Of a DNA stretch of 64,000 bases, positions 1 through 64,000 are shown piece by piece. Location of the stretch: the NCBI RefSeq assembly GCF_021117385.1, contig NZ_CP088252.1:2604001-2668000 (forward strand), in the 5' to 3' direction. The notes beneath the pieces are model-generated. The model searched no databases. It saw only the letters and a program-made list of their open reading frames with translations, and was not told the origin of the DNA. The stretch comes from Frateuria soli (GTDB lineage Bacteria; Pseudomonadota; Gammaproteobacteria; Xanthomonadales; Rhodanobacteraceae). The stretch's first letter is position 1; each line of letters begins with the position of its first letter. The translations under genes were made by a program, and so were the position numbers.

Positions 1-549
1 GGAGAACTGCAGGCCACCGTACTGCTTGGGGATGATCATGCCGAAGAACTTGTTCTTCTTGATGAACGCCCAGACCTCCGGCGGCAGGTCGGCCAGCTCG
101 TGGGTGATCTGCCAGTCGTCGATCATCGCGCAGAGCTGCTCGACCGGACCGTCAAGGAAGGCCTGCTCCTCGGTGCTGAGCTCGGGCCTGGGCTGCTTGA
201 GTAGTTGCTTCCAGTCCGGCATGCCGGAGAACAGCTCGCCCTCGAAACCGACCGTGCCGGCCTCCAGCGCGGTCTGCTCGGTGGCCGAGAGCGTGGGCGT
301 GGCGCGGGCGAACATCTTCAGCAGGGGCGCGCTGATCTTGCGGCGGCGAAAGGCCGGCATCAGCAGCGGCACGGCGATCAGCAGCTCGATGACCAGCAGC
401 ACGATCATCGTCACCCAGGCGCCGGTCAGCACGCCCACCACCAGGGTGGCGGCCACCGTGGCAATCGCCCAGGTGCGCAGGCTGGTGCGGTGGTAGGCAC
501 AGGCGCCGGACGCCACGATCGCGGCCAGCAGGGTCAGGAACACGGACAT
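1..549 (-). CDS. fadE: Acyl-CoA dehydrogenase FadE, N-terminal part (cut by window edge)
   Basis: This is the first 183 codons of a FadE-type acyl-CoA dehydrogenase, the flavoenzyme that opens each beta-oxidation cycle by oxidising acyl-CoA and passing electrons to ETF. The N-terminus has the hydrophobic membrane segments of the long FadE form (about residues 1-60). After a linker, the start of the dehydrogenase domain appears, ending in FGMIIPKQYGGLQFS, a motif typical of the family. The ATG at 547-549 lies one base beyond the stop of the upstream hydrolase gene, so the two are probably co-transcribed. The C-terminal catalytic part lies outside the window. ETF and ETF-QO, its electron acceptors, are encoded further along. 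Confidence 0.9.
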   Translation of the reverse strand, partial: MSVFLTLLAAIVASGACAYHRTSLRTWAIATVAATLVVGVLTGAWVTMIVLLVIELLIAVPLLMPAFRRRKISAPLLKMFARATPTLSATEQTALEAGTVGFEGELFSGMPDWKQLLKQPRPELSTEEQAFLDGPVEQLCAMIDDWQITHELADLPPEVWAFIKKNKFFGMIIPKQYGGLQFS

Positions 550-550
550 G

Positions 551-1435
551 TCAATGCACCTCTTGCGGAATGACCGGGCGGCGGACAGGGCCGTCCGGGA
601 AAACATCCTGGATGAACGCGGCGATTTCACGCGTAAATGCGTCGTTGGCGTCACCAGCGAGCATGTGCGTGGCGCCGGCAACCTCTACGTGGCGTGCGTG
701 CGGCACCAGCTTGAGGAACTCGGCCACGGTATCGCGCGAGACCACGTCGCTGCGAGCGCCGGAAAGCAGCAGGACCGGCACGTCCACGCGCCCGGCTGCC
801 GCCAGCAGGCGCGGCTGGTGGCGTTCGCTCTCGCTCACCACGCCGGCGAGCAGCGCCGGGTCCCAATGCCAGCGCAGGCGGCCGTCGGCGCCCTGGCGCA
901 GCAGCGGCCTGAGCTGTTCCTCGCTTTTGCGCCCATGCCGCTGCGACAGGTAGGCGGCGACCTGTTCGGCGGCCTCGGCGTAATCGGCAAAACCGTCCGG
1001 ATGGGCCTGCATGAAAGCCAGGATGCGCTCGACGCCTGCCGTTTCCCAGCGTGGCGTGATGTCGACCAGAACGAGGGCGCGGAACGGCGCCGGGGCGGCC
1101 TCGCCCGCCAGCAACAGGCCCAGCAGGCCGCCCATCGACGCGCCGATCAGCACTGGCGGCTCGGGCTGTGCCAGCGCCAGCGCGCGAAGGTCGCCGGCGA
1201 ACTGATCCATGTGGTAGTCCCCGTCCGCGACGCGGTCGCTCTCGCCATGGCCGCGGCTGTCAAAGCTCACGCAGCGGTAGCCTCGGGCCGCCAGCGCCCC
1301 GGCGGCGCCGTTCCAGGCGCCGCGGGTCTGGCCGAAGCCGTGGGCGAACAGCAACGTCGGCGCGCCGCCGGCATTGCGTGTTTCCACCGCCAGGTCCAGG
1401 CCGTCGGCAACGCAAAAGCGGTCAGTTGATACCAT
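551..1435 (-). CDS. Alpha/beta hydrolase
   Basis: A 294-residue alpha/beta-hydrolase-fold protein, probably a cytosolic esterase or lipase-like enzyme of unknown substrate. Visible features are the oxyanion-hole segment FAHGFGQTRGAW, the nucleophile elbow GASMGG, an acid residue in the LLSGARSD segment and the catalytic His in GATHML. The ATG at 1435 begins MVSTDRFCVADGLDL, which matches a normal family N-terminus. Further upstream the reading frame runs into a palindromic repeat, so longer starts are unlikely. It sits directly before fadE with a one-base gap, so a role in fatty-acid or ester metabolism is possible, but that is inference from position. Confidence 0.85.
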   Translation of the reverse strand: MVSTDRFCVADGLDLAVETRNAGGAPTLLFAHGFGQTRGAWNGAAGALAARGYRCVSFDSRGHGESDRVADGDYHMDQFAGDLRALALAQPEPPVLIGASMGGLLGLLLAGEAAPAPFRALVLVDITPRWETAGVERILAFMQAHPDGFADYAEAAEQVAAYLSQRHGRKSEEQLRPLLRQGADGRLRWHWDPALLAGVVSESERHQPRLLAAAGRVDVPVLLLSGARSDVVSRDTVAEFLKLVPHARHVEVAGATHMLAGDANDAFTREIAAFIQDVFPDGPVRRPVIPQEVH

Positions 1436-1504
1436 ACGCAAGAGTATGGTTTGGCAACGGAGCGCGGTCAACTCCCTGCGTCCACGCCGCCTGGCTTCTG
1501 TCGG

Positions 1505-1570
1505 GGCCCGCTTGCGGGCGATGCCTTTCGCCAAGGTCGGGCAAGGCATCGCCCGCAAGCGGGCTCCTAC
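1505..1570. repeat. Long imperfect palindrome, dispersed intergenic family A
   Basis: An arm reading GGCCCGCTTGCGGGCGATGC is repeated in inverted orientation about 20 bases later and ends in GGGCTCCTAC. The outer end (GTAGGAGC read on the minus strand) is shared with the palindromes near 13.7, 30.0, 53.0, 56.4, 57.1 and 62.5 kb. It lies between the divergent hydrolase and TetR genes, so it is not a simple terminator for either. It resembles the REP-like elements of Xanthomonadales and Pseudomonas. Confidence 0.7.
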
Positions 1571-1631
1571 GAAAAGACGCCGCTGCCGCGTCCGCCTGTC
1601 GCCTGCCCTTCCACAGCGCTACCATGCGCGG

Positions 1632-2210
1632 ATGAACGCCAGCAGCAAGTCCGAACGTACCCGCCTGTCCGCCGAGAACTGGGAAGACGCCGCCCTGGAC
1701 CTGATCGCCGAGCAGGGTGTCGGTGCGCTGGCGGTGGAAGCCCTTGCACGCCGGCTCGGGGTGACCAAGGGCAGCTTCTACTGGCACTTCCGCACCCGGG
1801 AAGCGCTGCTGCAGGCGGCGCTGGAACGCTGGGAACAGTATGGCGAGCGCGAGGTGATCGCGCAGATCGAGGCCATTGCCGACCCGCGCGAGCGGCTCCC
1901 CGAACTGTTCCGCCGCGTCGCCCATGAACTGCGCCCGCACCGCGTCTATGCGGCGCTGCTCAAGGCGCTGGATCACCCACTGGTAGTGCCGGTGATGGCG
2001 CGCGTGTCGCAGCGGCGCACCGAATTCCTCGCCACCGCCTTCCGCGAGGCCGGCCTGCCCCCGGCCCAGGCGCTCAACCGCGCGCGGCTGACCTACGCCG
2101 CCTACGTCGGCTTCCTGCAACTCAATTTCACGCTCGGCCTGCCCCGCATCAGCCACGAGGACTTCGACGCCTACGTGGAACACATGATCGCGACATTGAT
2201 TCCGGCCTGA
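1632..2210 (+). CDS. TetR/AcrR family transcriptional regulator
   Basis: A 192-residue TetR-type repressor. The N-terminal helix-turn-helix is clear at about residues 17-60 (LIAEQGVGALAVEALARRLG followed by VTKGSFYWHFRTREALL). The C-terminal helical part would form the ligand-binding and dimerisation domain; its ligand cannot be told from sequence. The ATG at 1632 puts the HTH at the usual distance from the N-terminus. It is divergent from the hydrolase-fadE pair, across a gap of about 200 bases that holds a palindrome, so control of that pair is a reasonable guess. Confidence 0.85.
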   Translation: MNASSKSERTRLSAENWEDAALDLIAEQGVGALAVEALARRLGVTKGSFYWHFRTREALLQAALERWEQYGEREVIAQIEAIADPRERLPELFRRVAHELRPHRVYAALLKALDHPLVVPVMARVSQRRTEFLATAFREAGLPPAQALNRARLTYAAYVGFLQLNFTLGLPRISHEDFDAYVEHMIATLIPA

Positions 2211-2230
2211 TAACCCCTCGGGGGCCGGTT

Positions 2231-2254
2231 ACGCGCGTCTGCGCGCGCCTTTTG
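2231..2254 (+). terminator. Short GC hairpin followed by T run
   Basis: A six-base stem (CGCGCG at 2232-2237 and 2242-2247) with a TCTG loop is followed by CCTTTT. It lies about 20 bases after the TetR stop and before pckG. It is a plausible but short intrinsic terminator. Confidence 0.4.
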
Positions 2255-2334
2255 CTGCGCTCAACCTTGCAATACCAGTGCACGCAAACTAGCGTTCCGG
2301 AACCCTTTTTTCCTAAGACCTTGAAGAGGACATC

Positions 2335-4113
2335 ATGGCCAGCAAGCTGGAAGCGCTCGAGCGCTGGGTGAACGAGGTGGCGGCGCGCACGCGGCCGGCG
2401 AAGATTCATTGGTGCGACGGCTCGGAGGCCGAGTACCGGCAGTTGGTCGAGGAGATGCTGGCCGACGGCACCCTGATCGAGCTCAACCAGGAAACCCACC
2501 CCGGTTGCTACCTGCACCGCTCCAATCCGTCCGACGTGGCGCGCGTGGAACACCTGACTTTCGTGTGCCACAGGAACCAGGACGACGCCGGCCCGAACAA
2601 CCACTGGATGGATCCGGCCGAGGCGCACGCCAAGATCGATGCCCTGTTCGACGGCTGCATGGAAGGCCGCACGATGTACGTGATCCCGTACTGCATGGGC
2701 CCGATCGACTCGCCGCTGTCGCGTTGCGGCGTGGAGATCACCGACAGCCCGTACGTGGTCGCCAACATGCGCATCATGACCCGCATGGGCAAGGCCGCGC
2801 AGGAGCGCATCGAGCGGGAGGGCACGTTCGTGAAGGGCCTGCACTCGACCGGCGAACTCGACCCCGAGCGCCGCTTCATCATGCACTTCCCCGAGGAGCG
2901 CACGATCAAGTCCTACGGCTCCGGCTACGGCGGCAACGCGCTGCTTGGCAAGAAGTGCCACGCGCTGCGCATCGCCTCCAACCAGGCCCGCGACGAGGGC
3001 TGGCTGGCCGAACACATGCTGATCGTGGGCATCGAGAACCCGCAGGGCCAGAAGCGCTACGTGGCAGCCGCCTTCCCCTCGGCCTGCGGCAAGACCAACC
3101 TGGCCATGCTGATCCCGCCGGAGGGCTACCGCAAGGACGGCTGGAAGGTGTGGACCGTGGGCGACGACATCTGCTGGATGCGCCCCGGCGCGGACGGCCG
3201 CCTGTATGCGATCAACCCGGAGGCAGGCTTCTTCGGCGTCGCGCCCGGCACCAGCGCGGCGACCAACTCCAATGCGCTGAAGTCGATCTCGCGCGACACC
3301 ATCTTCACCAACGTCGCGGTCACCGCCGACAACCAGCCCTGGTGGGAAGGCCTGCCCGGTACGCCGGCCACCGACTGGCAGGGTCGCCCTTACGACCCGG
3401 CCAACGGCCCGGCAGCGCACCCGAACTCGCGCTTTACCGTGAGCGCGAAGCAGTGCCCGACCTGGTCGGAGAAGGCAGAGGACGCGCAGGGCGTGCCGGT
3501 CGACGCGATCGTCTTCGGCGGCCGCCGCCCCTCGCTGCTGCCGCTGGTGATGGAAGCGCGCGACTGGGCGCACGGCGTGCTGATGGGCGCCGCGATGGGC
3601 TCGGAAACCACCGCCGCCGCCACCGGCGCGGTCGGCGTGCTGCGCCGTGATTCGATGGCGATGAAGCCCTTCTGCGGCTACCACTATGGCGACTACTTCG
3701 CGCACTGGCTGTCGTTCGACAAGCCGGGCATGAAGCTGCCGAAGATCTTCCACGTCAACTGGTTCCGCAAGGGCAAGGACGGCAAGTTCCTGTGGCCGGG
3801 CTTCGGCGAGAACCTGCGCGTGCTGGAGTGGATGATCAACCGGGTCGAGGGCAAGGCCCGTGGTCTGGAAACCCCGATCGGTATCGTGCCGGCCGAGGGC
3901 GAACTGAAGCTGGAGGGCCTGAACCTCCCGCGCGAAGCCGCCAGCGAGCTGCTCGACATCGACACCGCTGGCTGGCAGGCGGAGCTGGATGCCATCGGGG
4001 AGTACCTGGGCAGCTTCGGCTCGCGCATGCCCGAGCGCCTGCGCCAGGAGCAGCAGCGCGTAGCCAGCGGGCTTTCCGCCGCCGAAGACTCGCCCCGCGC
4101 CGCCACCGCCTGA
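2335..4113 (+). CDS. pckG: Phosphoenolpyruvate carboxykinase (GTP)
   Basis: A 592-residue GTP-type PEP carboxykinase, which converts oxaloacetate and GTP to phosphoenolpyruvate, CO2 and GDP at the entry to gluconeogenesis. Length and motifs fit the GTP family rather than the ATP family. The kinase P-loop with the reactive cysteine reads FPSACGKTN (Cys251, Lys253), and the metal and substrate segment FGGRRPS is present. The start is supported by GAAGAGGA shortly before the ATG. It stands alone, with palindromic sequence behind it. No allosteric or regulatory site is visible in the short leader. Confidence 0.97.
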   Translation: MASKLEALERWVNEVAARTRPAKIHWCDGSEAEYRQLVEEMLADGTLIELNQETHPGCYLHRSNPSDVARVEHLTFVCHRNQDDAGPNNHWMDPAEAHAKIDALFDGCMEGRTMYVIPYCMGPIDSPLSRCGVEITDSPYVVANMRIMTRMGKAAQERIEREGTFVKGLHSTGELDPERRFIMHFPEERTIKSYGSGYGGNALLGKKCHALRIASNQARDEGWLAEHMLIVGIENPQGQKRYVAAAFPSACGKTNLAMLIPPEGYRKDGWKVWTVGDDICWMRPGADGRLYAINPEAGFFGVAPGTSAATNSNALKSISRDTIFTNVAVTADNQPWWEGLPGTPATDWQGRPYDPANGPAAHPNSRFTVSAKQCPTWSEKAEDAQGVPVDAIVFGGRRPSLLPLVMEARDWAHGVLMGAAMGSETTAAATGAVGVLRRDSMAMKPFCGYHYGDYFAHWLSFDKPGMKLPKIFHVNWFRKGKDGKFLWPGFGENLRVLEWMINRVEGKARGLETPIGIVPAEGELKLEGLNLPREAASELLDIDTAGWQAELDAIGEYLGSFGSRMPERLRQEQQRVASGLSAAEDSPRAATA

Positions 4114-4121
4114 GCTCCGTA

Positions 4122-4215
4122 GCCCTTCTCCGCAGGAGAGGGGTGGGTGAAACACACCTCAGCTTCCGGGCCGGCCGCACACCTGCTCCCTCTCCCCTCC
4201 GGGGAGAGGGGCTCC
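4122..4215. repeat. Palindromic repeat, dispersed intergenic family B
   Basis: Two arms built from CTTCTCCGCAGGAGAGG and CTCTCCCCTCCGGGGAGAGG flank a short unique core, so the whole can fold into a long cruciform or a double hairpin. Very similar CT-rich/AG-rich palindromes lie at about 20.6, 59.6 and 62.6 kb, always between genes. It follows pckG and may act as a transcript end. Confidence 0.65.
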
Positions 4216-4259
4216 ATGGCTTAAACGTTCCGCCACTTCCGTGCATCCAAGCTGGCAAG

Positions 4260-4844
4260 ATGGAAGCCGCCTGCCTCGCCACTGGAAGCCCGATGCCGCC
4301 ACCGCCTGTCGCGTGGTCCGACGCCGAGGACGTGCGTGCCGCGGCCGGAGGCGATCGCCACGCATTCCAGCGGCTGTACCGACAGCACGTCGACCGCGTC
4401 TACGGCGCGGTCTACCGACTGGCCGGCTACGACCACGCGCGCGCCGAGGATCTGACCCAGGACGCCTTCGTGCGCGCCTGGCAGAAGCTCGGCGACTTCC
4501 GGCACGAGAGTGCGTTCGGTACCTGGCTGTACCGGCTGGCGGTGAACGTGGCGCTGATGGACATCCGCTCGCGCGGGGCGCAACCGGTCGGTTTCGTCGG
4601 CGAGGAGGACCTGCCCGATCCGGGCGAGGTGCCCTTCTGTGCCGCCGAGCGCGAGGAACTGGAGCGCGCCATCGCCAAACTGCCGCCCCGCGCCCGCGCG
4701 GTGCTGGTCCTGCACGACGTGGAAGGCTGGCGCCACGAGGAGATCGCCGGCGAGCTGGACATGGCCGTCGGTACCTCCAAGGCGCAACTGCACCGTGCCC
4801 GCGGCCTGCTGCGCCGGATGCTCGAACCCGGAGAGCCCTCATGA
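4260..4844 (+). CDS. ECF RNA polymerase sigma factor
   Basis: An RpoE-like sigma-70 factor of about 194 residues. Region 2 is clear (FQRLYRQHVDRVYGAVYRLA through RAEDLTQDAFVRAWQKL and GTWLYRLAVNVALMDIRSR). Region 4 with its helix-turn-helix follows (LPPRARAVLVLHDVEGWRHE, then SKAQLHRARGLLRRML). The ATG at 4260 is taken as the start. ATG 4293 is an alternative, and neither has a strong ribosome binding site. Its stop overlaps the start of the next gene (ATGA), so the two are translationally coupled. Together with the downstream gene it forms the usual ECF sigma/anti-sigma pair, probably sensing envelope conditions. Confidence 0.87.
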   Translation: MEAACLATGSPMPPPPVAWSDAEDVRAAAGGDRHAFQRLYRQHVDRVYGAVYRLAGYDHARAEDLTQDAFVRAWQKLGDFRHESAFGTWLYRLAVNVALMDIRSRGAQPVGFVGEEDLPDPGEVPFCAAEREELERAIAKLPPRARAVLVLHDVEGWRHEEIAGELDMAVGTSKAQLHRARGLLRRMLEPGEPS

Positions 4845-5263
4845 ACGAATTCGAATGGCGTCGCCAGCTGCGCGAGTTGCGCGCGCCGGTCGCACCGCGC
4901 CACGACCTGTGGGCGCGCATCGACGTCGCGCTGGAACCGGCCGCGCCGGCGCGCACCAGCTCGCGTCCCGGCTGGCTGCTTGCCGCCAGCTTCGCCGGGC
5001 TGAGTCTGCTCGCCGTGTCCCTTAGCCTGCGCCAGGGGCAACTGCCCGATCACCCGCAGGTCACCGCCACGACCGCCACCCAGGCGCCGTGGAAGCCGGA
5101 CGACCCGCGCCTGGCCGGTGCGGCGATCGAACTGGACGCCGCACGCCTGGAACTGAAGCAGGCGCTGGAACAGGCCCCCCATTCGCCGGCGCTGCAGCGA
5201 CTCCTGTCGCGCACCCGCCAGCAGCAATCGCGGCTGCGCCAGCTCGACCAGCAGGCAGGCTGA
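4841..5263 (+). CDS. Putative anti-sigma factor (single-pass membrane protein)
   Basis: A 140-residue protein with a short soluble N-terminus (about residues 1-42, including a DLWARIDVAL helix), one membrane segment (WLLAASFAGLSLLAVSLSL, about 45-63) and a charged helical periplasmic tail. It overlaps the sigma gene by four bases. Size, topology and position fit an anti-sigma factor that holds the ECF sigma at the membrane. No zinc-binding ZAS motif (HxxxCxxC) is seen, so this call rests on context more than on sequence similarity. The C-terminal QQQSRLRQLDQQ region could form a short coiled coil. Confidence 0.65.
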   Translation: MNEFEWRRQLRELRAPVAPRHDLWARIDVALEPAAPARTSSRPGWLLAASFAGLSLLAVSLSLRQGQLPDHPQVTATTATQAPWKPDDPRLAGAAIELDAARLELKQALEQAPHSPALQRLLSRTRQQQSRLRQLDQQAG

Positions 5264-5284
5264 TAAACCTCGAGGAATCACCGC

Positions 5285-6193
5285 ATGAAAACCGTACGTT
5301 ACCTTCCCCTGCTGCTCGCCCTGTGCATCGGCCAGGCGCTGGCCGACACGCCGATCAACCTGCGCCATCCGGCGAACGCCGACGCGCGCATCAGCGTGAG
5401 CAACGTCAAGGGCAAAGTCACCATCACCGCCTGGGATCGCAACGAGGTGCAGGTCACCGGCAGCCTCGGCGAGGGCGCAGCGCCGCTGGCCATCGACGGC
5501 GCCAACAACGCCCTGGAGATCAAGGTCAAGCCCAAGGGCGACGGCTCAAGGGGATGGTTCAACTGGAACGGCGACAACTCCATGGGCGATACCGTGCTCG
5601 ACCTGCGCGTGCCCAAGGGCGCCACGCTGGACGTGGAGGTGGTGAGCGCGCCGCTGGGTATCGATGGCATGGACGGTGGCGAGATCTCGGTCAATTCGGT
5701 GAGCGGCCGCGTGCGGATCGACGCCCGCACGCCCGACCTGTCGGTGGAAAGCGTGAGCGGCACCGTGCAACAGTCCGGCCATGCCGAGCGCGCCGACCTG
5801 CAGACGGTCAGCGGCGACATCCTCGCTCCCGCGCTGGGCTCCCAGGCCGACCTGCAGACCGTCTCCGGCCGCATCCAGGCCAGCGGCGGCCCGTGGAAGA
5901 AATTCAACCTGAGCACGGTTTCCGGCGATGTACAGCTCAGCGGTGGTCTCGCCGAGCACGGCAGCATCGACGTCGACAGCATGAGCGGCGACGTGCAGAT
6001 CCAGGTTCCTTCGGACCTTTCCGCATCGATCCACGCCAGCAGCTTCAGCGGCGACCTGCGCAGCGACTTCGGCCAGGCGATCGAACACGATCATGGCCCC
6101 GGCAGCGAACTCAACGCCGAGGTGGGCGGCGGCAAGGGCCGCATCCACGTGGAAACCTTCAGCGGCGACCTGCGCATCCGCAAGAAGGATTGA
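5285..6193 (+). CDS. DUF4097-type beta-strand repeat protein, exported
   Basis: A 302-residue protein with a clear signal peptide (MKTVRYLPLLLALCIGQALA). The rest consists of about a dozen short repeats of the VSGDVQL/VSGRIQA type, which in the DUF4097 family form a right-handed beta-helix or beta-sheet stack. It probably sits in the periplasm. It lies 21 bases after the putative anti-sigma gene, so it may be a target or sensor partner of the ECF system. Biochemical function is unknown for this family. Confidence 0.8.
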   Translation: MKTVRYLPLLLALCIGQALADTPINLRHPANADARISVSNVKGKVTITAWDRNEVQVTGSLGEGAAPLAIDGANNALEIKVKPKGDGSRGWFNWNGDNSMGDTVLDLRVPKGATLDVEVVSAPLGIDGMDGGEISVNSVSGRVRIDARTPDLSVESVSGTVQQSGHAERADLQTVSGDILAPALGSQADLQTVSGRIQASGGPWKKFNLSTVSGDVQLSGGLAEHGSIDVDSMSGDVQIQVPSDLSASIHASSFSGDLRSDFGQAIEHDHGPGSELNAEVGGGKGRIHVETFSGDLRIRKKD

Positions 6194-6326
6194 GGGGCCA
6201 CACCCGGAGTGGCGAGCCGGCCCCTCGCTCGCCGCCGGGCACCGCACGCTACAGGCTGGTATTGCGCGGGAAGGGCGTTTCGCAACGCCAAGGGGGCGCC
6301 ATCGGCGATGCAGGCTGTGCCAAACG

Positions 6327-6354
6327 AAAAGGCCGGCGCATGCGACGGCCTTTT
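6327..6354. terminator. Bidirectional intrinsic terminator
   Basis: A nine-base perfect stem (AAAAGGCCG at 6327-6335, CGGCCTTTT at 6346-6354) carries a T run on both strands. It lies between the convergent DUF4097-type gene and the outer-membrane protein gene and can end transcription from both sides. Confidence 0.85.
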
Positions 6355-6372
6355 GCTTAATCCGATGGTGGC

Positions 6373-7266
6373 TTACAGGTCCTGGTGGTACTGCACGTAT
6401 GGCGTGCGCGACTGGTCGGGTTCAGGGCCCGCGGGAGTAGGTACCGAGGAGCCCGAGGACCACAGGTTCTGCGCACCGATGCTCAGTTCGCCCTGCCACG
6501 GCAGGCGCAGGGTGACGCCCAGGTCGATGCTGCTCCAGCGCCTGTCACCGTAGTAGCCACCCGGCAGCGTCGGCTGCATGGTGCGGCCGATCAGCGTGCC
6601 ACTCAGCGGACCGTGGTCGACGCCGAAGGTCAACGCCTTCTGGTCGAGGCTGTTGATGCCCAGCTCGTTGCCCGGCAACAGGCGGATGCGGCCCACGCTG
6701 GCACCAAGGTCGATGCCGCTCTGGCCGCCGACCGCGACGCGGCCACGCGCATTGAGCTGCGCACTGCTGTCGAAGTCCGGCAGGCCGTTCACGCCGGGCG
6801 TGGCGCCCGGCAGGACGCGCGGCAGGCGCTGGTCGGGCGTGCTGTCGGCTCCCACGCTGACACCCAGGCTGTAGCGGCCGAGGTTGTAGGTCGCGCCGAT
6901 CTCGCTGCCGACCACCCGCGCGCTGCGGGACATCCCGCCGTGCTCGCTCAGGCCGGCGTGGATCTGCAGGTGCGGGTCCAGCCCGTACTGCAGGTCGGTG
7001 GACGTCACGCCGCCGGCATCCACGACGGGGAAGGACAGCGGTGCGTCTGCGCGCTGGCTTGCGCCGCTCGACTGCGCGCCCGCCTTCAGCACGAGCATGC
7101 GGCCATCCCGGTCACGCCAGGCCGGCACGCCATAGCCCAGATCCACCGCCTGGCCGGCCGCCGGATACGACAGCGGCTGGACCGGCGCCTGCCGGTTGCC
7201 GTCCAGCGACTGCCCTGCCGCGGCGAGCGGCATCAGCAAGGTCAGCAGGGGCAGAAGGCGGCGCAT
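6373..7266 (-). CDS. Hypothetical outer-membrane beta-barrel-like protein
   Basis: A 297-residue exported protein of unknown function. It begins with a signal peptide (MRRLLPLLTLLMPLAAAGQ). The mature part is rich in alternating polar/hydrophobic strands (for example LQIHAGLSEHGG, YSLGVSVGADST, SSIDLGVTLRLPW, ELSIGAQNLW), typical of an outer-membrane beta barrel. The ATG at 7266 is chosen because it opens the signal peptide; a GTG at 7281 would add five residues. The C-terminus reads YVQYHQDL and lacks a final Phe. It is transcribed alone, convergent to the DUF4097-type gene. A TATACT element at 7325-7330 (minus strand) may be its -10 box. Confidence 0.7.
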   Translation of the reverse strand: MRRLLPLLTLLMPLAAAGQSLDGNRQAPVQPLSYPAAGQAVDLGYGVPAWRDRDGRMLVLKAGAQSSGASQRADAPLSFPVVDAGGVTSTDLQYGLDPHLQIHAGLSEHGGMSRSARVVGSEIGATYNLGRYSLGVSVGADSTPDQRLPRVLPGATPGVNGLPDFDSSAQLNARGRVAVGGQSGIDLGASVGRIRLLPGNELGINSLDQKALTFGVDHGPLSGTLIGRTMQPTLPGGYYGDRRWSSIDLGVTLRLPWQGELSIGAQNLWSSGSSVPTPAGPEPDQSRTPYVQYHQDL

Positions 7267-7467
7267 GGTCGATGTCGGCACTCGTCAGGTGACAGACGGG
7301 CGGATGGCCAGTCGTTCGGGAGCAAGTATAGCCAATTTACGTTTAACTAACACCCTGTTGCAGGGTCCGGCCGCTCAAATGGTGAACCCAGGCACATATC
7401 CCATGCGTATGGACCCCGACGTGAAAAGAGGGTTCCCCGGGGATGAAAAGTCAGCAAAAACCGATTC

Positions 7468-7496
7468 CCGACAAAGCCCCTCGCGCACGATATAGT
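7468..7496 (+). promoter_or_regulatory. Sigma70-like promoter for the GGDEF-EAL gene
   Basis: A -10 box TATAGT (7491-7496) is preceded, after 17 bases, by CCGACA (7468-7473), a partial match to TTGACA. It lies 36 bases before the ATG at 7533 in a relatively AT-rich divergent region. Confidence 0.5.
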
Positions 7497-7532
7497 CACG
7501 TCACGGCCCCGTCACGGAACTGAGACCCCGCC

Positions 7533-10427
7533 ATGAACCCGGCTCTCCCTTCTCGCGAGCCTGCGACCCTCCCGGCCGACCGGGAAGTGTTGCATCGGGC
7601 GGTCGAGCGACTGTTCGGGGCTCCGGATGCGGGTAGCGTGGCGGCAGTCTGCGAAACGTTGCTATCGGACTGGCACGTGCAGGCCCGCCTGGGCTGGCGC
7701 CAGTTGGGTGGCGAGGAGGCTCCCGCCACCGCAAGCCGGCTGGAACTGGCCGAAGACCCGCAGGGGCTGCGGGTGCTGGTGCTGGAACCGGAAGTGCCGC
7801 TGTCCGAGCCGCTGCGCGAACGACTGGCCTGGTTCGGTCGCCTGGCAGGCACGCGGATGCGCCAGCAGGCCGAGACCGCGCGCCTGTACGAGGCGATTTC
7901 CCGCCTGGCGCTGGCCGAGCGCCTGCAGCGCGCGCTGTTCGCCATCGCCGAGCAGGCCGGCGCCGAGCGCAACATGACCGAAATGATGCGCTCGCTGCAC
8001 GCCATCGTCGGCAGCCTGATGTACGCGGAGAACTTCTACATCGTGCTCTACGACGAAGCCACCGACAGCGTGCGCTTCCCGTACTACGCCGACGCGGCCG
8101 ACCGCGACCCGCCCTCGCCCGAACGCAGCGTGCCGCTGTCCGACCTGGAACACAGCCTGACCTGGAACCTGCTCAAGGGCGGGCTCGCCATGATGGGCTC
8201 GATCGAGGAACTCAACCGCACGGTGCCCGACCGGCTGGTGCTGATCGGGCCGGACTGCGAGCACTGGTTGGGCGTGCCGCTGCTGCGCGAGGCCAAGGTC
8301 GTCGGCGGCATCGTGATCCAGAGCTACCGCGCCGATACGCAATACACCTCGCAGGACCGCGAGCTGCTCTGCTACGTGGCCCAGCATGTGCAGGCCGCGC
8401 TTGAAAAGCGCCAGGCGCATGCCGAGCTGGAACGGCGGGTGGCCGACCGCACGGCCGCCCTGCGCGAGGCCAATCGCGTGCTTCGCCAGCAGGTGCTGCA
8501 GCGCCAGCGCGGCGAGCGGCTGCAGGCGGCGCTGTTCCGCATCGCCGAGCTGGCCAGCACTTCCGAAGGCCTGGACACGTTCTACTCGGCGGTGCACCGC
8601 GTCATCGGCGGCCTGCTGTACGCGCGCAACTTCTATCTCGCGCTGGTCGACGAGGACAGCGGGCAGCTCACCTTCCCCTACTCGGTCGACGAGATCGACA
8701 ACGTGCCCGCTCCGCGCCTGCACGGCAGGGGCGCCACCGAGTACGTGCTGCGCCACGGCAAGCCGCTGCTGGCCGACTCGGCCGAGCTGGAGCGGCTTAC
8801 CGCGATCGGCGAGATAGAGCGCCAGGGCACGCATTCACTGTGCTGGCTGGGTGTGCCGCTGGTGTGGGGCGAGCGGGTGATGGGCGTGCTGGCGGTGCAG
8901 AGCTACACCCCCGAGCACACCTACAACGAGCGCGACCAGGAACTGCTCACCTTCGTCAGCTACCACATCGCCAACGCCTTGCAGCGCAAGCACACCGCCG
9001 AATCGCTCAAGCAGGCCTACGCGGGGCTGGAACGGCGCGTCACCGAGCGCACCCGCGCGCTGGCGCTGGCCAATCGCGACCTGCGCGAACAGATCGCCGA
9101 GCGCGAGCGTGTCGAGCGCCGGCTCAAGTACGAAACGCTGCACGACTCGCTGACTGGCCTGCCCAACCGCACGCTGCTGCTGCAACGCATGGAGCAGGCG
9201 CTGGAGCGCTATCGCAGCGTGCCGGACGAGGGCGGCTTCGCGGTGCTGTTCATCGACCTGGACCGCTTCAAGGTCATCAACGATTCGGTCGGCCACCTGG
9301 TCGGCGACGACCTGCTGTTCCAGGTTGGCGGGCGCATCCGCGCCTGCCTGAAGACCCGCGACGTGGTGGCGCGACTGGGCGGCGACGAGTTCGCCGTGCT
9401 GCTGGAGGGCGTCGCCGACCCAGGCACCGCGGTGGTGGTCGCCGAACGCGTCATCGGCGAGCTGCAGGTACCGTTCCGGCTGGGCGCCAAGGAAATCTTC
9501 ACCTCCGCTTCGATCGGCGTGGCGCTGCCCGGCCCGCATTACCAGAAGCCGGAGGAGTTGCTGCGCGACGCCGACGCGGCGATGTACCGCGCCAAGGACG
9601 AGGGCCGCCATCGCGCGGCCGTGTTCGACGACCGCCTGCGCCGCGAGGCGCTGTCGCTGCTGGAACTGGAAAGCGATCTGCGCCGCGGCCTGGCGCGCAA
9701 CGAGTTCGTGCCGTTCTACCAGCCCATCGTCGCGCTGGAGGACGGTCGCGTGGTCGGCTACGAGGCGCTGCTGCGCTGGCACCATCCCGACCGCGGACTG
9801 CTCGCCCCCGGCGAGTTCCTGATCATCGCCGAGGAAGCCGGCTGCGCCGAGAGCATCGACTGGCAGATCTTCGAGCAGGTCTGCGCGCAGGCACCGGCGC
9901 TGCTGGGCAAGGACGGCTTCGTCAGCATCAACGTGTCCGGCCGCCACTTCCGCGTCCCGGATCTGGACGCACGCCTGCTCGCACTGCTCGCCGAGCACGG
10001 CCTGCCGCCGCGACAGGTACGCATCGAGGTCACCGAGCGCGCGCTGCTGGACAACCCGGCGCAGGTCAAGCGCATCCTGGAGAACATGCGCAGCCGCGGC
10101 GTGCGGGTGGCGCTGGACGATTTCGGTACCGGCTATTCCTCGCTGAGCTACCTGCACCAGTATCCGTTCGAGACGCTGAAGATCGACCGCTCCTTCATCA
10201 CGGAGCTGCCGCGCGAGGGTGACGGCCAGGGCCTGGCCGTGGTGCGCGCGATCCAGGTGCTGGCCGATTCGCTCAACATGCTGGTGATCGCCGAAGGCAT
10301 CGAGGAAGAACACCAGCGCCAATCGCTGATGCGCGTCGGCTGCCGCTACGGCCAGGGCTTCCTGTTCGCCCGCCCGCAGCCGATCAGCGTCTGGCTGCCG
10401 GCCGATCCGACCCCGGCCGTGGCCTGA
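7533..10427 (+). CDS. GAF-GAF-GGDEF-EAL cyclic-di-GMP signalling protein
   Basis: A 964-residue cytosolic protein that probably makes and/or breaks cyclic di-GMP. Two GAF-like sensory domains lie at about residues 130-290 and 325-490. Each is followed by a coiled-coil linker (ERRVADRTAALREANRVL and ERRVTERTRALALANRDL). Then come a diguanylate cyclase domain with intact GGDEF (616-620) and an EAL domain with intact YEALLRW (EAL 744-746), DDFGTGYSSL and LKIDRSFI motifs. The inhibitory site before GGDEF reads KTRD, so the Arg of RxxD is missing. No membrane segment is seen. No partner gene is adjacent, and the ligand of the GAF domains is unknown. Confidence 0.93.
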   Translation: MNPALPSREPATLPADREVLHRAVERLFGAPDAGSVAAVCETLLSDWHVQARLGWRQLGGEEAPATASRLELAEDPQGLRVLVLEPEVPLSEPLRERLAWFGRLAGTRMRQQAETARLYEAISRLALAERLQRALFAIAEQAGAERNMTEMMRSLHAIVGSLMYAENFYIVLYDEATDSVRFPYYADAADRDPPSPERSVPLSDLEHSLTWNLLKGGLAMMGSIEELNRTVPDRLVLIGPDCEHWLGVPLLREAKVVGGIVIQSYRADTQYTSQDRELLCYVAQHVQAALEKRQAHAELERRVADRTAALREANRVLRQQVLQRQRGERLQAALFRIAELASTSEGLDTFYSAVHRVIGGLLYARNFYLALVDEDSGQLTFPYSVDEIDNVPAPRLHGRGATEYVLRHGKPLLADSAELERLTAIGEIERQGTHSLCWLGVPLVWGERVMGVLAVQSYTPEHTYNERDQELLTFVSYHIANALQRKHTAESLKQAYAGLERRVTERTRALALANRDLREQIAERERVERRLKYETLHDSLTGLPNRTLLLQRMEQALERYRSVPDEGGFAVLFIDLDRFKVINDSVGHLVGDDLLFQVGGRIRACLKTRDVVARLGGDEFAVLLEGVADPGTAVVVAERVIGELQVPFRLGAKEIFTSASIGVALPGPHYQKPEELLRDADAAMYRAKDEGRHRAAVFDDRLRREALSLLELESDLRRGLARNEFVPFYQPIVALEDGRVVGYEALLRWHHPDRGLLAPGEFLIIAEEAGCAESIDWQIFEQVCAQAPALLGKDGFVSINVSGRHFRVPDLDARLLALLAEHGLPPRQVRIEVTERALLDNPAQVKRILENMRSRGVRVALDDFGTGYSSLSYLHQYPFETLKIDRSFITELPREGDGQGLAVVRAIQVLADSLNMLVIAEGIEEEHQRQSLMRVGCRYGQGFLFARPQPISVWLPADPTPAVA

Positions 10428-10480
10428 TCCGGCGCCGGGCACGCATCGGCCCACCACGAAGGCAGGCCCAGGCGCACCGG

Positions 10481-11386
10481 CTACTGCGACGTCGTCGGCG
10501 TATCGGCACTCACCCCGCCGACCAGCACGTGCTCCGCATCGATGCGGTCGAACGTGTAGCGCTGCGCGCAGAACTCGCAGATCACCTCGATCTCGCCATC
10601 GCGCGCAGCCAGGGCGGCCTCGACCTCGTCGCGTCCCAGCGAACGCAGCATCGATTCGACCCGCTCGCGCGAGCAACTGCAGCCGAACGCCAGGGGACGC
10701 GGCTCGAACATGCGCACGGTTTCCTCGTGATAGAGGCGGTACAGCAACTGCTCGGGCGCGATGGCCAGCATTTCCTCGCTGCCCAGCGTGCCGGTCAGGT
10801 GCAGTACGCGATCCCAGGCGTCCTCGTCCTCGACCTCGACCGCGCCGTGGCCACCCTCGCCGGGAAGCTTCTGCAACATCAATCCGACCGCGTGCTCACC
10901 ATCGGCCGCCAGCAGCAGGCGCGCGGGCAACTGTTCGGACAGGCGGAAATAGTTCTCCAGCGCCCCGGCCAGCTCCGGCTGGTTGAGCTCCACCAGGCCC
11001 TGGTAGCGCTGGCCGCGCTCGGCGTGACCGATGGTGATCGCCATCACCGCACCCGGCAGCGCGGCCAGGTCCAGCGGTCCGGGCAGCGAATCGTTCCAGC
11101 GCGCCAGGCCACGCAACCGCCCCTGGTCGGTGCACTCGGTGAACAGCAGGCGTAGCGCACCGCTGCTCTTGAGTTCGATCGACAACGCGCCTTCCAGCTT
11201 GATGTTGCCGGTCAGCAGCGCGCTCGCAGCCAGGCTCTGGCCCAGCAGTTCCCGCAGCGGCGCCGGGTAATCCGCGCGCCCGGCGACCTCGCGCCACGCG
11301 GCGCCCAGCCTCACCAGCACACCGCGCACGCCGGCGCGTTCCAGCACGAAGCGATGCAGCACGTCCTCGACAAGCACGGTTTCCAC
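10481..11386 (-). CDS. hslO: Redox-regulated chaperone Hsp33
   Basis: A 301-residue Hsp33, a holdase chaperone switched on by oxidation. The zinc-binding cysteines that act as the redox switch are present as C236-S-C238 and C270-EF-C273. The family segments EQLPARLLL, LYHEETVRMFEPRPLAF and GCSCSRERV are clear. The start is taken as GTG 11386, ten bases after GAGG on the minus strand; a GTG at 11377 is also possible. It is divergent from mtgA, and the short shared region contains a TATACT box (11456-11461) that probably serves mtgA. Confidence 0.93.
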   Translation of the reverse strand: METVLVEDVLHRFVLERAGVRGVLVRLGAAWREVAGRADYPAPLRELLGQSLAASALLTGNIKLEGALSIELKSSGALRLLFTECTDQGRLRGLARWNDSLPGPLDLAALPGAVMAITIGHAERGQRYQGLVELNQPELAGALENYFRLSEQLPARLLLAADGEHAVGLMLQKLPGEGGHGAVEVEDEDAWDRVLHLTGTLGSEEMLAIAPEQLLYRLYHEETVRMFEPRPLAFGCSCSRERVESMLRSLGRDEVEAALAARDGEIEVICEFCAQRYTFDRIDAEHVLVGGVSADTPTTSQ

Positions 11387-11496
11387 GGAAAGACGACCTC
11401 GGCACGGAGAATCGGGTGAGATGGGGACTGCGCCGGCGCAGGACAATGGGCCGCTTATACTCTCCGGGATCGAAACCGAAGGTCGATGCCCAGACG

Positions 11497-12237
11497 ATGC
11501 CACCACCGCGCACCGCCCTACGCCGCCTGCTGCGTCCGCTCGCCATCCTGGCGGTGTCTTGGCTGTCGCTGTCCTGGCTGGTGGTGCTGGTGTTGCGCTT
11601 CGTGCCGCCGTGGACGTCGGCGGTGATGATGGAGCGGCGCGTGGACGCCCGGGTCCAGGGCGAACACGACTTCCACCTGCGCCAGCACTGGGTGGCGTGG
11701 GACCAGGTATCGCCGTACGTACCCCTGGCGATGATCGCGGGCGAGGACCAGAAGTTCCCCTTCCACCACGGCTTCGACCTGGAACAGATCCAGGATGCAC
11801 TCGACGACGCCGACGACGGCAGGCGCCTGCGTGGCGCCAGCACCATCAGCCAGCAGGTCGCCAAGAACCTGTTCCTGTGGAACGGGCGCAGCTTCGTGCG
11901 CAAGGGACTGGAGGCCTATTACACCGTGCTGATCGAGCTGACCTGGCCCAAGCGGCGCATCCTCGAGGTGTACATGAACATCGCGGAGCTGGGCGACGGC
12001 ATCTACGGCGTGGGCGCGGCAAGCGAGGCGTACTTCCACGTGCCGCCGGCGCGGCTTGGCCCGGCGCAGGCGGCACGCCTGGCTGCCGTGCTGCCCAGTC
12101 CGCGCCGCCTGCACGCCGACCGCCCCAGCGCCTACGTCCAGCGCCGCACGCAATGGATCCAGCGACAGATGCAGCACCTGGGTGGCCCCGGCTACCTGGA
12201 CGCCGACCATCCCCCGCGCGTGGGGCGAGGACACTGA
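11497..12237 (+). CDS. mtgA: Monofunctional peptidoglycan transglycosylase
   Basis: A 246-residue MtgA-type glycosyltransferase family 51 enzyme, which polymerises lipid II into glycan strands at the periplasmic face of the inner membrane. A single N-terminal membrane anchor (about 12-35) is followed by the catalytic domain with the GT51 motifs AGEDQKFPFHHGFD (catalytic Glu), GASTISQQVAKNLFLW and KRRILEVYMNIAELG. No transpeptidase domain follows. The ATG at 11497 is used because it precedes the membrane anchor directly. The next gene starts three bases after the stop, so the two form an operon. Confidence 0.94.
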   Translation: MPPPRTALRRLLRPLAILAVSWLSLSWLVVLVLRFVPPWTSAVMMERRVDARVQGEHDFHLRQHWVAWDQVSPYVPLAMIAGEDQKFPFHHGFDLEQIQDALDDADDGRRLRGASTISQQVAKNLFLWNGRSFVRKGLEAYYTVLIELTWPKRRILEVYMNIAELGDGIYGVGAASEAYFHVPPARLGPAQAARLAAVLPSPRRLHADRPSAYVQRRTQWIQRQMQHLGGPGYLDADHPPRVGRGH

Positions 12238-12240
12238 CCC

Positions 12241-13182
12241 ATGATCGAACTGACCGTCGTCGTCCCCGCCTACAACGAGGCGGCCGTGCTCGATGCCTTC
12301 CACCAGCGCCTCGGCGCGGTGCTGGACACGCTGGCGCTGGACAGCGCCGTGCTCTACGTCGACGACGGCAGCACCGACGGCACCTGGATGACGATCGAGG
12401 CGCTGCTGGCCGCTGACCAGCGCGTGCGCGCGCTCAAGCTGTCGCGCAATTTTGGCAAGGAGGCTGCGCTCACGGCCGGCCTGGACCACGTCACCGAGGG
12501 TGCCGCCGTGGTGATCGATGCCGACCTGCAGGACCCGCCCGAGCTGATCCCCGAACTCGTCGCGCGGTGGCGCGAGGGGTTCGACGTGGTGTACGCCACG
12601 CGCAGCGCGCGCGCCGGCGAGACGCGATTGAAGCGCCTCACCGCGGCGGGCTTCTACCGCGCGATGGAACGGCTCTCCGACACTGCGCTCCCGCGCGATA
12701 CCGGCGACTTCCGCCTGCTCTCGCGCCGCGCGCTGGACGCGCTGTCGAGGCTGCGCGAACGCCAGCGCTTCATGAAGGGCCTGTTCGCCTGGATCGGCTA
12801 CCGCCAGACCGCCGTGCACTACCAGCGCGGATCCCGCCACAGCGGCCGTACCAAATGGAACTACTGGCGCCTGACCCAACTGGCCATCGAGGGCATCACC
12901 TCGTTCTCCAGTGCGCCGCTGCGGCTGGCTACCTGGGTTGGCCTGGGATCGTCGCTGCTGGCTTTCGTCTACGGCCTGTGGGTGCTGACCAAGGCGCTGA
13001 TCTGGGGCGACCCGGTGCGCGGCTACCCGACGCTGATGCTGGTGATCCTGTTTCTCGGCGGCGTGCAGTTGCTGGCGCTGGGCGTGATCGGCGAATACCT
13101 GGGCCGCAGCTACGCCGAGAGCAAACAGCGCCCGATCTACTTCGTCGAAGAAGAGCGGCCGGGACACCGACCGGCGCATTGA
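12241..13182 (+). CDS. Family 2 glycosyltransferase (GtrB/DPM-like, membrane-bound)
   Basis: A 313-residue glycosyltransferase that probably moves a sugar from a nucleotide donor to undecaprenyl phosphate. The GT2 domain (about 1-220) carries VVVPAYNEAAVL, DDGSTDGT and the DxD segment DADLQDPPE. The C-terminus has two membrane helices (about 227-255 and 262-290) and ends with the GVIGEYLGRSYAESKQRPIY tail common to GtrB and ArnC-like proteins. It is coupled to mtgA by a three-base gap. No GtrA-like flippase is next to it, unlike the similar genes in the O-antigen island, so its glycan product is unknown. Confidence 0.88.
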   Translation: MIELTVVVPAYNEAAVLDAFHQRLGAVLDTLALDSAVLYVDDGSTDGTWMTIEALLAADQRVRALKLSRNFGKEAALTAGLDHVTEGAAVVIDADLQDPPELIPELVARWREGFDVVYATRSARAGETRLKRLTAAGFYRAMERLSDTALPRDTGDFRLLSRRALDALSRLRERQRFMKGLFAWIGYRQTAVHYQRGSRHSGRTKWNYWRLTQLAIEGITSFSSAPLRLATWVGLGSSLLAFVYGLWVLTKALIWGDPVRGYPTLMLVILFLGGVQLLALGVIGEYLGRSYAESKQRPIYFVEEERPGHRPAH

Positions 13183-13252
13183 CGCAGCGCCGACGAGTCG
13201 GGGCTAGACTCCTCCTACGCGGCCCGCCGCGGCCGGCTGAGGAGCCAAAGGC

Positions 13253-13681
13253 ATGCACCAGGTCAGGCATCTGCTGGAAAGCAAAGGCAACGCCGTATAC
13301 GCCATCCCGCCCGAGGCCCCCGTGCTGGACGCCATCCGGCAGATGGCCGAACGCCGGGTCGGCGCGCTGGTGGTGATGAAGGGAGATGCACTTGCCGGCA
13401 TCGTCTCCGAACGGGACTACGCGCGGAAGGTGATCCTGCAGGGCCGCTCCTCCGCGCAGACCGCGGTCGCCGACATCATGAGTGACGAGCCGCTCACCAT
13501 CTCGCCGGAAACCGACGTGTTCGACTGCATGCGCCTGTGCACCGAGCGTCGCGTGCGCCACCTGCCGGTGGTCGAGGATGGACGCGTGGTCGGCGTGATC
13601 TCCATCGGCGACCTGGTCAAGGCGGTGATCGACGCGCAGGCCGAGCAGATCGAGCAGTTGCAGCGCTACATCACCAGCTGA
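13253..13681 (+). CDS. Two-CBS-domain protein
   Basis: A 142-residue protein made almost wholly of a tandem CBS pair (about 8-62 and 74-130), with the typical VGALVVMKGDALAGIVSERD and RVRHLPVVEDGRVVGVISIG segments. Such stand-alone pairs bind adenine nucleotides and act as energy or nucleotide sensors. The partner is unknown here. A GGCTGAGGAGC segment before the ATG gives a good ribosome binding site. It is probably transcribed on its own. Confidence 0.9.
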   Translation: MHQVRHLLESKGNAVYAIPPEAPVLDAIRQMAERRVGALVVMKGDALAGIVSERDYARKVILQGRSSAQTAVADIMSDEPLTISPETDVFDCMRLCTERRVRHLPVVEDGRVVGVISIGDLVKAVIDAQAEQIEQLQRYITS

Positions 13682-13712
13682 CTGTCCCTGCCCCGCTGCT
13701 GCCCGGATACCT

Positions 13713-13782
13713 CTGCAGGAGCGCACCGCTGCGCGGGACCGCAGGCCTGCGCTCCGGGCGGTCGCACACAGGGGGCGCTCCC
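13713..13782. repeat. Family A palindrome, degenerate copy
   Basis: The left arm CTGCAGGAGCGCACCGCTGC is answered by a right arm containing GTCGCACACAGGGGGCGCTCC. It lies between the convergent CBS and transporter genes and may serve as a terminator for both. Confidence 0.6.
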
Positions 13783-13795
13783 ACGGGAAGCGGGC

Positions 13796-15064
13796 TCAGT
13801 CCCTGGCCAGATCCGGAGCCCGCCCCGCGCGCCGCGCCACCCACGCCGACGCCGTCGCCACGCCGGCACCGATCAGACCCATGCCGCCGATGCCCACGCC
13901 GAACCACGCCAGCAGGCTCACGCCGCTGGTCACCAGCACGTCGCCGAAGCGCCACACGGCGGTCTCGACGAAATTCTTGCCCTTGTAGCGCGTCTCGCGC
14001 GGCACGCGGGTGTACAGCGCATCGACTGCCGGCTTGGTCATGCCGTAGGCGAACCCGCGGGTGATCACCAGCATCACGGCCAGCACCGGCACGGCCAGGC
14101 CAAACAGCCACATGTCGCCGGTGCCGCCCACCGCGACCATCAGCAGAAGGGCGACGTTGACCAGTGCCGGCAGCACCAGGCCCCAACCGGCACCGAAGCG
14201 CACCAGCAACCAGCGCGTCAGCGTCAGCTGGAGTAGTGCGCCGAGCACGTTGGTGGCCAGGTCCAGGTCGTTGTAGAAGGCGGTGCGTGCCACCCGGTCG
14301 GTGAAATGCGCCTTGGCGTAGTCGGCCATCAACGCATAGGCGAGCGTGCCGATGCCGTCCCCCAGCAGCATCAACATGGCCATGTAGCGCAGGAACGGCC
14401 GCGTCCACAGTTCGCGGATGCCGGCCCACAGCGAACCGCCCGTGCCCCGGTCCACCCGGCCGTCGGCAGCCTGCTCGTCGCGGGCCGCCAGCCGCAGCAG
14501 CAGCACCAGGGCCAGCCCCAGGGTGGCCGCCGACACCGCCAGCAGCGGCGCCACGCCGAGCACGTGGACCAGCAGCCGGGTCAGCAGGGGACCGAAGATC
14601 GCCCCGCCCATGCCGCCCAGCGCAATCAGCGGAAACACCCGTCGTGCCTGCCGGCTCTCGAAGATGTCCGCCATGAAACTCCAGAACAGCGACACCACGA
14701 ACAGGTTGAACACGCTGACCCAGACATAGAACACCACGCCCAGCAGCCGCGCGCCGATCCGTTCCTGCACCAGGAACGCCGGCACGAAGGCAACCAGGCA
14801 CAGGATGAAGAAGCTGTAGCTCCAGGCGAGCAGCCGGCGGCGCGAAACATGCGCCACCAGCCAGCCGAATACCGGCGTCAGCACCAGCATCACCGCGAAG
14901 ACCACCGCATAGAACAGCGGCAGCGATTGCGACCCGACCGCGCCGCCCAGTTGGTCGCGCACCGGCCGGATGATGTAGTAGCCGGCCATCACCAGGAAGA
15001 AGGCCAACGTGGAAAGGATCAGCCCGGCGCGCTCGTGGGCGCGGGCGTTGTGGCGCAGGCTCAC
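13796..15064 (-). CDS. Npt1/Npt2-like MFS transporter (ADP/ATP carrier-related)
   Basis: A membrane protein of about 422 residues with roughly 12 hydrophobic segments. The N-terminal segment YYIIRPVRDQLGG resembles the YxLRPxRDxxG signature of ATP/ADP translocase-like carriers. Later helices include FWSFMADIFESRQARRVFP and GFAYGMTKPAVDALYTRVPR, also family-like. The substrate is unknown, and many free-living bacteria carry such proteins annotated only as MFS. The start is uncertain: GTG 15064 is used because the first helix follows about 15 codons later, and no ATG lies near. It stands alone, convergent to the CBS gene. Confidence 0.72.
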   Translation of the reverse strand: MSLRHNARAHERAGLILSTLAFFLVMAGYYIIRPVRDQLGGAVGSQSLPLFYAVVFAVMLVLTPVFGWLVAHVSRRRLLAWSYSFFILCLVAFVPAFLVQERIGARLLGVVFYVWVSVFNLFVVSLFWSFMADIFESRQARRVFPLIALGGMGGAIFGPLLTRLLVHVLGVAPLLAVSAATLGLALVLLLRLAARDEQAADGRVDRGTGGSLWAGIRELWTRPFLRYMAMLMLLGDGIGTLAYALMADYAKAHFTDRVARTAFYNDLDLATNVLGALLQLTLTRWLLVRFGAGWGLVLPALVNVALLLMVAVGGTGDMWLFGLAVPVLAVMLVITRGFAYGMTKPAVDALYTRVPRETRYKGKNFVETAVWRFGDVLVTSGVSLLAWFGVGIGGMGLIGAGVATASAWVARRAGRAPDLARD

Positions 15065-15294
15065 GGAGAGTCCAGCCTCGTGGGGAGCGCAAAGCCTAGC
15101 ACGGGCGGACTTGCCGGCTGCCGCCAGCCGGACGCGAGGCTTCGCGTGGCCCACACCGACCGGCTGAACAACAGCAGCCAGACGCCTGCCTGTTCGCATT
15201 GTGGAGCCGGGCCAAGTGGCCCACAATCCGGAAATCGCGTGCTCCAGGCCGCTTCGTTCCCACTTCACACGTCTTGCGCCGGACTCTTCCAGGC

Positions 15295-16578
15295 ATGCAG
15301 CTTCGTCCGCTTTCCCTGCTGGTCGCCACCCTCCTCGGCATGGCAGCCGCTCCCGCAATGGCTATCTCAACGCCAGCCCTGCCCCCCGCCACCGCTTCGG
15401 CCGGTTCCTCCACGACCACGCAGTCGCTCCCGCCCGAGCGCATGAAGGCGACGCTGGAGGCCTACAGGCAATGGCTCGGCAAGCTCGACAAGCGCGACGC
15501 CGTCGCCGGCCTGGCAACGGCGATCGTGGTCGACGACAAGGTGGTGTTCGAGGGCACCATCGGTTACGCCAATGCGGCCGACAAGGAACCGGTCAAGCCG
15601 GACACCGTCTTCCGCCTCGCCTCGCTGTCCAAGGCCTTCGCCACCGGCCTCGCCGCAATCCTGGTCCAGGACGGCAAACTGGCCTGGGACACGCGACTGG
15701 TCAACGTGCTGCCGTTCTTCAAGCTCAAGAACATGCCGGACACCCAGCGCGCCACCGTCGCCGACATCCTCGGCCAGCGCCTGGGGCTTCCGCGCAATAC
15801 CTACGACAACATGCTCGAGGATGACGTCCCCTACGAGGAGCTGGTGCGCAAGCTCGACCAGGTCGACATGACCTGCGGCGTGGGCCAGTGCTACGGCTAC
15901 CAGAACGTCGCCTTCAGCCTGATCGGCGACGTGGTGTATGCCATGACCGGCAACTTCTTCTACAAGCTGGTCGATCGGCGGATCTTCCTGCCGCTGGGCA
16001 TGTCCACCGCCAGCTACGGTCGCGCCGCACTCGAATCGAGCAAGAGCTGGGCGCGACCGCACCGGCGCACGCGGCGTGGCTGGGTGCCGTTCGAACCGAA
16101 GGAAAACTACTACCGCGTGGCGCCGGCCGCCGGCGTCAACGCTAGCCTGCGCGACATGGAGAAGTGGCTGATCGCGCAGATGGGCGGTCGCCCCGACGTA
16201 CTCTCGCCCTCGACGCTGGACGTGCTGCACACGCCAGGCGTGCGCACCCCGACCGAGCTCCATTCCACGGCGTGGCGCAACGGCCGCATTACTACCGCCT
16301 CCTACGCACTGGGCTGGCGCGTGTTCACCTACGGGGGCGAGACGCTGGTCTATCACGCCGGCGCGGTGGAGGGTTACCGCACCATGATCGGCTTCTTCCC
16401 CAAATACCGCACCGGCGTGGTGACGATGTGGAATGCCGGCGTACCCACGCCGTCGGGCCTGATGCCGATGGTGTTCGACAGCCTGCTCGGCCTGCCGCAC
16501 GTGGATTGGGCAGGGCTGGAAAAAAGCGTTCCCGATCGCCCGCGCAGAACGCGCACGGGACGTCACCGCCGCCATTGA
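15295..16578 (+). CDS. Serine beta-lactamase-like hydrolase, exported
   Basis: A 427-residue exported protein of the class C beta-lactamase/PBP4 superfamily. It starts with a signal peptide (MQLRPLSLLVATLLGMAAAP, cleavage near residue 23). The catalytic motifs are S110-LS-K113 (SxxK), Y202-Q-N204 (YxN) and H354-A-G356, which takes the place of the KTG box. An HxG third motif is common in esterases and peptidases of this family, so it need not be an antibiotic-degrading enzyme. The ATG at 15295 opens the signal peptide. A strong terminator follows 20 bases after the stop. Confidence 0.87.
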   Translation: MQLRPLSLLVATLLGMAAAPAMAISTPALPPATASAGSSTTTQSLPPERMKATLEAYRQWLGKLDKRDAVAGLATAIVVDDKVVFEGTIGYANAADKEPVKPDTVFRLASLSKAFATGLAAILVQDGKLAWDTRLVNVLPFFKLKNMPDTQRATVADILGQRLGLPRNTYDNMLEDDVPYEELVRKLDQVDMTCGVGQCYGYQNVAFSLIGDVVYAMTGNFFYKLVDRRIFLPLGMSTASYGRAALESSKSWARPHRRTRRGWVPFEPKENYYRVAPAAGVNASLRDMEKWLIAQMGGRPDVLSPSTLDVLHTPGVRTPTELHSTAWRNGRITTASYALGWRVFTYGGETLVYHAGAVEGYRTMIGFFPKYRTGVVTMWNAGVPTPSGLMPMVFDSLLGLPHVDWAGLEKSVPDRPRRTRTGRHRRH

Positions 16579-16598
16579 GAACCCGATGCCGGACATGA

Positions 16599-16625
16599 AA
16601 AAGGCGGCGCCCGGCGCCGCCTTTT
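16599..16625. terminator. Bidirectional intrinsic terminator
   Basis: A twelve-base perfect stem (AAAAGGCGGCGC at 16599-16610, GCGCCGCCTTTT at 16614-16625) with a three-base loop and T runs on both strands separates the convergent beta-lactamase-like and TonB-like genes. Confidence 0.92.
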
Positions 16626-16644
16626 CCGTCCCCGCGCCATCGGC

Positions 16645-17640
16645 TCAGAGCTTGAACTCGATCTTCTTCTGGAGCTTGGCTTCCACCGGCGTGCCATTGC
16701 GCGTGGCCGGCTTGTACTTCCAGCGCTCGACCGCGTTGATCGCCTCGCGGTCGAACAGATGCCGCGGTTGCGCGTCGACGACCTGCGCGCCGCTGACATT
16801 GCCCTCGGTATCGACCGTGTAGCCCACCAACACCCAGCCCTGCGTGCGGGTACGCTGCGCCTGGGTCGGGAAGCGCGGCTGCACGTACTTGGTCATCACC
16901 GGATCGGTGGTCACGATCTGCTGCGGCACCGGTGCCGCGGGCTCGGCGGTGGCAGGCGCATTGGCTGCGGCGACCTCGGTCTGCGCCTTCTGTTCGGACG
17001 GCTGCGCCTTCTGCTGGTCCGCCAGCTTGTCGGCCGCCGCCTTGTCCGCCGCCGCCTTGTCGGCAGCCAGTTGCTGCTGGCGCTGCTGTTCGAGCGCCTG
17101 CTGTTGCTCCTTGTCCAGCAGCTTGCGCTGGGCATCGAGCTTGGAGCGCAGGATGGTCAGCGTGTAATTGGCCGGGTCGGCCTTGGCCAGCAGGTCGATC
17201 TCACGCTGCGCCTCGGCAAAGTCGCGCCCGTTGATCGCCTGTTCGGCGCCGCTGGCCGCGAACGGGAAGGTTTCGCGAAGCGCATCGGTGGCGACCGGGT
17301 TGCCCGGCTGCTTTTCCAGCGCCTTCAGGTAGAACTCGAAGGCGTTGTTGCCGGCCGGCGCCAGCACGCGATGGTCGTTCATCGCCTTGCGTGCCTCGGC
17401 GAGCAGCTGGTTCACGTCCATCGCCTCGACGTTGGCGGGCGGCACAACGGCGATCCTGTCGGTCGAGACCGGGGTGGACGGGTGCCCGCCGCCATCCTGC
17501 ATGACCAGTTCCTGATGCGGCTGCAGGATCAGGAACCAGCTGGCCACGGCCAGCAGGACGAAAATGGCGATAACGGCAATCAAGGTGGGGCGGGCGGCCC
17601 CGCGCGCATGCGCGCGCATAGAACTGGAACGGGTATCCAT
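16645..17640 (-). CDS. TonB-like energy transducer with helical-repeat spacer
   Basis: A 331-residue inner-membrane protein. An N-terminal anchor (about 19-40, TLIAVIAIFVLLAVASWFLI) is followed by a TPR-like helical part (about 75-170), a Gln/Lys/Ala-rich coiled coil (about 170-225) and a C-terminal TonB domain (about 245-331: PRFPTQAQRTRTQGWVLVGY and later AINAVERWKYKPATRNG). The usual TonB SxxxH anchor motif and long Pro/Lys-rich rod are not obvious. No ExbB or ExbD lies nearby. It may energise an outer-membrane receptor, or it may belong to the TonB-domain proteins with structural roles. The ATG at 17640 precedes the membrane helix. Confidence 0.82.
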   Translation of the reverse strand: MDTRSSSMRAHARGAARPTLIAVIAIFVLLAVASWFLILQPHQELVMQDGGGHPSTPVSTDRIAVVPPANVEAMDVNQLLAEARKAMNDHRVLAPAGNNAFEFYLKALEKQPGNPVATDALRETFPFAASGAEQAINGRDFAEAQREIDLLAKADPANYTLTILRSKLDAQRKLLDKEQQQALEQQRQQQLAADKAAADKAAADKLADQQKAQPSEQKAQTEVAAANAPATAEPAAPVPQQIVTTDPVMTKYVQPRFPTQAQRTRTQGWVLVGYTVDTEGNVSGAQVVDAQPRHLFDREAINAVERWKYKPATRNGTPVEAKLQKKIEFKL

Positions 17641-17687
17641 GGGACGTTCACCGGTTGGCTTGCATGAGATACCCGCGCTTTTTCCCC

Positions 17688-17732
17688 CTGTAGGAGCGGC
17701 CGTCCCCCAGGACGTGCGCGGCGCGAGTGCGC
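17688..17732. repeat. Partial family A element
   Basis: CTGTAGGAGCGGCCGTC matches the outer arm of the family A palindromes, but the second arm is poorly kept (only GTGCGCGGCGCGAGTGCGC follows). It lies upstream of the TonB-like gene, in the gap to metJ. Probably a decayed copy. Confidence 0.4.
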
Positions 17733-17813
17733 ACAACTTACCGCCAATGCGCCGTGGCGGCAAATACCGGTGCGACTCGGGCCCGCCTGCTTTTCAGGCC
17801 CCTGAAACGAAGC

Positions 17814-17833
17814 GTCCCGGCCGGGGCCGGGAC
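17814..17833 (-). terminator. GC hairpin downstream of metJ
   Basis: A nine-base perfect stem (GTCCCGGCC at 17814-17822 and GGCCGGGAC at 17825-17833) with a two-base loop lies about 80 bases after the metJ stop. On the minus strand it is followed by GCTTCGTTTC, a weak T-rich tail. The rest of the gap to the TonB-like gene (17641-17916) shows no other gene. Confidence 0.5.
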
Positions 17834-17916
17834 GAATCGCTCTTCGAAGTACCCTCCCTGCGCTGGGCACCGCAGGGAGAGAAAAATCGATACCGCTTGT
17901 TGGTCTTCTTTTAGAC

Positions 17917-18447
17917 TTACTTCTTGGCCTTGGCGGTCTTGGTGGCCTTGACCACCTTGGCCGGCGCAGCCTTCTTCGGAGCCGCCTTCTTGGCGGCGAC
18001 CTTCTTGACGGCGACCTTCTTGACAGCAGCCTTCTTGGCGGCGGCCGGCTTCTTGGCGGCAGCCTTCTTCGGCGCAGCCTTCTTGGCGGCGACCTTCTTG
18101 GTTGCCGGCTTCTTGGCAACCGGCTTCTTCGCGGTGGCCTTCTTCACGGCAGTCTTCTTGGCGGGCGCCTTCTTGGCGGCCGGTTTCTTCGCGGTGGTTT
18201 TCTTGGCAGTGGCCATTCGTCTCAGCTCCTCATCAGTTGGCAGTGGTTGCCCAGTAAAAGCGTGCAGGAACGCCTCCACCAGCAGGTCGCTGTTGGTGGC
18301 GTGCCGAAGGTTGTTGACCTGACGGCGCGTGCGCTCGTCGGAAAGCAGACGCAAGACATGCAGCGGGATCGACACGGTGATCTTGCGCACCGCGCCGGCC
18401 TTCTCGCCGTGATCGACATACGGCGTTATGAACTTCGATGCTGCCAT
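17917..18447 (-). CDS. metJ: MetJ methionine repressor fused to a histone-H1-like Lys/Ala tail
   Basis: A 176-residue protein. Residues 1-77 match MetJ, the ribbon-helix-helix repressor of methionine genes that uses S-adenosylmethionine as corepressor. The DNA-contacting strand reads KITVSIP (22-28) and the helices read [17 protein letters not shown] and [13 protein letters not shown], nearly identical to the E. coli protein. The last MetJ helix is absent. From residue 78 the chain becomes about 99 residues of AAKK/PAKK repeats like histone H1, AlgP or Hc1. The start at 18447 has AGGGGAA upstream. An internal in-frame ATG (18216) with its own AGGAG could release the tail alone. The tail probably adds non-specific DNA binding; this is inference. 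Confidence 0.9.
18214..18230 (-). promoter_or_regulatory. Internal ribosome binding site and ATG inside metJ
   Basis: On the minus strand AGGAG (18230-18226) is followed, after nine bases, by an in-frame ATG (18216-18214) that begins [16 protein letters not shown]. The AGGAG bases also code for the Asp-Glu-Glu-Leu segment of MetJ. This would allow translation of a 99-residue basic protein without the repressor domain. Confidence 0.55.
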
Positions 18448-18475
18448 GTGGACCCGTTCCCCTGATCTGAAGCGA

Positions 18476-18504
18476 AAGCTATTCCTGAAGATTTCAACTG
18501 TCAA
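18476..18504 (-). promoter_or_regulatory. Promoter of metJ
   Basis: On the minus strand a perfect TTGACA (18504-18499) is followed, after exactly 17 bases, by TAGCTT (18481-18476). The inferred transcript start lies about 20 bases before the metJ ATG. Confidence 0.65.
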
Positions 18505-18604
18505 TTGATTTCGACCAGAAAATTCAACCGGTCGAAAGCCCCTCCGGCAGCCCGCAAAGGGCCGCGCGGCAAGGGGTTACCGATTAACAGCGGCATTTTC
18601 AATT

Positions 18605-18620
18605 GGGCGTATAAACGTCC
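18605..18620. promoter_or_regulatory. Possible MetJ operator (two degenerate met boxes)
   Basis: GGGCGTAT and AAACGTCC lie side by side (18605-18612, 18613-18620) and match the eight-base met box AGACGTCT at 5 and 6 positions. They are about 100 bases upstream of the metJ promoter, so autoregulation is possible, but the match is weak. Confidence 0.25.
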
Positions 18621-18874
18621 AAACAAGATAATCCGGAAAGCGGAATGGGCCGCGCAAACCCTTGCACCGCAAGGCTTTGCGCCACACGAGCAATTTTCCG
18701 CGTCGACGCACTCCACGCACCATCCCGGCTCGCGGGACGCATCCCGCGAGGAGTCATGGAAACCTTCGTTCGAATGAATGGAAGTCGACCAGCGGCACGA
18801 TCGATGGCGAAGACGGATCGTCCGGGACGCTTCCCGGCCCCTCCCTTCCGGAGGGTCGAGGAGCCGGTTGAGGC
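18621..18874. other. Gap between metJ and gcvH with no supported gene
   Basis: The sequence is unlike the coding DNA around it. It holds a nine-base perfect stem-loop (CTCGCGGGA at 18729-18737, TCCCGCGAG at 18742-18750) and a CCCTCC/GGAGGG hairpin near 18840-18855. Short reading frames here show no family resemblance and no good ribosome binding site. Confidence 0.5.
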
Positions 18875-18904
18875 GATCGTGCGCCGTCGCCGCGGCGCAC
18901 GATC
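18875..18904 (-). terminator. Strong hairpin directly after gcvH
   Basis: A twelve-base perfect stem (GATCGTGCGCCG at 18875-18886, CGGCGCACGATC at 18893-18904) with a six-base loop lies ten bases after the gcvH stop. No T run follows, so it may stabilise the transcript end or act with Rho rather than as a classic intrinsic terminator. Confidence 0.55.
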
Positions 18905-18913
18905 CGGTGACCG

Positions 18914-19309
18914 TCAGTGGTCTTCGTTCTCGATCTGCTCGGCGTACGCATCGGCATCGAGCAGCTCGTCAAGCTCCGCACGATCCGAGATGCGCACGGC
19001 GAAGATCCAGCCGTCGCCGAAGGCGTCTTCGTTGATCGTCTCGGGCTTGTCGTTGAGCAGCTCGTTGACCTCGACGATCTCGCCGGACACGGGCGAATAG
19101 ATGTCCGAAGCGGCCTTCACCGACTCGACCACCGCCACGCCGGTACCGGCCTGCACGCTGGCACCGATCTCGGGCAGTTCCACGTACACCAGGTCGCCGA
19201 GCTGGCCCTGCGCATGGTCGGAGATGCCCACGCGCACCACGCCGTTGTCTTCGACGCGGGCCCACTCGTGGGATTTGAGGAACTTCAGGTCGCCGGGAAT
19301 CTCGCTCAT
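18914..19309 (-). CDS. gcvH: Glycine cleavage system H protein
   Basis: A 131-residue lipoyl-carrier protein that shuttles the aminomethyl group between the P, T and L proteins of the glycine cleavage system. The lipoylated lysine is K65 in [13 protein letters not shown], and length and fold segments fit the family. It lies about 80 bases downstream of gcvT on the same strand, so the two probably form an operon. GcvP is not in the window. No glycine riboswitch was recognised upstream of the pair. Confidence 0.97.
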
Positions 19310-19392
19310 GGTCGGGTCCAGTCGTTGTCGTGGAATGGAGCGGCGATTCTAGCCGCTCGCCGGGAACTCTTATAAAGGATGAAGCGCGTGAA

Positions 19393-20493
19393 TCAGATGC
19401 CTTCGCGGGGCTTGCCGTCACGCACGAACGGATACTTCACCACGCGCACCGGTACCTCGCGGCCGCGGATGTCCACCCGCACGTCGCCCGGCTCGCCGGC
19501 CGGGATGCGCGCGAAGGCCACCGCCTTGTCCAGCGTCGGCGCGAAGCTGCCGGAGAGGATCTCGCCCTCGCCGTTGGCGGTGAGCACCTTCTGCCCGTGC
19601 CGCAACACGCCCTTCTCGTCGAGCACCAGACCGACCATCAGCCGCGATACGCCGGCGGCCTTCTGTGCCTCCAGCGCCTTGCGGCCGATGAAGTCGCGCC
19701 CCTCGTCCAGCGCGATCGTCCAGCCCAGGTTGGCCTCCCACGGCGACACCGTCTCGTCCATGTCCTGGCCGTAGAGGTTCATCCCCGCCTCCAGGCGCAG
19801 CGTGTCGCGCGCGCCCAGGCCGGCCGGCTTGACGCCCGCGTCGGCCAGCGCCTGCCACAGGGCGACCGCCTGCCCGTTGGGCACGATGATCTCGAAGCCG
19901 TCTTCACCGGTGTAGCCGGTGCGCGCGATGAACAGCGGCATGCCGTGCGGGCCCTGCGCGGCGGCGGCGGCGAAGCGGCCGAGCTTCTCGATGCGCGGAC
20001 GGTCGACCTCGTGCAGCAGGCCGATCACCCTGGCACGCGCGTTGGGCCCCTGCACCGCGATCATCGCGAAGTCGGGGCGCTCCTTCACTTCCACGCCGAA
20101 GGCCCTGGCCTGCTGTTCGATCCAGGCCAGGTCCTTGGCGCGCGTGGCGGCGTTCACCACCAGGCGGAAGTGCGCCTCGTCGAAGAAATACGCGATCAGG
20201 TCGTCGATCACGCCGCCCTGCTCGTTGAGCATGCACGAGTACAGCGCCTTGCCCTGCACCTTGAGCTTGTCGACGTCGTTGGCCAGCAGGTGGCGCAGGA
20301 ATTCGCGCGTGCGCGGACCGTGCAGGTCGACCACGGTCATGTGCGAGACATCGAACATGCCGGCATCGCGACGGACGGCGTGGTGCTCCTCGATCTGCGA
20401 GCCGTAGTTGATCGGCATGTCCCAGCCGCCGAAGTCGACCATGCGTGCACCCGACGCGCGGTGGGTCTCGTTGAGTACGGTCTTCTCGGTCAT
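19393..20493 (-). CDS. gcvT: Glycine cleavage system T protein (aminomethyltransferase)
   Basis: A 366-residue aminomethyltransferase that moves the methylene group from the H-protein arm to tetrahydrofolate, releasing ammonia. The family segments [35 protein letters not shown] and the folate-site region [13 protein letters not shown] are all present. The ATG at 20493 gives the standard N-terminus [18 protein letters not shown]. The upstream gap holds a palindromic repeat rather than a riboswitch. It is followed by gcvH in the same direction. Confidence 0.97.
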
Positions 20494-20590
20494 CGCACGG
20501 GCACCTTGGGGAAAGTGGGGATTATCGCCGGCGCCCGGATGCAAGCCAAGGTGCACGGCCGCCCCTTCCCTGCCCGCGACGCAGCCGGAG

Positions 20591-20736
20591 GAACCCCCTC
20601 CCAGCCTACCCCTGCGAGCAGGGAGAGGAGCAAGAGCAGCAGGCGCAAGAACTCGCCTGCTCGCAGGCGGGAGAGCAAGAGCTGAAGGGTCGCCCCCTCC
20701 CCTGCTCGCAGGGGAGGGTTGGGGCGGGGTGCTCTT
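20591..20736. repeat. Compound family B palindrome
   Basis: CCCTGCGAGCAGGGAGAGGA, a CGCCTGCTCGCAGGCGGGAG hairpin, and CCCCTCCCCTGCTCGCAGGG lie in a row, so three stem-loops can form. The ends GGGTTGGGGCGGGGTGCTCT are shared with the copy at 62.6 kb. It fills most of the gap between alkB and gcvT. Confidence 0.65.
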
Positions 20737-20785
20737 CCGCAGCCAGCGCGTCTGCCGGCGGGGAGCATGCCCCGCGCCGAGACAC

Positions 20786-21373
20786 CTACAGGATCCGCCG
20801 GAAGGTCAGGTTGATGCGCGGCGCCTCCACTCGCGCCATGCGCGGCAGCGCGTGCTGGTACAGGCGCTGCGTTTCGCCGGCCATGCGCAGCAGGCTGCCA
20901 TGTGGCAATGCCAGTTCCAGCGCCACGGACCCGCGCGGTGCCTTGGGCCTGAACACGAAGCGGCGAGGCGCGCCGAGGCTCAGCGAGGCAATCACGGGTG
21001 CAGGACCCAGCTCCGTCTCGTCGTCACTGTGCCAGCCCATCGCGTCATTGCCGTCGCGGTAGAGGTTGGCCAACACGCTGTTGAAGGCGCTGCCGCAGGC
21101 CTGCTCCATGCGCGGGCGAAGCGCGGCCAGCGCCGATGGCCACGGATGCGGATCGAAGCGCGTGCGCGAGTAGACATAGCTCGCACCCGGATCGCCGATC
21201 CAGCAACTCAGCCGCGGCGAGGCGACCTCACGGCCGAACATCCGGATGACGTGCGTTTCCCAGGGAACGGTTTCGAGCAGCTCCGCAAGAAGCGCGTCGG
21301 CCTCGGCGCGCGACAACCAGTCCGTCCAGAGCACGAGGTCCGCACCGGCCAGCGCGAGCGGCTGCCAGCCCAC
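20786..21373 (-). CDS. alkB: AlkB-like 2-oxoglutarate/Fe(II)-dependent dioxygenase
   Basis: A 195-residue AlkB-family protein, probably repairing alkylated bases (1-methyladenine, 3-methylcytosine) by oxidative demethylation. The iron ligands appear in MGWHSDDE (HxD) and a distal His in the LYQHALPR segment. The 2-oxoglutarate-binding arginines lie in RINLTFRR. The fold segment [16 protein letters not shown] resembles AlkB homologues of the AlkB2/3 type. The start is taken as GTG 21373, four bases after the amidase stop, as no ATG lies before the conserved region. The coupling to the amidase gene is probably only transcriptional. Confidence 0.87.
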
Positions 21374-21377
21374 GCGC

Positions 21378-22775
21378 TCAGGCGATCGCCGGGTAGGTCG
21401 GCTCCACGTCCAGCGTCGAGGCGCACACCGCGGCCAGTTCCAGCAGCCGCAGGTCCGAACCGCGTGCACCGACGAACTGCAGGCCGATCGGTCGGCCATC
21501 CGGCAGCGCACCCATCGGGATACTCACCGCCGGGCAGCCGGCAAGGCTGGCGAAACTGGTGAGGTCGGCCGCCGAGTCGGGCGCCGGACCGCCCAGCCGG
21601 AACGCGCCCTGCGGCGTGGTCGGCAACACCAGGACGTCGATCTGCGCGAACAGGCGGCGCATCTTGAGCGTGGCCGCGTCGAGCACGCGGTCGGCGATGG
21701 CGTAGTCGGCGGCGCTCTTGCGCGCGGCGTAGTCGAGCATCTCGCGCAGGCGCGGCGAGACCGGATGCGCGGTGTCGGCCAGGTCCCCGGCGAAGGTGCC
21801 GAGCATCTCCGCTTCCATCAGCAACAGGCCGGCGCGGCGGGTGCGCGCGAAGTTCCAGTCGGAAAAGTCCACCGTGCGCCGCTCGCCGAGCTCGCGCGGC
21901 AGGCGAGCCAGCGCCGCCTCGAACACTTCGATCACCTCCGGATCGACACCCAACGCCGCCAGGTCCGGCAGCAGGCCGGCACGCAGGTTGCCCGGCTCCC
22001 AGTCCGGCGGCGAAAAGGCCACGCGGCGGCGGCGCGAGCGTGCGTCGTCGGCGTCGTAGCCGGCCAGCACCTGCAGCAGCACGGTCAGGTCGTTGGCGCT
22101 GCGGGCGAGCAGGCCAACTGCATCCAGCCGTCGCGCCGCCGGCAGCATGCCGCGGGTGGAAATCTCGCCGTGCGTGGGCTTGAGCGCATACACGCCGCAG
22201 TAGCTCGCCGGGATGCGGATCGAGCCCAGGCTGTCCGATCCCACCGCCGCCGCGGCAAGCCCGGCCGCCACCGCCGCGGCCGCGCCGCCGGAGGAGCCGC
22301 CCGCGCTGTAGCCGGGCTTGTACGGGTTCTGGGTCGGGCCGAAGTGCGGATTGTCGGTGGCCGCGCCCAGCGCCGCCTCGTCCATGTTGGTCTTGCCCAC
22401 CAGCACCGCGCCGGAGGCACGCAGGCGCGCAACCACGTGGGAATCGTCCTGCACCGGCTGCCCGCGCCCTGGCAGGCCGGCGCGGGTCGGCCAGCCGGCC
22501 ATGTCGAAGTTGTCCTTCAGCGCGATCGGGATGCCGTCGAGCCGGCCGAGCACGCCATCGCGCCGGCGGTGCGTCGCGGTACGCGCCTGTTCCTGCATCA
22601 GCCCGGGGCGCAGGTCGACGAAGGCATTGAGTTCGGGGTTGATACGCTCGATCGCCGACTGATAGGCGTCGGCCAGCGCCTGCGGCTGCACGCGCCCTAC
22701 CGCCAGCCAGTGCAGGAGCTGGCACACGCTGGCGCGGCGCAGGTCGATGTCGGCGATCGGCGGAGTCGAATTCAT
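21378..22775 (-). CDS. Amidase signature family protein (GatA-like)
   Basis: A 465-residue amidase of the GatA/fatty-acid-amide-hydrolase superfamily. The Ser-cisSer-Lys triad can be placed: K87 in GIPIALKDNFD, S161 in SAGGSSGGAAAAV and the nucleophile S185 in SDSLGSIRIPASYCG. It is not clearly the tRNA amidotransferase subunit: gatB and gatC are not nearby, and the usual GGSIR reads LGSIR. It may hydrolyse an amide metabolite. The ATG at 22775 opens the conserved N-terminus. It is divergent from ETF-QO and overlaps nothing; alkB follows directly. Confidence 0.85.
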   Translation of the reverse strand: MNSTPPIADIDLRRASVCQLLHWLAVGRVQPQALADAYQSAIERINPELNAFVDLRPGLMQEQARTATHRRRDGVLGRLDGIPIALKDNFDMAGWPTRAGLPGRGQPVQDDSHVVARLRASGAVLVGKTNMDEAALGAATDNPHFGPTQNPYKPGYSAGGSSGGAAAAVAAGLAAAAVGSDSLGSIRIPASYCGVYALKPTHGEISTRGMLPAARRLDAVGLLARSANDLTVLLQVLAGYDADDARSRRRRVAFSPPDWEPGNLRAGLLPDLAALGVDPEVIEVFEAALARLPRELGERRTVDFSDWNFARTRRAGLLLMEAEMLGTFAGDLADTAHPVSPRLREMLDYAARKSAADYAIADRVLDAATLKMRRLFAQIDVLVLPTTPQGAFRLGGPAPDSAADLTSFASLAGCPAVSIPMGALPDGRPIGLQFVGARGSDLRLLELAAVCASTLDVEPTYPAIA

Positions 22776-22925
22776 GCATCGTCCTTCAGGGTGTATCCGC
22801 GATTATCGCCACGGTCCGCAAAGCGATTGCAAGCGGTCGTTAGTGCAGAGTCCGGTTTGCCGCGGGGGTCGCGAAAAAGGGACAATGCCTCTCTTTCCTT
22901 TACAAGACGCCGCACGGAGTCCGCC

Positions 22926-24542
22926 ATGAGCGAACGCGAAACGATGGAATACGACGTGGTCGTGGTCGGCGCCGGCCCGGCCGGGCTGTCGTTCGCGCTC
23001 CGCCTGAAGCAGCTGCAGCCGGACACCACCGTCTGCGTGATCGAGAAGGCTTCCACGATCGGCGCGCAGATCCTCTCCGGCGCGGTGATCGAGCCCGGCC
23101 CCCTGGACGCGCTGTTGCCCGGCTGGCGCGACAATCCGCCGCCGATCTGCGTACCCGCCGGCAAGGACGAGTTCTGGCTGCTCAGCAAGACCGGCGGCCA
23201 GAAGCTGCCGGTGCCGCCGGGCATGCGCAACCACGGCAACTTCATCGTTTCCCTCGGCGCCCTGTGCGCCTGGCTGGCGCCACAGGCCGAGGCGCTCGGC
23301 GTGGACGTGTTTCCCGGCTTCGCCGCCGCGGACAACATCTACAACGAGGACGGTTCGGTCGCCGGCGTACGCATCGGCGACATGGGCGTGGCCAAGGATG
23401 GCACCCACAAACCCGGCTATACGCAGGGCATCGACATCAAGGCGAAGGTCACGGTGCTGGCCGAGGGCGCACGCGGCAGCCTGACCAAGCAGCTGATCAA
23501 GCGCTACGCCCTGGACAAGGACTCCGACCCGCAGGGCTACTCGATCGGCATCAAGGAGCTCTGGCAGGTGCCCGCCGGCCGCGTCACCCCCGGCAAGATC
23601 GTGCACAGCGTCGGCTGGCCGGCCGACAACGCCACCTACGGCGGCAGTTTCCTCTATCACCTGGACGGCGACCGCATCGCGCTGGGGTACATCAGCGGCC
23701 TGGACTACCGCGACCCGAACTACAAGCCCTGGGAAGCGTTCCAGCAGTGGAAGCACCACCCGCACGTCAAGCCATTGCTCGAGGGCGGCAACATCCTCTC
23801 GGCCGGCGCGCGCGCCATCGTCACCGGCGGCTACCAGTCGCTGCCGAAGGTCGAGATGCCCGGCGCGATCCTGATCGGCGACACCGCCGGCCTGCTCAAC
23901 GTGCCCAAGATCAAGGGCACCCACCAGGCGATCCGCAGCGGCATGCTCGCCGCCGAGCACCTGGCCGCCAACGGCCTGAACGCCGCCGGCTTCGATGCCG
24001 CCCTGCGCGCGTCGCCGGCCATGGCCGAGCTGAAGCGGGTACGCAACATCAAGCCCGGCTTCAAGAAGGGCCTGTGGTTCGGCCTGCTCAATGGGGTCTG
24101 GGAAACGGCCACCTTCGGCGCCTCGCCCTGGACCCTGAAGAACAAGCCGGACTGGTGCTCGCTGGAGAAGCTCGGCGAATACGAGGAACCCAGGCGCGAC
24201 TACGTCACGCGCGACCTGCCCCCGCGCGATCGCCTGGCCGGCGTCTACTTCGCCGCCACCGAACACGACGAGGACCAGCCGATCCACCTGCACGTGGCCG
24301 ACACCAACATCTGCATCGACCAGTGCACGACCGAATACGGCAACCCCTGCACCCGCTTCTGCCCGGCGAGCGTGTACGAGATCGTGGAAGACGCCATGCC
24401 TGATGGAAGCAGGAGCAAGCGCCTGCAGATCAACGCCGCCAACTGCGTGCACTGCAAGACCTGCGACATCAAGGACCCGTACGAGATCATCACCTGGGTG
24501 ACGCCCGAGGGTGGGTCGGGGCCGAATTACCAGAACATGTAG
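22926..24542 (+). CDS. Electron transfer flavoprotein-ubiquinone oxidoreductase
   Basis: A 538-residue ETF-QO, the membrane-associated flavo-iron-sulfur enzyme that passes electrons from reduced ETF to ubiquinone. The FAD-binding loop reads VVVVGAGPAGLSFAL (about 11-25). The central quinone and FAD region includes GTHQAIRSGMLAAEHLA. The C-terminal 4Fe-4S ligands are in CTRFCPASVYEIVED and NCVHCKTCDIKDP. Its partner genes etfB and etfA lie 4.7 kb further on, separated by two glycan genes and a galE remnant. The next glycan reading frame begins right after its stop codon, which marks a probable insertion point. Confidence 0.96.
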   Translation: MSERETMEYDVVVVGAGPAGLSFALRLKQLQPDTTVCVIEKASTIGAQILSGAVIEPGPLDALLPGWRDNPPPICVPAGKDEFWLLSKTGGQKLPVPPGMRNHGNFIVSLGALCAWLAPQAEALGVDVFPGFAAADNIYNEDGSVAGVRIGDMGVAKDGTHKPGYTQGIDIKAKVTVLAEGARGSLTKQLIKRYALDKDSDPQGYSIGIKELWQVPAGRVTPGKIVHSVGWPADNATYGGSFLYHLDGDRIALGYISGLDYRDPNYKPWEAFQQWKHHPHVKPLLEGGNILSAGARAIVTGGYQSLPKVEMPGAILIGDTAGLLNVPKIKGTHQAIRSGMLAAEHLAANGLNAAGFDAALRASPAMAELKRVRNIKPGFKKGLWFGLLNGVWETATFGASPWTLKNKPDWCSLEKLGEYEEPRRDYVTRDLPPRDRLAGVYFAATEHDEDQPIHLHVADTNICIDQCTTEYGNPCTRFCPASVYEIVEDAMPDGSRSKRLQINAANCVHCKTCDIKDPYEIITWVTPEGGSGPNYQNM

Positions 24543-24662
24543 CGCCGCGAGGGCACGCTCCTGATCGGCAACCTGCAATGGCGCCTCCGGCGCCTCGGCT
24601 ACCAGCTCCAACGCGCGCGTAGCAGCCTTGCGCTGCGTGGCTGGCGCGGCACGCTGGCACGC

Positions 24663-26645
24663 GTGCGGCAGGAGTTCGCTGCCCGTCCCGCGACCGCCGA
24701 GGAACTCGAACTACTGCCGCTGGACGTTCCGTTCGAGCCTTTCGCCGTGCCCGGCACGGACAGGCCGCTGGTATCCATCGTCATCCCGGTTTACGGCAAG
24801 CTCGCCTACACGCTCGCCTGCCTTCGCTCGCTCGCCCGGCATGGTGCGCGTGCGCCATTCGAGGTCATCGTGGTGGACGATGCCTCTCCGGACGACAGCG
24901 CCGAACTCCTCGCCCGGGTTACGAACCTGCGGCTGCTACGCAACACGCATAACCTCGGCTTCGTCGACAGCTGCAATGCCGGTGCCGCGGCAGCGAGGGG
25001 CGAATTCCTGCTCTTCCTCAACAACGACACCCAGGTCACTGCGGGCTGGCTGGACGCGTTGCTTGCCTGCTTTGCCGAGCGTGTCGATTGCGGTATCGCC
25101 GGGGCCCGGCTGGTCTATCCGGACGGACGGCTGCAGGAAGCCGGGGGACTGGTGTTCGCTGACGGCAGTTGCTGGAATACCGGTCGCTTCGAGGACCGCG
25201 ATGCGCACGCCTACCAGTATCGCCGGCGAACCGATTACGTTACCGGTGCAGCACTGCTGGTGCGACGCGAGATCTTTGACCGTGTCGGTGGCTTCGACAC
25301 CCGCTACCGGCCGGCCTACTACGAAGACACCGACCTTGCCTTCTCTATCAGGCAGCTCGGCCTTGCCGTGTACTACCAGCCGGCGAGCCTGGTCGTCCAC
25401 TGCGAGGGTATCACCTCGGGCGTCGACATCGGCAGCGGGGTCAAACAGCACCAGGTGACCAACCAGGCCACGTTCGCCGCAAAGTGGGCCGAGCGTCTCG
25501 CCCTTCAGCCGCCTGCGGGCACGCCGCTCGACCGGGCCATCCACTGGCATGCCCGTGGCCGCATCCTCGTCGTGGACGTCACTGCACCCGATCCGATGCG
25601 CGACTCCGGCTCCCTGCGCCTGTGCGGAATCCTTCGTCTGCTCGACCGGCAAGGGTGGAGCACCTGCTTCTTCCCGGACGATCGCCGGACGACGGGGCAG
25701 GACATGCGCGCGCTGGGCGAACTCGGTTGCGAGTTGCTTGCCGGGGAAGACCTGCCGCAATGGCTACGCCAGCACGGACGGGAACTCGATGCGGTTTTCC
25801 TCTGCCGGCATACGGTGGCCGGCCAGTACGCCGGCCTCGTGCGGCGGCATGCGCCACAGGCCAGGCTCGTCTTCGACACGGTGGACCTGCATTTCCTGCG
25901 CGAAGGGCGCGCTGCGGAGCTGGCCGGCCATGCAGGGCTTGCGCGACAGGCGGATGCCAGCCGACGGAGCGAACTGCGGCTGATCGAGCAATGCGATGTG
26001 ACGCTCGTGGTGAGTGCGCACGAGCAGAACCTGCTGTCGGAGCTGCTCCCCGGAGCACGCGTGGAACTGCTGTCCAACATCCACGAGGTGCATGGCTGCC
26101 GTCGCCCGGCGGGCGAGCGCAGGGACCTCGTATTCATTGGCGGCTGGGGCCACCCCCCAAACGCGGACGCCATCCGCTGGATCGCCAACGAGATTCTGCC
26201 CCGCCTGCGCGAAGCCTTGCCCGACCTCTGCGTCCACATGCTGGGCGACATGCCGGAGGAAGCACGGCATGAACTGGCCCGTCCCGGCCTGGAATTGCAC
26301 GGCCGCGTGCCCGACCTGGAGCCCTGGCTCGATGGCTGCCTGGCCTCGCTCGCACCGCTACGCTTCGGCGCGGGCGTCAAGGGCAAGATCAACATGGCCA
26401 TGAGCTACGGACTGCCCGTCGTCGCTACCACCGTCGCCGTCGAGGGCATGCAGCTTGCCGACGACATCGACGTGCTGGTGGCCGACGAGGCGCCTGCGTT
26501 CGTGGACGCCGTGCTTCGCCTGAGCGGGGACGCCACACTATGGCAACGCCTGTCCGAGCACGGGCTGGAAAACGTGCGCCGGCACTTCTCGCCGGAGGCC
26601 GCCGCCGGCACGCTCGAACGCATCCTCGGTTCATCCACGCCATGA
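24663..26645 (+). CDS. Two-domain glycosyltransferase (GT2 + GT4-like)
   Basis: A soluble protein of 660 residues from GTG 24663. A GT2 domain (about 35-265: [41 protein letters not shown]) is followed by a GT4-like domain (about 300-655: [40 protein letters not shown]). It is a paralogue of the C-terminal two-thirds of the 1064-residue protein near 43-46 kb, without the methyltransferase and coiled coil. The true start is unclear. The same frame stays open and basic/helical back to the ETF-QO stop, and GAGGG lies seven bases before a CTG at 24561. It overlaps the next gene by four bases (ATGA). It probably adds sugars to surface glycan. Confidence 0.85.
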   Translation: MRQEFAARPATAEELELLPLDVPFEPFAVPGTDRPLVSIVIPVYGKLAYTLACLRSLARHGARAPFEVIVVDDASPDDSAELLARVTNLRLLRNTHNLGFVDSCNAGAAAARGEFLLFLNNDTQVTAGWLDALLACFAERVDCGIAGARLVYPDGRLQEAGGLVFADGSCWNTGRFEDRDAHAYQYRRRTDYVTGAALLVRREIFDRVGGFDTRYRPAYYEDTDLAFSIRQLGLAVYYQPASLVVHCEGITSGVDIGSGVKQHQVTNQATFAAKWAERLALQPPAGTPLDRAIHWHARGRILVVDVTAPDPMRDSGSLRLCGILRLLDRQGWSTCFFPDDRRTTGQDMRALGELGCELLAGEDLPQWLRQHGRELDAVFLCRHTVAGQYAGLVRRHAPQARLVFDTVDLHFLREGRAAELAGHAGLARQADASRRSELRLIEQCDVTLVVSAHEQNLLSELLPGARVELLSNIHEVHGCRRPAGERRDLVFIGGWGHPPNADAIRWIANEILPRLREALPDLCVHMLGDMPEEARHELARPGLELHGRVPDLEPWLDGCLASLAPLRFGAGVKGKINMAMSYGLPVVATTVAVEGMQLADDIDVLVADEAPAFVDAVLRLSGDATLWQRLSEHGLENVRRHFSPEAAAGTLERILGSSTP

Positions 26646-28747
26646 CGTCCTCTGCCGCCAAGCGTTATCTCTTCCTCCTGCTTCGTCTGGGCTTCCGCGC
26701 CCTGCCTTTGCCCACGGCCACCCGCGACCGGCTGCGGCAGCGCTTCCTGGAACGCCATGCGAGCCTTGTGCCAGCCGGGCCTCGCGGCCAGGTGGGGGAC
26801 GGTGCCGGACGTCGCCCCCACCGGCACGCCGCCGGCCGGGCGATAGGCTTCGTGGAGCCGCGCGTCGAACCACTGCCCAGCCCTCTTCCCGCAACGCTGG
26901 TGGCGTTCTACCTGCCGCAGTTCCATCCGATACCGCAGAACGACGCATGGTGGGGCGAGGGCTTCACCGAATGGACCAACGTGGCGCGGGCGCTGCCGCA
27001 GTTCGAGGGCCATGCACAGCCCCGCCTGCCTGGCACGCTTGGCTTCTACGACCTTCGCCTCCCCGAAGTGATGCGCCGGCAGATGCAGCTGGCGCGCGAG
27101 TACGGTATCGGCGCATTCTGCAGCTACTTCTACTGGTTCGCCGGCGAACGGCTGCTCGAGCAACCCTTGTTGCAGTGGCTGGACGATCCCTCCCTGGACC
27201 TGCCGCTGTGCCTGTGCTGGGCCAACGAGAACTGGTCGCGGCGCTGGGACGGGCGTGCCGACGACCTGCTCATAAGCCAGCGGCATAGTCCCGAGGACGA
27301 CCTGGCCTTTATTTCCTACGTGGCCCGCTGGCTGCGCGATCCCCGGTATTTGCGGGTCCAGGGCAAGCCGCTATTGCTGGTGTATCGCCCCGGCCTGCTG
27401 CCCGACCCGAAGGCGACCAGTGCCCGATGGCGCACATGGTGCCGCGAGGCAGGTATCGGCGAGATCCAGCTCGCCTACGTGCAGAGCTTCGACCGGGTCG
27501 ACCCGCGCGACATCGGATTCGATGCGGCGGTCGAATTCCCTCCCAACAACACCACGCTTCCCACGATCACAGCCCGCCAGCGTCTACTCAATCCGGACTA
27601 CCGGGGGGACGTGCATGACTGGCGCGCCATGGCCCGCCAAGCCATGGCGCAACCCGATCCATCGTACCTGCGCTATCCGGGGGTGAATCCCGGCTGGGAT
27701 AACGAACCCCGTCGCAGTGGCAAGGGACGCGTGTTCGCCCATGCCTCGCCGCGCGGCTACCGCGACTGGTTGCGCCAAGCCATCGCTGTGGCACGTCGGC
27801 GCAAGCCGGACCAGCCATTGGTGTTCGTCAACGCCTGGAACGAGTGGGCCGAAGGGGCCGTGCTGGAGCCGGACGCGCGGCTGGGCCACGCCTGGCTGCA
27901 GGCGACCCGGGACGCATTGCGCGAGCCCCCCGCCACGGCTCCGGCAGACCGGCCCTGCGCGGTGATCCACGCTTGGTACGTCGAGGTCCTGGACGAAATC
28001 CTCGCGACCCTGCAGAGCACCGGCCTGCGGTGGCGGATCATTGTCACCACCGCGCACGAGCAGGCCGCGGCAGTCCGCCAGCGGCTCGACGAGCTGAACA
28101 TCGAAGCGGAGTTGCACGTCTTCGAAAACCGCGGGCGCGACATCTTGCCCTTCCTGCACGTGGCGAACCGGTTGCTCGACGAAGGCACCGAAGTGGTGTT
28201 GAAGCTGCACACTAAACGCTCGGTGCACCGTCAGGACGGCGAACTGTGGCGACGCGAACTGCTCGACGGACTGGTCTCGCCCGCCCGTGCCCATGCGCTG
28301 GCAGCGGCGTTCGCAGCCGATCCGTCACTGGGTCTGGTGGCGCCGGACGGCCACGTCCAGCCGCTCAACTTCTACTGGGGCGCCAATCGCGACACGGCCG
28401 GCTACCTGACTACGCGGCTGGGCTTGGCCGCACCGGACATCGAGAGCGACCGCTTCATCGCCGGGAGTATGTTCTGGGTACGGCTTGAGGCGTTGCGTCC
28501 GCTGCTGGACGCTCACCTTGGCGAATGGGAGTTCGAAGCCGAGGCGGGGCAGCTTGACGGCACCTTCGCCCACGCGATCGAGAGGATCTTCATGCTGGTA
28601 GCGCGGCACGCCGGATTCCGCACGGTCGAAGCCGCTGCGCTGATGGGCCTGGATGCCTCCAACAGGCCCTTCCCTTATGCGTCCGCGGACGCTTCCGGCA
28701 GGATCGATGGCGCGGCGCGCGATGCCGGCGCCAGGCCGACTCGATGA
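26642..28747 (+). CDS. WbsX-like (GH99-like) and RgpF-like glycan protein
   Basis: A 701-residue soluble protein with two parts. The first (about 80-420) is WbsX/GH99-like, with FYLPQFHPIPQNDAWWGEGF, WANENWSRRWDG and FVNAWNEWAEGAVLEPD. The second (about 440-690) resembles the rhamnan-synthesis RgpF domain, with VIHAWYVEVLDEIL, FENRGRDILPFL and VVLKLHTKRS. Both are common in O-antigen and rhamnan clusters, and the pair probably attaches or modifies sugars on the growing chain. The ATG overlaps the stop of the preceding glycosyltransferase gene (ATGA). Its final codons run up to a decayed galE fragment on the other strand. Confidence 0.85.
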   Translation: MTSSAAKRYLFLLLRLGFRALPLPTATRDRLRQRFLERHASLVPAGPRGQVGDGAGRRPHRHAAGRAIGFVEPRVEPLPSPLPATLVAFYLPQFHPIPQNDAWWGEGFTEWTNVARALPQFEGHAQPRLPGTLGFYDLRLPEVMRRQMQLAREYGIGAFCSYFYWFAGERLLEQPLLQWLDDPSLDLPLCLCWANENWSRRWDGRADDLLISQRHSPEDDLAFISYVARWLRDPRYLRVQGKPLLLVYRPGLLPDPKATSARWRTWCREAGIGEIQLAYVQSFDRVDPRDIGFDAAVEFPPNNTTLPTITARQRLLNPDYRGDVHDWRAMARQAMAQPDPSYLRYPGVNPGWDNEPRRSGKGRVFAHASPRGYRDWLRQAIAVARRRKPDQPLVFVNAWNEWAEGAVLEPDARLGHAWLQATRDALREPPATAPADRPCAVIHAWYVEVLDEILATLQSTGLRWRIIVTTAHEQAAAVRQRLDELNIEAELHVFENRGRDILPFLHVANRLLDEGTEVVLKLHTKRSVHRQDGELWRRELLDGLVSPARAHALAAAFAADPSLGLVAPDGHVQPLNFYWGANRDTAGYLTTRLGLAAPDIESDRFIAGSMFWVRLEALRPLLDAHLGEWEFEAEAGQLDGTFAHAIERIFMLVARHAGFRTVEAAALMGLDASNRPFPYASADASGRIDGAARDAGARPTR

Positions 28748-28749
28748 TC

Positions 28750-29103
28750 GCACCGATGAGGCGGCGGTCGAGGAAAACACCAGCCGCCCTGCGACCGCCT
28801 CACGCATCGCCTGGAGCAGGTTCAGCGTGTCGCTGACGTTGTTCTCGTGATAGGCATGAGGTTGCCCGACCGATTGGCCCCAACGAACACGTGCAAAAGT
28901 GCATGACCGCATCGAACCGTGCGCCGCCGAAGACGCCAGCCAGGATCTGGCGGTCGAGCAGATCGCCTTCCACCAGGGACGCCCGCCGCGTCGCGGTGGC
29001 CCGTCGCAAGGCTGTCGAAACCACGGCTGATGCCCCTTTTTGGCGAGCAGATGACAAACCTTGTGCGAGCCGATGTAGCCCGCTTCGGTGCAAACCAGAC
29101 CTT
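28750..29103 (-). pseudogene. galE: Frameshifted, truncated UDP-glucose 4-epimerase fragment
   Basis: Read on the minus strand, the three frames together give an N-terminal GalE sequence: EAGYIGSH, then FDSLATGHRDA, then RRASLVEGDLLDRQ and ARFDAVMHF, then QSVGQPHAYHENNVSDTLNL and GRLVFSSTAA. At least three frame changes are needed, and the YxxxK region and the C-terminal two-thirds are missing. It ends against the WbsX-RgpF gene. It is the relic of a sugar-nucleotide gene, probably left by recombination in this glycan region. The rest of the gap up to etfB (29104-29241) holds a TAGAAT box at 29180-29185 and the etfB leader. Confidence 0.85.
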
Positions 29104-29241
29104 CCTGCACGCTCCCATGTGTGGCAGCCGTCCATTACACGCGGCGAACCCGCATACGCGGGCGCATGGCCGGTCGGGTTAGAATCGTGGATTCACGTCT
29201 TTCCCATGCCGCCCGCGGAGCGGCACATCCGAGGAACCGAA

Positions 29242-29988
29242 ATGAAGATTCTGGTCGGCTACAAGCGTGTCGTGGACTACAACGTCCGCATCCAGGTCAA
29301 GCCCGACGGCACCGGCGTGGTGACCGAAGGCGTCAAGCTCTCCGCCAACCCCTTCGACGACATCGCGCTGGAAGAAGCCCTGCGCCTGCGCGAGAAGGGC
29401 GTGGCCGAGGAAGTGGTGATCGTGGGCATCGGCCCGGCCGACCTCACCGCGCACCTGCGTAACGGCCTGGCCATGGGTGCCAACCGCGCCATCCACGTCA
29501 CCACCGCCGACGCCATCCAGCCGCTCACCGCCGCGCGCACGTTCCTCAAGCTGGTCGAGAAAGAACAGCCGGGCCTGGTGATCCTTGGCAAGCAGGCGAT
29601 CGACGACGACGCGAACCAGGCCGGCCAGATGCTGGCCGCGCTGTGGGACCGTCCGCAGGCGACGTTCGCAAGCAAGGTCGAGATCGCCGACGGCAAGGCC
29701 ACCGTGACCCGCGAGGTCGACGCCGGCCTGGAGACCATCGAGGCCGAGCTGCCCGCGGTGATCACCACTGACCTGCGCCTCAACGAGCCGCGCTTCATCA
29801 AGCTGCCGGACATCATGAAGGCCAAGTCCAAGCCGATCGACGTGATCGAGTTCGGCTCGCTCGGCGTCGAGGGCGGCGACCACCTGAAGACCACCCACTA
29901 TGCCGCCCCCCCCAAGCGCAGCAAGGGCGTAATGGTGAAGGACGCGGCCGAACTGGTCGCCACCCTCAAGCAGAAAGGCCTGCTGTAA
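29242..29988 (+). CDS. etfB: Electron transfer flavoprotein beta subunit
   Basis: A 248-residue EtfB, half of the ETF dimer that takes electrons from acyl-CoA dehydrogenases such as FadE. Family segments include MKILVGYKRVVDYNVRI, NPFDDIALEEALRLRE and LGKQAIDDDANQAGQMLA. The start has GAGGAA eight bases upstream. etfA follows after 90 bases that contain a family A palindrome. In Xanthomonas, etfA borders the variable LPS locus, and the same arrangement is seen here. Confidence 0.97.
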   Translation: MKILVGYKRVVDYNVRIQVKPDGTGVVTEGVKLSANPFDDIALEEALRLREKGVAEEVVIVGIGPADLTAHLRNGLAMGANRAIHVTTADAIQPLTAARTFLKLVEKEQPGLVILGKQAIDDDANQAGQMLAALWDRPQATFASKVEIADGKATVTREVDAGLETIEAELPAVITTDLRLNEPRFIKLPDIMKAKSKPIDVIEFGSLGVEGGDHLKTTHYAAPPKRSKGVMVKDAAELVATLKQKGLL

Positions 29989-30000
29989 ACCCATATCCCC

Positions 30001-30058
30001 TGTAGGAGCCCACCTGTGGGCGACCGGCAAGCCCGAGCCGCCGCGCTGGCTCCTGCAG
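30001..30058. repeat. Family A palindrome inside the etfB-etfA gap
   Basis: TGTAGGAGCCCACCTGTGGG opens the element, and GGCTCCTGCAG closes it in inverted form. The inner arms are less well paired. It sits within a probable operon, so it is more likely an RNA-stability or REP-like element than a terminator. Confidence 0.6.
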
Positions 30059-30078
30059 AGACACGGAGAGAAAGAGAC

Positions 30079-31020
30079 ATGAGCAAGATCCTAGTCATCG
30101 CCGAACACTTGGACGGCAAGCTCAACCCTTCCACCGCGCGCGCCGTCAGCGCCGCCGCAGCGGTCAAGCCCGAGGCCGTCGACGTGCTGGTATTGATCGA
30201 CAGCGCCGACGCCATCGCCGCCGAGGCCGCGAAGATCGAAGGCGTGAGCCGCGTGCTTACCGCCAGCCGCGCGGAGAACGCGCACGCGCTCGCCGCCGTG
30301 CTGGCGCCGCAGGTGGCCAAGGTCGCCGCCGGCTACAGTCATGTGTTCGCCCCGTCCACCACCTTCGGCAAGGATCTTGCCCCTCGCGTGGCCGCGCTGC
30401 TCGGCGTGGCGCAGGTCAGCGACGTGATGTCGGTCGAGGGTGCGCACACCTTCAAGCGCCCGATCTACGCCGGAAACGCCATCGTCACCGTGGAAGCCGA
30501 CCCGGCGCAGACGGTGGTCGCGACCATCCGCACAGCATCCTGGTCTGCCGCCGCCAGCGACGCCGGCAACGCGCCGATCGAGGCGTTGAACCTGGACGTC
30601 GCGCTGCCCTCGCATACGCGCTTCGTCGAGCTCAAGCAGGGCAAGAGCGACCGCCCGGACCTGCAGAGCGCGAGCAAGGTCGTCTCCGGCGGCCGCGGCG
30701 TCGGATCGAAAGAGAACTTCGAGATCATCTACAAGTTCGCCGACAAGATCGGCGCGGCCGTCGGCGCCTCGCGCGCCGCGGTGGACGCTGGCTACGTGCC
30801 CAACGAGATGCAGGTCGGCCAGACCGGCAAGATCATCGCCCCCGAGCTCTACATGGCCATCGGCATCTCCGGTGCCATCCAGCACCTGACCGGAATCAAG
30901 GACGCCGGCACCATCGTGGCGATCAACAAGGACGGCGAGGCGCCGATCTTCGAGGTGGCGGACATCGGCCTTGTCGGTGATCTGTTCAAGATCATTCCGG
31001 AGATCGAGCAGGCGATCTGA
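30079..31020 (+). CDS. etfA: Electron transfer flavoprotein alpha subunit
   Basis: A 313-residue EtfA, which binds the FAD of ETF. The C-terminal FAD domain shows [40 protein letters not shown] and [19 protein letters not shown]-like segments (here [20 protein letters not shown]). AGAGAAAGAGAC lies before the ATG at 30079. It ends the etfBA operon. The O-antigen island begins about 100-200 bases later, and base composition drops there. Confidence 0.97.
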
Positions 31021-31217
31021 CGCCCAGCGATCTGCCCACGCGCCCGTAAACCCGAGCGATGCAACACGACCCCTGAATCGCGCCTTAGCCATCGCGCCTG
31101 CATGACCGGCGCCCCGAACTACGGTTTAGCCATGATGAATGGATGCAAGAATTTCGCAACGGGCATGAAGGGATGCCACTGCAGCCCAGACTGCACGCTG
31201 GTGGAACGGAGCGATTC

Positions 31218-31949
31218 GTGATCGTCGGCAACGGGCTACTTGCTCATACATTCGCGCCCCGCTTTGCCGACGACTCGGAAACAATCGTCTTTGCCTCCGG
31301 CGTGTCGCACTCGGCGGAGACACGAGCGTCGGAGTTCGAACGCGAACGCGCCATGTTGCTGGATGTGCTTCAGCGCGGAACTCGGCAGGTGATCTATTTT
31401 GGGAGCTGCGGAGTCACCTCGCCCGCGTCAGAACTTACCCCCTACATGCGCCACAAGCAAATGATGGAGGCACTGGTACTGGCCTTGCCCGGCAACCGCG
31501 TTTTCCGCCTGCCACAGGTCGTGAGTCACACGGACAATCCGAGCACTCTCACCAACTTCATCTATAACCGCATCATGTCGGGAGAGCACTTTACCGTGTG
31601 GGCGCATGCCGAGCGCAACCTGATCGATATCGCCGATGTATGCGCTATCGCTACCGCCCTCATCGAGGACGATGACTCGCCGCGCGTCGTGTCTATCGCG
31701 GCGCGACAGTCGCTGCTAGCCCCCGAGATCGTCTCCATTTTCGAAGAGACCCTTGGCCGCAAGGCAAACTGTTCGGTGGTCCCCAAGGGCAGCCCCCTGC
31801 TAATTGACTCGACCACAACGATGAAAGTAAGCACGCGACTCGGGATTGATCTAGGCGACACGTACATCCCGGGAGTGATACGCAAGTACTATTCACCAGA
31901 TGCTTCCGCGCGCCTTCGCGCGGAGCAGGCGAAAGAAGCTCGCAGATAG
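31218..31949 (+). CDS. NAD-dependent epimerase/dehydratase-like protein
   Basis: About 243 residues from GTG 31218, which has GGAG seven bases upstream; an ATG at 31143 would add 25 residues. The N-terminal beta strand and glycine loop (VIVGNGLLAHTF) fit a Rossmann fold. A YMRHK sequence provides the YxxxK catalytic pair, and the middle segment NLIDIADVCAIATALIEDD is typical of extended short-chain dehydrogenases. It is shorter than usual. It may make or modify a sugar nucleotide for the nearby glycosyltransferases, but the substrate is unknown. Codon use is less GC-rich than in etfA, which suggests transfer. Confidence 0.68.
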   Translation: MIVGNGLLAHTFAPRFADDSETIVFASGVSHSAETRASEFERERAMLLDVLQRGTRQVIYFGSCGVTSPASELTPYMRHKQMMEALVLALPGNRVFRLPQVVSHTDNPSTLTNFIYNRIMSGEHFTVWAHAERNLIDIADVCAIATALIEDDDSPRVVSIAARQSLLAPEIVSIFEETLGRKANCSVVPKGSPLLIDSTTTMKVSTRLGIDLGDTYIPGVIRKYYSPDASARLRAEQAKEARR

Positions 31950-32062
31950 GGGGCCGAGCAGCGGCCCGATTGCCCCGGGCGATACGTGGAGCTCTTATGG
32001 ACGCGGGCGCAGCCCTCGTCTACGTAAGACAGTTGAGTGTTGTAGGTTCCGAAGGATCTCGT

Positions 32063-33046
32063 ATGCCTGTTTTCGATGCACCAGCCAATCTGGATGTTTC
32101 AGTTGTCGTTCCGGTCTATGGCGGGAGCGACGCGCTGCCGGAGCTATGTCAGCGCGTCACCTCCATGGGGCAACAGGCGGGCCTGAGCTTCGAAATTATC
32201 TTGGTGGATGACCGCGGTCAGAAGCAGGCATGGGATGTCATTTGTGGACTCGCCAAAGAATACCCGAACGTCCGCGGACTACGGCTGGGGCGCAACTTCG
32301 GACAGCACGCTGCGACGATCTGCGGCATCGCGCATGCGCGCGGAGAATGGATCGTCACCATGGACGACGACTTGGAGCACCCACCGGAGGCGATACCAGC
32401 CCTGCTCAATGCGGGCACCGAAGACTACCCTCTGGTCTACGGCGCCTTCGAGCAGCGGACACACGCAGCCTACAGGAACCTCAGTTCGGAAATGATGCGC
32501 AAGGTGTTGAAGTGGACCTTCCCCGACCTCAACGAGGACTATTGCTCCTTCCGCGCCATCCACGCCCCATTAGCAAAGCAGCTGGACCGCTTCGGATTCC
32601 ATCGCCCCTACATCGATGGCATGCTTTCGTGGCTAACCGCCTCGGTCAAAACGGTGGCCGTACAACACGAACAACGGGCCCACGGTAGGAGTACATATAC
32701 GCTGCGCAAGCTTTTGTCGCACGCGACCAACATCTTCGTCTCGTTCTCCCATCTACCACTTCGCGCTGCTACGTTTTGCGGCGCCATTCTGGCCGGGATG
32801 AGCTTCGCCTATCTGCTGTACGTATTGTACGGCAAGCTTTCTGGCCACTTTACTATTCCTGGCTACGCCTCGCTGATGTCCACCGTCTTGCTTGCCTGCG
32901 GTATCCAGCTACTGATACTCGGCGTGGTCGGCGAATACGTGGGCAGACTAATGGGGGCAACATTCAAGCGGCCCGTTTACGTCGTAGACCGCCAAGCGCC
33001 CTCGCGCCAGGGTACGGTCCCGTCGCGGGGAACCACAGCCATGTGA
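32063..33046 (+). CDS. GtrB-like polyprenyl-phosphate glycosyltransferase
   Basis: A 327-residue GT2 enzyme with the DPM1/GtrB layout. The catalytic domain (about 10-230) has VVVPVYGGSDALPELC, VDDRGQKQAWD in place of the usual DDGS, and MDDDLEHPPE. Two C-terminal membrane helices and the tail GVVGEYVGRLMGATFKRPVY follow. It probably loads a sugar onto undecaprenyl phosphate. GAAGGA lies before the ATG at 32063. A GtrA-like flippase and a large membrane protein lie close by on the other strand, together making a side-chain glycosylation module. Confidence 0.85.
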   Translation: MPVFDAPANLDVSVVVPVYGGSDALPELCQRVTSMGQQAGLSFEIILVDDRGQKQAWDVICGLAKEYPNVRGLRLGRNFGQHAATICGIAHARGEWIVTMDDDLEHPPEAIPALLNAGTEDYPLVYGAFEQRTHAAYRNLSSEMMRKVLKWTFPDLNEDYCSFRAIHAPLAKQLDRFGFHRPYIDGMLSWLTASVKTVAVQHEQRAHGRSTYTLRKLLSHATNIFVSFSHLPLRAATFCGAILAGMSFAYLLYVLYGKLSGHFTIPGYASLMSTVLLACGIQLLILGVVGEYVGRLMGATFKRPVYVVDRQAPSRQGTVPSRGTTAM

Positions 33047-33084
33047 GCTTGCTCTGACAGAGGAAGGAGAATACCGAACCCCGG

Positions 33085-33933
33085 TCAGAGCCGCCGCCAC
33101 ATCGACAGATACACCAAGCGGCGGGTGTAAGCCATGGCGGTGGCACGCAAGTTCCCGATGATCAGATCGGCACGCGAGAGCAGGCCAGGATGCCGGTCCC
33201 GCAAGGCTGCGTGAAAGTGCCGCGCCTGCGCGGCCTGCTCTCGCACCAGCCGCACGCTCCACTGACTCGCGCTAATTCGGAAGCAGGCCAACGGGTCCTG
33301 CAGCGCCACCAAATCACCCTGCTCCAGGATCCGGCAATAGGTCGCCTGGTCGATCAAGTATGGGAACGCGTTGTCCCACCCACCCGCCCGCTCGAGTGCG
33401 GCGCGGCGGAACAGAACGCAAGCAGGCTCGCCGAACAAGTTGCTGCCGGCGCGCACCACGGCGCGCATTGCGTCGCGGCCCGAAACTATGCCGTCCAGCC
33501 CCCTGAGGCCCCAGTTCCGGAGGAGCGGCTGGCCTTTGGCGTCAATTAAGTCGCGGCGGCACGCCACCATAACCGCACGAGGGTTGGCATCCAGTGCGGC
33601 CACCTGCCTTGCTAGTGCGCTGGGAGCAATGAGATCGTCGCCACAAACCAGCTTGAGCAGATCTCCGCGGGCGTGTTGGCTAACGCGGTTCCAATTCGCC
33701 AAGGCACCTCCGCCGGCCGGCGTGCTGGAGAGAATTCGCACCCGCGGATGTGTTGCGAAAACCTCCAGTATCTCTCGCGTGGCATCGCTCGAAGAATGGT
33801 CGGCGACCACTACCTCGTAATCGTCGAAGTCCTGGGTTAGTACCGAATCTAGCGTGCAGGCAAGATAAGCCGCGTTGTTGTAAGCCGGAATGACGACCGA
33901 AACCCGGGGGGACGACTGGCTGGTCCGGTTCAT
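33085..33933 (-). CDS. Family 2 glycosyltransferase
   Basis: A 282-residue soluble GT2 enzyme with SVVIPAYNNAAYLACTLDSV, the nucleotide-binding VVADHSSSDATREIL and a metal-site region LVCGDDLIAPSA. No membrane segment is present, so it is unlike the GtrB-type proteins around it. It probably transfers a sugar within the O-antigen repeat. It is the last gene of a three-gene minus-strand operon; its ATG lies six bases after the GtrA-like stop, with a GGGG stretch upstream. Donor and acceptor are unknown. Confidence 0.85.
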   Translation of the reverse strand: MNRTSQSSPRVSVVIPAYNNAAYLACTLDSVLTQDFDDYEVVVADHSSSDATREILEVFATHPRVRILSSTPAGGGALANWNRVSQHARGDLLKLVCGDDLIAPSALARQVAALDANPRAVMVACRRDLIDAKGQPLLRNWGLRGLDGIVSGRDAMRAVVRAGSNLFGEPACVLFRRAALERAGGWDNAFPYLIDQATYCRILEQGDLVALQDPLACFRISASQWSVRLVREQAAQARHFHAALRDRHPGLLSRADLIIGNLRATAMAYTRRLVYLSMWRRL

Positions 33934-33939
33934 TTCTTT

Positions 33940-34524
33940 TCATCCCCTCGTGCGCCTGAAAGAAAAATACTTGTGGCCAACGTAATTGAAGACCACAATC
34001 AAAACGGTAATGGCCACCTGTACGGGAATCGGTGGCAGCCCTGCCAACTCCACCAGTGCGGTCAATGCGAAAGCGTTGGCTAACAATGCCACCAGATTCA
34101 CGCCGGCAAAGCGCATTAGGTCTTTCAGCCAGCGCCCCTTCACCTTGAACACCCAGCGACGGTAGGCAGAAAAGACCAACAGGAGCGAGACCAGCCACGA
34201 GATGCAGAGGCTGACCGTCGAGGGCACGCGCGGCCCGAGCAGTATTACCAGTGCGGCGAACAGTACCGTGCTGAAAACGGTGTTGAGGCCACCCACGATC
34301 AGGAACAACACTCGTTGGTCCTTCAGGAGGGCGAGTCCCGTTCCCAGAAGCCGCTGCCGCGCCCTGGCAAGGGTCGGTCCAGTGCCGCGCGCGTCTTCGT
34401 TCGCCCCAGGCGGCGTTGTCACCGCCGGGCCCTGCGCGGGCCACAACCATACACGCCTGGCAGTAGGAAGCAGGACGACCGCAACATCGGGAGACTGATT
34501 GCTTGCATCAATGTTCTCGCTCAC
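33940..34524 (-). CDS. GtrA family flippase-like membrane protein
   Basis: About 194 residues. After a long polar N-terminal extension (about 1-65), four membrane helices follow (FLIVGGLNTVFSTVLFAALV; VSLCISWLVSLLLVFSAYRRW; LVALLANAFALTALVELAG; VAITVLIVVFNYVGHKYFSF), the GtrA pattern. GtrA proteins are thought to flip undecaprenyl-phosphate-linked glucose to the periplasm. The start is uncertain: GTG 34524 or TTG 34530, both overlapping the end of the upstream gene. The N-terminal extension is unusual. It works most plausibly with the GtrB-like protein at 32063 and the large membrane protein upstream. Confidence 0.82.
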   Translation of the reverse strand: MSENIDASNQSPDVAVVLLPTARRVWLWPAQGPAVTTPPGANEDARGTGPTLARARQRLLGTGLALLKDQRVLFLIVGGLNTVFSTVLFAALVILLGPRVPSTVSLCISWLVSLLLVFSAYRRWVFKVKGRWLKDLMRFAGVNLVALLANAFALTALVELAGLPPIPVQVAITVLIVVFNYVGHKYFSFRRTRG

Positions 34525-36301
34525 AGGCAAATCTAGCGTGGCTCAACAGCACGCCGAGCGTCCGGCCATCGTGGCTGCCGGGGACATCTCTCGCGGGCAC
34601 TGTGGTCCGGGAGACCGAAAGCAAGACTATTTGGGGCCGCGCCGCGCCGGGTATGTGGATCTCGCGGCCCTGGCCAGGCGCCAAGGTGACCCGCTGCAGG
34701 GCGTCGCCAGGCCTGGAAATGTCCAGCTCACGGTTCTCGAAGGAGCCGGGCAGGTACACTTGCGCAGTGAAGTCACAGCCGCACGCGGGCAGGAGCAGTT
34801 CGGCTTGCCCAGCACTCCATCTCGCCTGTCCCTCCTGCGCATGCCAGCCCTTGGTATAGGACACCTCCGCACTGCGACAGGCTCCCGACGTTAGATTCGC
34901 CTTAGACCACAAACCGAGCCGCTTTTCACGCAATGTCTCGGCGCCCCGGCGAGCATAGACTAGCGGGGACTGAAGTAGCTCGGCTGCGGAAGCGTCCGGC
35001 ACCCCAAGGTAGATTGCGCGGTTCACCGCTTCGAAGTACGCAGCCCGGTACGGCGCGACCCGCCATTCACGCCAATAGGTCAGCGCTTGGCCAACCAGCA
35101 CCGCCAGTATGAAGGCCATGAACAGACGTGCATTGAGCTGCCGGCGGCGCGCACCGCCGGCAGCGACGTCTTCGTACCAAAGCCAGGTGACGCCAATCAG
35201 GAACAGCACCAGGTCCATGAAATAGCGCGATGCCATCACCGCGGCGACACCCGCCACGCCACGAGTTGCACCGAGCGCCAGCGCGATCAGTCCGCCATAT
35301 GCCAACAGAAATAGCGGCAGCAACGACCGGCTGTGCAGCCCCCGTCCCAAGCGCCGCCAGACCATACAAAAGGCGACCGTGACACTCACACCACCGAAGA
35401 GCATGAATAGGCTTAACGGGAAGGAGATGGCTGACGCAGTTTCCACGCCCATCCAACTGGAGCCGAGCGCATACAGCGCCATCGCGGCAATTGTCAGGGG
35501 TGCTCTAGCGCCGCCCACAGTGCTAGTGGTCGGCGCGTTGAACCCGCCCACGATGTAGACCAGCAGCGCCAGCACCAACGCCACGGCCGGAACTAACTTG
35601 CGCCAGACGATAACCTGCCCGTTACGGGCCGCCACCACGATATCCAGCAGGTGGACCGACAACACCGAAAGCACGAACGCGTAAGACCACCCCATGCCGA
35701 GGACGAGCACGATCACCGGACCGGCGACGGTCAGGCAGGTCGCCAGCACCGGAGCGTGCCCGTTAGGGCGGCTGAGATAACGCGAGTACCCAGCAAAATA
35801 CAGTACGAAAGAAAAATTCTTTAGCCACAGGGGCAAGCCGAGGTCAAGCGTGAGCAACTCGAAGCCGGCCCAGCTAAAGCACAGCACCGCAAACACGCAA
35901 GCGATCGCCAATCTCCCGGTCAGTACGCCGACACCTGGCGCTTCGCCCGCAAGCGCCCCCTCCCCTTTGACAAACACGTAGACGAGGACGGAGCTCACGC
36001 CGGCAATTGCAATACCACTGGCGCGGTTAGCCAGTTCCACGTCCAGCGAGAAGAAAGCTACATTGGCCCATAGCGCCAGTTGGTTGATGAAGCCGTGGTG
36101 CGCGGCTCCCTGGCGCCAGAATTCTAGAAAGCCCAGATCGCCGGCCAGCCATCGTTCAAGCTGGTACACCAGTCGCAGGGAGTCCATGTACAGCGCGTCG
36201 GCATGCGTGCGCGTCACATAGAGCTGGTGCAGCACGAAAAATACGCCGCCAGTCAAAACAGCAGCGACCAACGCCCACTTGTCTACCCTATCTCGCACCA
36301 T
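34508..36301 (-). CDS. Polytopic membrane protein, candidate GT-C side-chain transferase
   Basis: A 597-residue protein with about 10-11 hydrophobic helices spread over residues 10-420 and a soluble C-terminal part of about 170 residues. No database family is certain from sequence. An acidic segment TRTHADALYMDSLRLVYQL sits in the first periplasmic loop, as the catalytic acid does in GT-C enzymes. Its gene overlaps that of the GtrA-like protein and heads the minus-strand operon. By analogy to GtrA-GtrB-Gtr(type) cassettes it would be the serotype-specific transferase that moves the flipped sugar onto O-antigen. That role is inference. Confidence 0.7.
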   Translation of the reverse strand: MVRDRVDKWALVAAVLTGGVFFVLHQLYVTRTHADALYMDSLRLVYQLERWLAGDLGFLEFWRQGAAHHGFINQLALWANVAFFSLDVELANRASGIAIAGVSSVLVYVFVKGEGALAGEAPGVGVLTGRLAIACVFAVLCFSWAGFELLTLDLGLPLWLKNFSFVLYFAGYSRYLSRPNGHAPVLATCLTVAGPVIVLVLGMGWSYAFVLSVLSVHLLDIVVAARNGQVIVWRKLVPAVALVLALLVYIVGGFNAPTTSTVGGARAPLTIAAMALYALGSSWMGVETASAISFPLSLFMLFGGVSVTVAFCMVWRRLGRGLHSRSLLPLFLLAYGGLIALALGATRGVAGVAAVMASRYFMDLVLFLIGVTWLWYEDVAAGGARRRQLNARLFMAFILAVLVGQALTYWREWRVAPYRAAYFEAVNRAIYLGVPDASAAELLQSPLVYARRGAETLREKRLGLWSKANLTSGACRSAEVSYTKGWHAQEGQARWSAGQAELLLPACGCDFTAQVYLPGSFENRELDISRPGDALQRVTLAPGQGREIHIPGAARPQIVLLSVSRTTVPARDVPGSHDGRTLGVLLSHARFACEREH

Positions 36302-36644
36302 TCTGCCTCGTCCTGATTGGTTTTCATTACCGGCCGCCTTAGCCGGCTCAAGCCGCGCCGGGGAAGCCCTACCTGAATGCGCACGCGCCTAGCAGGCCGC
36401 AGCGGGCGCAGGAAAGACGCTTCAAAGGGTGGTCGCTGGCGGCGAAAATCGCCTGCCCTGCCCTGGCGCACCGTCGCCGGCGGAGCCGCGATGGCCGCAA
36501 GGCGCGCCGTAACCCTCGCTCTGCACGCGAGCCGCGGGCGCTTTGATTAGTATCTCGTCTATGATAATCGAACGGCTGCGCGGGGATAGTCTGTAAAAAG
36601 GGATCCCCGGCTGACGGCCGCCACCGTGCCTGGGACTTGACGCT
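36302..36644. other. Divergent intergenic region of the O-antigen island
   Basis: About 340 bases separate two divergent glycan operons. A stretch near 36540-36575 is AT-rich (TTTGATTAGTATCTCG followed by TATGATAATC) and holds promoter-like boxes for both strands, but none has a fully convincing -35/-10 pair. A CCGGCCGCCTTAGCCGG palindrome lies at about 36330. No supported gene is seen. Confidence 0.45.
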
Positions 36645-37787
36645 ATGCGCATCCTATTATGGGGCACCTACGACACCGGCAAGCCAAGGGTGCGGGTATT
36701 GCTTGCCGGCCTCGAACGCTCCGGGGTGCGGGTCGACCAGTGCCATGCAGATGTCTGGCAAGATGTGCCCGACAAGTCGCAAGTGCATGGCTGGCGCCAG
36801 CGCATGACGGTGGCGGTGCGTTGGCTGGCCAGCTACCCGGCCCTGGCTTGGCGCCTTGCGCGGGCTCCCAGGCCCGACGCCATCCTGATCGGCTTTCCTG
36901 GCATCCTGGACATGCTGGTGGCCGCACCGATTGCCCGCCTGCGCCGTATCCCGCTGGTATGGGACATGTTCATGTCACTCTACGACACCGTGGTGGAGGA
37001 TCGGCAACTAGTGCGCCGCACGGGCCTAACCGCACGCTGTCTGTTCCAGCTGGAAGGCCTTGCGCTGCGGCGCGCGGACATCGTTTTTCTCGACACCCGT
37101 GCGCACGCGCGCCGGGTTGAGGAGCTGTTCGGACTGGCCCGAGGGCAGGCAGAGGCCGTCTGGGTCGGGGTGGAGACCGAACACTTCCCCATGATGGCGG
37201 GCGTGGGCCCGGGCGCGGATCCGGGCGGTGTCCCGGCGCGCTTGCGCGTACTGTTCTATGGCCAGTTCATCCCTTTGCACGGTATCGAGACCATCGTCCA
37301 GGCCGCGCGCATGACGCGGGACGACCAGATCGACTGGCACCTAATCGGCACGGGGCAGGAAGCGCGACGCATCGAGGCGATGTTGGCCGTCCAACCCCTT
37401 CCGCGGTTGCACTGGGATCGCTGGGTTGATTACCCGCAGCTGCACCGGCACATCGCCGCGGCCGACCTTTGCCTGGGCATATTCGGCGAATCTCAGAAGG
37501 CGGCCAGCGTGATCCCAAACAAAGTGTTCCAGATCCTCGCTATGGGTCGCCCACTGGTCACCCGGGACTCGCCGGCCGCGCGCGAACTGCTGCGCGACAA
37601 CCCGCCCTGCGTGCGGCTGGTGCCACCGGCCGATGCATATGCGCTGGCCGCCGCGGTTTGCGCGTTCGCGCGGGAGGCGCGCCCATCGACGCCCTGCCAT
37701 GGTCCGCTCCGCGACCGGATCGGCGCCGAGGCAATCGGGCGACAGTGTGTCGAGCTGCTGCAGCGCCGGCTCCCACAGGAGGCCTGA
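36645..37787 (+). CDS. Family 4 glycosyltransferase
   Basis: A 380-residue GT4-type (GT-B fold) enzyme. The N-terminal domain starts MRILLWGTYDTGKPRVRVLL, and the C-terminal donor domain includes LRVLFYGQFIPLHGIETIVQ, WHLIGTGQEARRIEAML, and the region FGESQKAASVIPNKVFQILA that stands for the usual E-x7-E motif. It is cytosolic or membrane-associated. It is the first gene of a five-gene plus-strand operon (to 42720) and ends two bases before the methyltransferase gene. It probably adds a sugar to the lipid-linked repeat. Confidence 0.87.
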   Translation: MRILLWGTYDTGKPRVRVLLAGLERSGVRVDQCHADVWQDVPDKSQVHGWRQRMTVAVRWLASYPALAWRLARAPRPDAILIGFPGILDMLVAAPIARLRRIPLVWDMFMSLYDTVVEDRQLVRRTGLTARCLFQLEGLALRRADIVFLDTRAHARRVEELFGLARGQAEAVWVGVETEHFPMMAGVGPGADPGGVPARLRVLFYGQFIPLHGIETIVQAARMTRDDQIDWHLIGTGQEARRIEAMLAVQPLPRLHWDRWVDYPQLHRHIAAADLCLGIFGESQKAASVIPNKVFQILAMGRPLVTRDSPAARELLRDNPPCVRLVPPADAYALAAAVCAFAREARPSTPCHGPLRDRIGAEAIGRQCVELLQRRLPQEA

Positions 37788-37788
37788 C

Positions 37789-38586
37789 ATGGAAAATCTG
37801 CGCCTGCTTGGCCCCGCCGCACCCGAGCAAGGCTGGGTGCCTGCGCCTCGGTACCTGCTGCGCCGCAACCGCGTAATGCACGCGCTTGCGGCCATCGTGC
37901 CTTGCCAGGTGCTGGAGATCGGCTGCGGTACCGGGCTACTTCTCCACGAACTCGCCGATCGCGGGTTCGCATGCACCGGACTGGAAACCTCGCGCGCGGC
38001 GCAGGAGCTCGCCACCCGGCTTGCGGAGCAGGCAGGGCGCCCTATCCACTTCCACGCCGAGCCCGCGCCCGACTGGCGGCAGCGGTTCGGCTTGCTGATG
38101 GCGCTGGAGGTGCTAGAACACATCGAGGACGACCTCGGAGCGTTGCGGCAATGGCGCGCATGGGCGGCGCCGGGGGCTCGGCTCCTGCTGTCAGTACCCG
38201 CCCACCAGACCCGGTGGAACGCGCGGGACGTGTGGGCGGGCCACGTACGCCGCTATGAGCGGCAACAGTTGGCCGGGCTCTTCCAGGCCGCCGGCTTTGC
38301 CGTCGAACGCATCGAGTGTTACGGCTTTCCGCTCGCCAATCTGCTGGAACGAGCCGCCGCCAGGCGCTACGCCGGGAAGCATCGGGAGCGCTCACCGCCC
38401 GGCCAGGACAGCCGCGATGCCAACACCGCGCAAAGCGGCATTGATCGCACTTCTGAGGTGAAGTGGTACCCGCTGCTGCGCAGCCTGCCCGGACGCGCCC
38501 TGCTGGCCGCCGCGATCCAGGCACAGCGACCGTTCCTGAGCACGGAAGCGGGCAACGGCTATCTGGCCCTGGCACGCGTGCCTTGA
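37789..38586 (+). CDS. SAM-dependent methyltransferase
   Basis: A 265-residue class I methyltransferase. Motif I reads VLEIGCGTGLLL (about 41-52), and the region LLMALEVLEHIEDDLGALRQ holds motif II. A strong AGGAGG lies six bases before the ATG at 37789. The surroundings suggest methylation of a sugar in the O-antigen or of its lipid carrier; ubiquinone-type methyltransferases look similar, so the target is uncertain. Its stop overlaps the TTG start of the next gene. Confidence 0.87.
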   Translation: MENLRLLGPAAPEQGWVPAPRYLLRRNRVMHALAAIVPCQVLEIGCGTGLLLHELADRGFACTGLETSRAAQELATRLAEQAGRPIHFHAEPAPDWRQRFGLLMALEVLEHIEDDLGALRQWRAWAAPGARLLLSVPAHQTRWNARDVWAGHVRRYERQQLAGLFQAAGFAVERIECYGFPLANLLERAAARRYAGKHRERSPPGQDSRDANTAQSGIDRTSEVKWYPLLRSLPGRALLAAAIQAQRPFLSTEAGNGYLALARVP

Positions 38587-39548
38587 AACAGGTCTGGCGG
38601 ACGGCAGGGCTACTGCTTGGCATGCTGACCGGCGTGTACTTCTTGGTACACGCCCGCCGCACCTTGGCCAGCAGCGATCTGTCGGGTTTGCTCAACGTCA
38701 ACGTGCTGGCCTCGACGGTCTGCTTGGCCGCGCTCTATGCATTGGCCATACCCGCCACGGCCCTCGCCTGGGTGTGGATGCTCCGATCCATGAAGCAGCC
38801 CGCAAGCCTCTGTCGGATGCTGCCGATCCTCGCCACCACGCAGTTTGCCAAGTACCTTCCCGGCAACGTGGCACAACACATCGGCCGGATCGCGCTCGCC
38901 CGAGGCGCCGGACTGGACCTGCCGGCCGTGCTCTTCTCGATCAGCTGGGAAATGCTGCTGACGGTGGTTGCCTGCACGCACGTCAGCGCGCTGACTCTCT
39001 TCTGGACCGGGCCAGTGCTGGCGCACGGCCATCTGGCAGCGTACCGGGCTCCGCTGCTCCTCGGCGTCACCCTGGCCGTCGCTGCGGCGCTGCTGCTGGC
39101 GCCCCCTTTGGTTTCCCGGCTAGCGCTCCTTCGTGCCGGCGTTCGGAGTGATCCGACCGCGGTACCGCCCCGGGTCGGCTTGGCCCCCTCCACGGTACTG
39201 GGCTGCTACGCCATATACGTAACCAACTTCTTTTTGATAGGCGGCGGGCTGTGGCTCGTGTCTCATGCCATCGCGGCGGAGGGCACGCCGGCGCCGGGCG
39301 TGATCTTCCTGACTGGCGCCTTCGCCAGCAGCTGGATCCTCGGCTTCGTCACGCCAGGCGCGCCAGCCGGGCTGGGCATCCGCGAAACCGTGCTCGCCGC
39401 CTTGCTTGCCGGCAGCCTTCCGCCAACGCAGGCGGTGGCGCTGATCGTGGCGCTGCGCGTGGCAACCACGATAGGCGACTTGGCGGTCTTCATCGCTGGC
39501 AGCCTGGCTATGCGCCAACTTCACAACCTCACTTCACCGCCCGCTTAG
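38583..39548 (+). CDS. LPG-synthase-TM/AglD-like integral membrane protein
   Basis: A 321-residue protein with about 8-9 membrane helices and the family pattern seen in the transmembrane part of lysylphosphatidylglycerol synthase (FAKYLPGNVAQHIGRIALAR, later GFVTPGAPAGLGIRETVLAALL). Members next to GT2 genes are thought to flip or help use polyprenyl-linked sugars. The start is TTG 38583, overlapping the methyltransferase stop as TTGA; no ATG fits. It lies between the methyltransferase and the GtrB-like gene at 39738, so it is a candidate flippase of a different type from the GtrA protein at 33.9 kb. Confidence 0.8.
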   Translation: MKQVWRTAGLLLGMLTGVYFLVHARRTLASSDLSGLLNVNVLASTVCLAALYALAIPATALAWVWMLRSMKQPASLCRMLPILATTQFAKYLPGNVAQHIGRIALARGAGLDLPAVLFSISWEMLLTVVACTHVSALTLFWTGPVLAHGHLAAYRAPLLLGVTLAVAAALLLAPPLVSRLALLRAGVRSDPTAVPPRVGLAPSTVLGCYAIYVTNFFLIGGGLWLVSHAIAAEGTPAPGVIFLTGAFASSWILGFVTPGAPAGLGIRETVLAALLAGSLPPTQAVALIVALRVATTIGDLAVFIAGSLAMRQLHNLTSPPA

Positions 39549-39737
39549 GCGGAACTTCCCTGCGGATGGTGGCGCCGTAATGCCTCGCGGAGCATCATGG
39601 GAGGTGATCGGGATAGCTACCGCGGCGCCTTTTCGCAAACGCAGGCGATAGCGGAAGCCGCCCCGTCAGTTCACGCTTACCTACATAGGAACACAGACAC
39701 CATGACGTAGCTTCCCTGCCGAAAAAGGAAGGGTCCC

Positions 39738-40721
39738 ATGAAGCTCATCATCCAGATTCCTTGTTTCAACGAGGCGCAGACGTTGGCCATCGCCCTAGCG
39801 GATCTGCCCCGGGCGGTCAATGGGTTCGATGTGGTGGAGTGGCTGGTCGTCGACGACGGCTCGACGGACGGGACGGCCGAGGTGGCTCGCCGCCATGGTG
39901 TACGTCATGTGGTGCGCCATCCAGTCAACCGCGGCCTGGCCGCGGGCTTCATGACCGGACTGGAAGCTTGTCTGCGGCTCGGCGCGGATGTCATCGTCAA
40001 TACCGACGCTGACAACCAATATTGCGCCGCCGACATCCCGCAGCTCACCGCGCCCGTGCTGGCGGGCGAGGCCGACATCGTCATCGGTGCGCGCCCGATA
40101 GACCAGACCGCGCATTTCTCCTGGACCAAAAAAAAACTGCAGCGCCTGGGCAGCTGGGTGGTGCGCGTGGCCAGCCAAACCGACGTAGCCGACGCGCCCA
40201 GTGGTTTCCGTGCCATGTCGCGGGAGGCGGCGATGCGTCTGCACGTCTTCAACCCCTACACCTACACGCTTGAAACCATTATCCAGGCGGGCCAGAGCAA
40301 CCTGCGCATCGCCTCGGTCCCCATCCACACCAACGGCGACCTGCGCCCCTCCAGGCTGGTCACAAGCGTGCCCAACTACGTCAAGCGCTCGCTGGCAACG
40401 ATCCTGCGCGTATTCGCCGTCTACCGGCCGTTATCGACGTTTCTGCGCATCGGCTCGGCTTTCTGGCTAGTCGGGCTGCTAGCCGGCATCCGTTTCCTTT
40501 ACTTCTACCTGAGCGGTGATGGGCAAGGCCACGTGCAATCGGTGATCCTGGCATCACTTTGCGTCACGCTCGGCACGCTCCTATACACGATGGGCCTGAT
40601 CGGCGACATGGTCGCGACCAACCGCAAGCTCATGGAAGCAATCGACTTGAGGCTCCAGCACATCGAGTACCGGGGCGCACCAAATCAAACCGGGACAAAG
40701 CATGAACGCGAGCATGAGTAA
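39738..40721 (+). CDS. GtrB-like membrane glycosyltransferase with a nine-A run
   Basis: A 327-residue GT2 enzyme. The catalytic part (about 1-230) has IIQIPCFNEAQTLAIAL, VVDDGSTDGTAEVA, NTDADNQY and DAPSGFRAMSREAA. Two membrane helices follow (about 240-270 and 275-300). It probably makes a polyprenyl-phosphate sugar. AAAAAGGAAGGG lies before the ATG at 39738. Bases 40128-40136 are nine consecutive A residues coding Lys131-Lys133, a possible slippage site. The gap before it (39549-39737) holds no gene. Its end overlaps the next gene by 20 bases. Confidence 0.87.
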   Translation: MKLIIQIPCFNEAQTLAIALADLPRAVNGFDVVEWLVVDDGSTDGTAEVARRHGVRHVVRHPVNRGLAAGFMTGLEACLRLGADVIVNTDADNQYCAADIPQLTAPVLAGEADIVIGARPIDQTAHFSWTKKKLQRLGSWVVRVASQTDVADAPSGFRAMSREAAMRLHVFNPYTYTLETIIQAGQSNLRIASVPIHTNGDLRPSRLVTSVPNYVKRSLATILRVFAVYRPLSTFLRIGSAFWLVGLLAGIRFLYFYLSGDGQGHVQSVILASLCVTLGTLLYTMGLIGDMVATNRKLMEAIDLRLQHIEYRGAPNQTGTKHEREHE

Positions 40722-42720
40722 GCGCCTGCTGGACACCCGCAAGCTCCTTTTCCTCACGCCTGCCGTATTGTTGGGGTTGCTTCTGTTTTCGCTCGTCATT
40801 GTCGCCTGCTCGCAAGCCCTCGATCGTGCGCCTTCGTTCGACGGCGCGATGAATCTGGAGGTGGCCAGCTCGATAGCTAACGGTGACGGCTACCGTCGTA
40901 CCTACGCCGATCGGCAACCGTTTCCCCACGAGATACAGACCGGCGCTCCGTACGTGCTGCCCGCCGCAGCTGTCTTCGCCGCCTTCGGCGTCGGCATCGC
41001 TCAGGCTCAGGTGGTCAACATCGGCTTTTTCCTGGCCTTGGTTGCCGCCTCCTGGTATCTGGCGAAGCAGATTGGCGGCGGCACCCTAGGGTGGCTTGCA
41101 GCCTGCACCGTCGTGGTGACGCCTGGCATGGCGCAGTTCGGATTCAACGGTTACGGCGAGGTTCCTGCGCTGGTATGGGTCCTGGCTGCCACCGCGATTT
41201 TCCACCGGCGCCCATCCCGCCCCTGGCTCGCGACCAGCGTCGCCGGCCTGCTGCTGGCGCTCGCGGTACTGACCAAGACGGTCATGCTGATTGGGGCCGG
41301 CGCGGTGGGGATATGTATCGTTCTGGAACTGCTGCTGGCGCGCCCCGGTCCGCCGATGGAACGGTGGCGGCAACTCGCAGCCCTGGTGGCAGCCGGCATG
41401 CTCGCACTTGCAGCCATGGAGGCGGCCAGGGCCACCGCCTTGGGCGGCGCAAGAGAGTGGAAGGCATGGTGGGCCCAGGAAGCCGGTGCCATCTTTCAGC
41501 AGGCTGGTGTCCGGCCAGGCTTCGCCGATACGGTCGGCAGCCTGCTGGCGAAATTCAGCACCCATCTGGCGCTGTTGAGCGGTGATTACGGCCGTGCAAC
41601 CTGGCTGACCGGCGCTTGGCTCGTGCTGGTCGGCCTCGCCTGGATCGCCGCGATGCTATGGCCGCGCCACCAACCGGGCAAGTGGAGCACGCTAGCGATC
41701 CTCTCGACCGCCATGGTCTACCTGGGGTGGTGGCTGCTGGTCACGCCAACGGCCAAGGCGTGGCACCGACGCATCCTCGATGGCATGATCTGCGCCGACC
41801 TGGGAATGGTCATGTTCGCCGGTCTGTGCCTGGGTGGCTTGTGGCAGAGCACTGGCGTCCGGCTCAAGAGGCTGCTGGCGGCAGGCATCGTGTTGGCCCT
41901 ACCGCTGGTGTCTGTGTTGAACGGAATTCGCGCCTGGACGTCGTCACAGGCGGCACCGGATGACCTGGCATTGCTGGCGATGGCCAAGCGCGTCCATGCG
42001 CTGCCGGCAGATGCGTACCTCTTTGGCATCGGTTGGTACTCGGCGCCGCGTGTCGGCCTGCTGTCGGAACGCAATCTTCTCGACTTCAACGACATACCCG
42101 TTTCGCGCCTCAAGGCCGGGCGACCGGTCTACTTCATCCAGGCGCCAGCCGACGGCACCGACTACCTGCAGGGCGTTCGCTTAATGTACGGCCTGTCGGC
42201 CCCGGCCGGCGGCTACGCGTTGCTCCACGCCTCACGCTTGGAGCCGGTCCCGCTGGTTGCCGGAGGTGCACCGGTACGCCGGCGTATCCTTGCGGCCGAC
42301 GACTATCCCTACATGCGGGGGTTCAACGAGCCCGAAGGCGCCAACGGGCGCTGGCTAACCGACGACAACCTCATCCTGCTCAGACCGAAAGCCGGCGACC
42401 ACCTGGAAATCAGGACACAAGTGCCACTGGGCGCCTATAGATATCCTGGGCTCCCGGGGGTTATCGTCAGTTTCAACAGTTGTCCCGCCGGTAAACAGTC
42501 CGCGAGCCCCGGGGTTTCTACACTTGCTTTCGCAATACCGCCAGCATGTCGTCTAATTCCGGGTACCCCGGTAAATGTGCGGATTCAGGTAGACAATTTG
42601 CGCGCCATTCCAATCACTCAAGATGCTCGCGCTTTGTCCATCCTTGGCAAGGAAATTGGATTCGTGGCTCGTGAAGCATCTCCGGTTAGTAACCCCGCTG
42701 ATGAGAGTAAGTCCCACTAG
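40702..42720 (+). CDS. Polytopic GT-C-type glycosyltransferase candidate
   Basis: A 672-residue protein with an N-terminal helix (about 15-38), a first periplasmic loop with acidic residues (RAPSFDGAMNLEVASSIANG), about 10 further membrane helices up to residue 400 and a soluble C-terminal domain of about 260 residues. This is the layout of GT-C enzymes such as ArnT or PMT-like proteins, which use polyprenyl-phosphate sugars in the periplasm. It follows and overlaps the GtrB-like gene that could make its donor. The last 300 bases are less GC-rich than the rest, which may mark a recombination join. It is convergent with the gene at 42761. Confidence 0.78.
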   Translation: MNASMSKRLLDTRKLLFLTPAVLLGLLLFSLVIVACSQALDRAPSFDGAMNLEVASSIANGDGYRRTYADRQPFPHEIQTGAPYVLPAAAVFAAFGVGIAQAQVVNIGFFLALVAASWYLAKQIGGGTLGWLAACTVVVTPGMAQFGFNGYGEVPALVWVLAATAIFHRRPSRPWLATSVAGLLLALAVLTKTVMLIGAGAVGICIVLELLLARPGPPMERWRQLAALVAAGMLALAAMEAARATALGGAREWKAWWAQEAGAIFQQAGVRPGFADTVGSLLAKFSTHLALLSGDYGRATWLTGAWLVLVGLAWIAAMLWPRHQPGKWSTLAILSTAMVYLGWWLLVTPTAKAWHRRILDGMICADLGMVMFAGLCLGGLWQSTGVRLKRLLAAGIVLALPLVSVLNGIRAWTSSQAAPDDLALLAMAKRVHALPADAYLFGIGWYSAPRVGLLSERNLLDFNDIPVSRLKAGRPVYFIQAPADGTDYLQGVRLMYGLSAPAGGYALLHASRLEPVPLVAGGAPVRRRILAADDYPYMRGFNEPEGANGRWLTDDNLILLRPKAGDHLEIRTQVPLGAYRYPGLPGVIVSFNSCPAGKQSASPGVSTLAFAIPPACRLIPGTPVNVRIQVDNLRAIPITQDARALSILGKEIGFVAREASPVSNPADESKSH

Positions 42721-42760
42721 CCAACCGATATGAGAAGACGCTGCTTGGGTTATACGCCGC

Positions 42761-45700
42761 TCAAGTTGCGCGAGTATCCAGCGCACGGCTCAAGGCCTCA
42801 GCGAAAGCCTCCACGGAAAAGTTGCCTGCAATATACCCGGCGCCATTGCCCGAAGTGGCTACCCAGGCGGTATCGTCGCTCACTAAGCGAACGATGGCAT
42901 CGGCTATGGCAGCAGCATCGTCCGATACCGGAATGAGATCCTCAAGGCCAGGCAGACCCTGTGCGCCCACAGTGGTGGTGATCAGTGGCACACCCTGCTG
43001 CATGGCTTCGAGAACCTTGAGCTTCACCCCGGCCCCGAAGCGCAACGGCGCGACGACGAGCCTTGCCTGGCGGTACCGCCTCGCCAGTTCGGCATCTTCC
43101 ACGTAACCAGCGACCTCCACCCGTTCCGAACCCAGGGTAAGGACCTCTTCGGATGGATTGGAGCCCACCAGGCTGAGGGAAATATGGGGCAGCCGCTCCC
43201 AGACGCTAGGCATAATTTCCCGGACCAGCCAGCAAGCAGCATCCACATTGGGTGGATGGGCGAAGCCGGCCACGAAGAGAACCCCCTCACGGCTTTGAAG
43301 GTTCGCCTCCGGCCGCTCCTCCACCCCATCGAAGCAGTACAGGGGAACCGCCGTCGCATTCACACCGGGGGCCAGCGCTCTCACCTCGGCCGCCTCTTCC
43401 TCCGAGGGATACAGCACCACGTCGCAGCGGCTCCATACGCCCCGCTCCAGGTGTTCCATGGCTTCCGCTTCGGCCTTCAGCCCGGGCTCGGCGGTGACTG
43501 CCAGTTGGCGGAGCATTCGCTTGAAGTGCAGATCGTGTCCGAAAAACATGAGGCGTGCGGCAGTCGATCGGCGCACGTCATCGATGTACTTCACGGCCAC
43601 GTGCGGTCGGCTCAGCAGGACGTGGGTCAGTTCGCCACCGCGTTCAGCCAGGAACTTGTCGAAGGCGCCGTTCCAGCGGTGGCCGTAAATGACCTCGACA
43701 CCTGCCTCCTGCAGCCGCCGCGTGTACACGGGCATGTTCCAGAGGTTGTCTGGCCAGAAGACGACCTTGAAACCCATTGCCTGGAACTGACGCATAAACT
43801 CGACCATGACCCGCGAACCGGCATCGCGGTCCGGCTGTGGCACGTAATGGTCGACGACGAGAATCGTCCCTCTGCGTGACGAGCGCTCTCGAGCTCGCAC
43901 CACGTTCTGGCCGTTCGGATAGTGGGCAGCCTGAAGTGACTGAGCCCAACGCTCATGAAAGCGCTTGCGGTTCTCCGCCTGATACACCTTTATGCCGGAC
44001 CCTTCGTCCGTGCCATGGGAAACGCCCTCGTGGTGGATCACGGTCGAAAAAGGCGTGTAGTAGACGCGCTTTCCGGCCTCCCTTACCTTGAAGGCCAGGT
44101 CGGTGTCCTCGTAATAGGCCGGGACATAGCGCTCGTCGAACCCGCCGAGACTGTCGAACAGAGCCCGCGGAATCATCAGGGAGGCGCCCGAGCAGTAGTC
44201 CACCTCGCGCACGTAGTTGTATTCCGGCGCGTCCGGGTCCTGTAGGCGCCCCACGTTCCAGCCGGAACCATCGTTCCAGATGATGCCCCCGGCTTCCTGC
44301 AGCCGCCCGTCCGGGTAGACCAACTTGGAACCCACCATGCCGCAGTCCGGATGGCGCTTGAACACGTCGAGCATGGCGTCGAGCCAGCCCTCGCTGACCT
44401 CGGTGTCGTTGTTCAGCAGATAAAGATATTCGCCCGCTGCCTGCGCCGCAGCCCGGTTGCAGGAGCGGAGGAAACCGAGGTTCTCGGGATTTTCGAGGTA
44501 CCTCAGCCCGGGAACCCCGCGCAGGCGGCCAATGGCCTCGTCACCCGAGGCATCCTCGACCACCATGACCTCGAACGGGAAGCCGGGCTGGTGGTGCATG
44601 ATCGAGCGAAGGCAGGCCACCGTGTAAGCCAGCTGGCCATACGTCGGCACGACGATGCTCACCCGCGGCTTCGAATAATCAGGGAAGCGCAGATCGGCAA
44701 TTTCCACCTTGGCGGCAGGTACAGGCAATGACTTCGCGGGAGGTCGGGCAGGCAACAGACGGGCGAGCGAGGTGCGCGCTCCCGCGAAATCTCCCTTGGC
44801 CAACCGGGCTAGCAGACGGAGAGGTCGAGTCACTTTCCAGGAGTGCGAGGCATACACTTCCCTTAGCTGCTCCCGGCTGCTGCCCAGTTCGTATTCCAAC
44901 GACCGTGTCTGCGCCTGGAGCCGGCTGATCTCCTGCCTGCGTGCTTGGTCGAGCTCCTTGAATGCTCGTGCCTGCGCAACCAGCGATTCGCACACGGCGC
45001 CCAAGCCGGCTATCGCCTCGTCGTCATCGTGGAGGATCTCCCTAAGGAGCGAGCGAGCCTCGCCAAGCTGGACCTCAGCGTGGTCGCGCTCCTGGTCAAG
45101 CCGCCTGGCCCACGCGGCGACATCCTCGTGCTCCGCCACCAGTGCACCATGCCTATGGTGGAGGTCTTGAAGTTCCTCGTCGGTGCGCTGTGCCCAGGCC
45201 GCGACTTCCCGGTGCCTCAGATACAAGTCCTCCCGCTCTGAAAGGAACAACGACGGATCTGGGCTGGGAAGTACCACCCCATCCGCGGCGGCGATAGCCA
45301 CGAAATACATCGGTTCGGCAAGGGCCGGAGACCTGTCCAGCACCTCGGATCCGGTATCCGTCAAAGGCTTCATGCTCCCGCAGGCGTGCTCGACTCCAAG
45401 AGGCAGCAGAACCGATCCAACCGCCAACCGCTGGCCGAAGTAGCGGACCTGGGAAAAACGGGCAGCGAGCAATTCGTCCAACTCGCTGAAGTCGAGTTCC
45501 TTAACGTGGAACTCGTTGTGATACGCGCCATTGTTCGAATAGACCGGGCGATTCGGAGACGACATCACCAGGATGCCGTCGGGTCGCAGTACCCGCCGCA
45601 GCTCGTCGATCATCTCCCGATGCTTTTCGTGGTGCTCGATGGTCTCGAACGACACCGCCATGTCGACACTGGCATCTGGCAGCGGAATCTTCGCAGCGCT

Positions 45701-45955
45701 CCCCTCGCGGAAACTCACGCCGGGAAGCTTTCCGTAGATCTTGGTCGCATGTTCGACGGCTTCTGCGGAGATGTCGACACCTATCACTGAAGTTGCATAT
45801 TGCGACAGCATCGCGCTGCCGTAGCCTTCGCCACAGGCAATGTCCAGTACATCCTTGCCCTTCGCAAATGCACGGCACCACGCATAGCGATGGTAGTGCT
45901 CGTAGCGGATCTCGCCTTCTTCCGTGGGAACGAATCTTTCGCCCGTAAATTCCAT
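42761..45955 (-). CDS. Methyltransferase-coiled-coil-GT2-GT4 fusion protein
   Basis: A 1064-residue cytosolic protein with four parts in order. A SAM methyltransferase lies at about 1-220 ([15 protein letters not shown] at 36-50). A charged coiled-coil-like region covers about 238-370, followed by a [11 protein letters not shown] linker. A GT2 domain covers about 430-670 ([31 protein letters not shown]). A GT4-like domain covers about 695-1060 ([33 protein letters not shown]). It starts three bases after the wzt stop. In ABC-exported O-antigens a methyltransferase cap and coiled-coil ruler (WbdD) set chain length and are read by Wzt; the same parts are joined here to glycosyltransferases. That role is inference. 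Confidence 0.9.
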
Positions 45956-45958
45956 GGG

Positions 45959-47359
45959 TCAGGTACCGACTTGGTCAATTTGGATCGAATGCATGGGGAT
46001 ACCAACCAGACCATGCCGCATGGTGCTCTCGCTCGCCCTGAAGGTTATCGCGTCGTGAATCCAGTGTTGCTGGGTGTGGCTGTCCTGCGTCCCTGATGCC
46101 AGGGCAACGTCGACCGCATAGTCGCCGTTGGGAAGGATTGGCATGCGGAACACGAACTTTGCCCGCAAGCGCTCGCCGGGGCCAGTTTTCACTGGATGGT
46201 CCCTATAGGTCAGATAGGAGTTGTCACCGAAAAGGCGCTGACCCAGGCGGTCCTTGACGTAAAAGCCAAAAATAAGCCCCTGGAGGGAAGCCGTGGCAGC
46301 CGCCTCGATAAGCAGGGTGACTACTTCGCCGCCGTGGGTCAGCACACAAGGTTTTCCGTCCGCCCCAGCAAGAGCTACCTGAGAGATCCGGGCTGCGCCT
46401 GCGCCAAACTCCTTTTCGATGGCGTCCGGGTCGAACGCAAAGAACTCGATACGGTTGCGCGTGCCACCCTCGTTCAAATGGGCCAGGCGCGAATCGGTCA
46501 CATCGGCAGGCACGCTCTGGAGAGATTTCCCATCTACAGGAACGGAGAGCTTGGCATCCGTCCTGATCACGACCACCTCGCCTTCCGCAGCGCGGTCCGC
46601 TGCGTGCTGCTCCGCCAGATAACGCTCCACCACGTCCCGTGTCGGTCCGTCCATGACCAGGCGTCCGCCGTCCAGCCATATGGCCCGGTCACACAGGTTG
46701 GTCACCGCGGCCGTATCGTGGCTGACGAAGAGTAGCGTCCCGCGCTTCTGGAACTCGCGCAGAAACCGCATGCACTTCTGAGTGAAGCGCACATCGCCCA
46801 CGCTCAGCGCCTCATCGATGATCAGCGTATCGGCATCCACGTGCGCAGCGATGGAGAAGGCCAGACGCACATACATGCCGCTGGAATACGTCTTGACGGG
46901 CTGTTTTATGAATTCGCCGATCTCGGCGAACGCCAGGATGGAGTCGAACCGCTCGCGGACCTGTCGCTCGGTCAGGCCATAGAGCAGCCCGCTCAGATAG
47001 ACGTTTTCCTCGCCCGTGAAGTCAGGATTGAATCCTGCACCCAATTCGAGCAGGGCAGCGATGCGTCCGCTGGTGGCCACCTGGCCCTCGCTCGGATGGA
47101 GCGTTCCGCACACGATCTGGAGCAGCGTGGACTTGCCTGACCCGTTCCTTCCGATGATTCCGACGGTTTCACCGCGCCGTACGGTGAGGCTTATCTCCCG
47201 GAGCGCCCAGAACTCGTTGTAATAAGCGTTCCCAGGGCGGCCGGCCAGCCTCGCTAGGCGGGGCAACGTCATTTGCTTCAGACGATCGATCGGCCGGGCG
47301 TAGATGTCGTACTTCTTCCCGAGCGATTCGACAGAAATGACGGGCAGGTCAGAGGACAT
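45959..47359 (-). CDS. wzt: O-antigen ABC transporter ATP-binding protein with C-terminal sugar-binding domain
   Basis: A 466-residue Wzt. The ATPase domain has Walker A GRNGSGKST (70-78), the signature region TYSSGMYVRLAFSIAAH, Walker B LIIDEALSVGD and the switch His in FVSHDTAAV. A C-terminal domain of about 180 residues (from about 285) matches the carbohydrate-binding part that recognises the finished O-antigen end in the long Wzt type. The ATG overlaps the wzm stop by 11 bases. With Wzm it exports undecaprenyl-linked O-antigen through the inner membrane. The gene right after it encodes the methyltransferase fusion, which could make the cap that Wzt binds. Confidence 0.95.
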   Translation of the reverse strand: MSSDLPVISVESLGKKYDIYARPIDRLKQMTLPRLARLAGRPGNAYYNEFWALREISLTVRRGETVGIIGRNGSGKSTLLQIVCGTLHPSEGQVATSGRIAALLELGAGFNPDFTGEENVYLSGLLYGLTERQVRERFDSILAFAEIGEFIKQPVKTYSSGMYVRLAFSIAAHVDADTLIIDEALSVGDVRFTQKCMRFLREFQKRGTLLFVSHDTAAVTNLCDRAIWLDGGRLVMDGPTRDVVERYLAEQHAADRAAEGEVVVIRTDAKLSVPVDGKSLQSVPADVTDSRLAHLNEGGTRNRIEFFAFDPDAIEKEFGAGAARISQVALAGADGKPCVLTHGGEVVTLLIEAAATASLQGLIFGFYVKDRLGQRLFGDNSYLTYRDHPVKTGPGERLRAKFVFRMPILPNGDYAVDVALASGTQDSHTQQHWIHDAITFRASESTMRHGLVGIPMHSIQIDQVGT

Positions 47360-48179
47360 CGGCAAAGCCCCGTCGAGTCCGCTGGAACCACGCAAAAGAT
47401 AACCACGCGAAACCTGCCGACAAAACCGCATACCACCCAAGCATCGTCCAGTCAGGCAGCCGCCCCCATACCAGCACGTCCCGGGACGCCTCCACGATCT
47501 CCGTGAGCGGGTTGATGTAGAGCAATGGTCGGTACGGCGCAGGGATCAGGGTCCGCGGGTAGAAAATGGGTGCAAGGAACATCAGCAGCGAGGTGAGGAT
47601 GCCAACGGCTTGCTTGAGGTCGCGCAGGAAAACCCCCAGCGAGCTGAGCAACCAGACCAGCCCGACCACGAAGGGGACGAAAGCGAGCACGACAACCGGG
47701 AACAGAACGATCGTCCATGGAAGCGTGTGCCGTGTCACCCCGGTGAAGGCGAGCAAAACGATCGTGGACACGAAAAGGTGGAATAGCGCCGAGCCGACCA
47801 CGCTCCACGCGAGGGTTTCCAGGGGAAACACTACCCGCTTGACGAAATTGGTATTTTCAATGATGAGCGACGGAGCTCGGTTGGCACACTCCGACAGCAT
47901 CGAATTAATGTTGAGCCCGGCAAAAAGCATGATCGCGAAATCAAGGTGCGAACTCTCGCTCCCCCAGCGGGACTTGAAAATGCCGGCGAATACGAACGTA
48001 TAGACGCCCAGCATCAACAATGGATTGAAGAAAGACCACAACAGGCCGACGAACGAGCCTCGGTACCGGCCCACCACATCCCGCTTGGCCAACTGCAAAA
48101 CCAGCGCCCAGTGCTTGCGCAGGGCGCGATACGGCGACAGGGGGTCCCAAAGCCGATAGCGCTCCATCCGCACGTCCAT
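47349..48179 (-). CDS. wzm: O-antigen ABC transporter permease
   Basis: A 276-residue permease of the ABC-2 type with six hydrophobic helices (for example GLLWSFFNPLLMLGVYTFVF, VLAFVPFVVGLVWLLSSLG, GILTSLLMFLAPIFYP). The N-terminal amphipathic segment RDVVGRYRGSFVG and the C-terminal NPLTEIVEASRDVL are typical of Wzm/KpsM-like proteins. It pairs with Wzt, whose gene overlaps its end. The start is ATG 48179; ATG 48167 is possible. It follows the metB-type gene by about 30 bases on the same strand, so read-through from that gene is likely. Confidence 0.94.
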   Translation of the reverse strand: MDVRMERYRLWDPLSPYRALRKHWALVLQLAKRDVVGRYRGSFVGLLWSFFNPLLMLGVYTFVFAGIFKSRWGSESSHLDFAIMLFAGLNINSMLSECANRAPSLIIENTNFVKRVVFPLETLAWSVVGSALFHLFVSTIVLLAFTGVTRHTLPWTIVLFPVVVLAFVPFVVGLVWLLSSLGVFLRDLKQAVGILTSLLMFLAPIFYPRTLIPAPYRPLLYINPLTEIVEASRDVLVWGRLPDWTMLGWYAVLSAGFAWLSFAWFQRTRRGFADVL

Positions 48180-48210
48180 CACAAGCTGTCCATATGTTCG
48201 ATCCGGCTGA

Positions 48211-49374
48211 TCAGGACAGCGCCTGACCGAGTTCTTCCCTGAGATCCTCAACGTCCTCGACGCCCACCGACAACCGCACCAGCCCATCGCTGATCCCAAG
48301 CCGCTTGCGGTTGGCCGCGGGCACCGAGGCGTGGGTCATGATCGCCGGATGCTCGATCAGGCTCTCGACGCCGCCGAGCGATTCGGCCAGCGCGAACAGT
48401 TCGCAGCGCTCGAGCATGCGCCGCGCCTTGCGCAGGCCGCCCTTGACCTCGATCGTGATGATCCCGCCGAAGCCGTGCATCTGGCGGCGCGCCAGGGCGT
48501 GCTGCGGATGGCTCTTCAGGCCCGGGTAGATCACCCGCTCGACCGCCGGGTGCTTCTCCAGCCACTGCGCCAGCTCCATCGCGTTGCGGCAATGCGCCTG
48601 CATGCGCAGGTGCAGGGTCTTCAGGCCGCGCATCGCCAGGAAGGCGTCGAACGGGCCGGCGATGGCGCCCACGGAGTTCTGCAGGAAGGCCATCCGCTCG
48701 GCCAGTTCCTCGCTGCCGGCGACCACGATGCCGCCGACCATGTCCGAATGGCCGTTGAGGTACTTGGTGGCCGAATGCAGCACCAGGTCGGCACCGAACT
48801 CCAGCGGCCGCTGCACCATCGGCGAGCAGAAGGTGTTGTCCACCACCAGGATCAGCCCGTGCTTCCTGGCGAAGGCGGCGACCTTGGCCAGGTCCACCAG
48901 CTTGAGCATAGGGTTGGTCGGCGTCTCGGCCCAGATCATGCGGGTATTGGGCTTGAGCGCCGCCTTCAGGGCCTTGGCATCGTTCAGGTCGACGAACTCG
49001 AAATCGAGGCCTGCCGAACGCCGGCGGACCCGCTCGAACAACCGGTAAGTGCCGCCGTACAGGTCGTCCATCGCGATCACGTGGCTGCCCGAATCGAGCA
49101 GGTCCAGCACCGTGGCCGCCGCGGCCAGCCCGGAGGCAAACGCGAAACCGGCCACCCCGCCCTCCAGATCCGCCACGCAGCGCTCGTAGGCCATGCGGGT
49201 CGGGTTCTGCGTACGCGAGTACTCGTAGCCCTTGTGCTTGCCAGGGCTTTCCTGCACATACGTCGAGGTTGCGTAGATCGGCGTCATGATCGCGCCGGTG
49301 CTCGGATCCGGGTGCTGGCCGGCGTGGATCGCCCGCGTTCCGAGTCCGAGGGGGGCAGCGTTCTTCTTGGTCAT
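48211..49374 (-). CDS. metB: Cystathionine gamma-synthase/gamma-lyase-type PLP enzyme
   Basis: A 387-residue enzyme of the Cys/Met-metabolism PLP family. The PLP lysine is K204 in HSATKYLNGHSD. Other signatures are EYSRTQNPTR, FASGLAAAATVL and ETPTNPMLKLVD. MetB (synthase) and gamma-lyase are hard to separate by sequence. With a cystathionine beta-synthase gene 6 kb away, a gamma-lyase role in reverse transsulfuration is at least as likely as synthesis. In Xanthomonas the gene in this position is called metB and forms one edge of the LPS locus. wzm starts 31 bases downstream. Confidence 0.93.
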   Translation of the reverse strand: MTKKNAAPLGLGTRAIHAGQHPDPSTGAIMTPIYATSTYVQESPGKHKGYEYSRTQNPTRMAYERCVADLEGGVAGFAFASGLAAAATVLDLLDSGSHVIAMDDLYGGTYRLFERVRRRSAGLDFEFVDLNDAKALKAALKPNTRMIWAETPTNPMLKLVDLAKVAAFARKHGLILVVDNTFCSPMVQRPLEFGADLVLHSATKYLNGHSDMVGGIVVAGSEELAERMAFLQNSVGAIAGPFDAFLAMRGLKTLHLRMQAHCRNAMELAQWLEKHPAVERVIYPGLKSHPQHALARRQMHGFGGIITIEVKGGLRKARRMLERCELFALAESLGGVESLIEHPAIMTHASVPAANRKRLGISDGLVRLSVGVEDVEDLREELGQALS

Positions 49375-49533
49375 GGCGTGGATCGGCCGGCGCCGGCGAG
49401 GATGGGACCGCTATCTTAACCGCGAAGCCTGATTTTTCCTTAAGTTCGTCAGCACGCCGCGCGGCATCGCCCCCTTGAACAGCGCACCGATGGCACAATG
49501 CGTGGTTTGGAAGAACGCGAACGGATCCCCCCC

Positions 49534-50583
49534 ATGGAAACCTTGCTCGTCACCGGCGGCGCCGGCTTCATCGGCGCGAATTTCGTGCTGCAGGCGGTCG
49601 CCGACGGCCTGCGCGTGGTCAACCTGGACAAGCTGACCTACGCCGGCAACCTGGACACGCTCGCCTCGCTCGAAGGGAGCGACCGGCATCTGTTCGTCCA
49701 GGGCGACATCGGCGACCGTGCGCTGGTGGCGCGGCTGCTGGCCGAGCACCGGCCCCGGGCGATCGTGAACTTCGCCGCCGAGTCACACGTGGACCGCTCG
49801 ATCGACGGGCCGGCCGCCTTCGTCGAGACCAACGTGGTCGGTACGCTCGGCCTGCTCGAATGCGTCCGTGACTACTGGCGCGCGCTGGAAGGCGACGCCC
49901 GCGAGAACTTCCGTTTCCTGCACGTATCCACCGACGAGGTGTACGGCTCGCTCGGCGCCGAGGGCAAGTTCACCGAGACGACGCCTTACGCGCCCAATTC
50001 GCCCTACTCGGCCTCCAAGGCGGCCTCCGACCACCTGGTGCGCGCGTTCCATCACACCTATGGCCTGCCCACGCTCACCACCAACTGCTCGAACAACTAC
50101 GGGCCCTATCAGTTCCCCGAGAAGCTCATCCCGCTGGTGATCCAGAAGGCGCTGGCCGGCGAGTCGCTGCCGGTCTACGGCGATGGACTCAACGTGCGCG
50201 ACTGGCTGTACGTAGGCGACCATTGCAGCGCGATCCGCCGCGTGCTCGATGCGGGACGAGTGGGCGAGACCTACAACGTGGGCGGCAACGCCGAGCGCGA
50301 GAACCTGACCGTCGTCAAGACCATCTGCGCGCTGCTCGACGCCCGCCGCCCGCTGGCCGACGGCCGTCCGCGCGAATCGCTGATCACCTTCGTCAAGGAC
50401 CGCCCCGGCCACGACCGCCGCTACGCCATCGATGCCGGCAAGCTGCAGCGCGAGCTCGGCTGGTCGCCGACGCAGACGTTCGAGACCGGAATGGCACATA
50501 CCGTCGATTGGTACCTCGCGCACCAGCCATGGGTCCAGCGCGTCCTGGACGGCAGCTACCGCATGGAACGACTGGGATCGTAG
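49534..50583 (+). CDS. rmlB: dTDP-glucose 4,6-dehydratase
   Basis: A 349-residue RmlB, the second step in dTDP-rhamnose synthesis. The NAD-binding loop [11 protein letters not shown] lies at the N-terminus, the catalytic segment reads [10 protein letters not shown], and YSASK supplies the YxxxK pair. It is the first gene of the rmlBACD operon and is divergent from the metB-type gene. Seven C residues directly precede the ATG at 49534, and the ribosome binding site is weak. Its product feeds rhamnose into LPS made by the adjacent island. Confidence 0.96.
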
Positions 50584-50594
50584 GGAGACGACAC

Positions 50595-51482
50595 ATGAGC
50601 GCACGCAAGGGCATCATCCTGGCCGGCGGCTCCGGCACGCGGCTGTATCCCATCACGCAGGGCATCAGCAAGCAGCTGCTGCCGGTGTACGACAAGCCGA
50701 TGATCTATTACCCGCTGGCGATGCTGATGCTCGCCGGCATCCGCGAGGTGCTGGTGATCAACACCCCGCACGAGCAGGCGCTGTTCCAGCGGTTGCTGGG
50801 CGACGGTTCGCAGTGGGGCATGGATATCCGCTACGCGGTGCAGCCTTCGCCGGATGGCCTGGCGCAGGCGTTCCTGATCGGCCGGGAGTTCCTCGGCGGC
50901 GCGCCGAGCTGCCTGGTGCTGGGCGACAACATCTTCTACGGCGTGGGCCTGACCGAACGCTTGCAGCGCGCGACCACGCGCGAGCGTGGCGCCACCGTGT
51001 TCGGATACTGGGTGAGCGATCCGGAGCGCTACGGCGTGGCGGAATTCGATGCCGACGGCCGCGTGGTGGATCTGGAGGAAAAGCCGACCAGCCCGAAATC
51101 CAACTACGCCGTCACCGGCCTGTATTTCTACGACGAACGCGTCAGCGACTTTGCGGCCTCGCTCAAGCCCTCACCCCGCGGAGAGCTGGAAATCACCGAC
51201 CTGAACCGGTGCTACCTGGCCGAAGGCGACCTGCATCTCGAACAGCTCGGCCGCGGCTATGCCTGGCTGGACACCGGCACGCACGAGTCGCTGATGGAAG
51301 CAGGCAACTTCATCCAGACCATCGAACACCGGCAGGGACTGAAGGTGTGCTGCCCGGAGGAGATCGCCTTCCTCAAGGGCTGGATCGACACCGAACAATT
51401 GCTGCACCTGGCCGAGCCGCTGGCCAAGACTGGGTACGGCCACTATCTGAAGAACCTGACTAAACAGGGTGCCGTCCGATGA
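50595..51482 (+). CDS. rmlA: Glucose-1-phosphate thymidylyltransferase
   Basis: A 295-residue RmlA, which makes dTDP-glucose from dTTP and glucose-1-phosphate, the first step of the pathway. The nucleotide-binding [16 protein letters not shown], the [11 protein letters not shown] segment and [10 protein letters not shown] are all present. GGGAGA lies eight bases before the ATG. It overlaps rmlC by four bases (ATGA). RmlA is normally feedback-inhibited by dTDP-rhamnose. Confidence 0.97.
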
Positions 51483-52036
51483 AGGTCGTCCAAACTGCGC
51501 TGCCTGGCGTCGTGGTGATCGAACCGCAGGTGTTCGGCGATGCCCGCGGCTTCTTCTACGAGAGCTACAACGAGGGGAAGTACCGCGAGGCCGGCATCGA
51601 CCGCCGCTTCGTGCAGTCGAACGTCTCGCGCTCGGCGAAGGGCGTGCTGCGTGGCCTGCATTATCAGTGGCCCAACCCGCAGGGCAAGCTGGTCAGCGTG
51701 CTCGAAGGCGAGGTCTACGACGTGGCGGTGGACATTCGCCGTGGCTCGCCCACCTTCGGGCGGTGGGCGGGGGTCATGCTCACCGCCGACAACCACCGCC
51801 ATTTCTGGATCCCCGAGGGCTTCGCGCACGGCTTCTGCGTGCTGTCCGGGTTCGCCACCTTCAGCTACCAGTGCACCGCGCTGTACGAGCGCGAGCACGA
51901 CGCCGGCATCCGCTGGAACGACGCCGACATCGCCATCGACTGGCCGGTCAGTGCGCCACTGCTGTCGGACAAGGACATGCGCGCGCCGTTCCTGAAGGAC
52001 GTGCCGCCCGAGCGCCTGCCCGTCTACGCGCCATGA
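51479..52036 (+). CDS. rmlC: dTDP-4-dehydrorhamnose 3,5-epimerase
   Basis: A 185-residue RmlC, the cupin epimerase of the third rhamnose step. Typical segments are [40 protein letters not shown] (with the catalytic His) and [20 protein letters not shown]. The gene overlaps both neighbours by four bases (ATGA on each side), a tightly coupled operon. Confidence 0.97.
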
Positions 52037-52962
52037 AGATCCTCCTGCTGGGCGCCAATGGCCAGCTTGGCCGCACCTTCGTCGAGGAAGGCGGCCTGGC
52101 CGCGCGCGGCGAGCTGGTCGTCGCCACGCGCGACGGCACCCTCTGGAACGGCGAACGCGCCGAGGTGGCCGACCTGGCCGTGCCCGGGTGGGACGCACTG
52201 CTGGAGCGCCTGCGCCCGGACGTGATCGTCAACGCCGCCGCCTATACCGCCGTCGACCGCGCCGAACAGGACGAGGCGCTGGCCAAGCGCATCAATGGCC
52301 AGGCAGTCGGCGAGCTGGGCGCCTGGGCCGCCGCCCACGACGCGCTGGTGCTGCATTACTCGACCGATTACGTGTTCGACGGCAGCGCAAGCGCGCCCTA
52401 CCCCGTCGACGCGCCCACCGGCCCGCTGGGTGCGTACGGCCGCAGCAAGCTCGCCGGCGAGCACGCGCTGCGCGACAGCGGCGCCGATCACCTGATCCTG
52501 CGCACGGCCTGGGTTTACGCGCCGCACGGGCACAACTTCCTCTGCACCATGCTTCGGCTGGGTGCCGAGCGCGAGGAACTGCGCGTGGTGGCCGACCAGT
52601 TCGGCGCGCCCACGTCCACCCAGCTGATCGTGCGCACGAGCCTGGCCCTGCTCGACCGCTGGCTCGCGCACCCGGACGCGCGCGCGGAGCTGCGCGGCAC
52701 GCATCACGTGGTCGCCAGCGGCCATACCAGCTGGCACGGGTTCGCCACTGCAATCTTCGAGGAGGCCCATGCCCGTGGCCTGCTTTCTCGCATGCCCCGG
52801 GTGCTCCCGATCGCGACTGCCGACTACCCGACCCCCGCCCGCCGGCCGGCCTGGTCGGTGCTGGACAACCGCAGCACGGCACGGAAGGCAGGGGTCGCGC
52901 TGCCTGACTGGCGCAATGGGCTGGCCGAGGTCATGGAACAGCTGGCTCACCGGACGCATTAG
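52033..52962 (+). CDS. rmlD: dTDP-4-dehydrorhamnose reductase
   Basis: A 309-residue RmlD, the last step, reducing dTDP-4-keto-rhamnose with NAD(P)H. The N-terminal loop LLLGANGQLGRTF, the segment STDYVFDG, and YGRSK with the YxxxK pair are clear. ATGA overlap with rmlC. A family A palindrome follows, which probably ends the transcript together with that of convergent glmS. Confidence 0.97.
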   Translation: MKILLLGANGQLGRTFVEEGGLAARGELVVATRDGTLWNGERAEVADLAVPGWDALLERLRPDVIVNAAAYTAVDRAEQDEALAKRINGQAVGELGAWAAAHDALVLHYSTDYVFDGSASAPYPVDAPTGPLGAYGRSKLAGEHALRDSGADHLILRTAWVYAPHGHNFLCTMLRLGAEREELRVVADQFGAPTSTQLIVRTSLALLDRWLAHPDARAELRGTHHVVASGHTSWHGFATAIFEEAHARGLLSRMPRVLPIATADYPTPARRPAWSVLDNRSTARKAGVALPDWRNGLAEVMEQLAHRTH

Positions 52963-52974
52963 TCCCACGACGGC

Positions 52975-53035
52975 TGTTGGAGCGCACCTGTGCGCGACTG
53001 GAAGCCTGGCGGTCGCGCACAGGTGCGCTCCTGCA
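52975..53035. repeat. Family A palindrome, best-conserved copy
   Basis: The arm TTGGAGCGCACCTGTGCGCG (from 52977) and its near-perfect inverse CGCGCACAGGTGCGCTCC (53015-53032) can form a stem of over 20 base pairs with a short loop. It sits between convergent rmlD and glmS and could end transcripts from both. This copy gives the clearest consensus of the family. Confidence 0.8.
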
Positions 53036-53084
53036 TGCGATCACCGCTCGCCGGGCAACGGCAAGCGCAAACCCCGGGTGCCTC

Positions 53085-54914
<1,830 letters not shown>

Positions 54915-54985
54915 GGGGTCTGGCTTCCTTCGGGGCGAGGGCGGAGCGTAGTTACGGTTTCGCGAAGACGGCGTCGCGGCGGCGC

Positions 54986-56356
54986 TTAGTGCACCTTGCG
55001 CCGCAGGTAGTTCAACAGATCGATGCGGGTGATCAGCCCCAGGAACTGGTCGCCGTCGACCACGATCGCCACGTGCCCGCGCTCGAACACCGGCAGCAGC
55101 GCCTCGATCGGCGAGTGCACGTCGAGCTTGGTGAGCGAGGTGATCATCGCGGTGGACACCGGGTCGCGGAAGCGCACCTCGTTGGCGTGCACGTGCATCA
55201 ACACGTCCGACTCGTCCAGGATGCCGACCAGCTTCTGGCCGTCCATGACCGGCAGCTGCGAGACGTCGTACAGCTTCATGCGGGTGTAGGCGGTCATCAG
55301 CAGTTCGTTCGGGCCGACCACCACCGTGTCGCGCTGCGCGAACGGGCGCAGCAGCAGGTCGCGCAGGTCGCCGTGCTGCTGGCGCTCGAGGAAGCCGTTG
55401 TCGAGCATCCAGTAGTCGTTGTACATCTTCGAGAGGTACTTGTTGCCGGTGTCGCAGACCAGCGTCACCACTCGCTTGGCCGTGCCCTGCTCGCGGCAGT
55501 ACCTGAGCGCGGCGGCGAGCAGCGTGCCGGTGGAGGAGCCGCCCAGGATGCCCTCCTTTGCCAGCAACTCGCGGGCGGTGAGGAAGCTCTCCTTGTCGGA
55601 GATGGCGTAGGCCTTCTTCACGCGCGAGAAGTCGCTGATGGTCGGCAGGAAGTCCTCGCCGATGCCCTCGACCATCCAGCTGGCGGACTTGTCCGACAAC
55701 GTGCCCTCGTTGATGTACTGCGCAAGGATCGAACCGACCGGGTCCGCCAGCACGATCTCGGTGTCCGGCGAATGTTCGGCGAAGTACTGGGAGAGGCCGG
55801 TCATGGTGCCGGAGGAGCCGCAGCCGACCACCACCGCGTCGACGCGACCGTCCATCTGCCGGAGGATTTCAGGGCCGGTCGTCTGGATGTGCGCGCGCGG
55901 GTTGTCCGGATTGCCGAACTGGTTGATGAAGTAGGCACCGGGCGTCTCGCGGGCGATCCGCTCGGCCATGTCCTGGTAGTACTCCGGATGGCCCTTGGCG
56001 ACGTCCGAGCGGGTCAGCACCACCTCGGCGCCCATCGCCTTGAGGTTGAAGATCTTCTCGCGGCTCATCTTGTCCGGCACGACCAGGATCAGCCGGTAGC
56101 CCTTGGCCTGCGCGACCAGTGCGAGCCCCAGGCCGGTATTGCCGGCGGTGCCCTCGACCAGGGTGGCGCCCGGCCGGATCCGGCCCGCGCGCTCGGCGCC
56201 CTCGATCATGGACAGGCCGATGCGGTCCTTGATCGACCCGCCCGGGTTGGCGCTCTCGAGCTTGAGGAACAGTTCGCACAGCCCCGTGTCGAGGCGCTGG
56301 GCTTTCACCATCGGGGTGTTCCCGATCAGTTCGAGCACGCTTTGGTTGACCGTCAT
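54986..56356 (-). CDS. Cystathionine beta-synthase with two C-terminal CBS domains
   Basis: A 456-residue PLP enzyme that condenses serine and homocysteine to cystathionine. The catalytic domain (about 1-320) has the PLP lysine K43 in NPGGSIKDRIG, TAGNTGLGLA and the phosphate-binding GCGSSGTMTG. A CBS pair follows (about 335-455: LYDVSQLPVMDGQKLVGIL, GHVAIVVDGDQFLGLITRID). The CBS module may bind S-adenosylmethionine or nucleotides, as in eukaryotic enzymes, but this is inference. With the metB-type enzyme it would form the reverse transsulfuration route from homocysteine to cysteine. glmS follows after about 70 bases. Confidence 0.94.
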   Translation of the reverse strand: MTVNQSVLELIGNTPMVKAQRLDTGLCELFLKLESANPGGSIKDRIGLSMIEGAERAGRIRPGATLVEGTAGNTGLGLALVAQAKGYRLILVVPDKMSREKIFNLKAMGAEVVLTRSDVAKGHPEYYQDMAERIARETPGAYFINQFGNPDNPRAHIQTTGPEILRQMDGRVDAVVVGCGSSGTMTGLSQYFAEHSPDTEIVLADPVGSILAQYINEGTLSDKSASWMVEGIGEDFLPTISDFSRVKKAYAISDKESFLTARELLAKEGILGGSSTGTLLAAALRYCREQGTAKRVVTLVCDTGNKYLSKMYNDYWMLDNGFLERQQHGDLRDLLLRPFAQRDTVVVGPNELLMTAYTRMKLYDVSQLPVMDGQKLVGILDESDVLMHVHANEVRFRDPVSTAMITSLTKLDVHSPIEALLPVFERGHVAIVVDGDQFLGLITRIDLLNYLRRKVH

Positions 56357-56430
56357 GGGGACTCCGTCGGAAGGCGGCGCCCGCAGGCGCTGGACAAGCC
56401 AGCAATGATAACCGAGCCGTCCGGGCAAGC

Positions 56431-56490
56431 TGTAGGAGCGCACCCGGGCGGGACCGTCATGCATGGTCGCGCCCAGGCGCGCTCCTGCAG
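56431..56490. repeat. Family A palindrome
   Basis: TGTAGGAGCGCACCCGGGCG and the inverse GCGCCCAGGCGCGCTCCTGCA enclose a short core with a small ATGCAT palindrome. It lies upstream of cbs, between cbs and the DUF465 gene. Confidence 0.75.
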
Positions 56491-56567
56491 GGGTTTTGCG
56501 CGGACGGAAACACGCGGCCCCGGCGCTTCTCGAAGAAGGGCCGGGGCCGGCGGGGAAAACGTTGGGG

Positions 56568-56795
56568 TTAGTGGATCTGCGGGACTCGCGCATCCCACAT
56601 GCGTTGCAGGCGTTCCTTGGCGTGGAGTTTTTCCTTCTTCATGCCGGCCAAGGTGACATCGTCGATGGGAAGCACGCCGATTTCGGCATCGTGCACCTTG
56701 CTTTTCAGTTCCCGGTGGTGCTGGTAAAGCCGACGGAACTCGGCGTCGGCTTTCATCAAGGCTTCGACATCGTCACGCTGCTGGTTTTCGAACAT
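56568..56795 (-). CDS. DUF465 (YdcH-like) small protein
   Basis: A 75-residue, charged, mostly helical protein of the DUF465/YdcH family. It has the pattern ADAEFRRLYQHHRELKSKVH with a conserved His/Arg helix, and LAGMKKEKLHAKERL at the C-terminal half. Family members are common in proteobacteria, but their role is unknown. A very good GAGGAGG lies seven to eight bases before the ATG, so it is surely expressed. It stands alone. Confidence 0.9.
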   Translation of the reverse strand: MFENQQRDDVEALMKADAEFRRLYQHHRELKSKVHDAEIGVLPIDDVTLAGMKKEKLHAKERLQRMWDARVPQIH

Positions 56796-57140
56796 GATCC
56801 GACCTCCTCGCGAGATGAGCGGGCGCGTGATCGGCACGCCCGCGGCGGATGAAGCGCGCGCGCCCACGCCCCGTACGCATGAGAGCGAAACAGGGACCAA
56901 CAGTGCGGGGGAAATGGGCGCATGTTTCAGGTCAGTGAGCCATGGAACGGATGTGCCGTGGCAGCCCTGACCCTACTCCCGCCCCCGGGGCCGCGCAAGC
57001 CACCGCGGGAAGCCGCGAGGGCATGCGGTTTTCACGGTTGAGCTCGCCTCCGGGGGGATGGGTCCCTGCAGGAGCGCACCTGCGCGCGACCACCATCCCG
57101 GTCGTGCGCAGGTGCGCTCCTGAAAGGTCTGCACCGGGGC
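56796..57140. other. Intergenic region with one family A element
   Basis: Apart from the leader of the DUF465 gene and the family A palindrome at 57066-57123, nothing gene-like is supported. Short frames here have no ribosome binding site and read as repeats of Arg/Pro, as expected for GC-rich non-coding DNA. Confidence 0.55.
57066..57123. repeat. Family A palindrome
   Basis: CTGCAGGAGCGCACCTGCGC and the inverse GTGCGCAGGTGCGCTCCTG form a long stem with a short CA-rich loop. It is downstream of the DUF4398-like pair and may end its transcript. Confidence 0.78.
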
Positions 57141-57800
57141 TCAGTGGCCCTTGGTGCCTTTGCTCGAACTCTTCTTCGGCGCGGGCTTTTCGGCCGCAGG
57201 CGAGGCGGACTCGTCACCCTGCAGCTGCGAACGCATGGCACGCGCGGCCTGGGCGGCCGCCTCGGCCTCGCGGCGTGCGGCGCGGGCGACGCGGCTCTGC
57301 GCGGCGGCCAGCTTCTTGGCCCGCTCCGCCTCGGCACGCGCCTGCTCGGCGGCCTGCGAAGCCTCCATGCCCTGCTGCTGCAGTCGGGCGGCCTCTTCCT
57401 GGGCCATCTGGTACTGCATGCGCTGGCGCTCCAGTTCCATGCGGGCGGCCTCGGCCTCGCGGCGGCTGGCCTCCAGCAGGATCTGGGCGTGCTCGCGATC
57501 GAGCTGGTCGAGCTTTTCGCGGGCGTCCTGCAACTGCGCGGCCGCCTTGGCCAGGTCGACCCGGCGTTCGGCCAGGTACAGCGCATGCGGGCGTTCGCTG
57601 CGGCTGGCCTGTTCCAGGCGGTCGATGGCCGCATGCGCGAGCGCCTGCTCGGCCTGGGCATAGGTGCCCAGCGTGGGATCGCTGGCCAGCTGGTCGAGGC
57701 TGGAATTGAGACGGTTCACGTCCATGTCGTCCTGGCGTGCCAGGGCCGGGCCGGCCAGCGCCATCAGGCCGACCAGCAAGGTGGTGGCAAGGCGCTTCAT
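57141..57800 (-). CDS. Exported coiled-coil protein, DUF4398-related
   Basis: A 219-residue exported protein. A signal peptide (MKRLATTLLVGLMALAGPALA) is followed by a short helical domain (about 25-95) and a long Ala/Glu/Arg-rich coiled coil (about 95-190). The tail (KPAPKKSSSKGTKGH) is rich in lysine and serine. It overlaps the stop of the lipoprotein gene upstream by four bases, so the two are co-translated. Such pairs often precede an OmpA-like protein, but none is adjacent here. Function unknown; a structural role in the periplasm is likely. Confidence 0.75.
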   Translation of the reverse strand: MKRLATTLLVGLMALAGPALARQDDMDVNRLNSSLDQLASDPTLGTYAQAEQALAHAAIDRLEQASRSERPHALYLAERRVDLAKAAAQLQDAREKLDQLDREHAQILLEASRREAEAARMELERQRMQYQMAQEEAARLQQQGMEASQAAEQARAEAERAKKLAAAQSRVARAARREAEAAAQAARAMRSQLQGDESASPAAEKPAPKKSSSKGTKGH

Positions 57801-58375
57801 CGCTGGCCTCCATCATTCGTCTGGTTGCCCGTCGAAGGCGCGGGCATCGGCTGGAAGCCGCCGTCCTGCGGCAGCGGCGCGGACAGCACCGAGGCCGACG
57901 GGGCCGGCATGTCCTGCAGGGTCTCCGGCGAACTGCTGGCGGCGGCCGGCGCGGGCGCCGGGGCCGGGCGCGCGTGGGCCTCGGTCTGCTCGCGCAGGCG
58001 GGTGTTCTCCTCGACCTTGGCCTGGATCTGCGCCCGAGCGCTGCCCAGCCGGGCGCGGGTACGGGCCAGTTCGGCGTCGGCCCGGGCCTCCTCCGCCAGG
58101 TTGGCCGCGTCGGCATACTTGCGGGCCGCCATGGCGGCCTGGGCCTGCTGGAACTTGGCCTGGGCGAATCCGAGGTCCACCGGGTCGTAGTCGGCCGCGC
58201 CGGCATCGCGGGCGGACTGCAGCAGCGCCTGGGCCTGGTTCATGGACGCGTCCGGCGGTGGCACGGTGGCACAGCCGGCCAGCGCCAGCATCAGCGCCAC
58301 CAGGGTCAAGCCGCCCGCCGCCTTGCCGATACGCTTGATGCGCCCGGGCGGCCGGGAAAAGATGTGCACCATCAC
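57797..58375 (-). CDS. DUF4398-type lipoprotein
   Basis: A 192-residue lipoprotein. The lipobox reads LALAGC with the modified Cys at about residue 35. A helical DUF4398-like domain follows (SMNQAQALLQSARDAGAADY, LAEEARADAELARTRA), and then a Pro/Ala/Ser-rich low-complexity tail. It is coupled to the next gene by ATGA overlap and divergent from pilU. It is probably an outer-membrane-anchored periplasmic protein. Confidence 0.8.
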   Translation of the reverse strand: MMVHIFSRPPGRIKRIGKAAGGLTLVALMLALAGCATVPPPDASMNQAQALLQSARDAGAADYDPVDLGFAQAKFQQAQAAMAARKYADAANLAEEARADAELARTRARLGSARAQIQAKVEENTRLREQTEAHARPAPAPAPAAASSSPETLQDMPAPSASVLSAPLPQDGGFQPMPAPSTGNQTNDGGQR

Positions 58376-58469
58376 TCAGTCCTCGCGCAGTGTCGCCGCG
58401 TATTGTGGGCAGGCATAATCTTGCTTTGCAACGCGCCACAAGAAAGCGCGATCACCTCAGGGGTCCTTC

Positions 58470-59585
58470 GTGGATATCGGTTACTTCCTCAAGCTGATGG
58501 TAGACAAGGGCGCGTCGGACATGTTCCTGACCACCGGCGCCCCGGTGAACATCAAGGTCGAGGGCAAGCTCTACCCGCTGGGCAACACCGGCCTGCCTGG
58601 CGGCATGGTCAAGAAGATCGCCTACTCGCTGATGGACGAGGGCCAGGTACCCCAGTTCGAGCGCGACCTGGAGCTCAACATGGCGCTGGCGGTGAAGGAA
58701 GCCGGTCGCTTCCGCATCAACGTGTTCAAGCAGCGCGGCGAAGTGGGCATGGTGATCCGCGCGATCAAGAGCGAGATCCCCTCGATCGACCAACTGCAGC
58801 TGCCGACCATCTTCCGCGACCTGATCATGGAGCAGCGCGGCCTGATCCTGGTCGTCGGCGCCACCGGCTCGGGCAAGTCGACCACGCTGGCGGCGATGCT
58901 CGACCATCGCAACTCCAACTCGCCGGGCCACATCCTCACCATCGAGGACCCGATCGAGTACCTGCACCGCCACAAGAAGTCGATCATCAACCAGCGCGAG
59001 GTCGGGCTGGACACGCACAGCTACCACGAGGCGCTGAAGAACGCGATGCGCGAGGCGCCGGACGTGATCATGATCGGCGAGATCCGCGACACCGACACGA
59101 TGGAGGCGGCGGTCGCCTTCTCCGAAACCGGCCACCTGTGCCTGGCGACGCTGCATTCGAACAACGCCGACCAGACGCTGGAGCGCATCCTCAACTTCTT
59201 CCCCGAATCGGCGCACAAGAACGTGCTGATGAACCTGGCGCTCAACCTGCGCGCGGTGATCAGCCAGCGCCTGGTGATCGGCAAGGACGGTCGCCGCGTG
59301 CCGGCGGTGGAGGTGCTGCTCAACACGCCGCTGATCCGCGACATGATCCGCCGTGGCCAGATCCACGAGATCAAGGAAGCGATGGACCGCAGCCTGCAGG
59401 AAGGCATGCAGACCTTCGACCAGTCGCTGTACAAGCTCTACAAGAGCGGGCGCATCGAACTGGAGGAGGCGCTGGCCAAGGCCGACTCGCGCGATGGCCT
59501 GGCGCTGAAGATCCGCCTGTCCGAAGGCGGCGGTGCCGAAGCCACCGAACTGGTCGGAAACGATCCGTACGGGTTGGGGTTCTAA
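58470..59585 (+). CDS. pilU: Type IV pilus retraction ATPase PilU
   Basis: A 371-residue PilT/PilU ATPase that drives pilus retraction. Walker A is GATGSGKST (130-138), the Asp box DPIEYLHRHKKS and the Walker B region APDVIMIGEIRDTDTMEAA follow, and the His box is TLHSNNADQTLERI. The N-terminus (MDIGYFLKLMVDKGASDMFL) and length fit PilU better than PilT. The start is GTG 58470. No pilT is next to it, which is unusual because the two are often paired. A terminator follows. Confidence 0.9.
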   Translation: MDIGYFLKLMVDKGASDMFLTTGAPVNIKVEGKLYPLGNTGLPGGMVKKIAYSLMDEGQVPQFERDLELNMALAVKEAGRFRINVFKQRGEVGMVIRAIKSEIPSIDQLQLPTIFRDLIMEQRGLILVVGATGSGKSTTLAAMLDHRNSNSPGHILTIEDPIEYLHRHKKSIINQREVGLDTHSYHEALKNAMREAPDVIMIGEIRDTDTMEAAVAFSETGHLCLATLHSNNADQTLERILNFFPESAHKNVLMNLALNLRAVISQRLVIGKDGRRVPAVEVLLNTPLIRDMIRRGQIHEIKEAMDRSLQEGMQTFDQSLYKLYKSGRIELEEALAKADSRDGLALKIRLSEGGGAEATELVGNDPYGLGF

Positions 59586-59600
59586 GCTCCGACCGAGAAA

Positions 59601-59624
59601 AAAGGGCGCAGCGATGCGCCCTTT
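59601..59624 (+). terminator. Intrinsic terminator after pilU
   Basis: A ten-base perfect stem (AAAGGGCGCA at 59601-59610, TGCGCCCTTT at 59615-59624) with a four-base loop is followed by CTTTGC. It lies 15 bases after the pilU stop. Confidence 0.85.
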
Positions 59625-59630
59625 CTTTGC

Positions 59631-59788
59631 GCCCTCTCCCCTCCGCGGATGAGGGCCGGGTGAGGGGCCGCACTGGCGGCGAAGTACCGCTCGAAGCCGC
59701 GGCGATTGCAGCCCACCCATCACACAGGCAAGCATCTTCGCGAGCCCCGGCCACCTCACCCCGACCCTCTCCGCGGAGGGGAGAGGGA
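59631..59788. repeat. Family B long inverted repeat
   Basis: GCCCTCTCCCCTCCGCGGAT and GGGTGAGGGGCC on the left are answered by CACCTCACCCCGACC and CTCTCCGCGGAGGGGAGAGG on the right, about 100 bases apart. The core between the arms looks unique and carries no gene. It lies between the convergent pilU and maiA genes. Confidence 0.7.
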
Positions 59789-59819
59789 GCAAAGCGGTGG
59801 CCCCGCAGGTAATGAACGT

Positions 59820-60479
59820 TTACGGCGCGTCCGGCTGGCGCTCGGGCAGGGCCTGCTGGAACGCCTCCAGCGCGTTGCACGCCTCGTGGATGCGCGCGAT
59901 GGTCGGCCAGCGTTCCATCGGCAGCTTCCAGCGCAGTGCGTTGTACACCTGCGGCACCAGGCAGGCGTCCGCCAGGCCCGGCATGTCGCCGTGGCAGTAG
60001 CGGCCGGTGGCGCTGCTGTTGGCCAGCATCGCCTCCAGCGCGTCGAAGCCGGTCTCGATCCAGTGCCGCGACCAGGCCAGCTTCCGTGCCTCGTCGGCTC
60101 CCAGCTCGCCCTCCAGGTACTGCAGCACGCGCAGATTCCCCAGCGGATGGATGTCGCAGGCGACCGCCAGCGCCAGCGCGCGCACGCGGGCGCGGCTGCG
60201 TGCATCGGCCGGCAGCAGCGGCGGCTCGGCGACGGTCTCTTCCAGGTACTCCATGATCGCCATCGACTGGGTGATCACCCGCTCGCCGTCGCGCAGGCAG
60301 GGGATCAGCTGTTGCGGATTGAGCGCGCGGTAGGCGTCGCCATGCTGCTCGCCACCGTCGCGCAGCAGGTGCACCGGGCGCGTCTCGTAGCGCAGCCCCT
60401 TGAGGTTGAGCGCGATGCGCACGCGGTACGCCGCGCTGGAGCGCCAGTAGCCGTACAACGCCAACAGTTCCGCTGCCAT
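59820..60479 (-). CDS. maiA: Maleylacetoacetate isomerase (zeta-class glutathione transferase)
   Basis: A 219-residue glutathione-transferase fold protein. The zeta-class motif SSAAYRVRIALNLKGL (SSCxWRVRIAL type, with Ala in place of Cys), NPQQLIPCL and QSMAIMEYLEE in the glutathione site are clear. It probably isomerises maleylacetoacetate in tyrosine or homogentisate breakdown. The usual partner fumarylacetoacetase gene is not in the window. AGGGAGA precedes the ATG at 60479. Loss of the active-site Cys does not exclude activity, because Ser is the main catalytic residue. Confidence 0.87.
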   Translation of the reverse strand: MAAELLALYGYWRSSAAYRVRIALNLKGLRYETRPVHLLRDGGEQHGDAYRALNPQQLIPCLRDGERVITQSMAIMEYLEETVAEPPLLPADARSRARVRALALAVACDIHPLGNLRVLQYLEGELGADEARKLAWSRHWIETGFDALEAMLANSSATGRYCHGDMPGLADACLVPQVYNALRWKLPMERWPTIARIHEACNALEAFQQALPERQPDAP

Positions 60480-60668
60480 GGAGATTCTCCCTGCCGATAG
60501 TGGTGGCAGGATAAACCGGGCAGGTGCCGCCACGCGCGTCCCGACGGCGCACCGCCTCGCCCGGTTGCGGCGTTGCATCATCGGAACCCGCGCCGGACAA
60601 TAGGCGGTTCGCGCCCTCGCCGGGCGCATCCGGTCGAACTGCAATCCCTTTCCCTGAGGAGTGGCGCC

Positions 60669-61847
60669 GTGTCCATCACCCGCATGAGCGATCTGGAGCT
60701 GCGCGGCAAGCGCGTGCTGATCCGCGAAGACCTGAACGTGCCGATCGACGAGGGCCGCATCACCTCGACCCAGCGCCTGGATGCCGCGCTGCCGACCATC
60801 GAGGCGGCGCGCGATGCCGGCGCGAAAGTGATGGTGCTCTCGCACCTGGGTCGGCCGAAGGAAGGCCAGTTCGACGCCGAGTCCTCGCTCGCCCCGGTGG
60901 CGAAGTGGCTGGGCGACAAGCTCGGCACGCCGGTGCGGCTGGTCGCCGATTACCTGGATGGTGTCGACGTTGCCGACGGCGAAGTCGTCGTGCTGGAAAA
61001 CTGCCGCATGAACGTCGGCGAGGGCAAGGACGACGAGGCGCTGTCGAAGAAATACGCCGCGCTGTGCGACGTCTTCGTCATGGATGCCTTCGGCACCGCT
61101 CACCGCGCGCAGGCTTCCACCCACGGCGTGATCCGCTTTGCGCCGCAGGTCGCCGCCGGTCCGCTGCTGTGGGCCGAACTGGACGCGTTGGGCAAGGCGC
61201 TCGAACAGCCGGCGAAACCGCTGCTGGCGATCGTGGCCGGTTCCAAGGTGTCGACCAAGCTCACGCTGCTGGACAACCTGATTGGCAAGGTGGACCAGCT
61301 GATCGTGGGCGGCGGCATCGCCAACACCTTCATCGCCGCGGCCGGCCATGGCGTGGGCAACTCGCTGTACGAACCGGACCTGATCGAGGCGGCCAAGAAG
61401 GTGATCGCGGACGCCAGGCGCCGCGGCGCCGAGGTGCCGCTGCCGGTCGACGTGGTGGTGGCGCCGGAGTTTTCGGCCAATGCGCCAGCCACGGTCAAGC
61501 CGGTCGACGCGGTCAAGGACGGCGAGATGATCCTCGACATCGGCCCGGAAACCGCGCGCCGCTATGCCGAGCTGATCGCCAAAGCCGGCACGGTGGTGTG
61601 GAACGGCCCGGTCGGCGTGTTCGAGTTCGACGCCTTCGGCAAGGGCACCGAAACGCTGGCGCACGCGATCGCCGACTCCAGCGCGTTCTCGATCGCCGGC
61701 GGCGGCGACACCCTGGCCGCGGTGGACAAGTACGGCATCGCCGACAAGGTGTCCTACATCTCCACCGGCGGCGGCGCGTTCCTGGAATTCCTGGAAGGCA
61801 AGGAGCTGCCGGCGGTGGCCGCACTCAAGGCGCGTGCGAACGGCTGA
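60669..61847 (+). CDS. pgk: Phosphoglycerate kinase
   Basis: A 392-residue glycolytic kinase that forms ATP from 1,3-bisphosphoglycerate. Typical segments are [41 protein letters not shown]-like AGSKVSTKL and the ATP-site [13 protein letters not shown]. The start is GTG 60669, seven bases after GAGGAG and giving the same N-terminal length as the E. coli enzyme; ATG 60684 is too far from that site. The first residues of the next gene overlap its stop (TGATG). Confidence 0.97.
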
Positions 61848-62491
61848 TGCTCTGCCTGTTCGACCTCGATGGCACGCTGATCGATTCCGAGCACGGCATC
61901 ACCGCGTGCGTGAAGCACGCGCTGGAGCGCCTGCGCGTGGCGATCCCGGCCGCGGAGGACCTGCGTCGCTGGATCGGCCCGCCGCTGCGGCACAGCTTCG
62001 CGCCGCTGCTGGGCCATGACGCGGCGCGGGTCGAGGCGGCGATCGAGCACTACCACGAGCGTTTCGATACGCACGGCTGGCGCGAGCACACCGTCTACCC
62101 CGGCATCGAGCCGCTGATCGGCCGCCTGCTCGACGCCGGCCACCAGCTGGCCATCGTCACCGGCAAGCCGCACCGGCATGCCGAACCGATCCTGGCGCAG
62201 CTGCCGTTCGGTCATGCCTTCCTGCGCCTGTACGGGCCGGCCCCGTCCAGTGCACACAGCGAGAAGGCCGACATGGTCGCCGCCGCCATGGCGGACTTCG
62301 GCGCCAAGGCGAAGGAGACGGTGATGATCGGCGACCGGCACTTCGACATCGAGGGCGCGGTGGCCAATCGCGTGCGCGGCATCGGGGTGTTGTGGGGCTT
62401 CGGCAGCCGCGCCGAGCTGGAACAGGCCGGCGCCGCGGCGATCGCCGCCACGCCCGAGGAACTTGGCACGCTGCTCGATCCGGGCGTCTGA
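61847..62491 (+). CDS. HAD-family phosphatase (Gph-like)
   Basis: A 214-residue HAD hydrolase with DLDGTLIDSE (nucleophile Asp6, Asp8), motif II IVTGKP, motif III lysine in SEKADMV, and motif IV MIGDRHFDIEGA. It resembles phosphoglycolate phosphatase (Gph), which removes 2-phosphoglycolate, but substrate specificity in this family is broad. It shares a base with the pgk stop, so it is translationally coupled to it. Co-expression with pgk would fit removal of toxic phosphorylated side-products. Confidence 0.88.
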   Translation: MLCLFDLDGTLIDSEHGITACVKHALERLRVAIPAAEDLRRWIGPPLRHSFAPLLGHDAARVEAAIEHYHERFDTHGWREHTVYPGIEPLIGRLLDAGHQLAIVTGKPHRHAEPILAQLPFGHAFLRLYGPAPSSAHSEKADMVAAAMADFGAKAKETVMIGDRHFDIEGAVANRVRGIGVLWGFGSRAELEQAGAAAIAATPEELGTLLDPGV

Positions 62492-62506
62492 CACGGTCTG
62501 CTTGTT

Positions 62507-62553
62507 GGCAGGAGCACACCTGTGCGCGACCGCCAGACATCACGGTCGAGCAA
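62507..62553. repeat. Partial family A element
   Basis: GGCAGGAGCACACCTGTGCG matches the left arm of the family. The right arm is broken after CACGGTCGAGC. It lies after the phosphatase gene. Confidence 0.5.
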
Positions 62554-62577
62554 AGCGAGCACCCTGAATGAGATCTG

Positions 62578-62675
62578 CCCCTCCCCTGCTTGCAGGGGAG
62601 GGTTGGGGAGGGGTGCTCTGCAGGCTCCGAACGGGCCAACCCCTCCCAACCTCCCCCTGCATGCAGGGGAGGAGC
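62578..62675. repeat. Family B long inverted repeat
   Basis: CCCCTCCCCTGCTTGCAGGG and GAGGGTTGGGGAGGGG on the left are inverted on the right as CCCCTCCC-AACCTCCCCC and TGCATGCAGGGGAGG. The outer ends match the copy at 20.7 kb. It separates the convergent phosphatase and transketolase genes. Confidence 0.72.
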
Positions 62676-62686
62676 CCAGCTTGTGA

Positions 62687-64000
62687 TCAGCCGATCGTGC
62701 GCTTGACCGCATCCACCACGTGGCTGACGGTGAAGCCGAAGTGCTCGAACAACTGCGGTGCGGGTGCCGAGGCGCCGAAGCCGGTCATGCCGATGACCTC
62801 GCCGTCCAGGCCCACGTACTTGCGCCAGTAGTCGGCCGTGGCCGCCTCGACCGCCACCCGCGCGCGGCACCAGGACGGCAGGATGCCCTCGCGGTACTCC
62901 GGCGGCTGCTCGTCGAACACCTCGGTGCACGGCATCGATACCACGCGGACCGGCACGCCCTGCTGGCCCAGCGTGCGCATCGCCTCCATCGCCAGTTCGA
63001 CCTCGGAACCGGTGGCAATGATGATCGCCTTGAACTTCGTGTCGGCCGGGTCGGACAGCACATACGCGCCGCGCGCGATGTCGGCGACCTGCTGCTCGCT
63101 GCGCTGCTGGTGCTTCAGGTTCTGACGCGAGAACACCAGGCAGGCCGGGTTGCCCTTGCGCTCGATGGCAGCCTTCCAGGACACGGCCGACTCGACCGCG
63201 TCGCACGGGCGCCACACCTGGTTGTTCGGGATGTAGCGCAGGCTGGCCAGGTGCTCGACCGGCTGATGGGTCGGGCCGTCCTCGCCCAGGCCGATGGAGT
63301 CGTGGGTGTAGACGTGGATGGCGTGCGCCGGGATCAGTGCGCTCATGCGCACGGCGTTGCGCGCGTAGTCGGAGAACACCAGGAAGGTGGCGTCGTAGGG
63401 AATGAAGCCGCCGTGCAGCGCCAAGCCGTTGGCGATCGCGGTCATGCCGAACTCGCGCACGCCGTAGTAGACGTAGTTGCCCTGCCCTTCGCTGCTGTTG
63501 CCGTTGCCGGCGTCCTTGCTGCCCTTCCACTTGGTGAGGTTGGAACCGGCCAGGTCCGCCGAGCCGCCGATCAGTTCCGGCAGCAGCGGGCCGAAGGCGT
63601 CCAGCGCCATCTGCGAGGCCTTGCGCGAGGCCACCTCCGGGCCTTCGGACTGCATCTTCGCGATGTAGGCCTGCGCCTTGCCGGCCCAGTCGGCCGGCAG
63701 TTCGCCGGCGAGGCGGCGCTTGAACTCGGCGGCCAGCTCCGGGTGTGCCTTGGCGTAGGTATCGAGCGCGGCGTTCCACTCCTGCTCGCGCTTGGCACCG
63801 GCGGCCTTGGCGTCCCAGCCTGCATAGATCTCGGCCGGAATCTCGAACGGCGGATGGTTCCAGCCGAGCTGTTGCCGCGCGGCGGCGATCTCGTCCTTGC
63901 CCAGCGGCGCGCCGTGGCTTTCTTCCTTGCCCTGCTTGTGTGGTGCACCGAAGCCGATGATGGTCCTGGCGCAGATCAGCGTGGGCTTGTCGGACTGGGC
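62687..64000 (-). CDS. tkt: Transketolase, C-terminal part (cut by window edge)
   Basis: The last 437 residues or so of a transketolase, the thiamine-diphosphate enzyme of the pentose phosphate pathway. Visible are [20 protein letters not shown], the middle domain [37 protein letters not shown] (catalytic Glu region), [20 protein letters not shown] and the C-terminal segment [17 protein letters not shown]. The N-terminal thiamine-binding part lies outside the window. It is on the opposite strand to pgk and the phosphatase, with a family B repeat between. Confidence 0.96.

Follow-up and report, generated by a model that had tools for sequence, protein, structure and literature searches.

A metJ gene with an in-frame histone H1-like tail and a probable internal translation start in Rhodanobacteraceae

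MetJ is a textbook repressor and is usually regarded as a short, one-domain protein. The metJ gene of Frateuria soli raises the question of why such a regulator should end in a long lysine- and alanine-rich extension, and whether the gene gives one product or two. It is located in the window, namely the whole stretch of 64,000 nucleotides analysed here (contig NZ_CP088252.1, positions 2,604,001 to 2,668,000), as a single open frame on the minus strand (18447..17917) that translates into 176 amino acids with one terminal stop. Upstream of metJ and on the same strand are frames that we take to be gcvH- and gcvT-like, and the downstream frame is presumably TonB-domain-like. A promoter-like TTGACA-N17-TAGCTT can be read upstream of metJ (18476..18504, minus strand), and this arrangement recurs upstream of metJ in relatives as well as upstream of stand-alone H1-like genes. 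On the 3' side of the gene, a G+C-rich inverted repeat followed by T-rich sequence is terminator-like (17805-17878, minus strand); an Rfam anti-hemB match at this place falls below threshold (21 bits, cut-off 49.5).

The first part of the protein is a MetJ ribbon-helix-helix domain (residues 1-77; 18217..18447, minus strand). It is matched by Pfam PF01340 over residues 5-86 with 126 bits (cut-off 25) and by NCBIfam NF003622 over residues 4-85 with 130 bits (cut-off 110), and residues 4-85 can be aligned to E. coli-type MetJ crystal chains from the PDB. Together with the translation, these matches bear out the sequence-only reading, in which MetJ was proposed to be fused in frame to an H1-like tail. 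The MetJ pattern had been followed up to FTGQPLP; the likeness is real but extends further, to TDEELRR at residue 77, and the tail is therefore considered to start at Met78. Similarity to MetJ stops at residue 77-86, helix C and the full 105-residue length being absent and a tail being found instead, so that the claimed replacement of the C-terminal part of MetJ by Lys/Ala sequence (residues 78-176) holds as well. The protein shares with E. coli-type MetJ the core residues 1-77, the DNA-reading strand KITVS, Arg40 and the presence of MET-box pairs in the genome, and differs from it by the exchange of the C-terminal helix region for a 99-residue Lys/Ala tail. No other MetJ match was obtained in the whole 3.49-Mb genome. 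The nearest named relative of the full protein is from Frateuria flava, with 97% identity over residues 1-176.

The tail (residues 78-176 and the stop; 17917..18216, minus strand) is recognized as H1-like by its composition, by profile matches under the cut-offs and by its counterparts in sister families. Its 99 residues consist of 38 K, 35 A, 9 V, 8 T, 8 P and 1 M, with a computed pI of 11.6 and a charge of about +37, and it is this charge that suggests binding to DNA or its compaction. The changed operator search and the link between SAM and nucleoid state that the sequence-only reading put forward would be possible further consequences. The HC2 profile gives 33-35 bits on the tail, under its cut-off of 40, and the hist_H1_lk_Burk profile 34 bits, under its cut-off of 80. 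The tail thus resembles proteins of the Hc2, hist_H1_lk_Burk and AlgP type in its AAKK/PAKK repeats, its basic character and its low complexity, and is distinguished from them by scores under both curated cut-offs and by being joined to a regulator, behind a proposed internal start. Within the family its length is variable, from 35 to more than 136 residues in the sampled list, and the frame is constant. Two more Lys/Ala-rich proteins unlinked to MetJ are encoded in the same genome (G000:C1:2771827-2772381 and 2371828-2372400, both on the minus strand).

A search of Xanthomonadales for MetJ domains with Lys/Ala tails, which the sequence-only reading had suggested, found the fusion to be family-wide and not order-wide. 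MetJ was matched in 227 of 233 Rhodanobacteraceae genomes, in 26 of 26 genera. The 157 family genes captured are distinct DNA sequences retrieved with one search expression from overlapping collections in which genera are unequally weighted; 150 are complete and 7 are cut by contig ends. An in-frame Lys-rich tail of at least 30 amino acids is present in all 150 complete distinct genes. This count disposes of the frame break by sequencing error that had been named as a possible objection and, since the frame between the two parts is kept throughout, it also speaks against the second objection, that the parts are always made as two separate chains. An assembly or sequencing artefact, already refuted by these genes and by the 26 genera with a MetJ match, in which frames are long among the matches listed, can be given practically no weight. 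Six further family loci lie outside the search expression; by reading, the same junction is present in five of them and was not found in the sixth, L116.

Outside the family, MetJ is less common. It was matched in 96 of 299 genomes of the order, 76 of the matches listed belonging to Rhodanobacteraceae, and in 5 of 369 genomes of a class-wide draw. In the families f8, f9 and f12, in Kangiella and in an Aeromonadales MAG, MetJ has no Lys/Ala tail and stops 10 to 30 residues past TGQPLP. Among 80 named loci, the tail was seen in Frateuria, Dyella, Luteibacter, Rhodanobacter, Dokdonella, Tahibacter, Oleiagrimonas and Mizugakiibacter, and because the tail-bearing named loci fall in these genera, the family corresponds by common naming to Rhodanobacteraceae.

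The junction between the two parts carries a conserved, probable internal translation start, and for this reason the tail is probably also made alone, as a free H1-like protein from the same gene. The proposed start codon, Met78 (18214..18216, minus strand), is ATG in 154 of 155 distinct family genes and GTG in one (G010). It is preceded by a Shine-Dalgarno-like GAGGAG (18226..18231, minus strand), recognized from the Glu codon table and from pairing with the anti-Shine-Dalgarno sequence: the two junction Glu codons are GAG in 155/155 and 156/156 sequences, and the spacing to the start is 8 or 11 nt in the cases inspected. In the window gene, the duplex of the internal site with the anti-Shine-Dalgarno sequence reaches -8.6 kcal/mol; among 301 other in-frame ATGs in the window, 2.3% equal or beat this value, and the Shine-Dalgarno sequence by itself is therefore no proof. 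Across the family, the internal start has the stronger pairing of the two starts in 154 of 155 genes (mean -8.4 vs -4.3 kcal/mol for the first ATG).

Start codon and Shine-Dalgarno sequence are part of a longer junction element, ACTGGGCAACCACTGCCAACTGATGAGGAGCTGAGACGAATGGCC, that covers codons 65-77 and the internal start (18211..18255, minus strand) and is documented by the codon table, parsimony, controls and copy number. It can be written as ACTGGGCAACCACTGCCAACTGAYGAGGAGCTRAGACG followed, directly or one codon later, by the start codon, which encodes the first tail residue. Codon choice in the element is nearly fixed among 156 distinct family sequences, with ACT in 154/156, GGG in 154/156 and CCA in 155/156, and the junction Arg is AGA in 150/150, a codon that makes up 3% of Arg codons elsewhere. 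Parsimony counts on a tree built from the first 50 codons gave 3.8 synonymous changes per codon at columns 56-68 vs 22.3 (minimum 7) at columns 0-53. The element columns still changing are 66 (16 events), 68 (9), 62 (8) and 63 (4). The same six codons vary freely where MetJ has no tail: 20 tail-less relatives average 3.7 distinct codons per column and 14 enteric genes 3.3, whereas subsamples of equal size drawn from 141 family genes give 1.26 and 1.20. The constraint therefore came with the tail. The element occurs once per genome in 12 of 13 family genomes, is absent from all 8 others, and no stand-alone copy was found elsewhere in 21 genomes at up to 3 mismatches. A conserved start codon, a Shine-Dalgarno sequence and synonymous constraint, which are the marks of an internal in-frame start, are thus all present at the junction.

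Three other roles were considered for this sequence and rejected. CTGATGAG and CGAAC resemble the hammerhead core, for which Rfam gave sub-threshold matches only and stem II cannot be formed by reading. A hairpin sequestering the Shine-Dalgarno sequence, drawn from single folds, has variable pairs that break without compensation in 114 distinct sequences. Finally, the out-of-frame TGA stop after the element, which would serve a programmed frameshift, is by reading not common to all relatives.

A different explanation is that the full-length fusion is the only product and that the junction is constrained by an RNA structure, by an sRNA or protein site or by a DNA site. The constrained stretch indeed reaches well upstream of the Shine-Dalgarno sequence, to about codon 54-56. 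Nevertheless, start codon and Shine-Dalgarno sequence are the most constant parts of the junction, no covarying structure was observed, and an Rfam search of positions 16600-19500 returned no family at gathering score and none on the junction. In addition, stand-alone H1-like genes of sister families begin at the matching ATG. We consider this explanation unlikely, even though two further observations would suit it. The predicted accessibility of the internal start is nothing out of the ordinary (unpaired 0.49 vs 0.50 at the first start; more open in 33 of 75), and an open site was discarded as a feature of it. Moreover, the exceptional gene of G010 (L018) retains its whole tail despite an eroded internal start, with GTG, a weak Shine-Dalgarno sequence (-2.2) and an eroded element that scores 34.8 bits, against about 60-74 in others, with the element model R1. 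This sequence-only model was built from 12 sequences, including the leaders of two stand-alone genes from G027 and G029.

Judging from genomic sites and contact residues, the MetJ half seems to have remained a functional repressor, with a putative SAM-dependent binding to operators. Tandem MET-boxes, searched as AGACGTCT twice with up to 2 mismatches, were found at 46 sites in 15 family genomes (13/15 positive) vs 4 for the reversed control, some of the sites being boxes that overlap within a single array. For two sister families, f3 and f2 (the latter probably Xanthomonadaceae), 15 genomes gave a count of 0, and 12 for the control. Neighbours were read for 37 loci, and at least 8 of the 15 family genomes have a metX homologue next to a MET-box, seven with at least 58% identity and G009 with 36%; the assignment of the neighbour to MetX is supported by an NCBIfam score of 354 bits (cut-off 296). 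In the F. soli genome itself, a MET-box is located beside metX at 2585945, outside the window. MET-boxes are also present 170-190 nt upstream of metJ in G009 and G016, and upstream of metJ in G057 (by coordinates) and L065. No good pair was found within 150 nt upstream of the window metJ, where the best reached 8/16. Other pairs adjoin a gene pair common to three genera (L241, L246, L258) and TonB-dependent-receptor-like frames in L232, L240 and L269, all of them candidate regulon members.

In MetJ, Lys23 and Thr25 touch bases. The columns equivalent to these two residues and to Arg40 are kept in 156/156 family sequences. Glu39 and Arg42 (E. coli numbers) are described as the contact residues of the SAM adenosyl group in the excerpt consulted of PMC2775130. 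They are kept in the window protein (Glu38 and Arg41) and in 117 of 156 family sequences. In 38 of 156 they are replaced together, by Leu39 with His, Tyr, Glu or Ser at 42, which is a further difference from the E. coli type, and in one Arg42 alone is replaced (E+H). The fit of the co-repressor is possibly altered in the proteins with both residues replaced; MET-boxes are still frequent in G022, though its protein (L022) has Leu and His at the SAM contacts. In a Rhodanobacter strain, proteomics detected MetJ and found it increased with nitrate, with four methionine enzymes decreased, according to the portion consulted of PMC12146267.

The same data bear on the proposal that the gene is essentially an H1-like gene, its MetJ portion being an upstream reading frame that is dispensable and hardly acts as a repressor. 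The weak first start, the joint replacement of Glu39 and Arg42 in a part of the family and the fact that sister families repeatedly lack the MetJ part yet keep the H1-like gene can be read in this way. However, most columns of the MetJ core show 0 amino-acid changes despite about 22 synonymous changes each, and MET-boxes occur with MetJ and are missing without it, which makes the proposal very improbable.

Counterparts of the tail were found as stand-alone Lys/Ala genes in two genomes without MetJ match, G029 (MATTKKAAAKK...) and G027 (MKAATTKK...). The leaders of both genes resemble the junction element, and in the MetJ frame they look like a broken end of MetJ, FTGQSANQEEL-stop and SGQPQPTDLERS-stop. 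With the element model, matches up to E 0.5 were obtained in 208 of 299 genomes of the order, many of them weak (E 1e-7 to 0.5). From the matches outside the family, 20 leader regions were picked, several g329 and metJ-internal matches being left out. A Lys-rich frame of 72 to 190 amino acids begins at the matching ATG in 19 of these 20 regions, again in genomes without MetJ match, L342 being the one region without an H1-like gene. In 21 of 21 leaders, TTGACA is found 248-407 nt before the ATG.

The leaders were also compared with metJ itself. A DNA profile of family metJ matched the element end in 18 of 21 leaders at E<0.05 (15 at E<0.01), matches that are not independent because the leaders had been preselected with the element model; it gave weak matches at the promoter end and none between promoter and element. 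In parallel, the MetJ protein profile weakly matched the last residues at the leader end in at least 12 of 21 among the matches listed, and in 0 of 105 shuffles. Alignment across families revealed two conserved blocks, CYGGGCA and (C)CAAC/ACTGAYGAGGAG, in otherwise divergent leaders. With DNA and protein profiles on the 21 leaders, no metJ was detected beyond the last ~15 codons, so that a decay of the whole metJ would be an extrapolation from these codons. The sister-family leader looks like a relic of the metJ 3' end. As separate observations, five f2 loci among the L324-L341 leaders share a near-identical promoter stretch, TTGACAGTAAAAAAAACCGTGATTAGGTTTCG, with the CTGGGCA block conserved, and the neighbours of L273 are, by eye, like those of the window (gcvP-like and beta-lactamase-like frames).

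The order of events was considered on an rpoB tree of 25 genomes. The families f9 and f12, with MetJ only, are outermost, followed by f6, f3 and f4 with H1-like genes only, and f1, the fusion family, groups with f2 (H1-like only where examined), the tree leaving f1 vs f2 unseparated. Supports at the relevant forks are 90/89, 94/94 and 83/93. This is read as a fusion in a common ancestor followed by at least three losses of the MetJ part, a direction that we infer from the correspondence of the leader blocks to the coding sequence of the conserved MetJ end. In the reverse order, the H1-like gene and its leader would be older and metJ would have been joined later by recombination at a chance similarity. 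Such a history seems quite unlikely, since the CYGGGCA and ACTGAYGAGGAG blocks correspond to the coding sequence of the conserved MetJ end TGQ..PTDEE, which is also found in tail-less MetJ of other families, and since order, promoter and spacing are common to fusion and stand-alone loci. It would nevertheless agree with the wider distribution of stand-alone genes (families f2, f3, f4 and f6) compared with the fusion (family f1), and with the branching of three stand-alone families outside f1 and f2.

We regard it as likely that one gene gives two products, namely the repressor with its tail and an H1-like protein made on its own. Initiation at the first ATG would yield a MetJ repressor in which the C-terminal helix region is replaced by the +37 Lys/Ala tail. 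This repressor would bind MET-boxes at metX, and in some genera at metJ itself, in response to SAM, and the tail would add non-specific DNA affinity. Translation from the internal ATG, aided by 35-40 nt of upstream sequence together with the conserved GAGGAG, would yield a free H1-like protein of ~99 amino acids with general DNA binding and a putative role in the nucleoid. The gene may have originated when a metJ lacking the C-terminal helix gained a Lys/Ala-rich extension. The sister families would later have lost the MetJ coding part by decay, its 3' end surviving as the ribosome-binding leader of the stand-alone H1-like gene. AerR isoforms (PMC6199135) are similar in that two proteins come from one frame, and different in that the AerR short form apparently has no separate H1-like domain in the part of the source consulted.

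A broader scenario is put forward tentatively. A repressor gene would have borne a nucleoid-protein gene within its own 3' end, both products would still be made in Rhodanobacteraceae, and the SAM-controlled (auto)regulation of metJ would set the level of the H1-like protein. In at least three other lineages of the order, the repressor would have dissolved into the 5' leader of this nucleoid-protein gene, its last codons being kept as an element essential for ribosome binding and perhaps for regulation.

Methionine control in the same order has been described for SamR. The consulted part of that regulon survey (Leyn 2014, PMC4239095) covers four Xanthomonadales genomes with SamR and lists no MetJ in them, whereas MetJ is present in Rhodanobacteraceae; this absence fits a loss in f2. 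In the consulted part of the MetJ regulon survey PMC3228920, neither Xanthomon- nor Rhodanobacter was found. Our literature search found no publication joining MetJ and histone H1-like and a single one with both MetJ and Rhodanobacter, and in the literature on H1-like proteins in the order nothing was found on the metJ-tail gene. MetJ, H1-like tails and internal starts are each known, and their combination, as well as the relic leader, was not found described. The tail and the internal start are easily overlooked because routine annotation says just MetJ, NF003622 being over its cut-off.

The family-wide occurrence of a tailed MetJ offers a direct test of whether a tail with general DNA affinity alters how a regulator finds its sites. 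If the internal start is true, the gene would tie methionine control to an H1-like protein in these bacteria, and, set against the sister families, it would clearly exemplify how coding sequence can become a regulatory leader.
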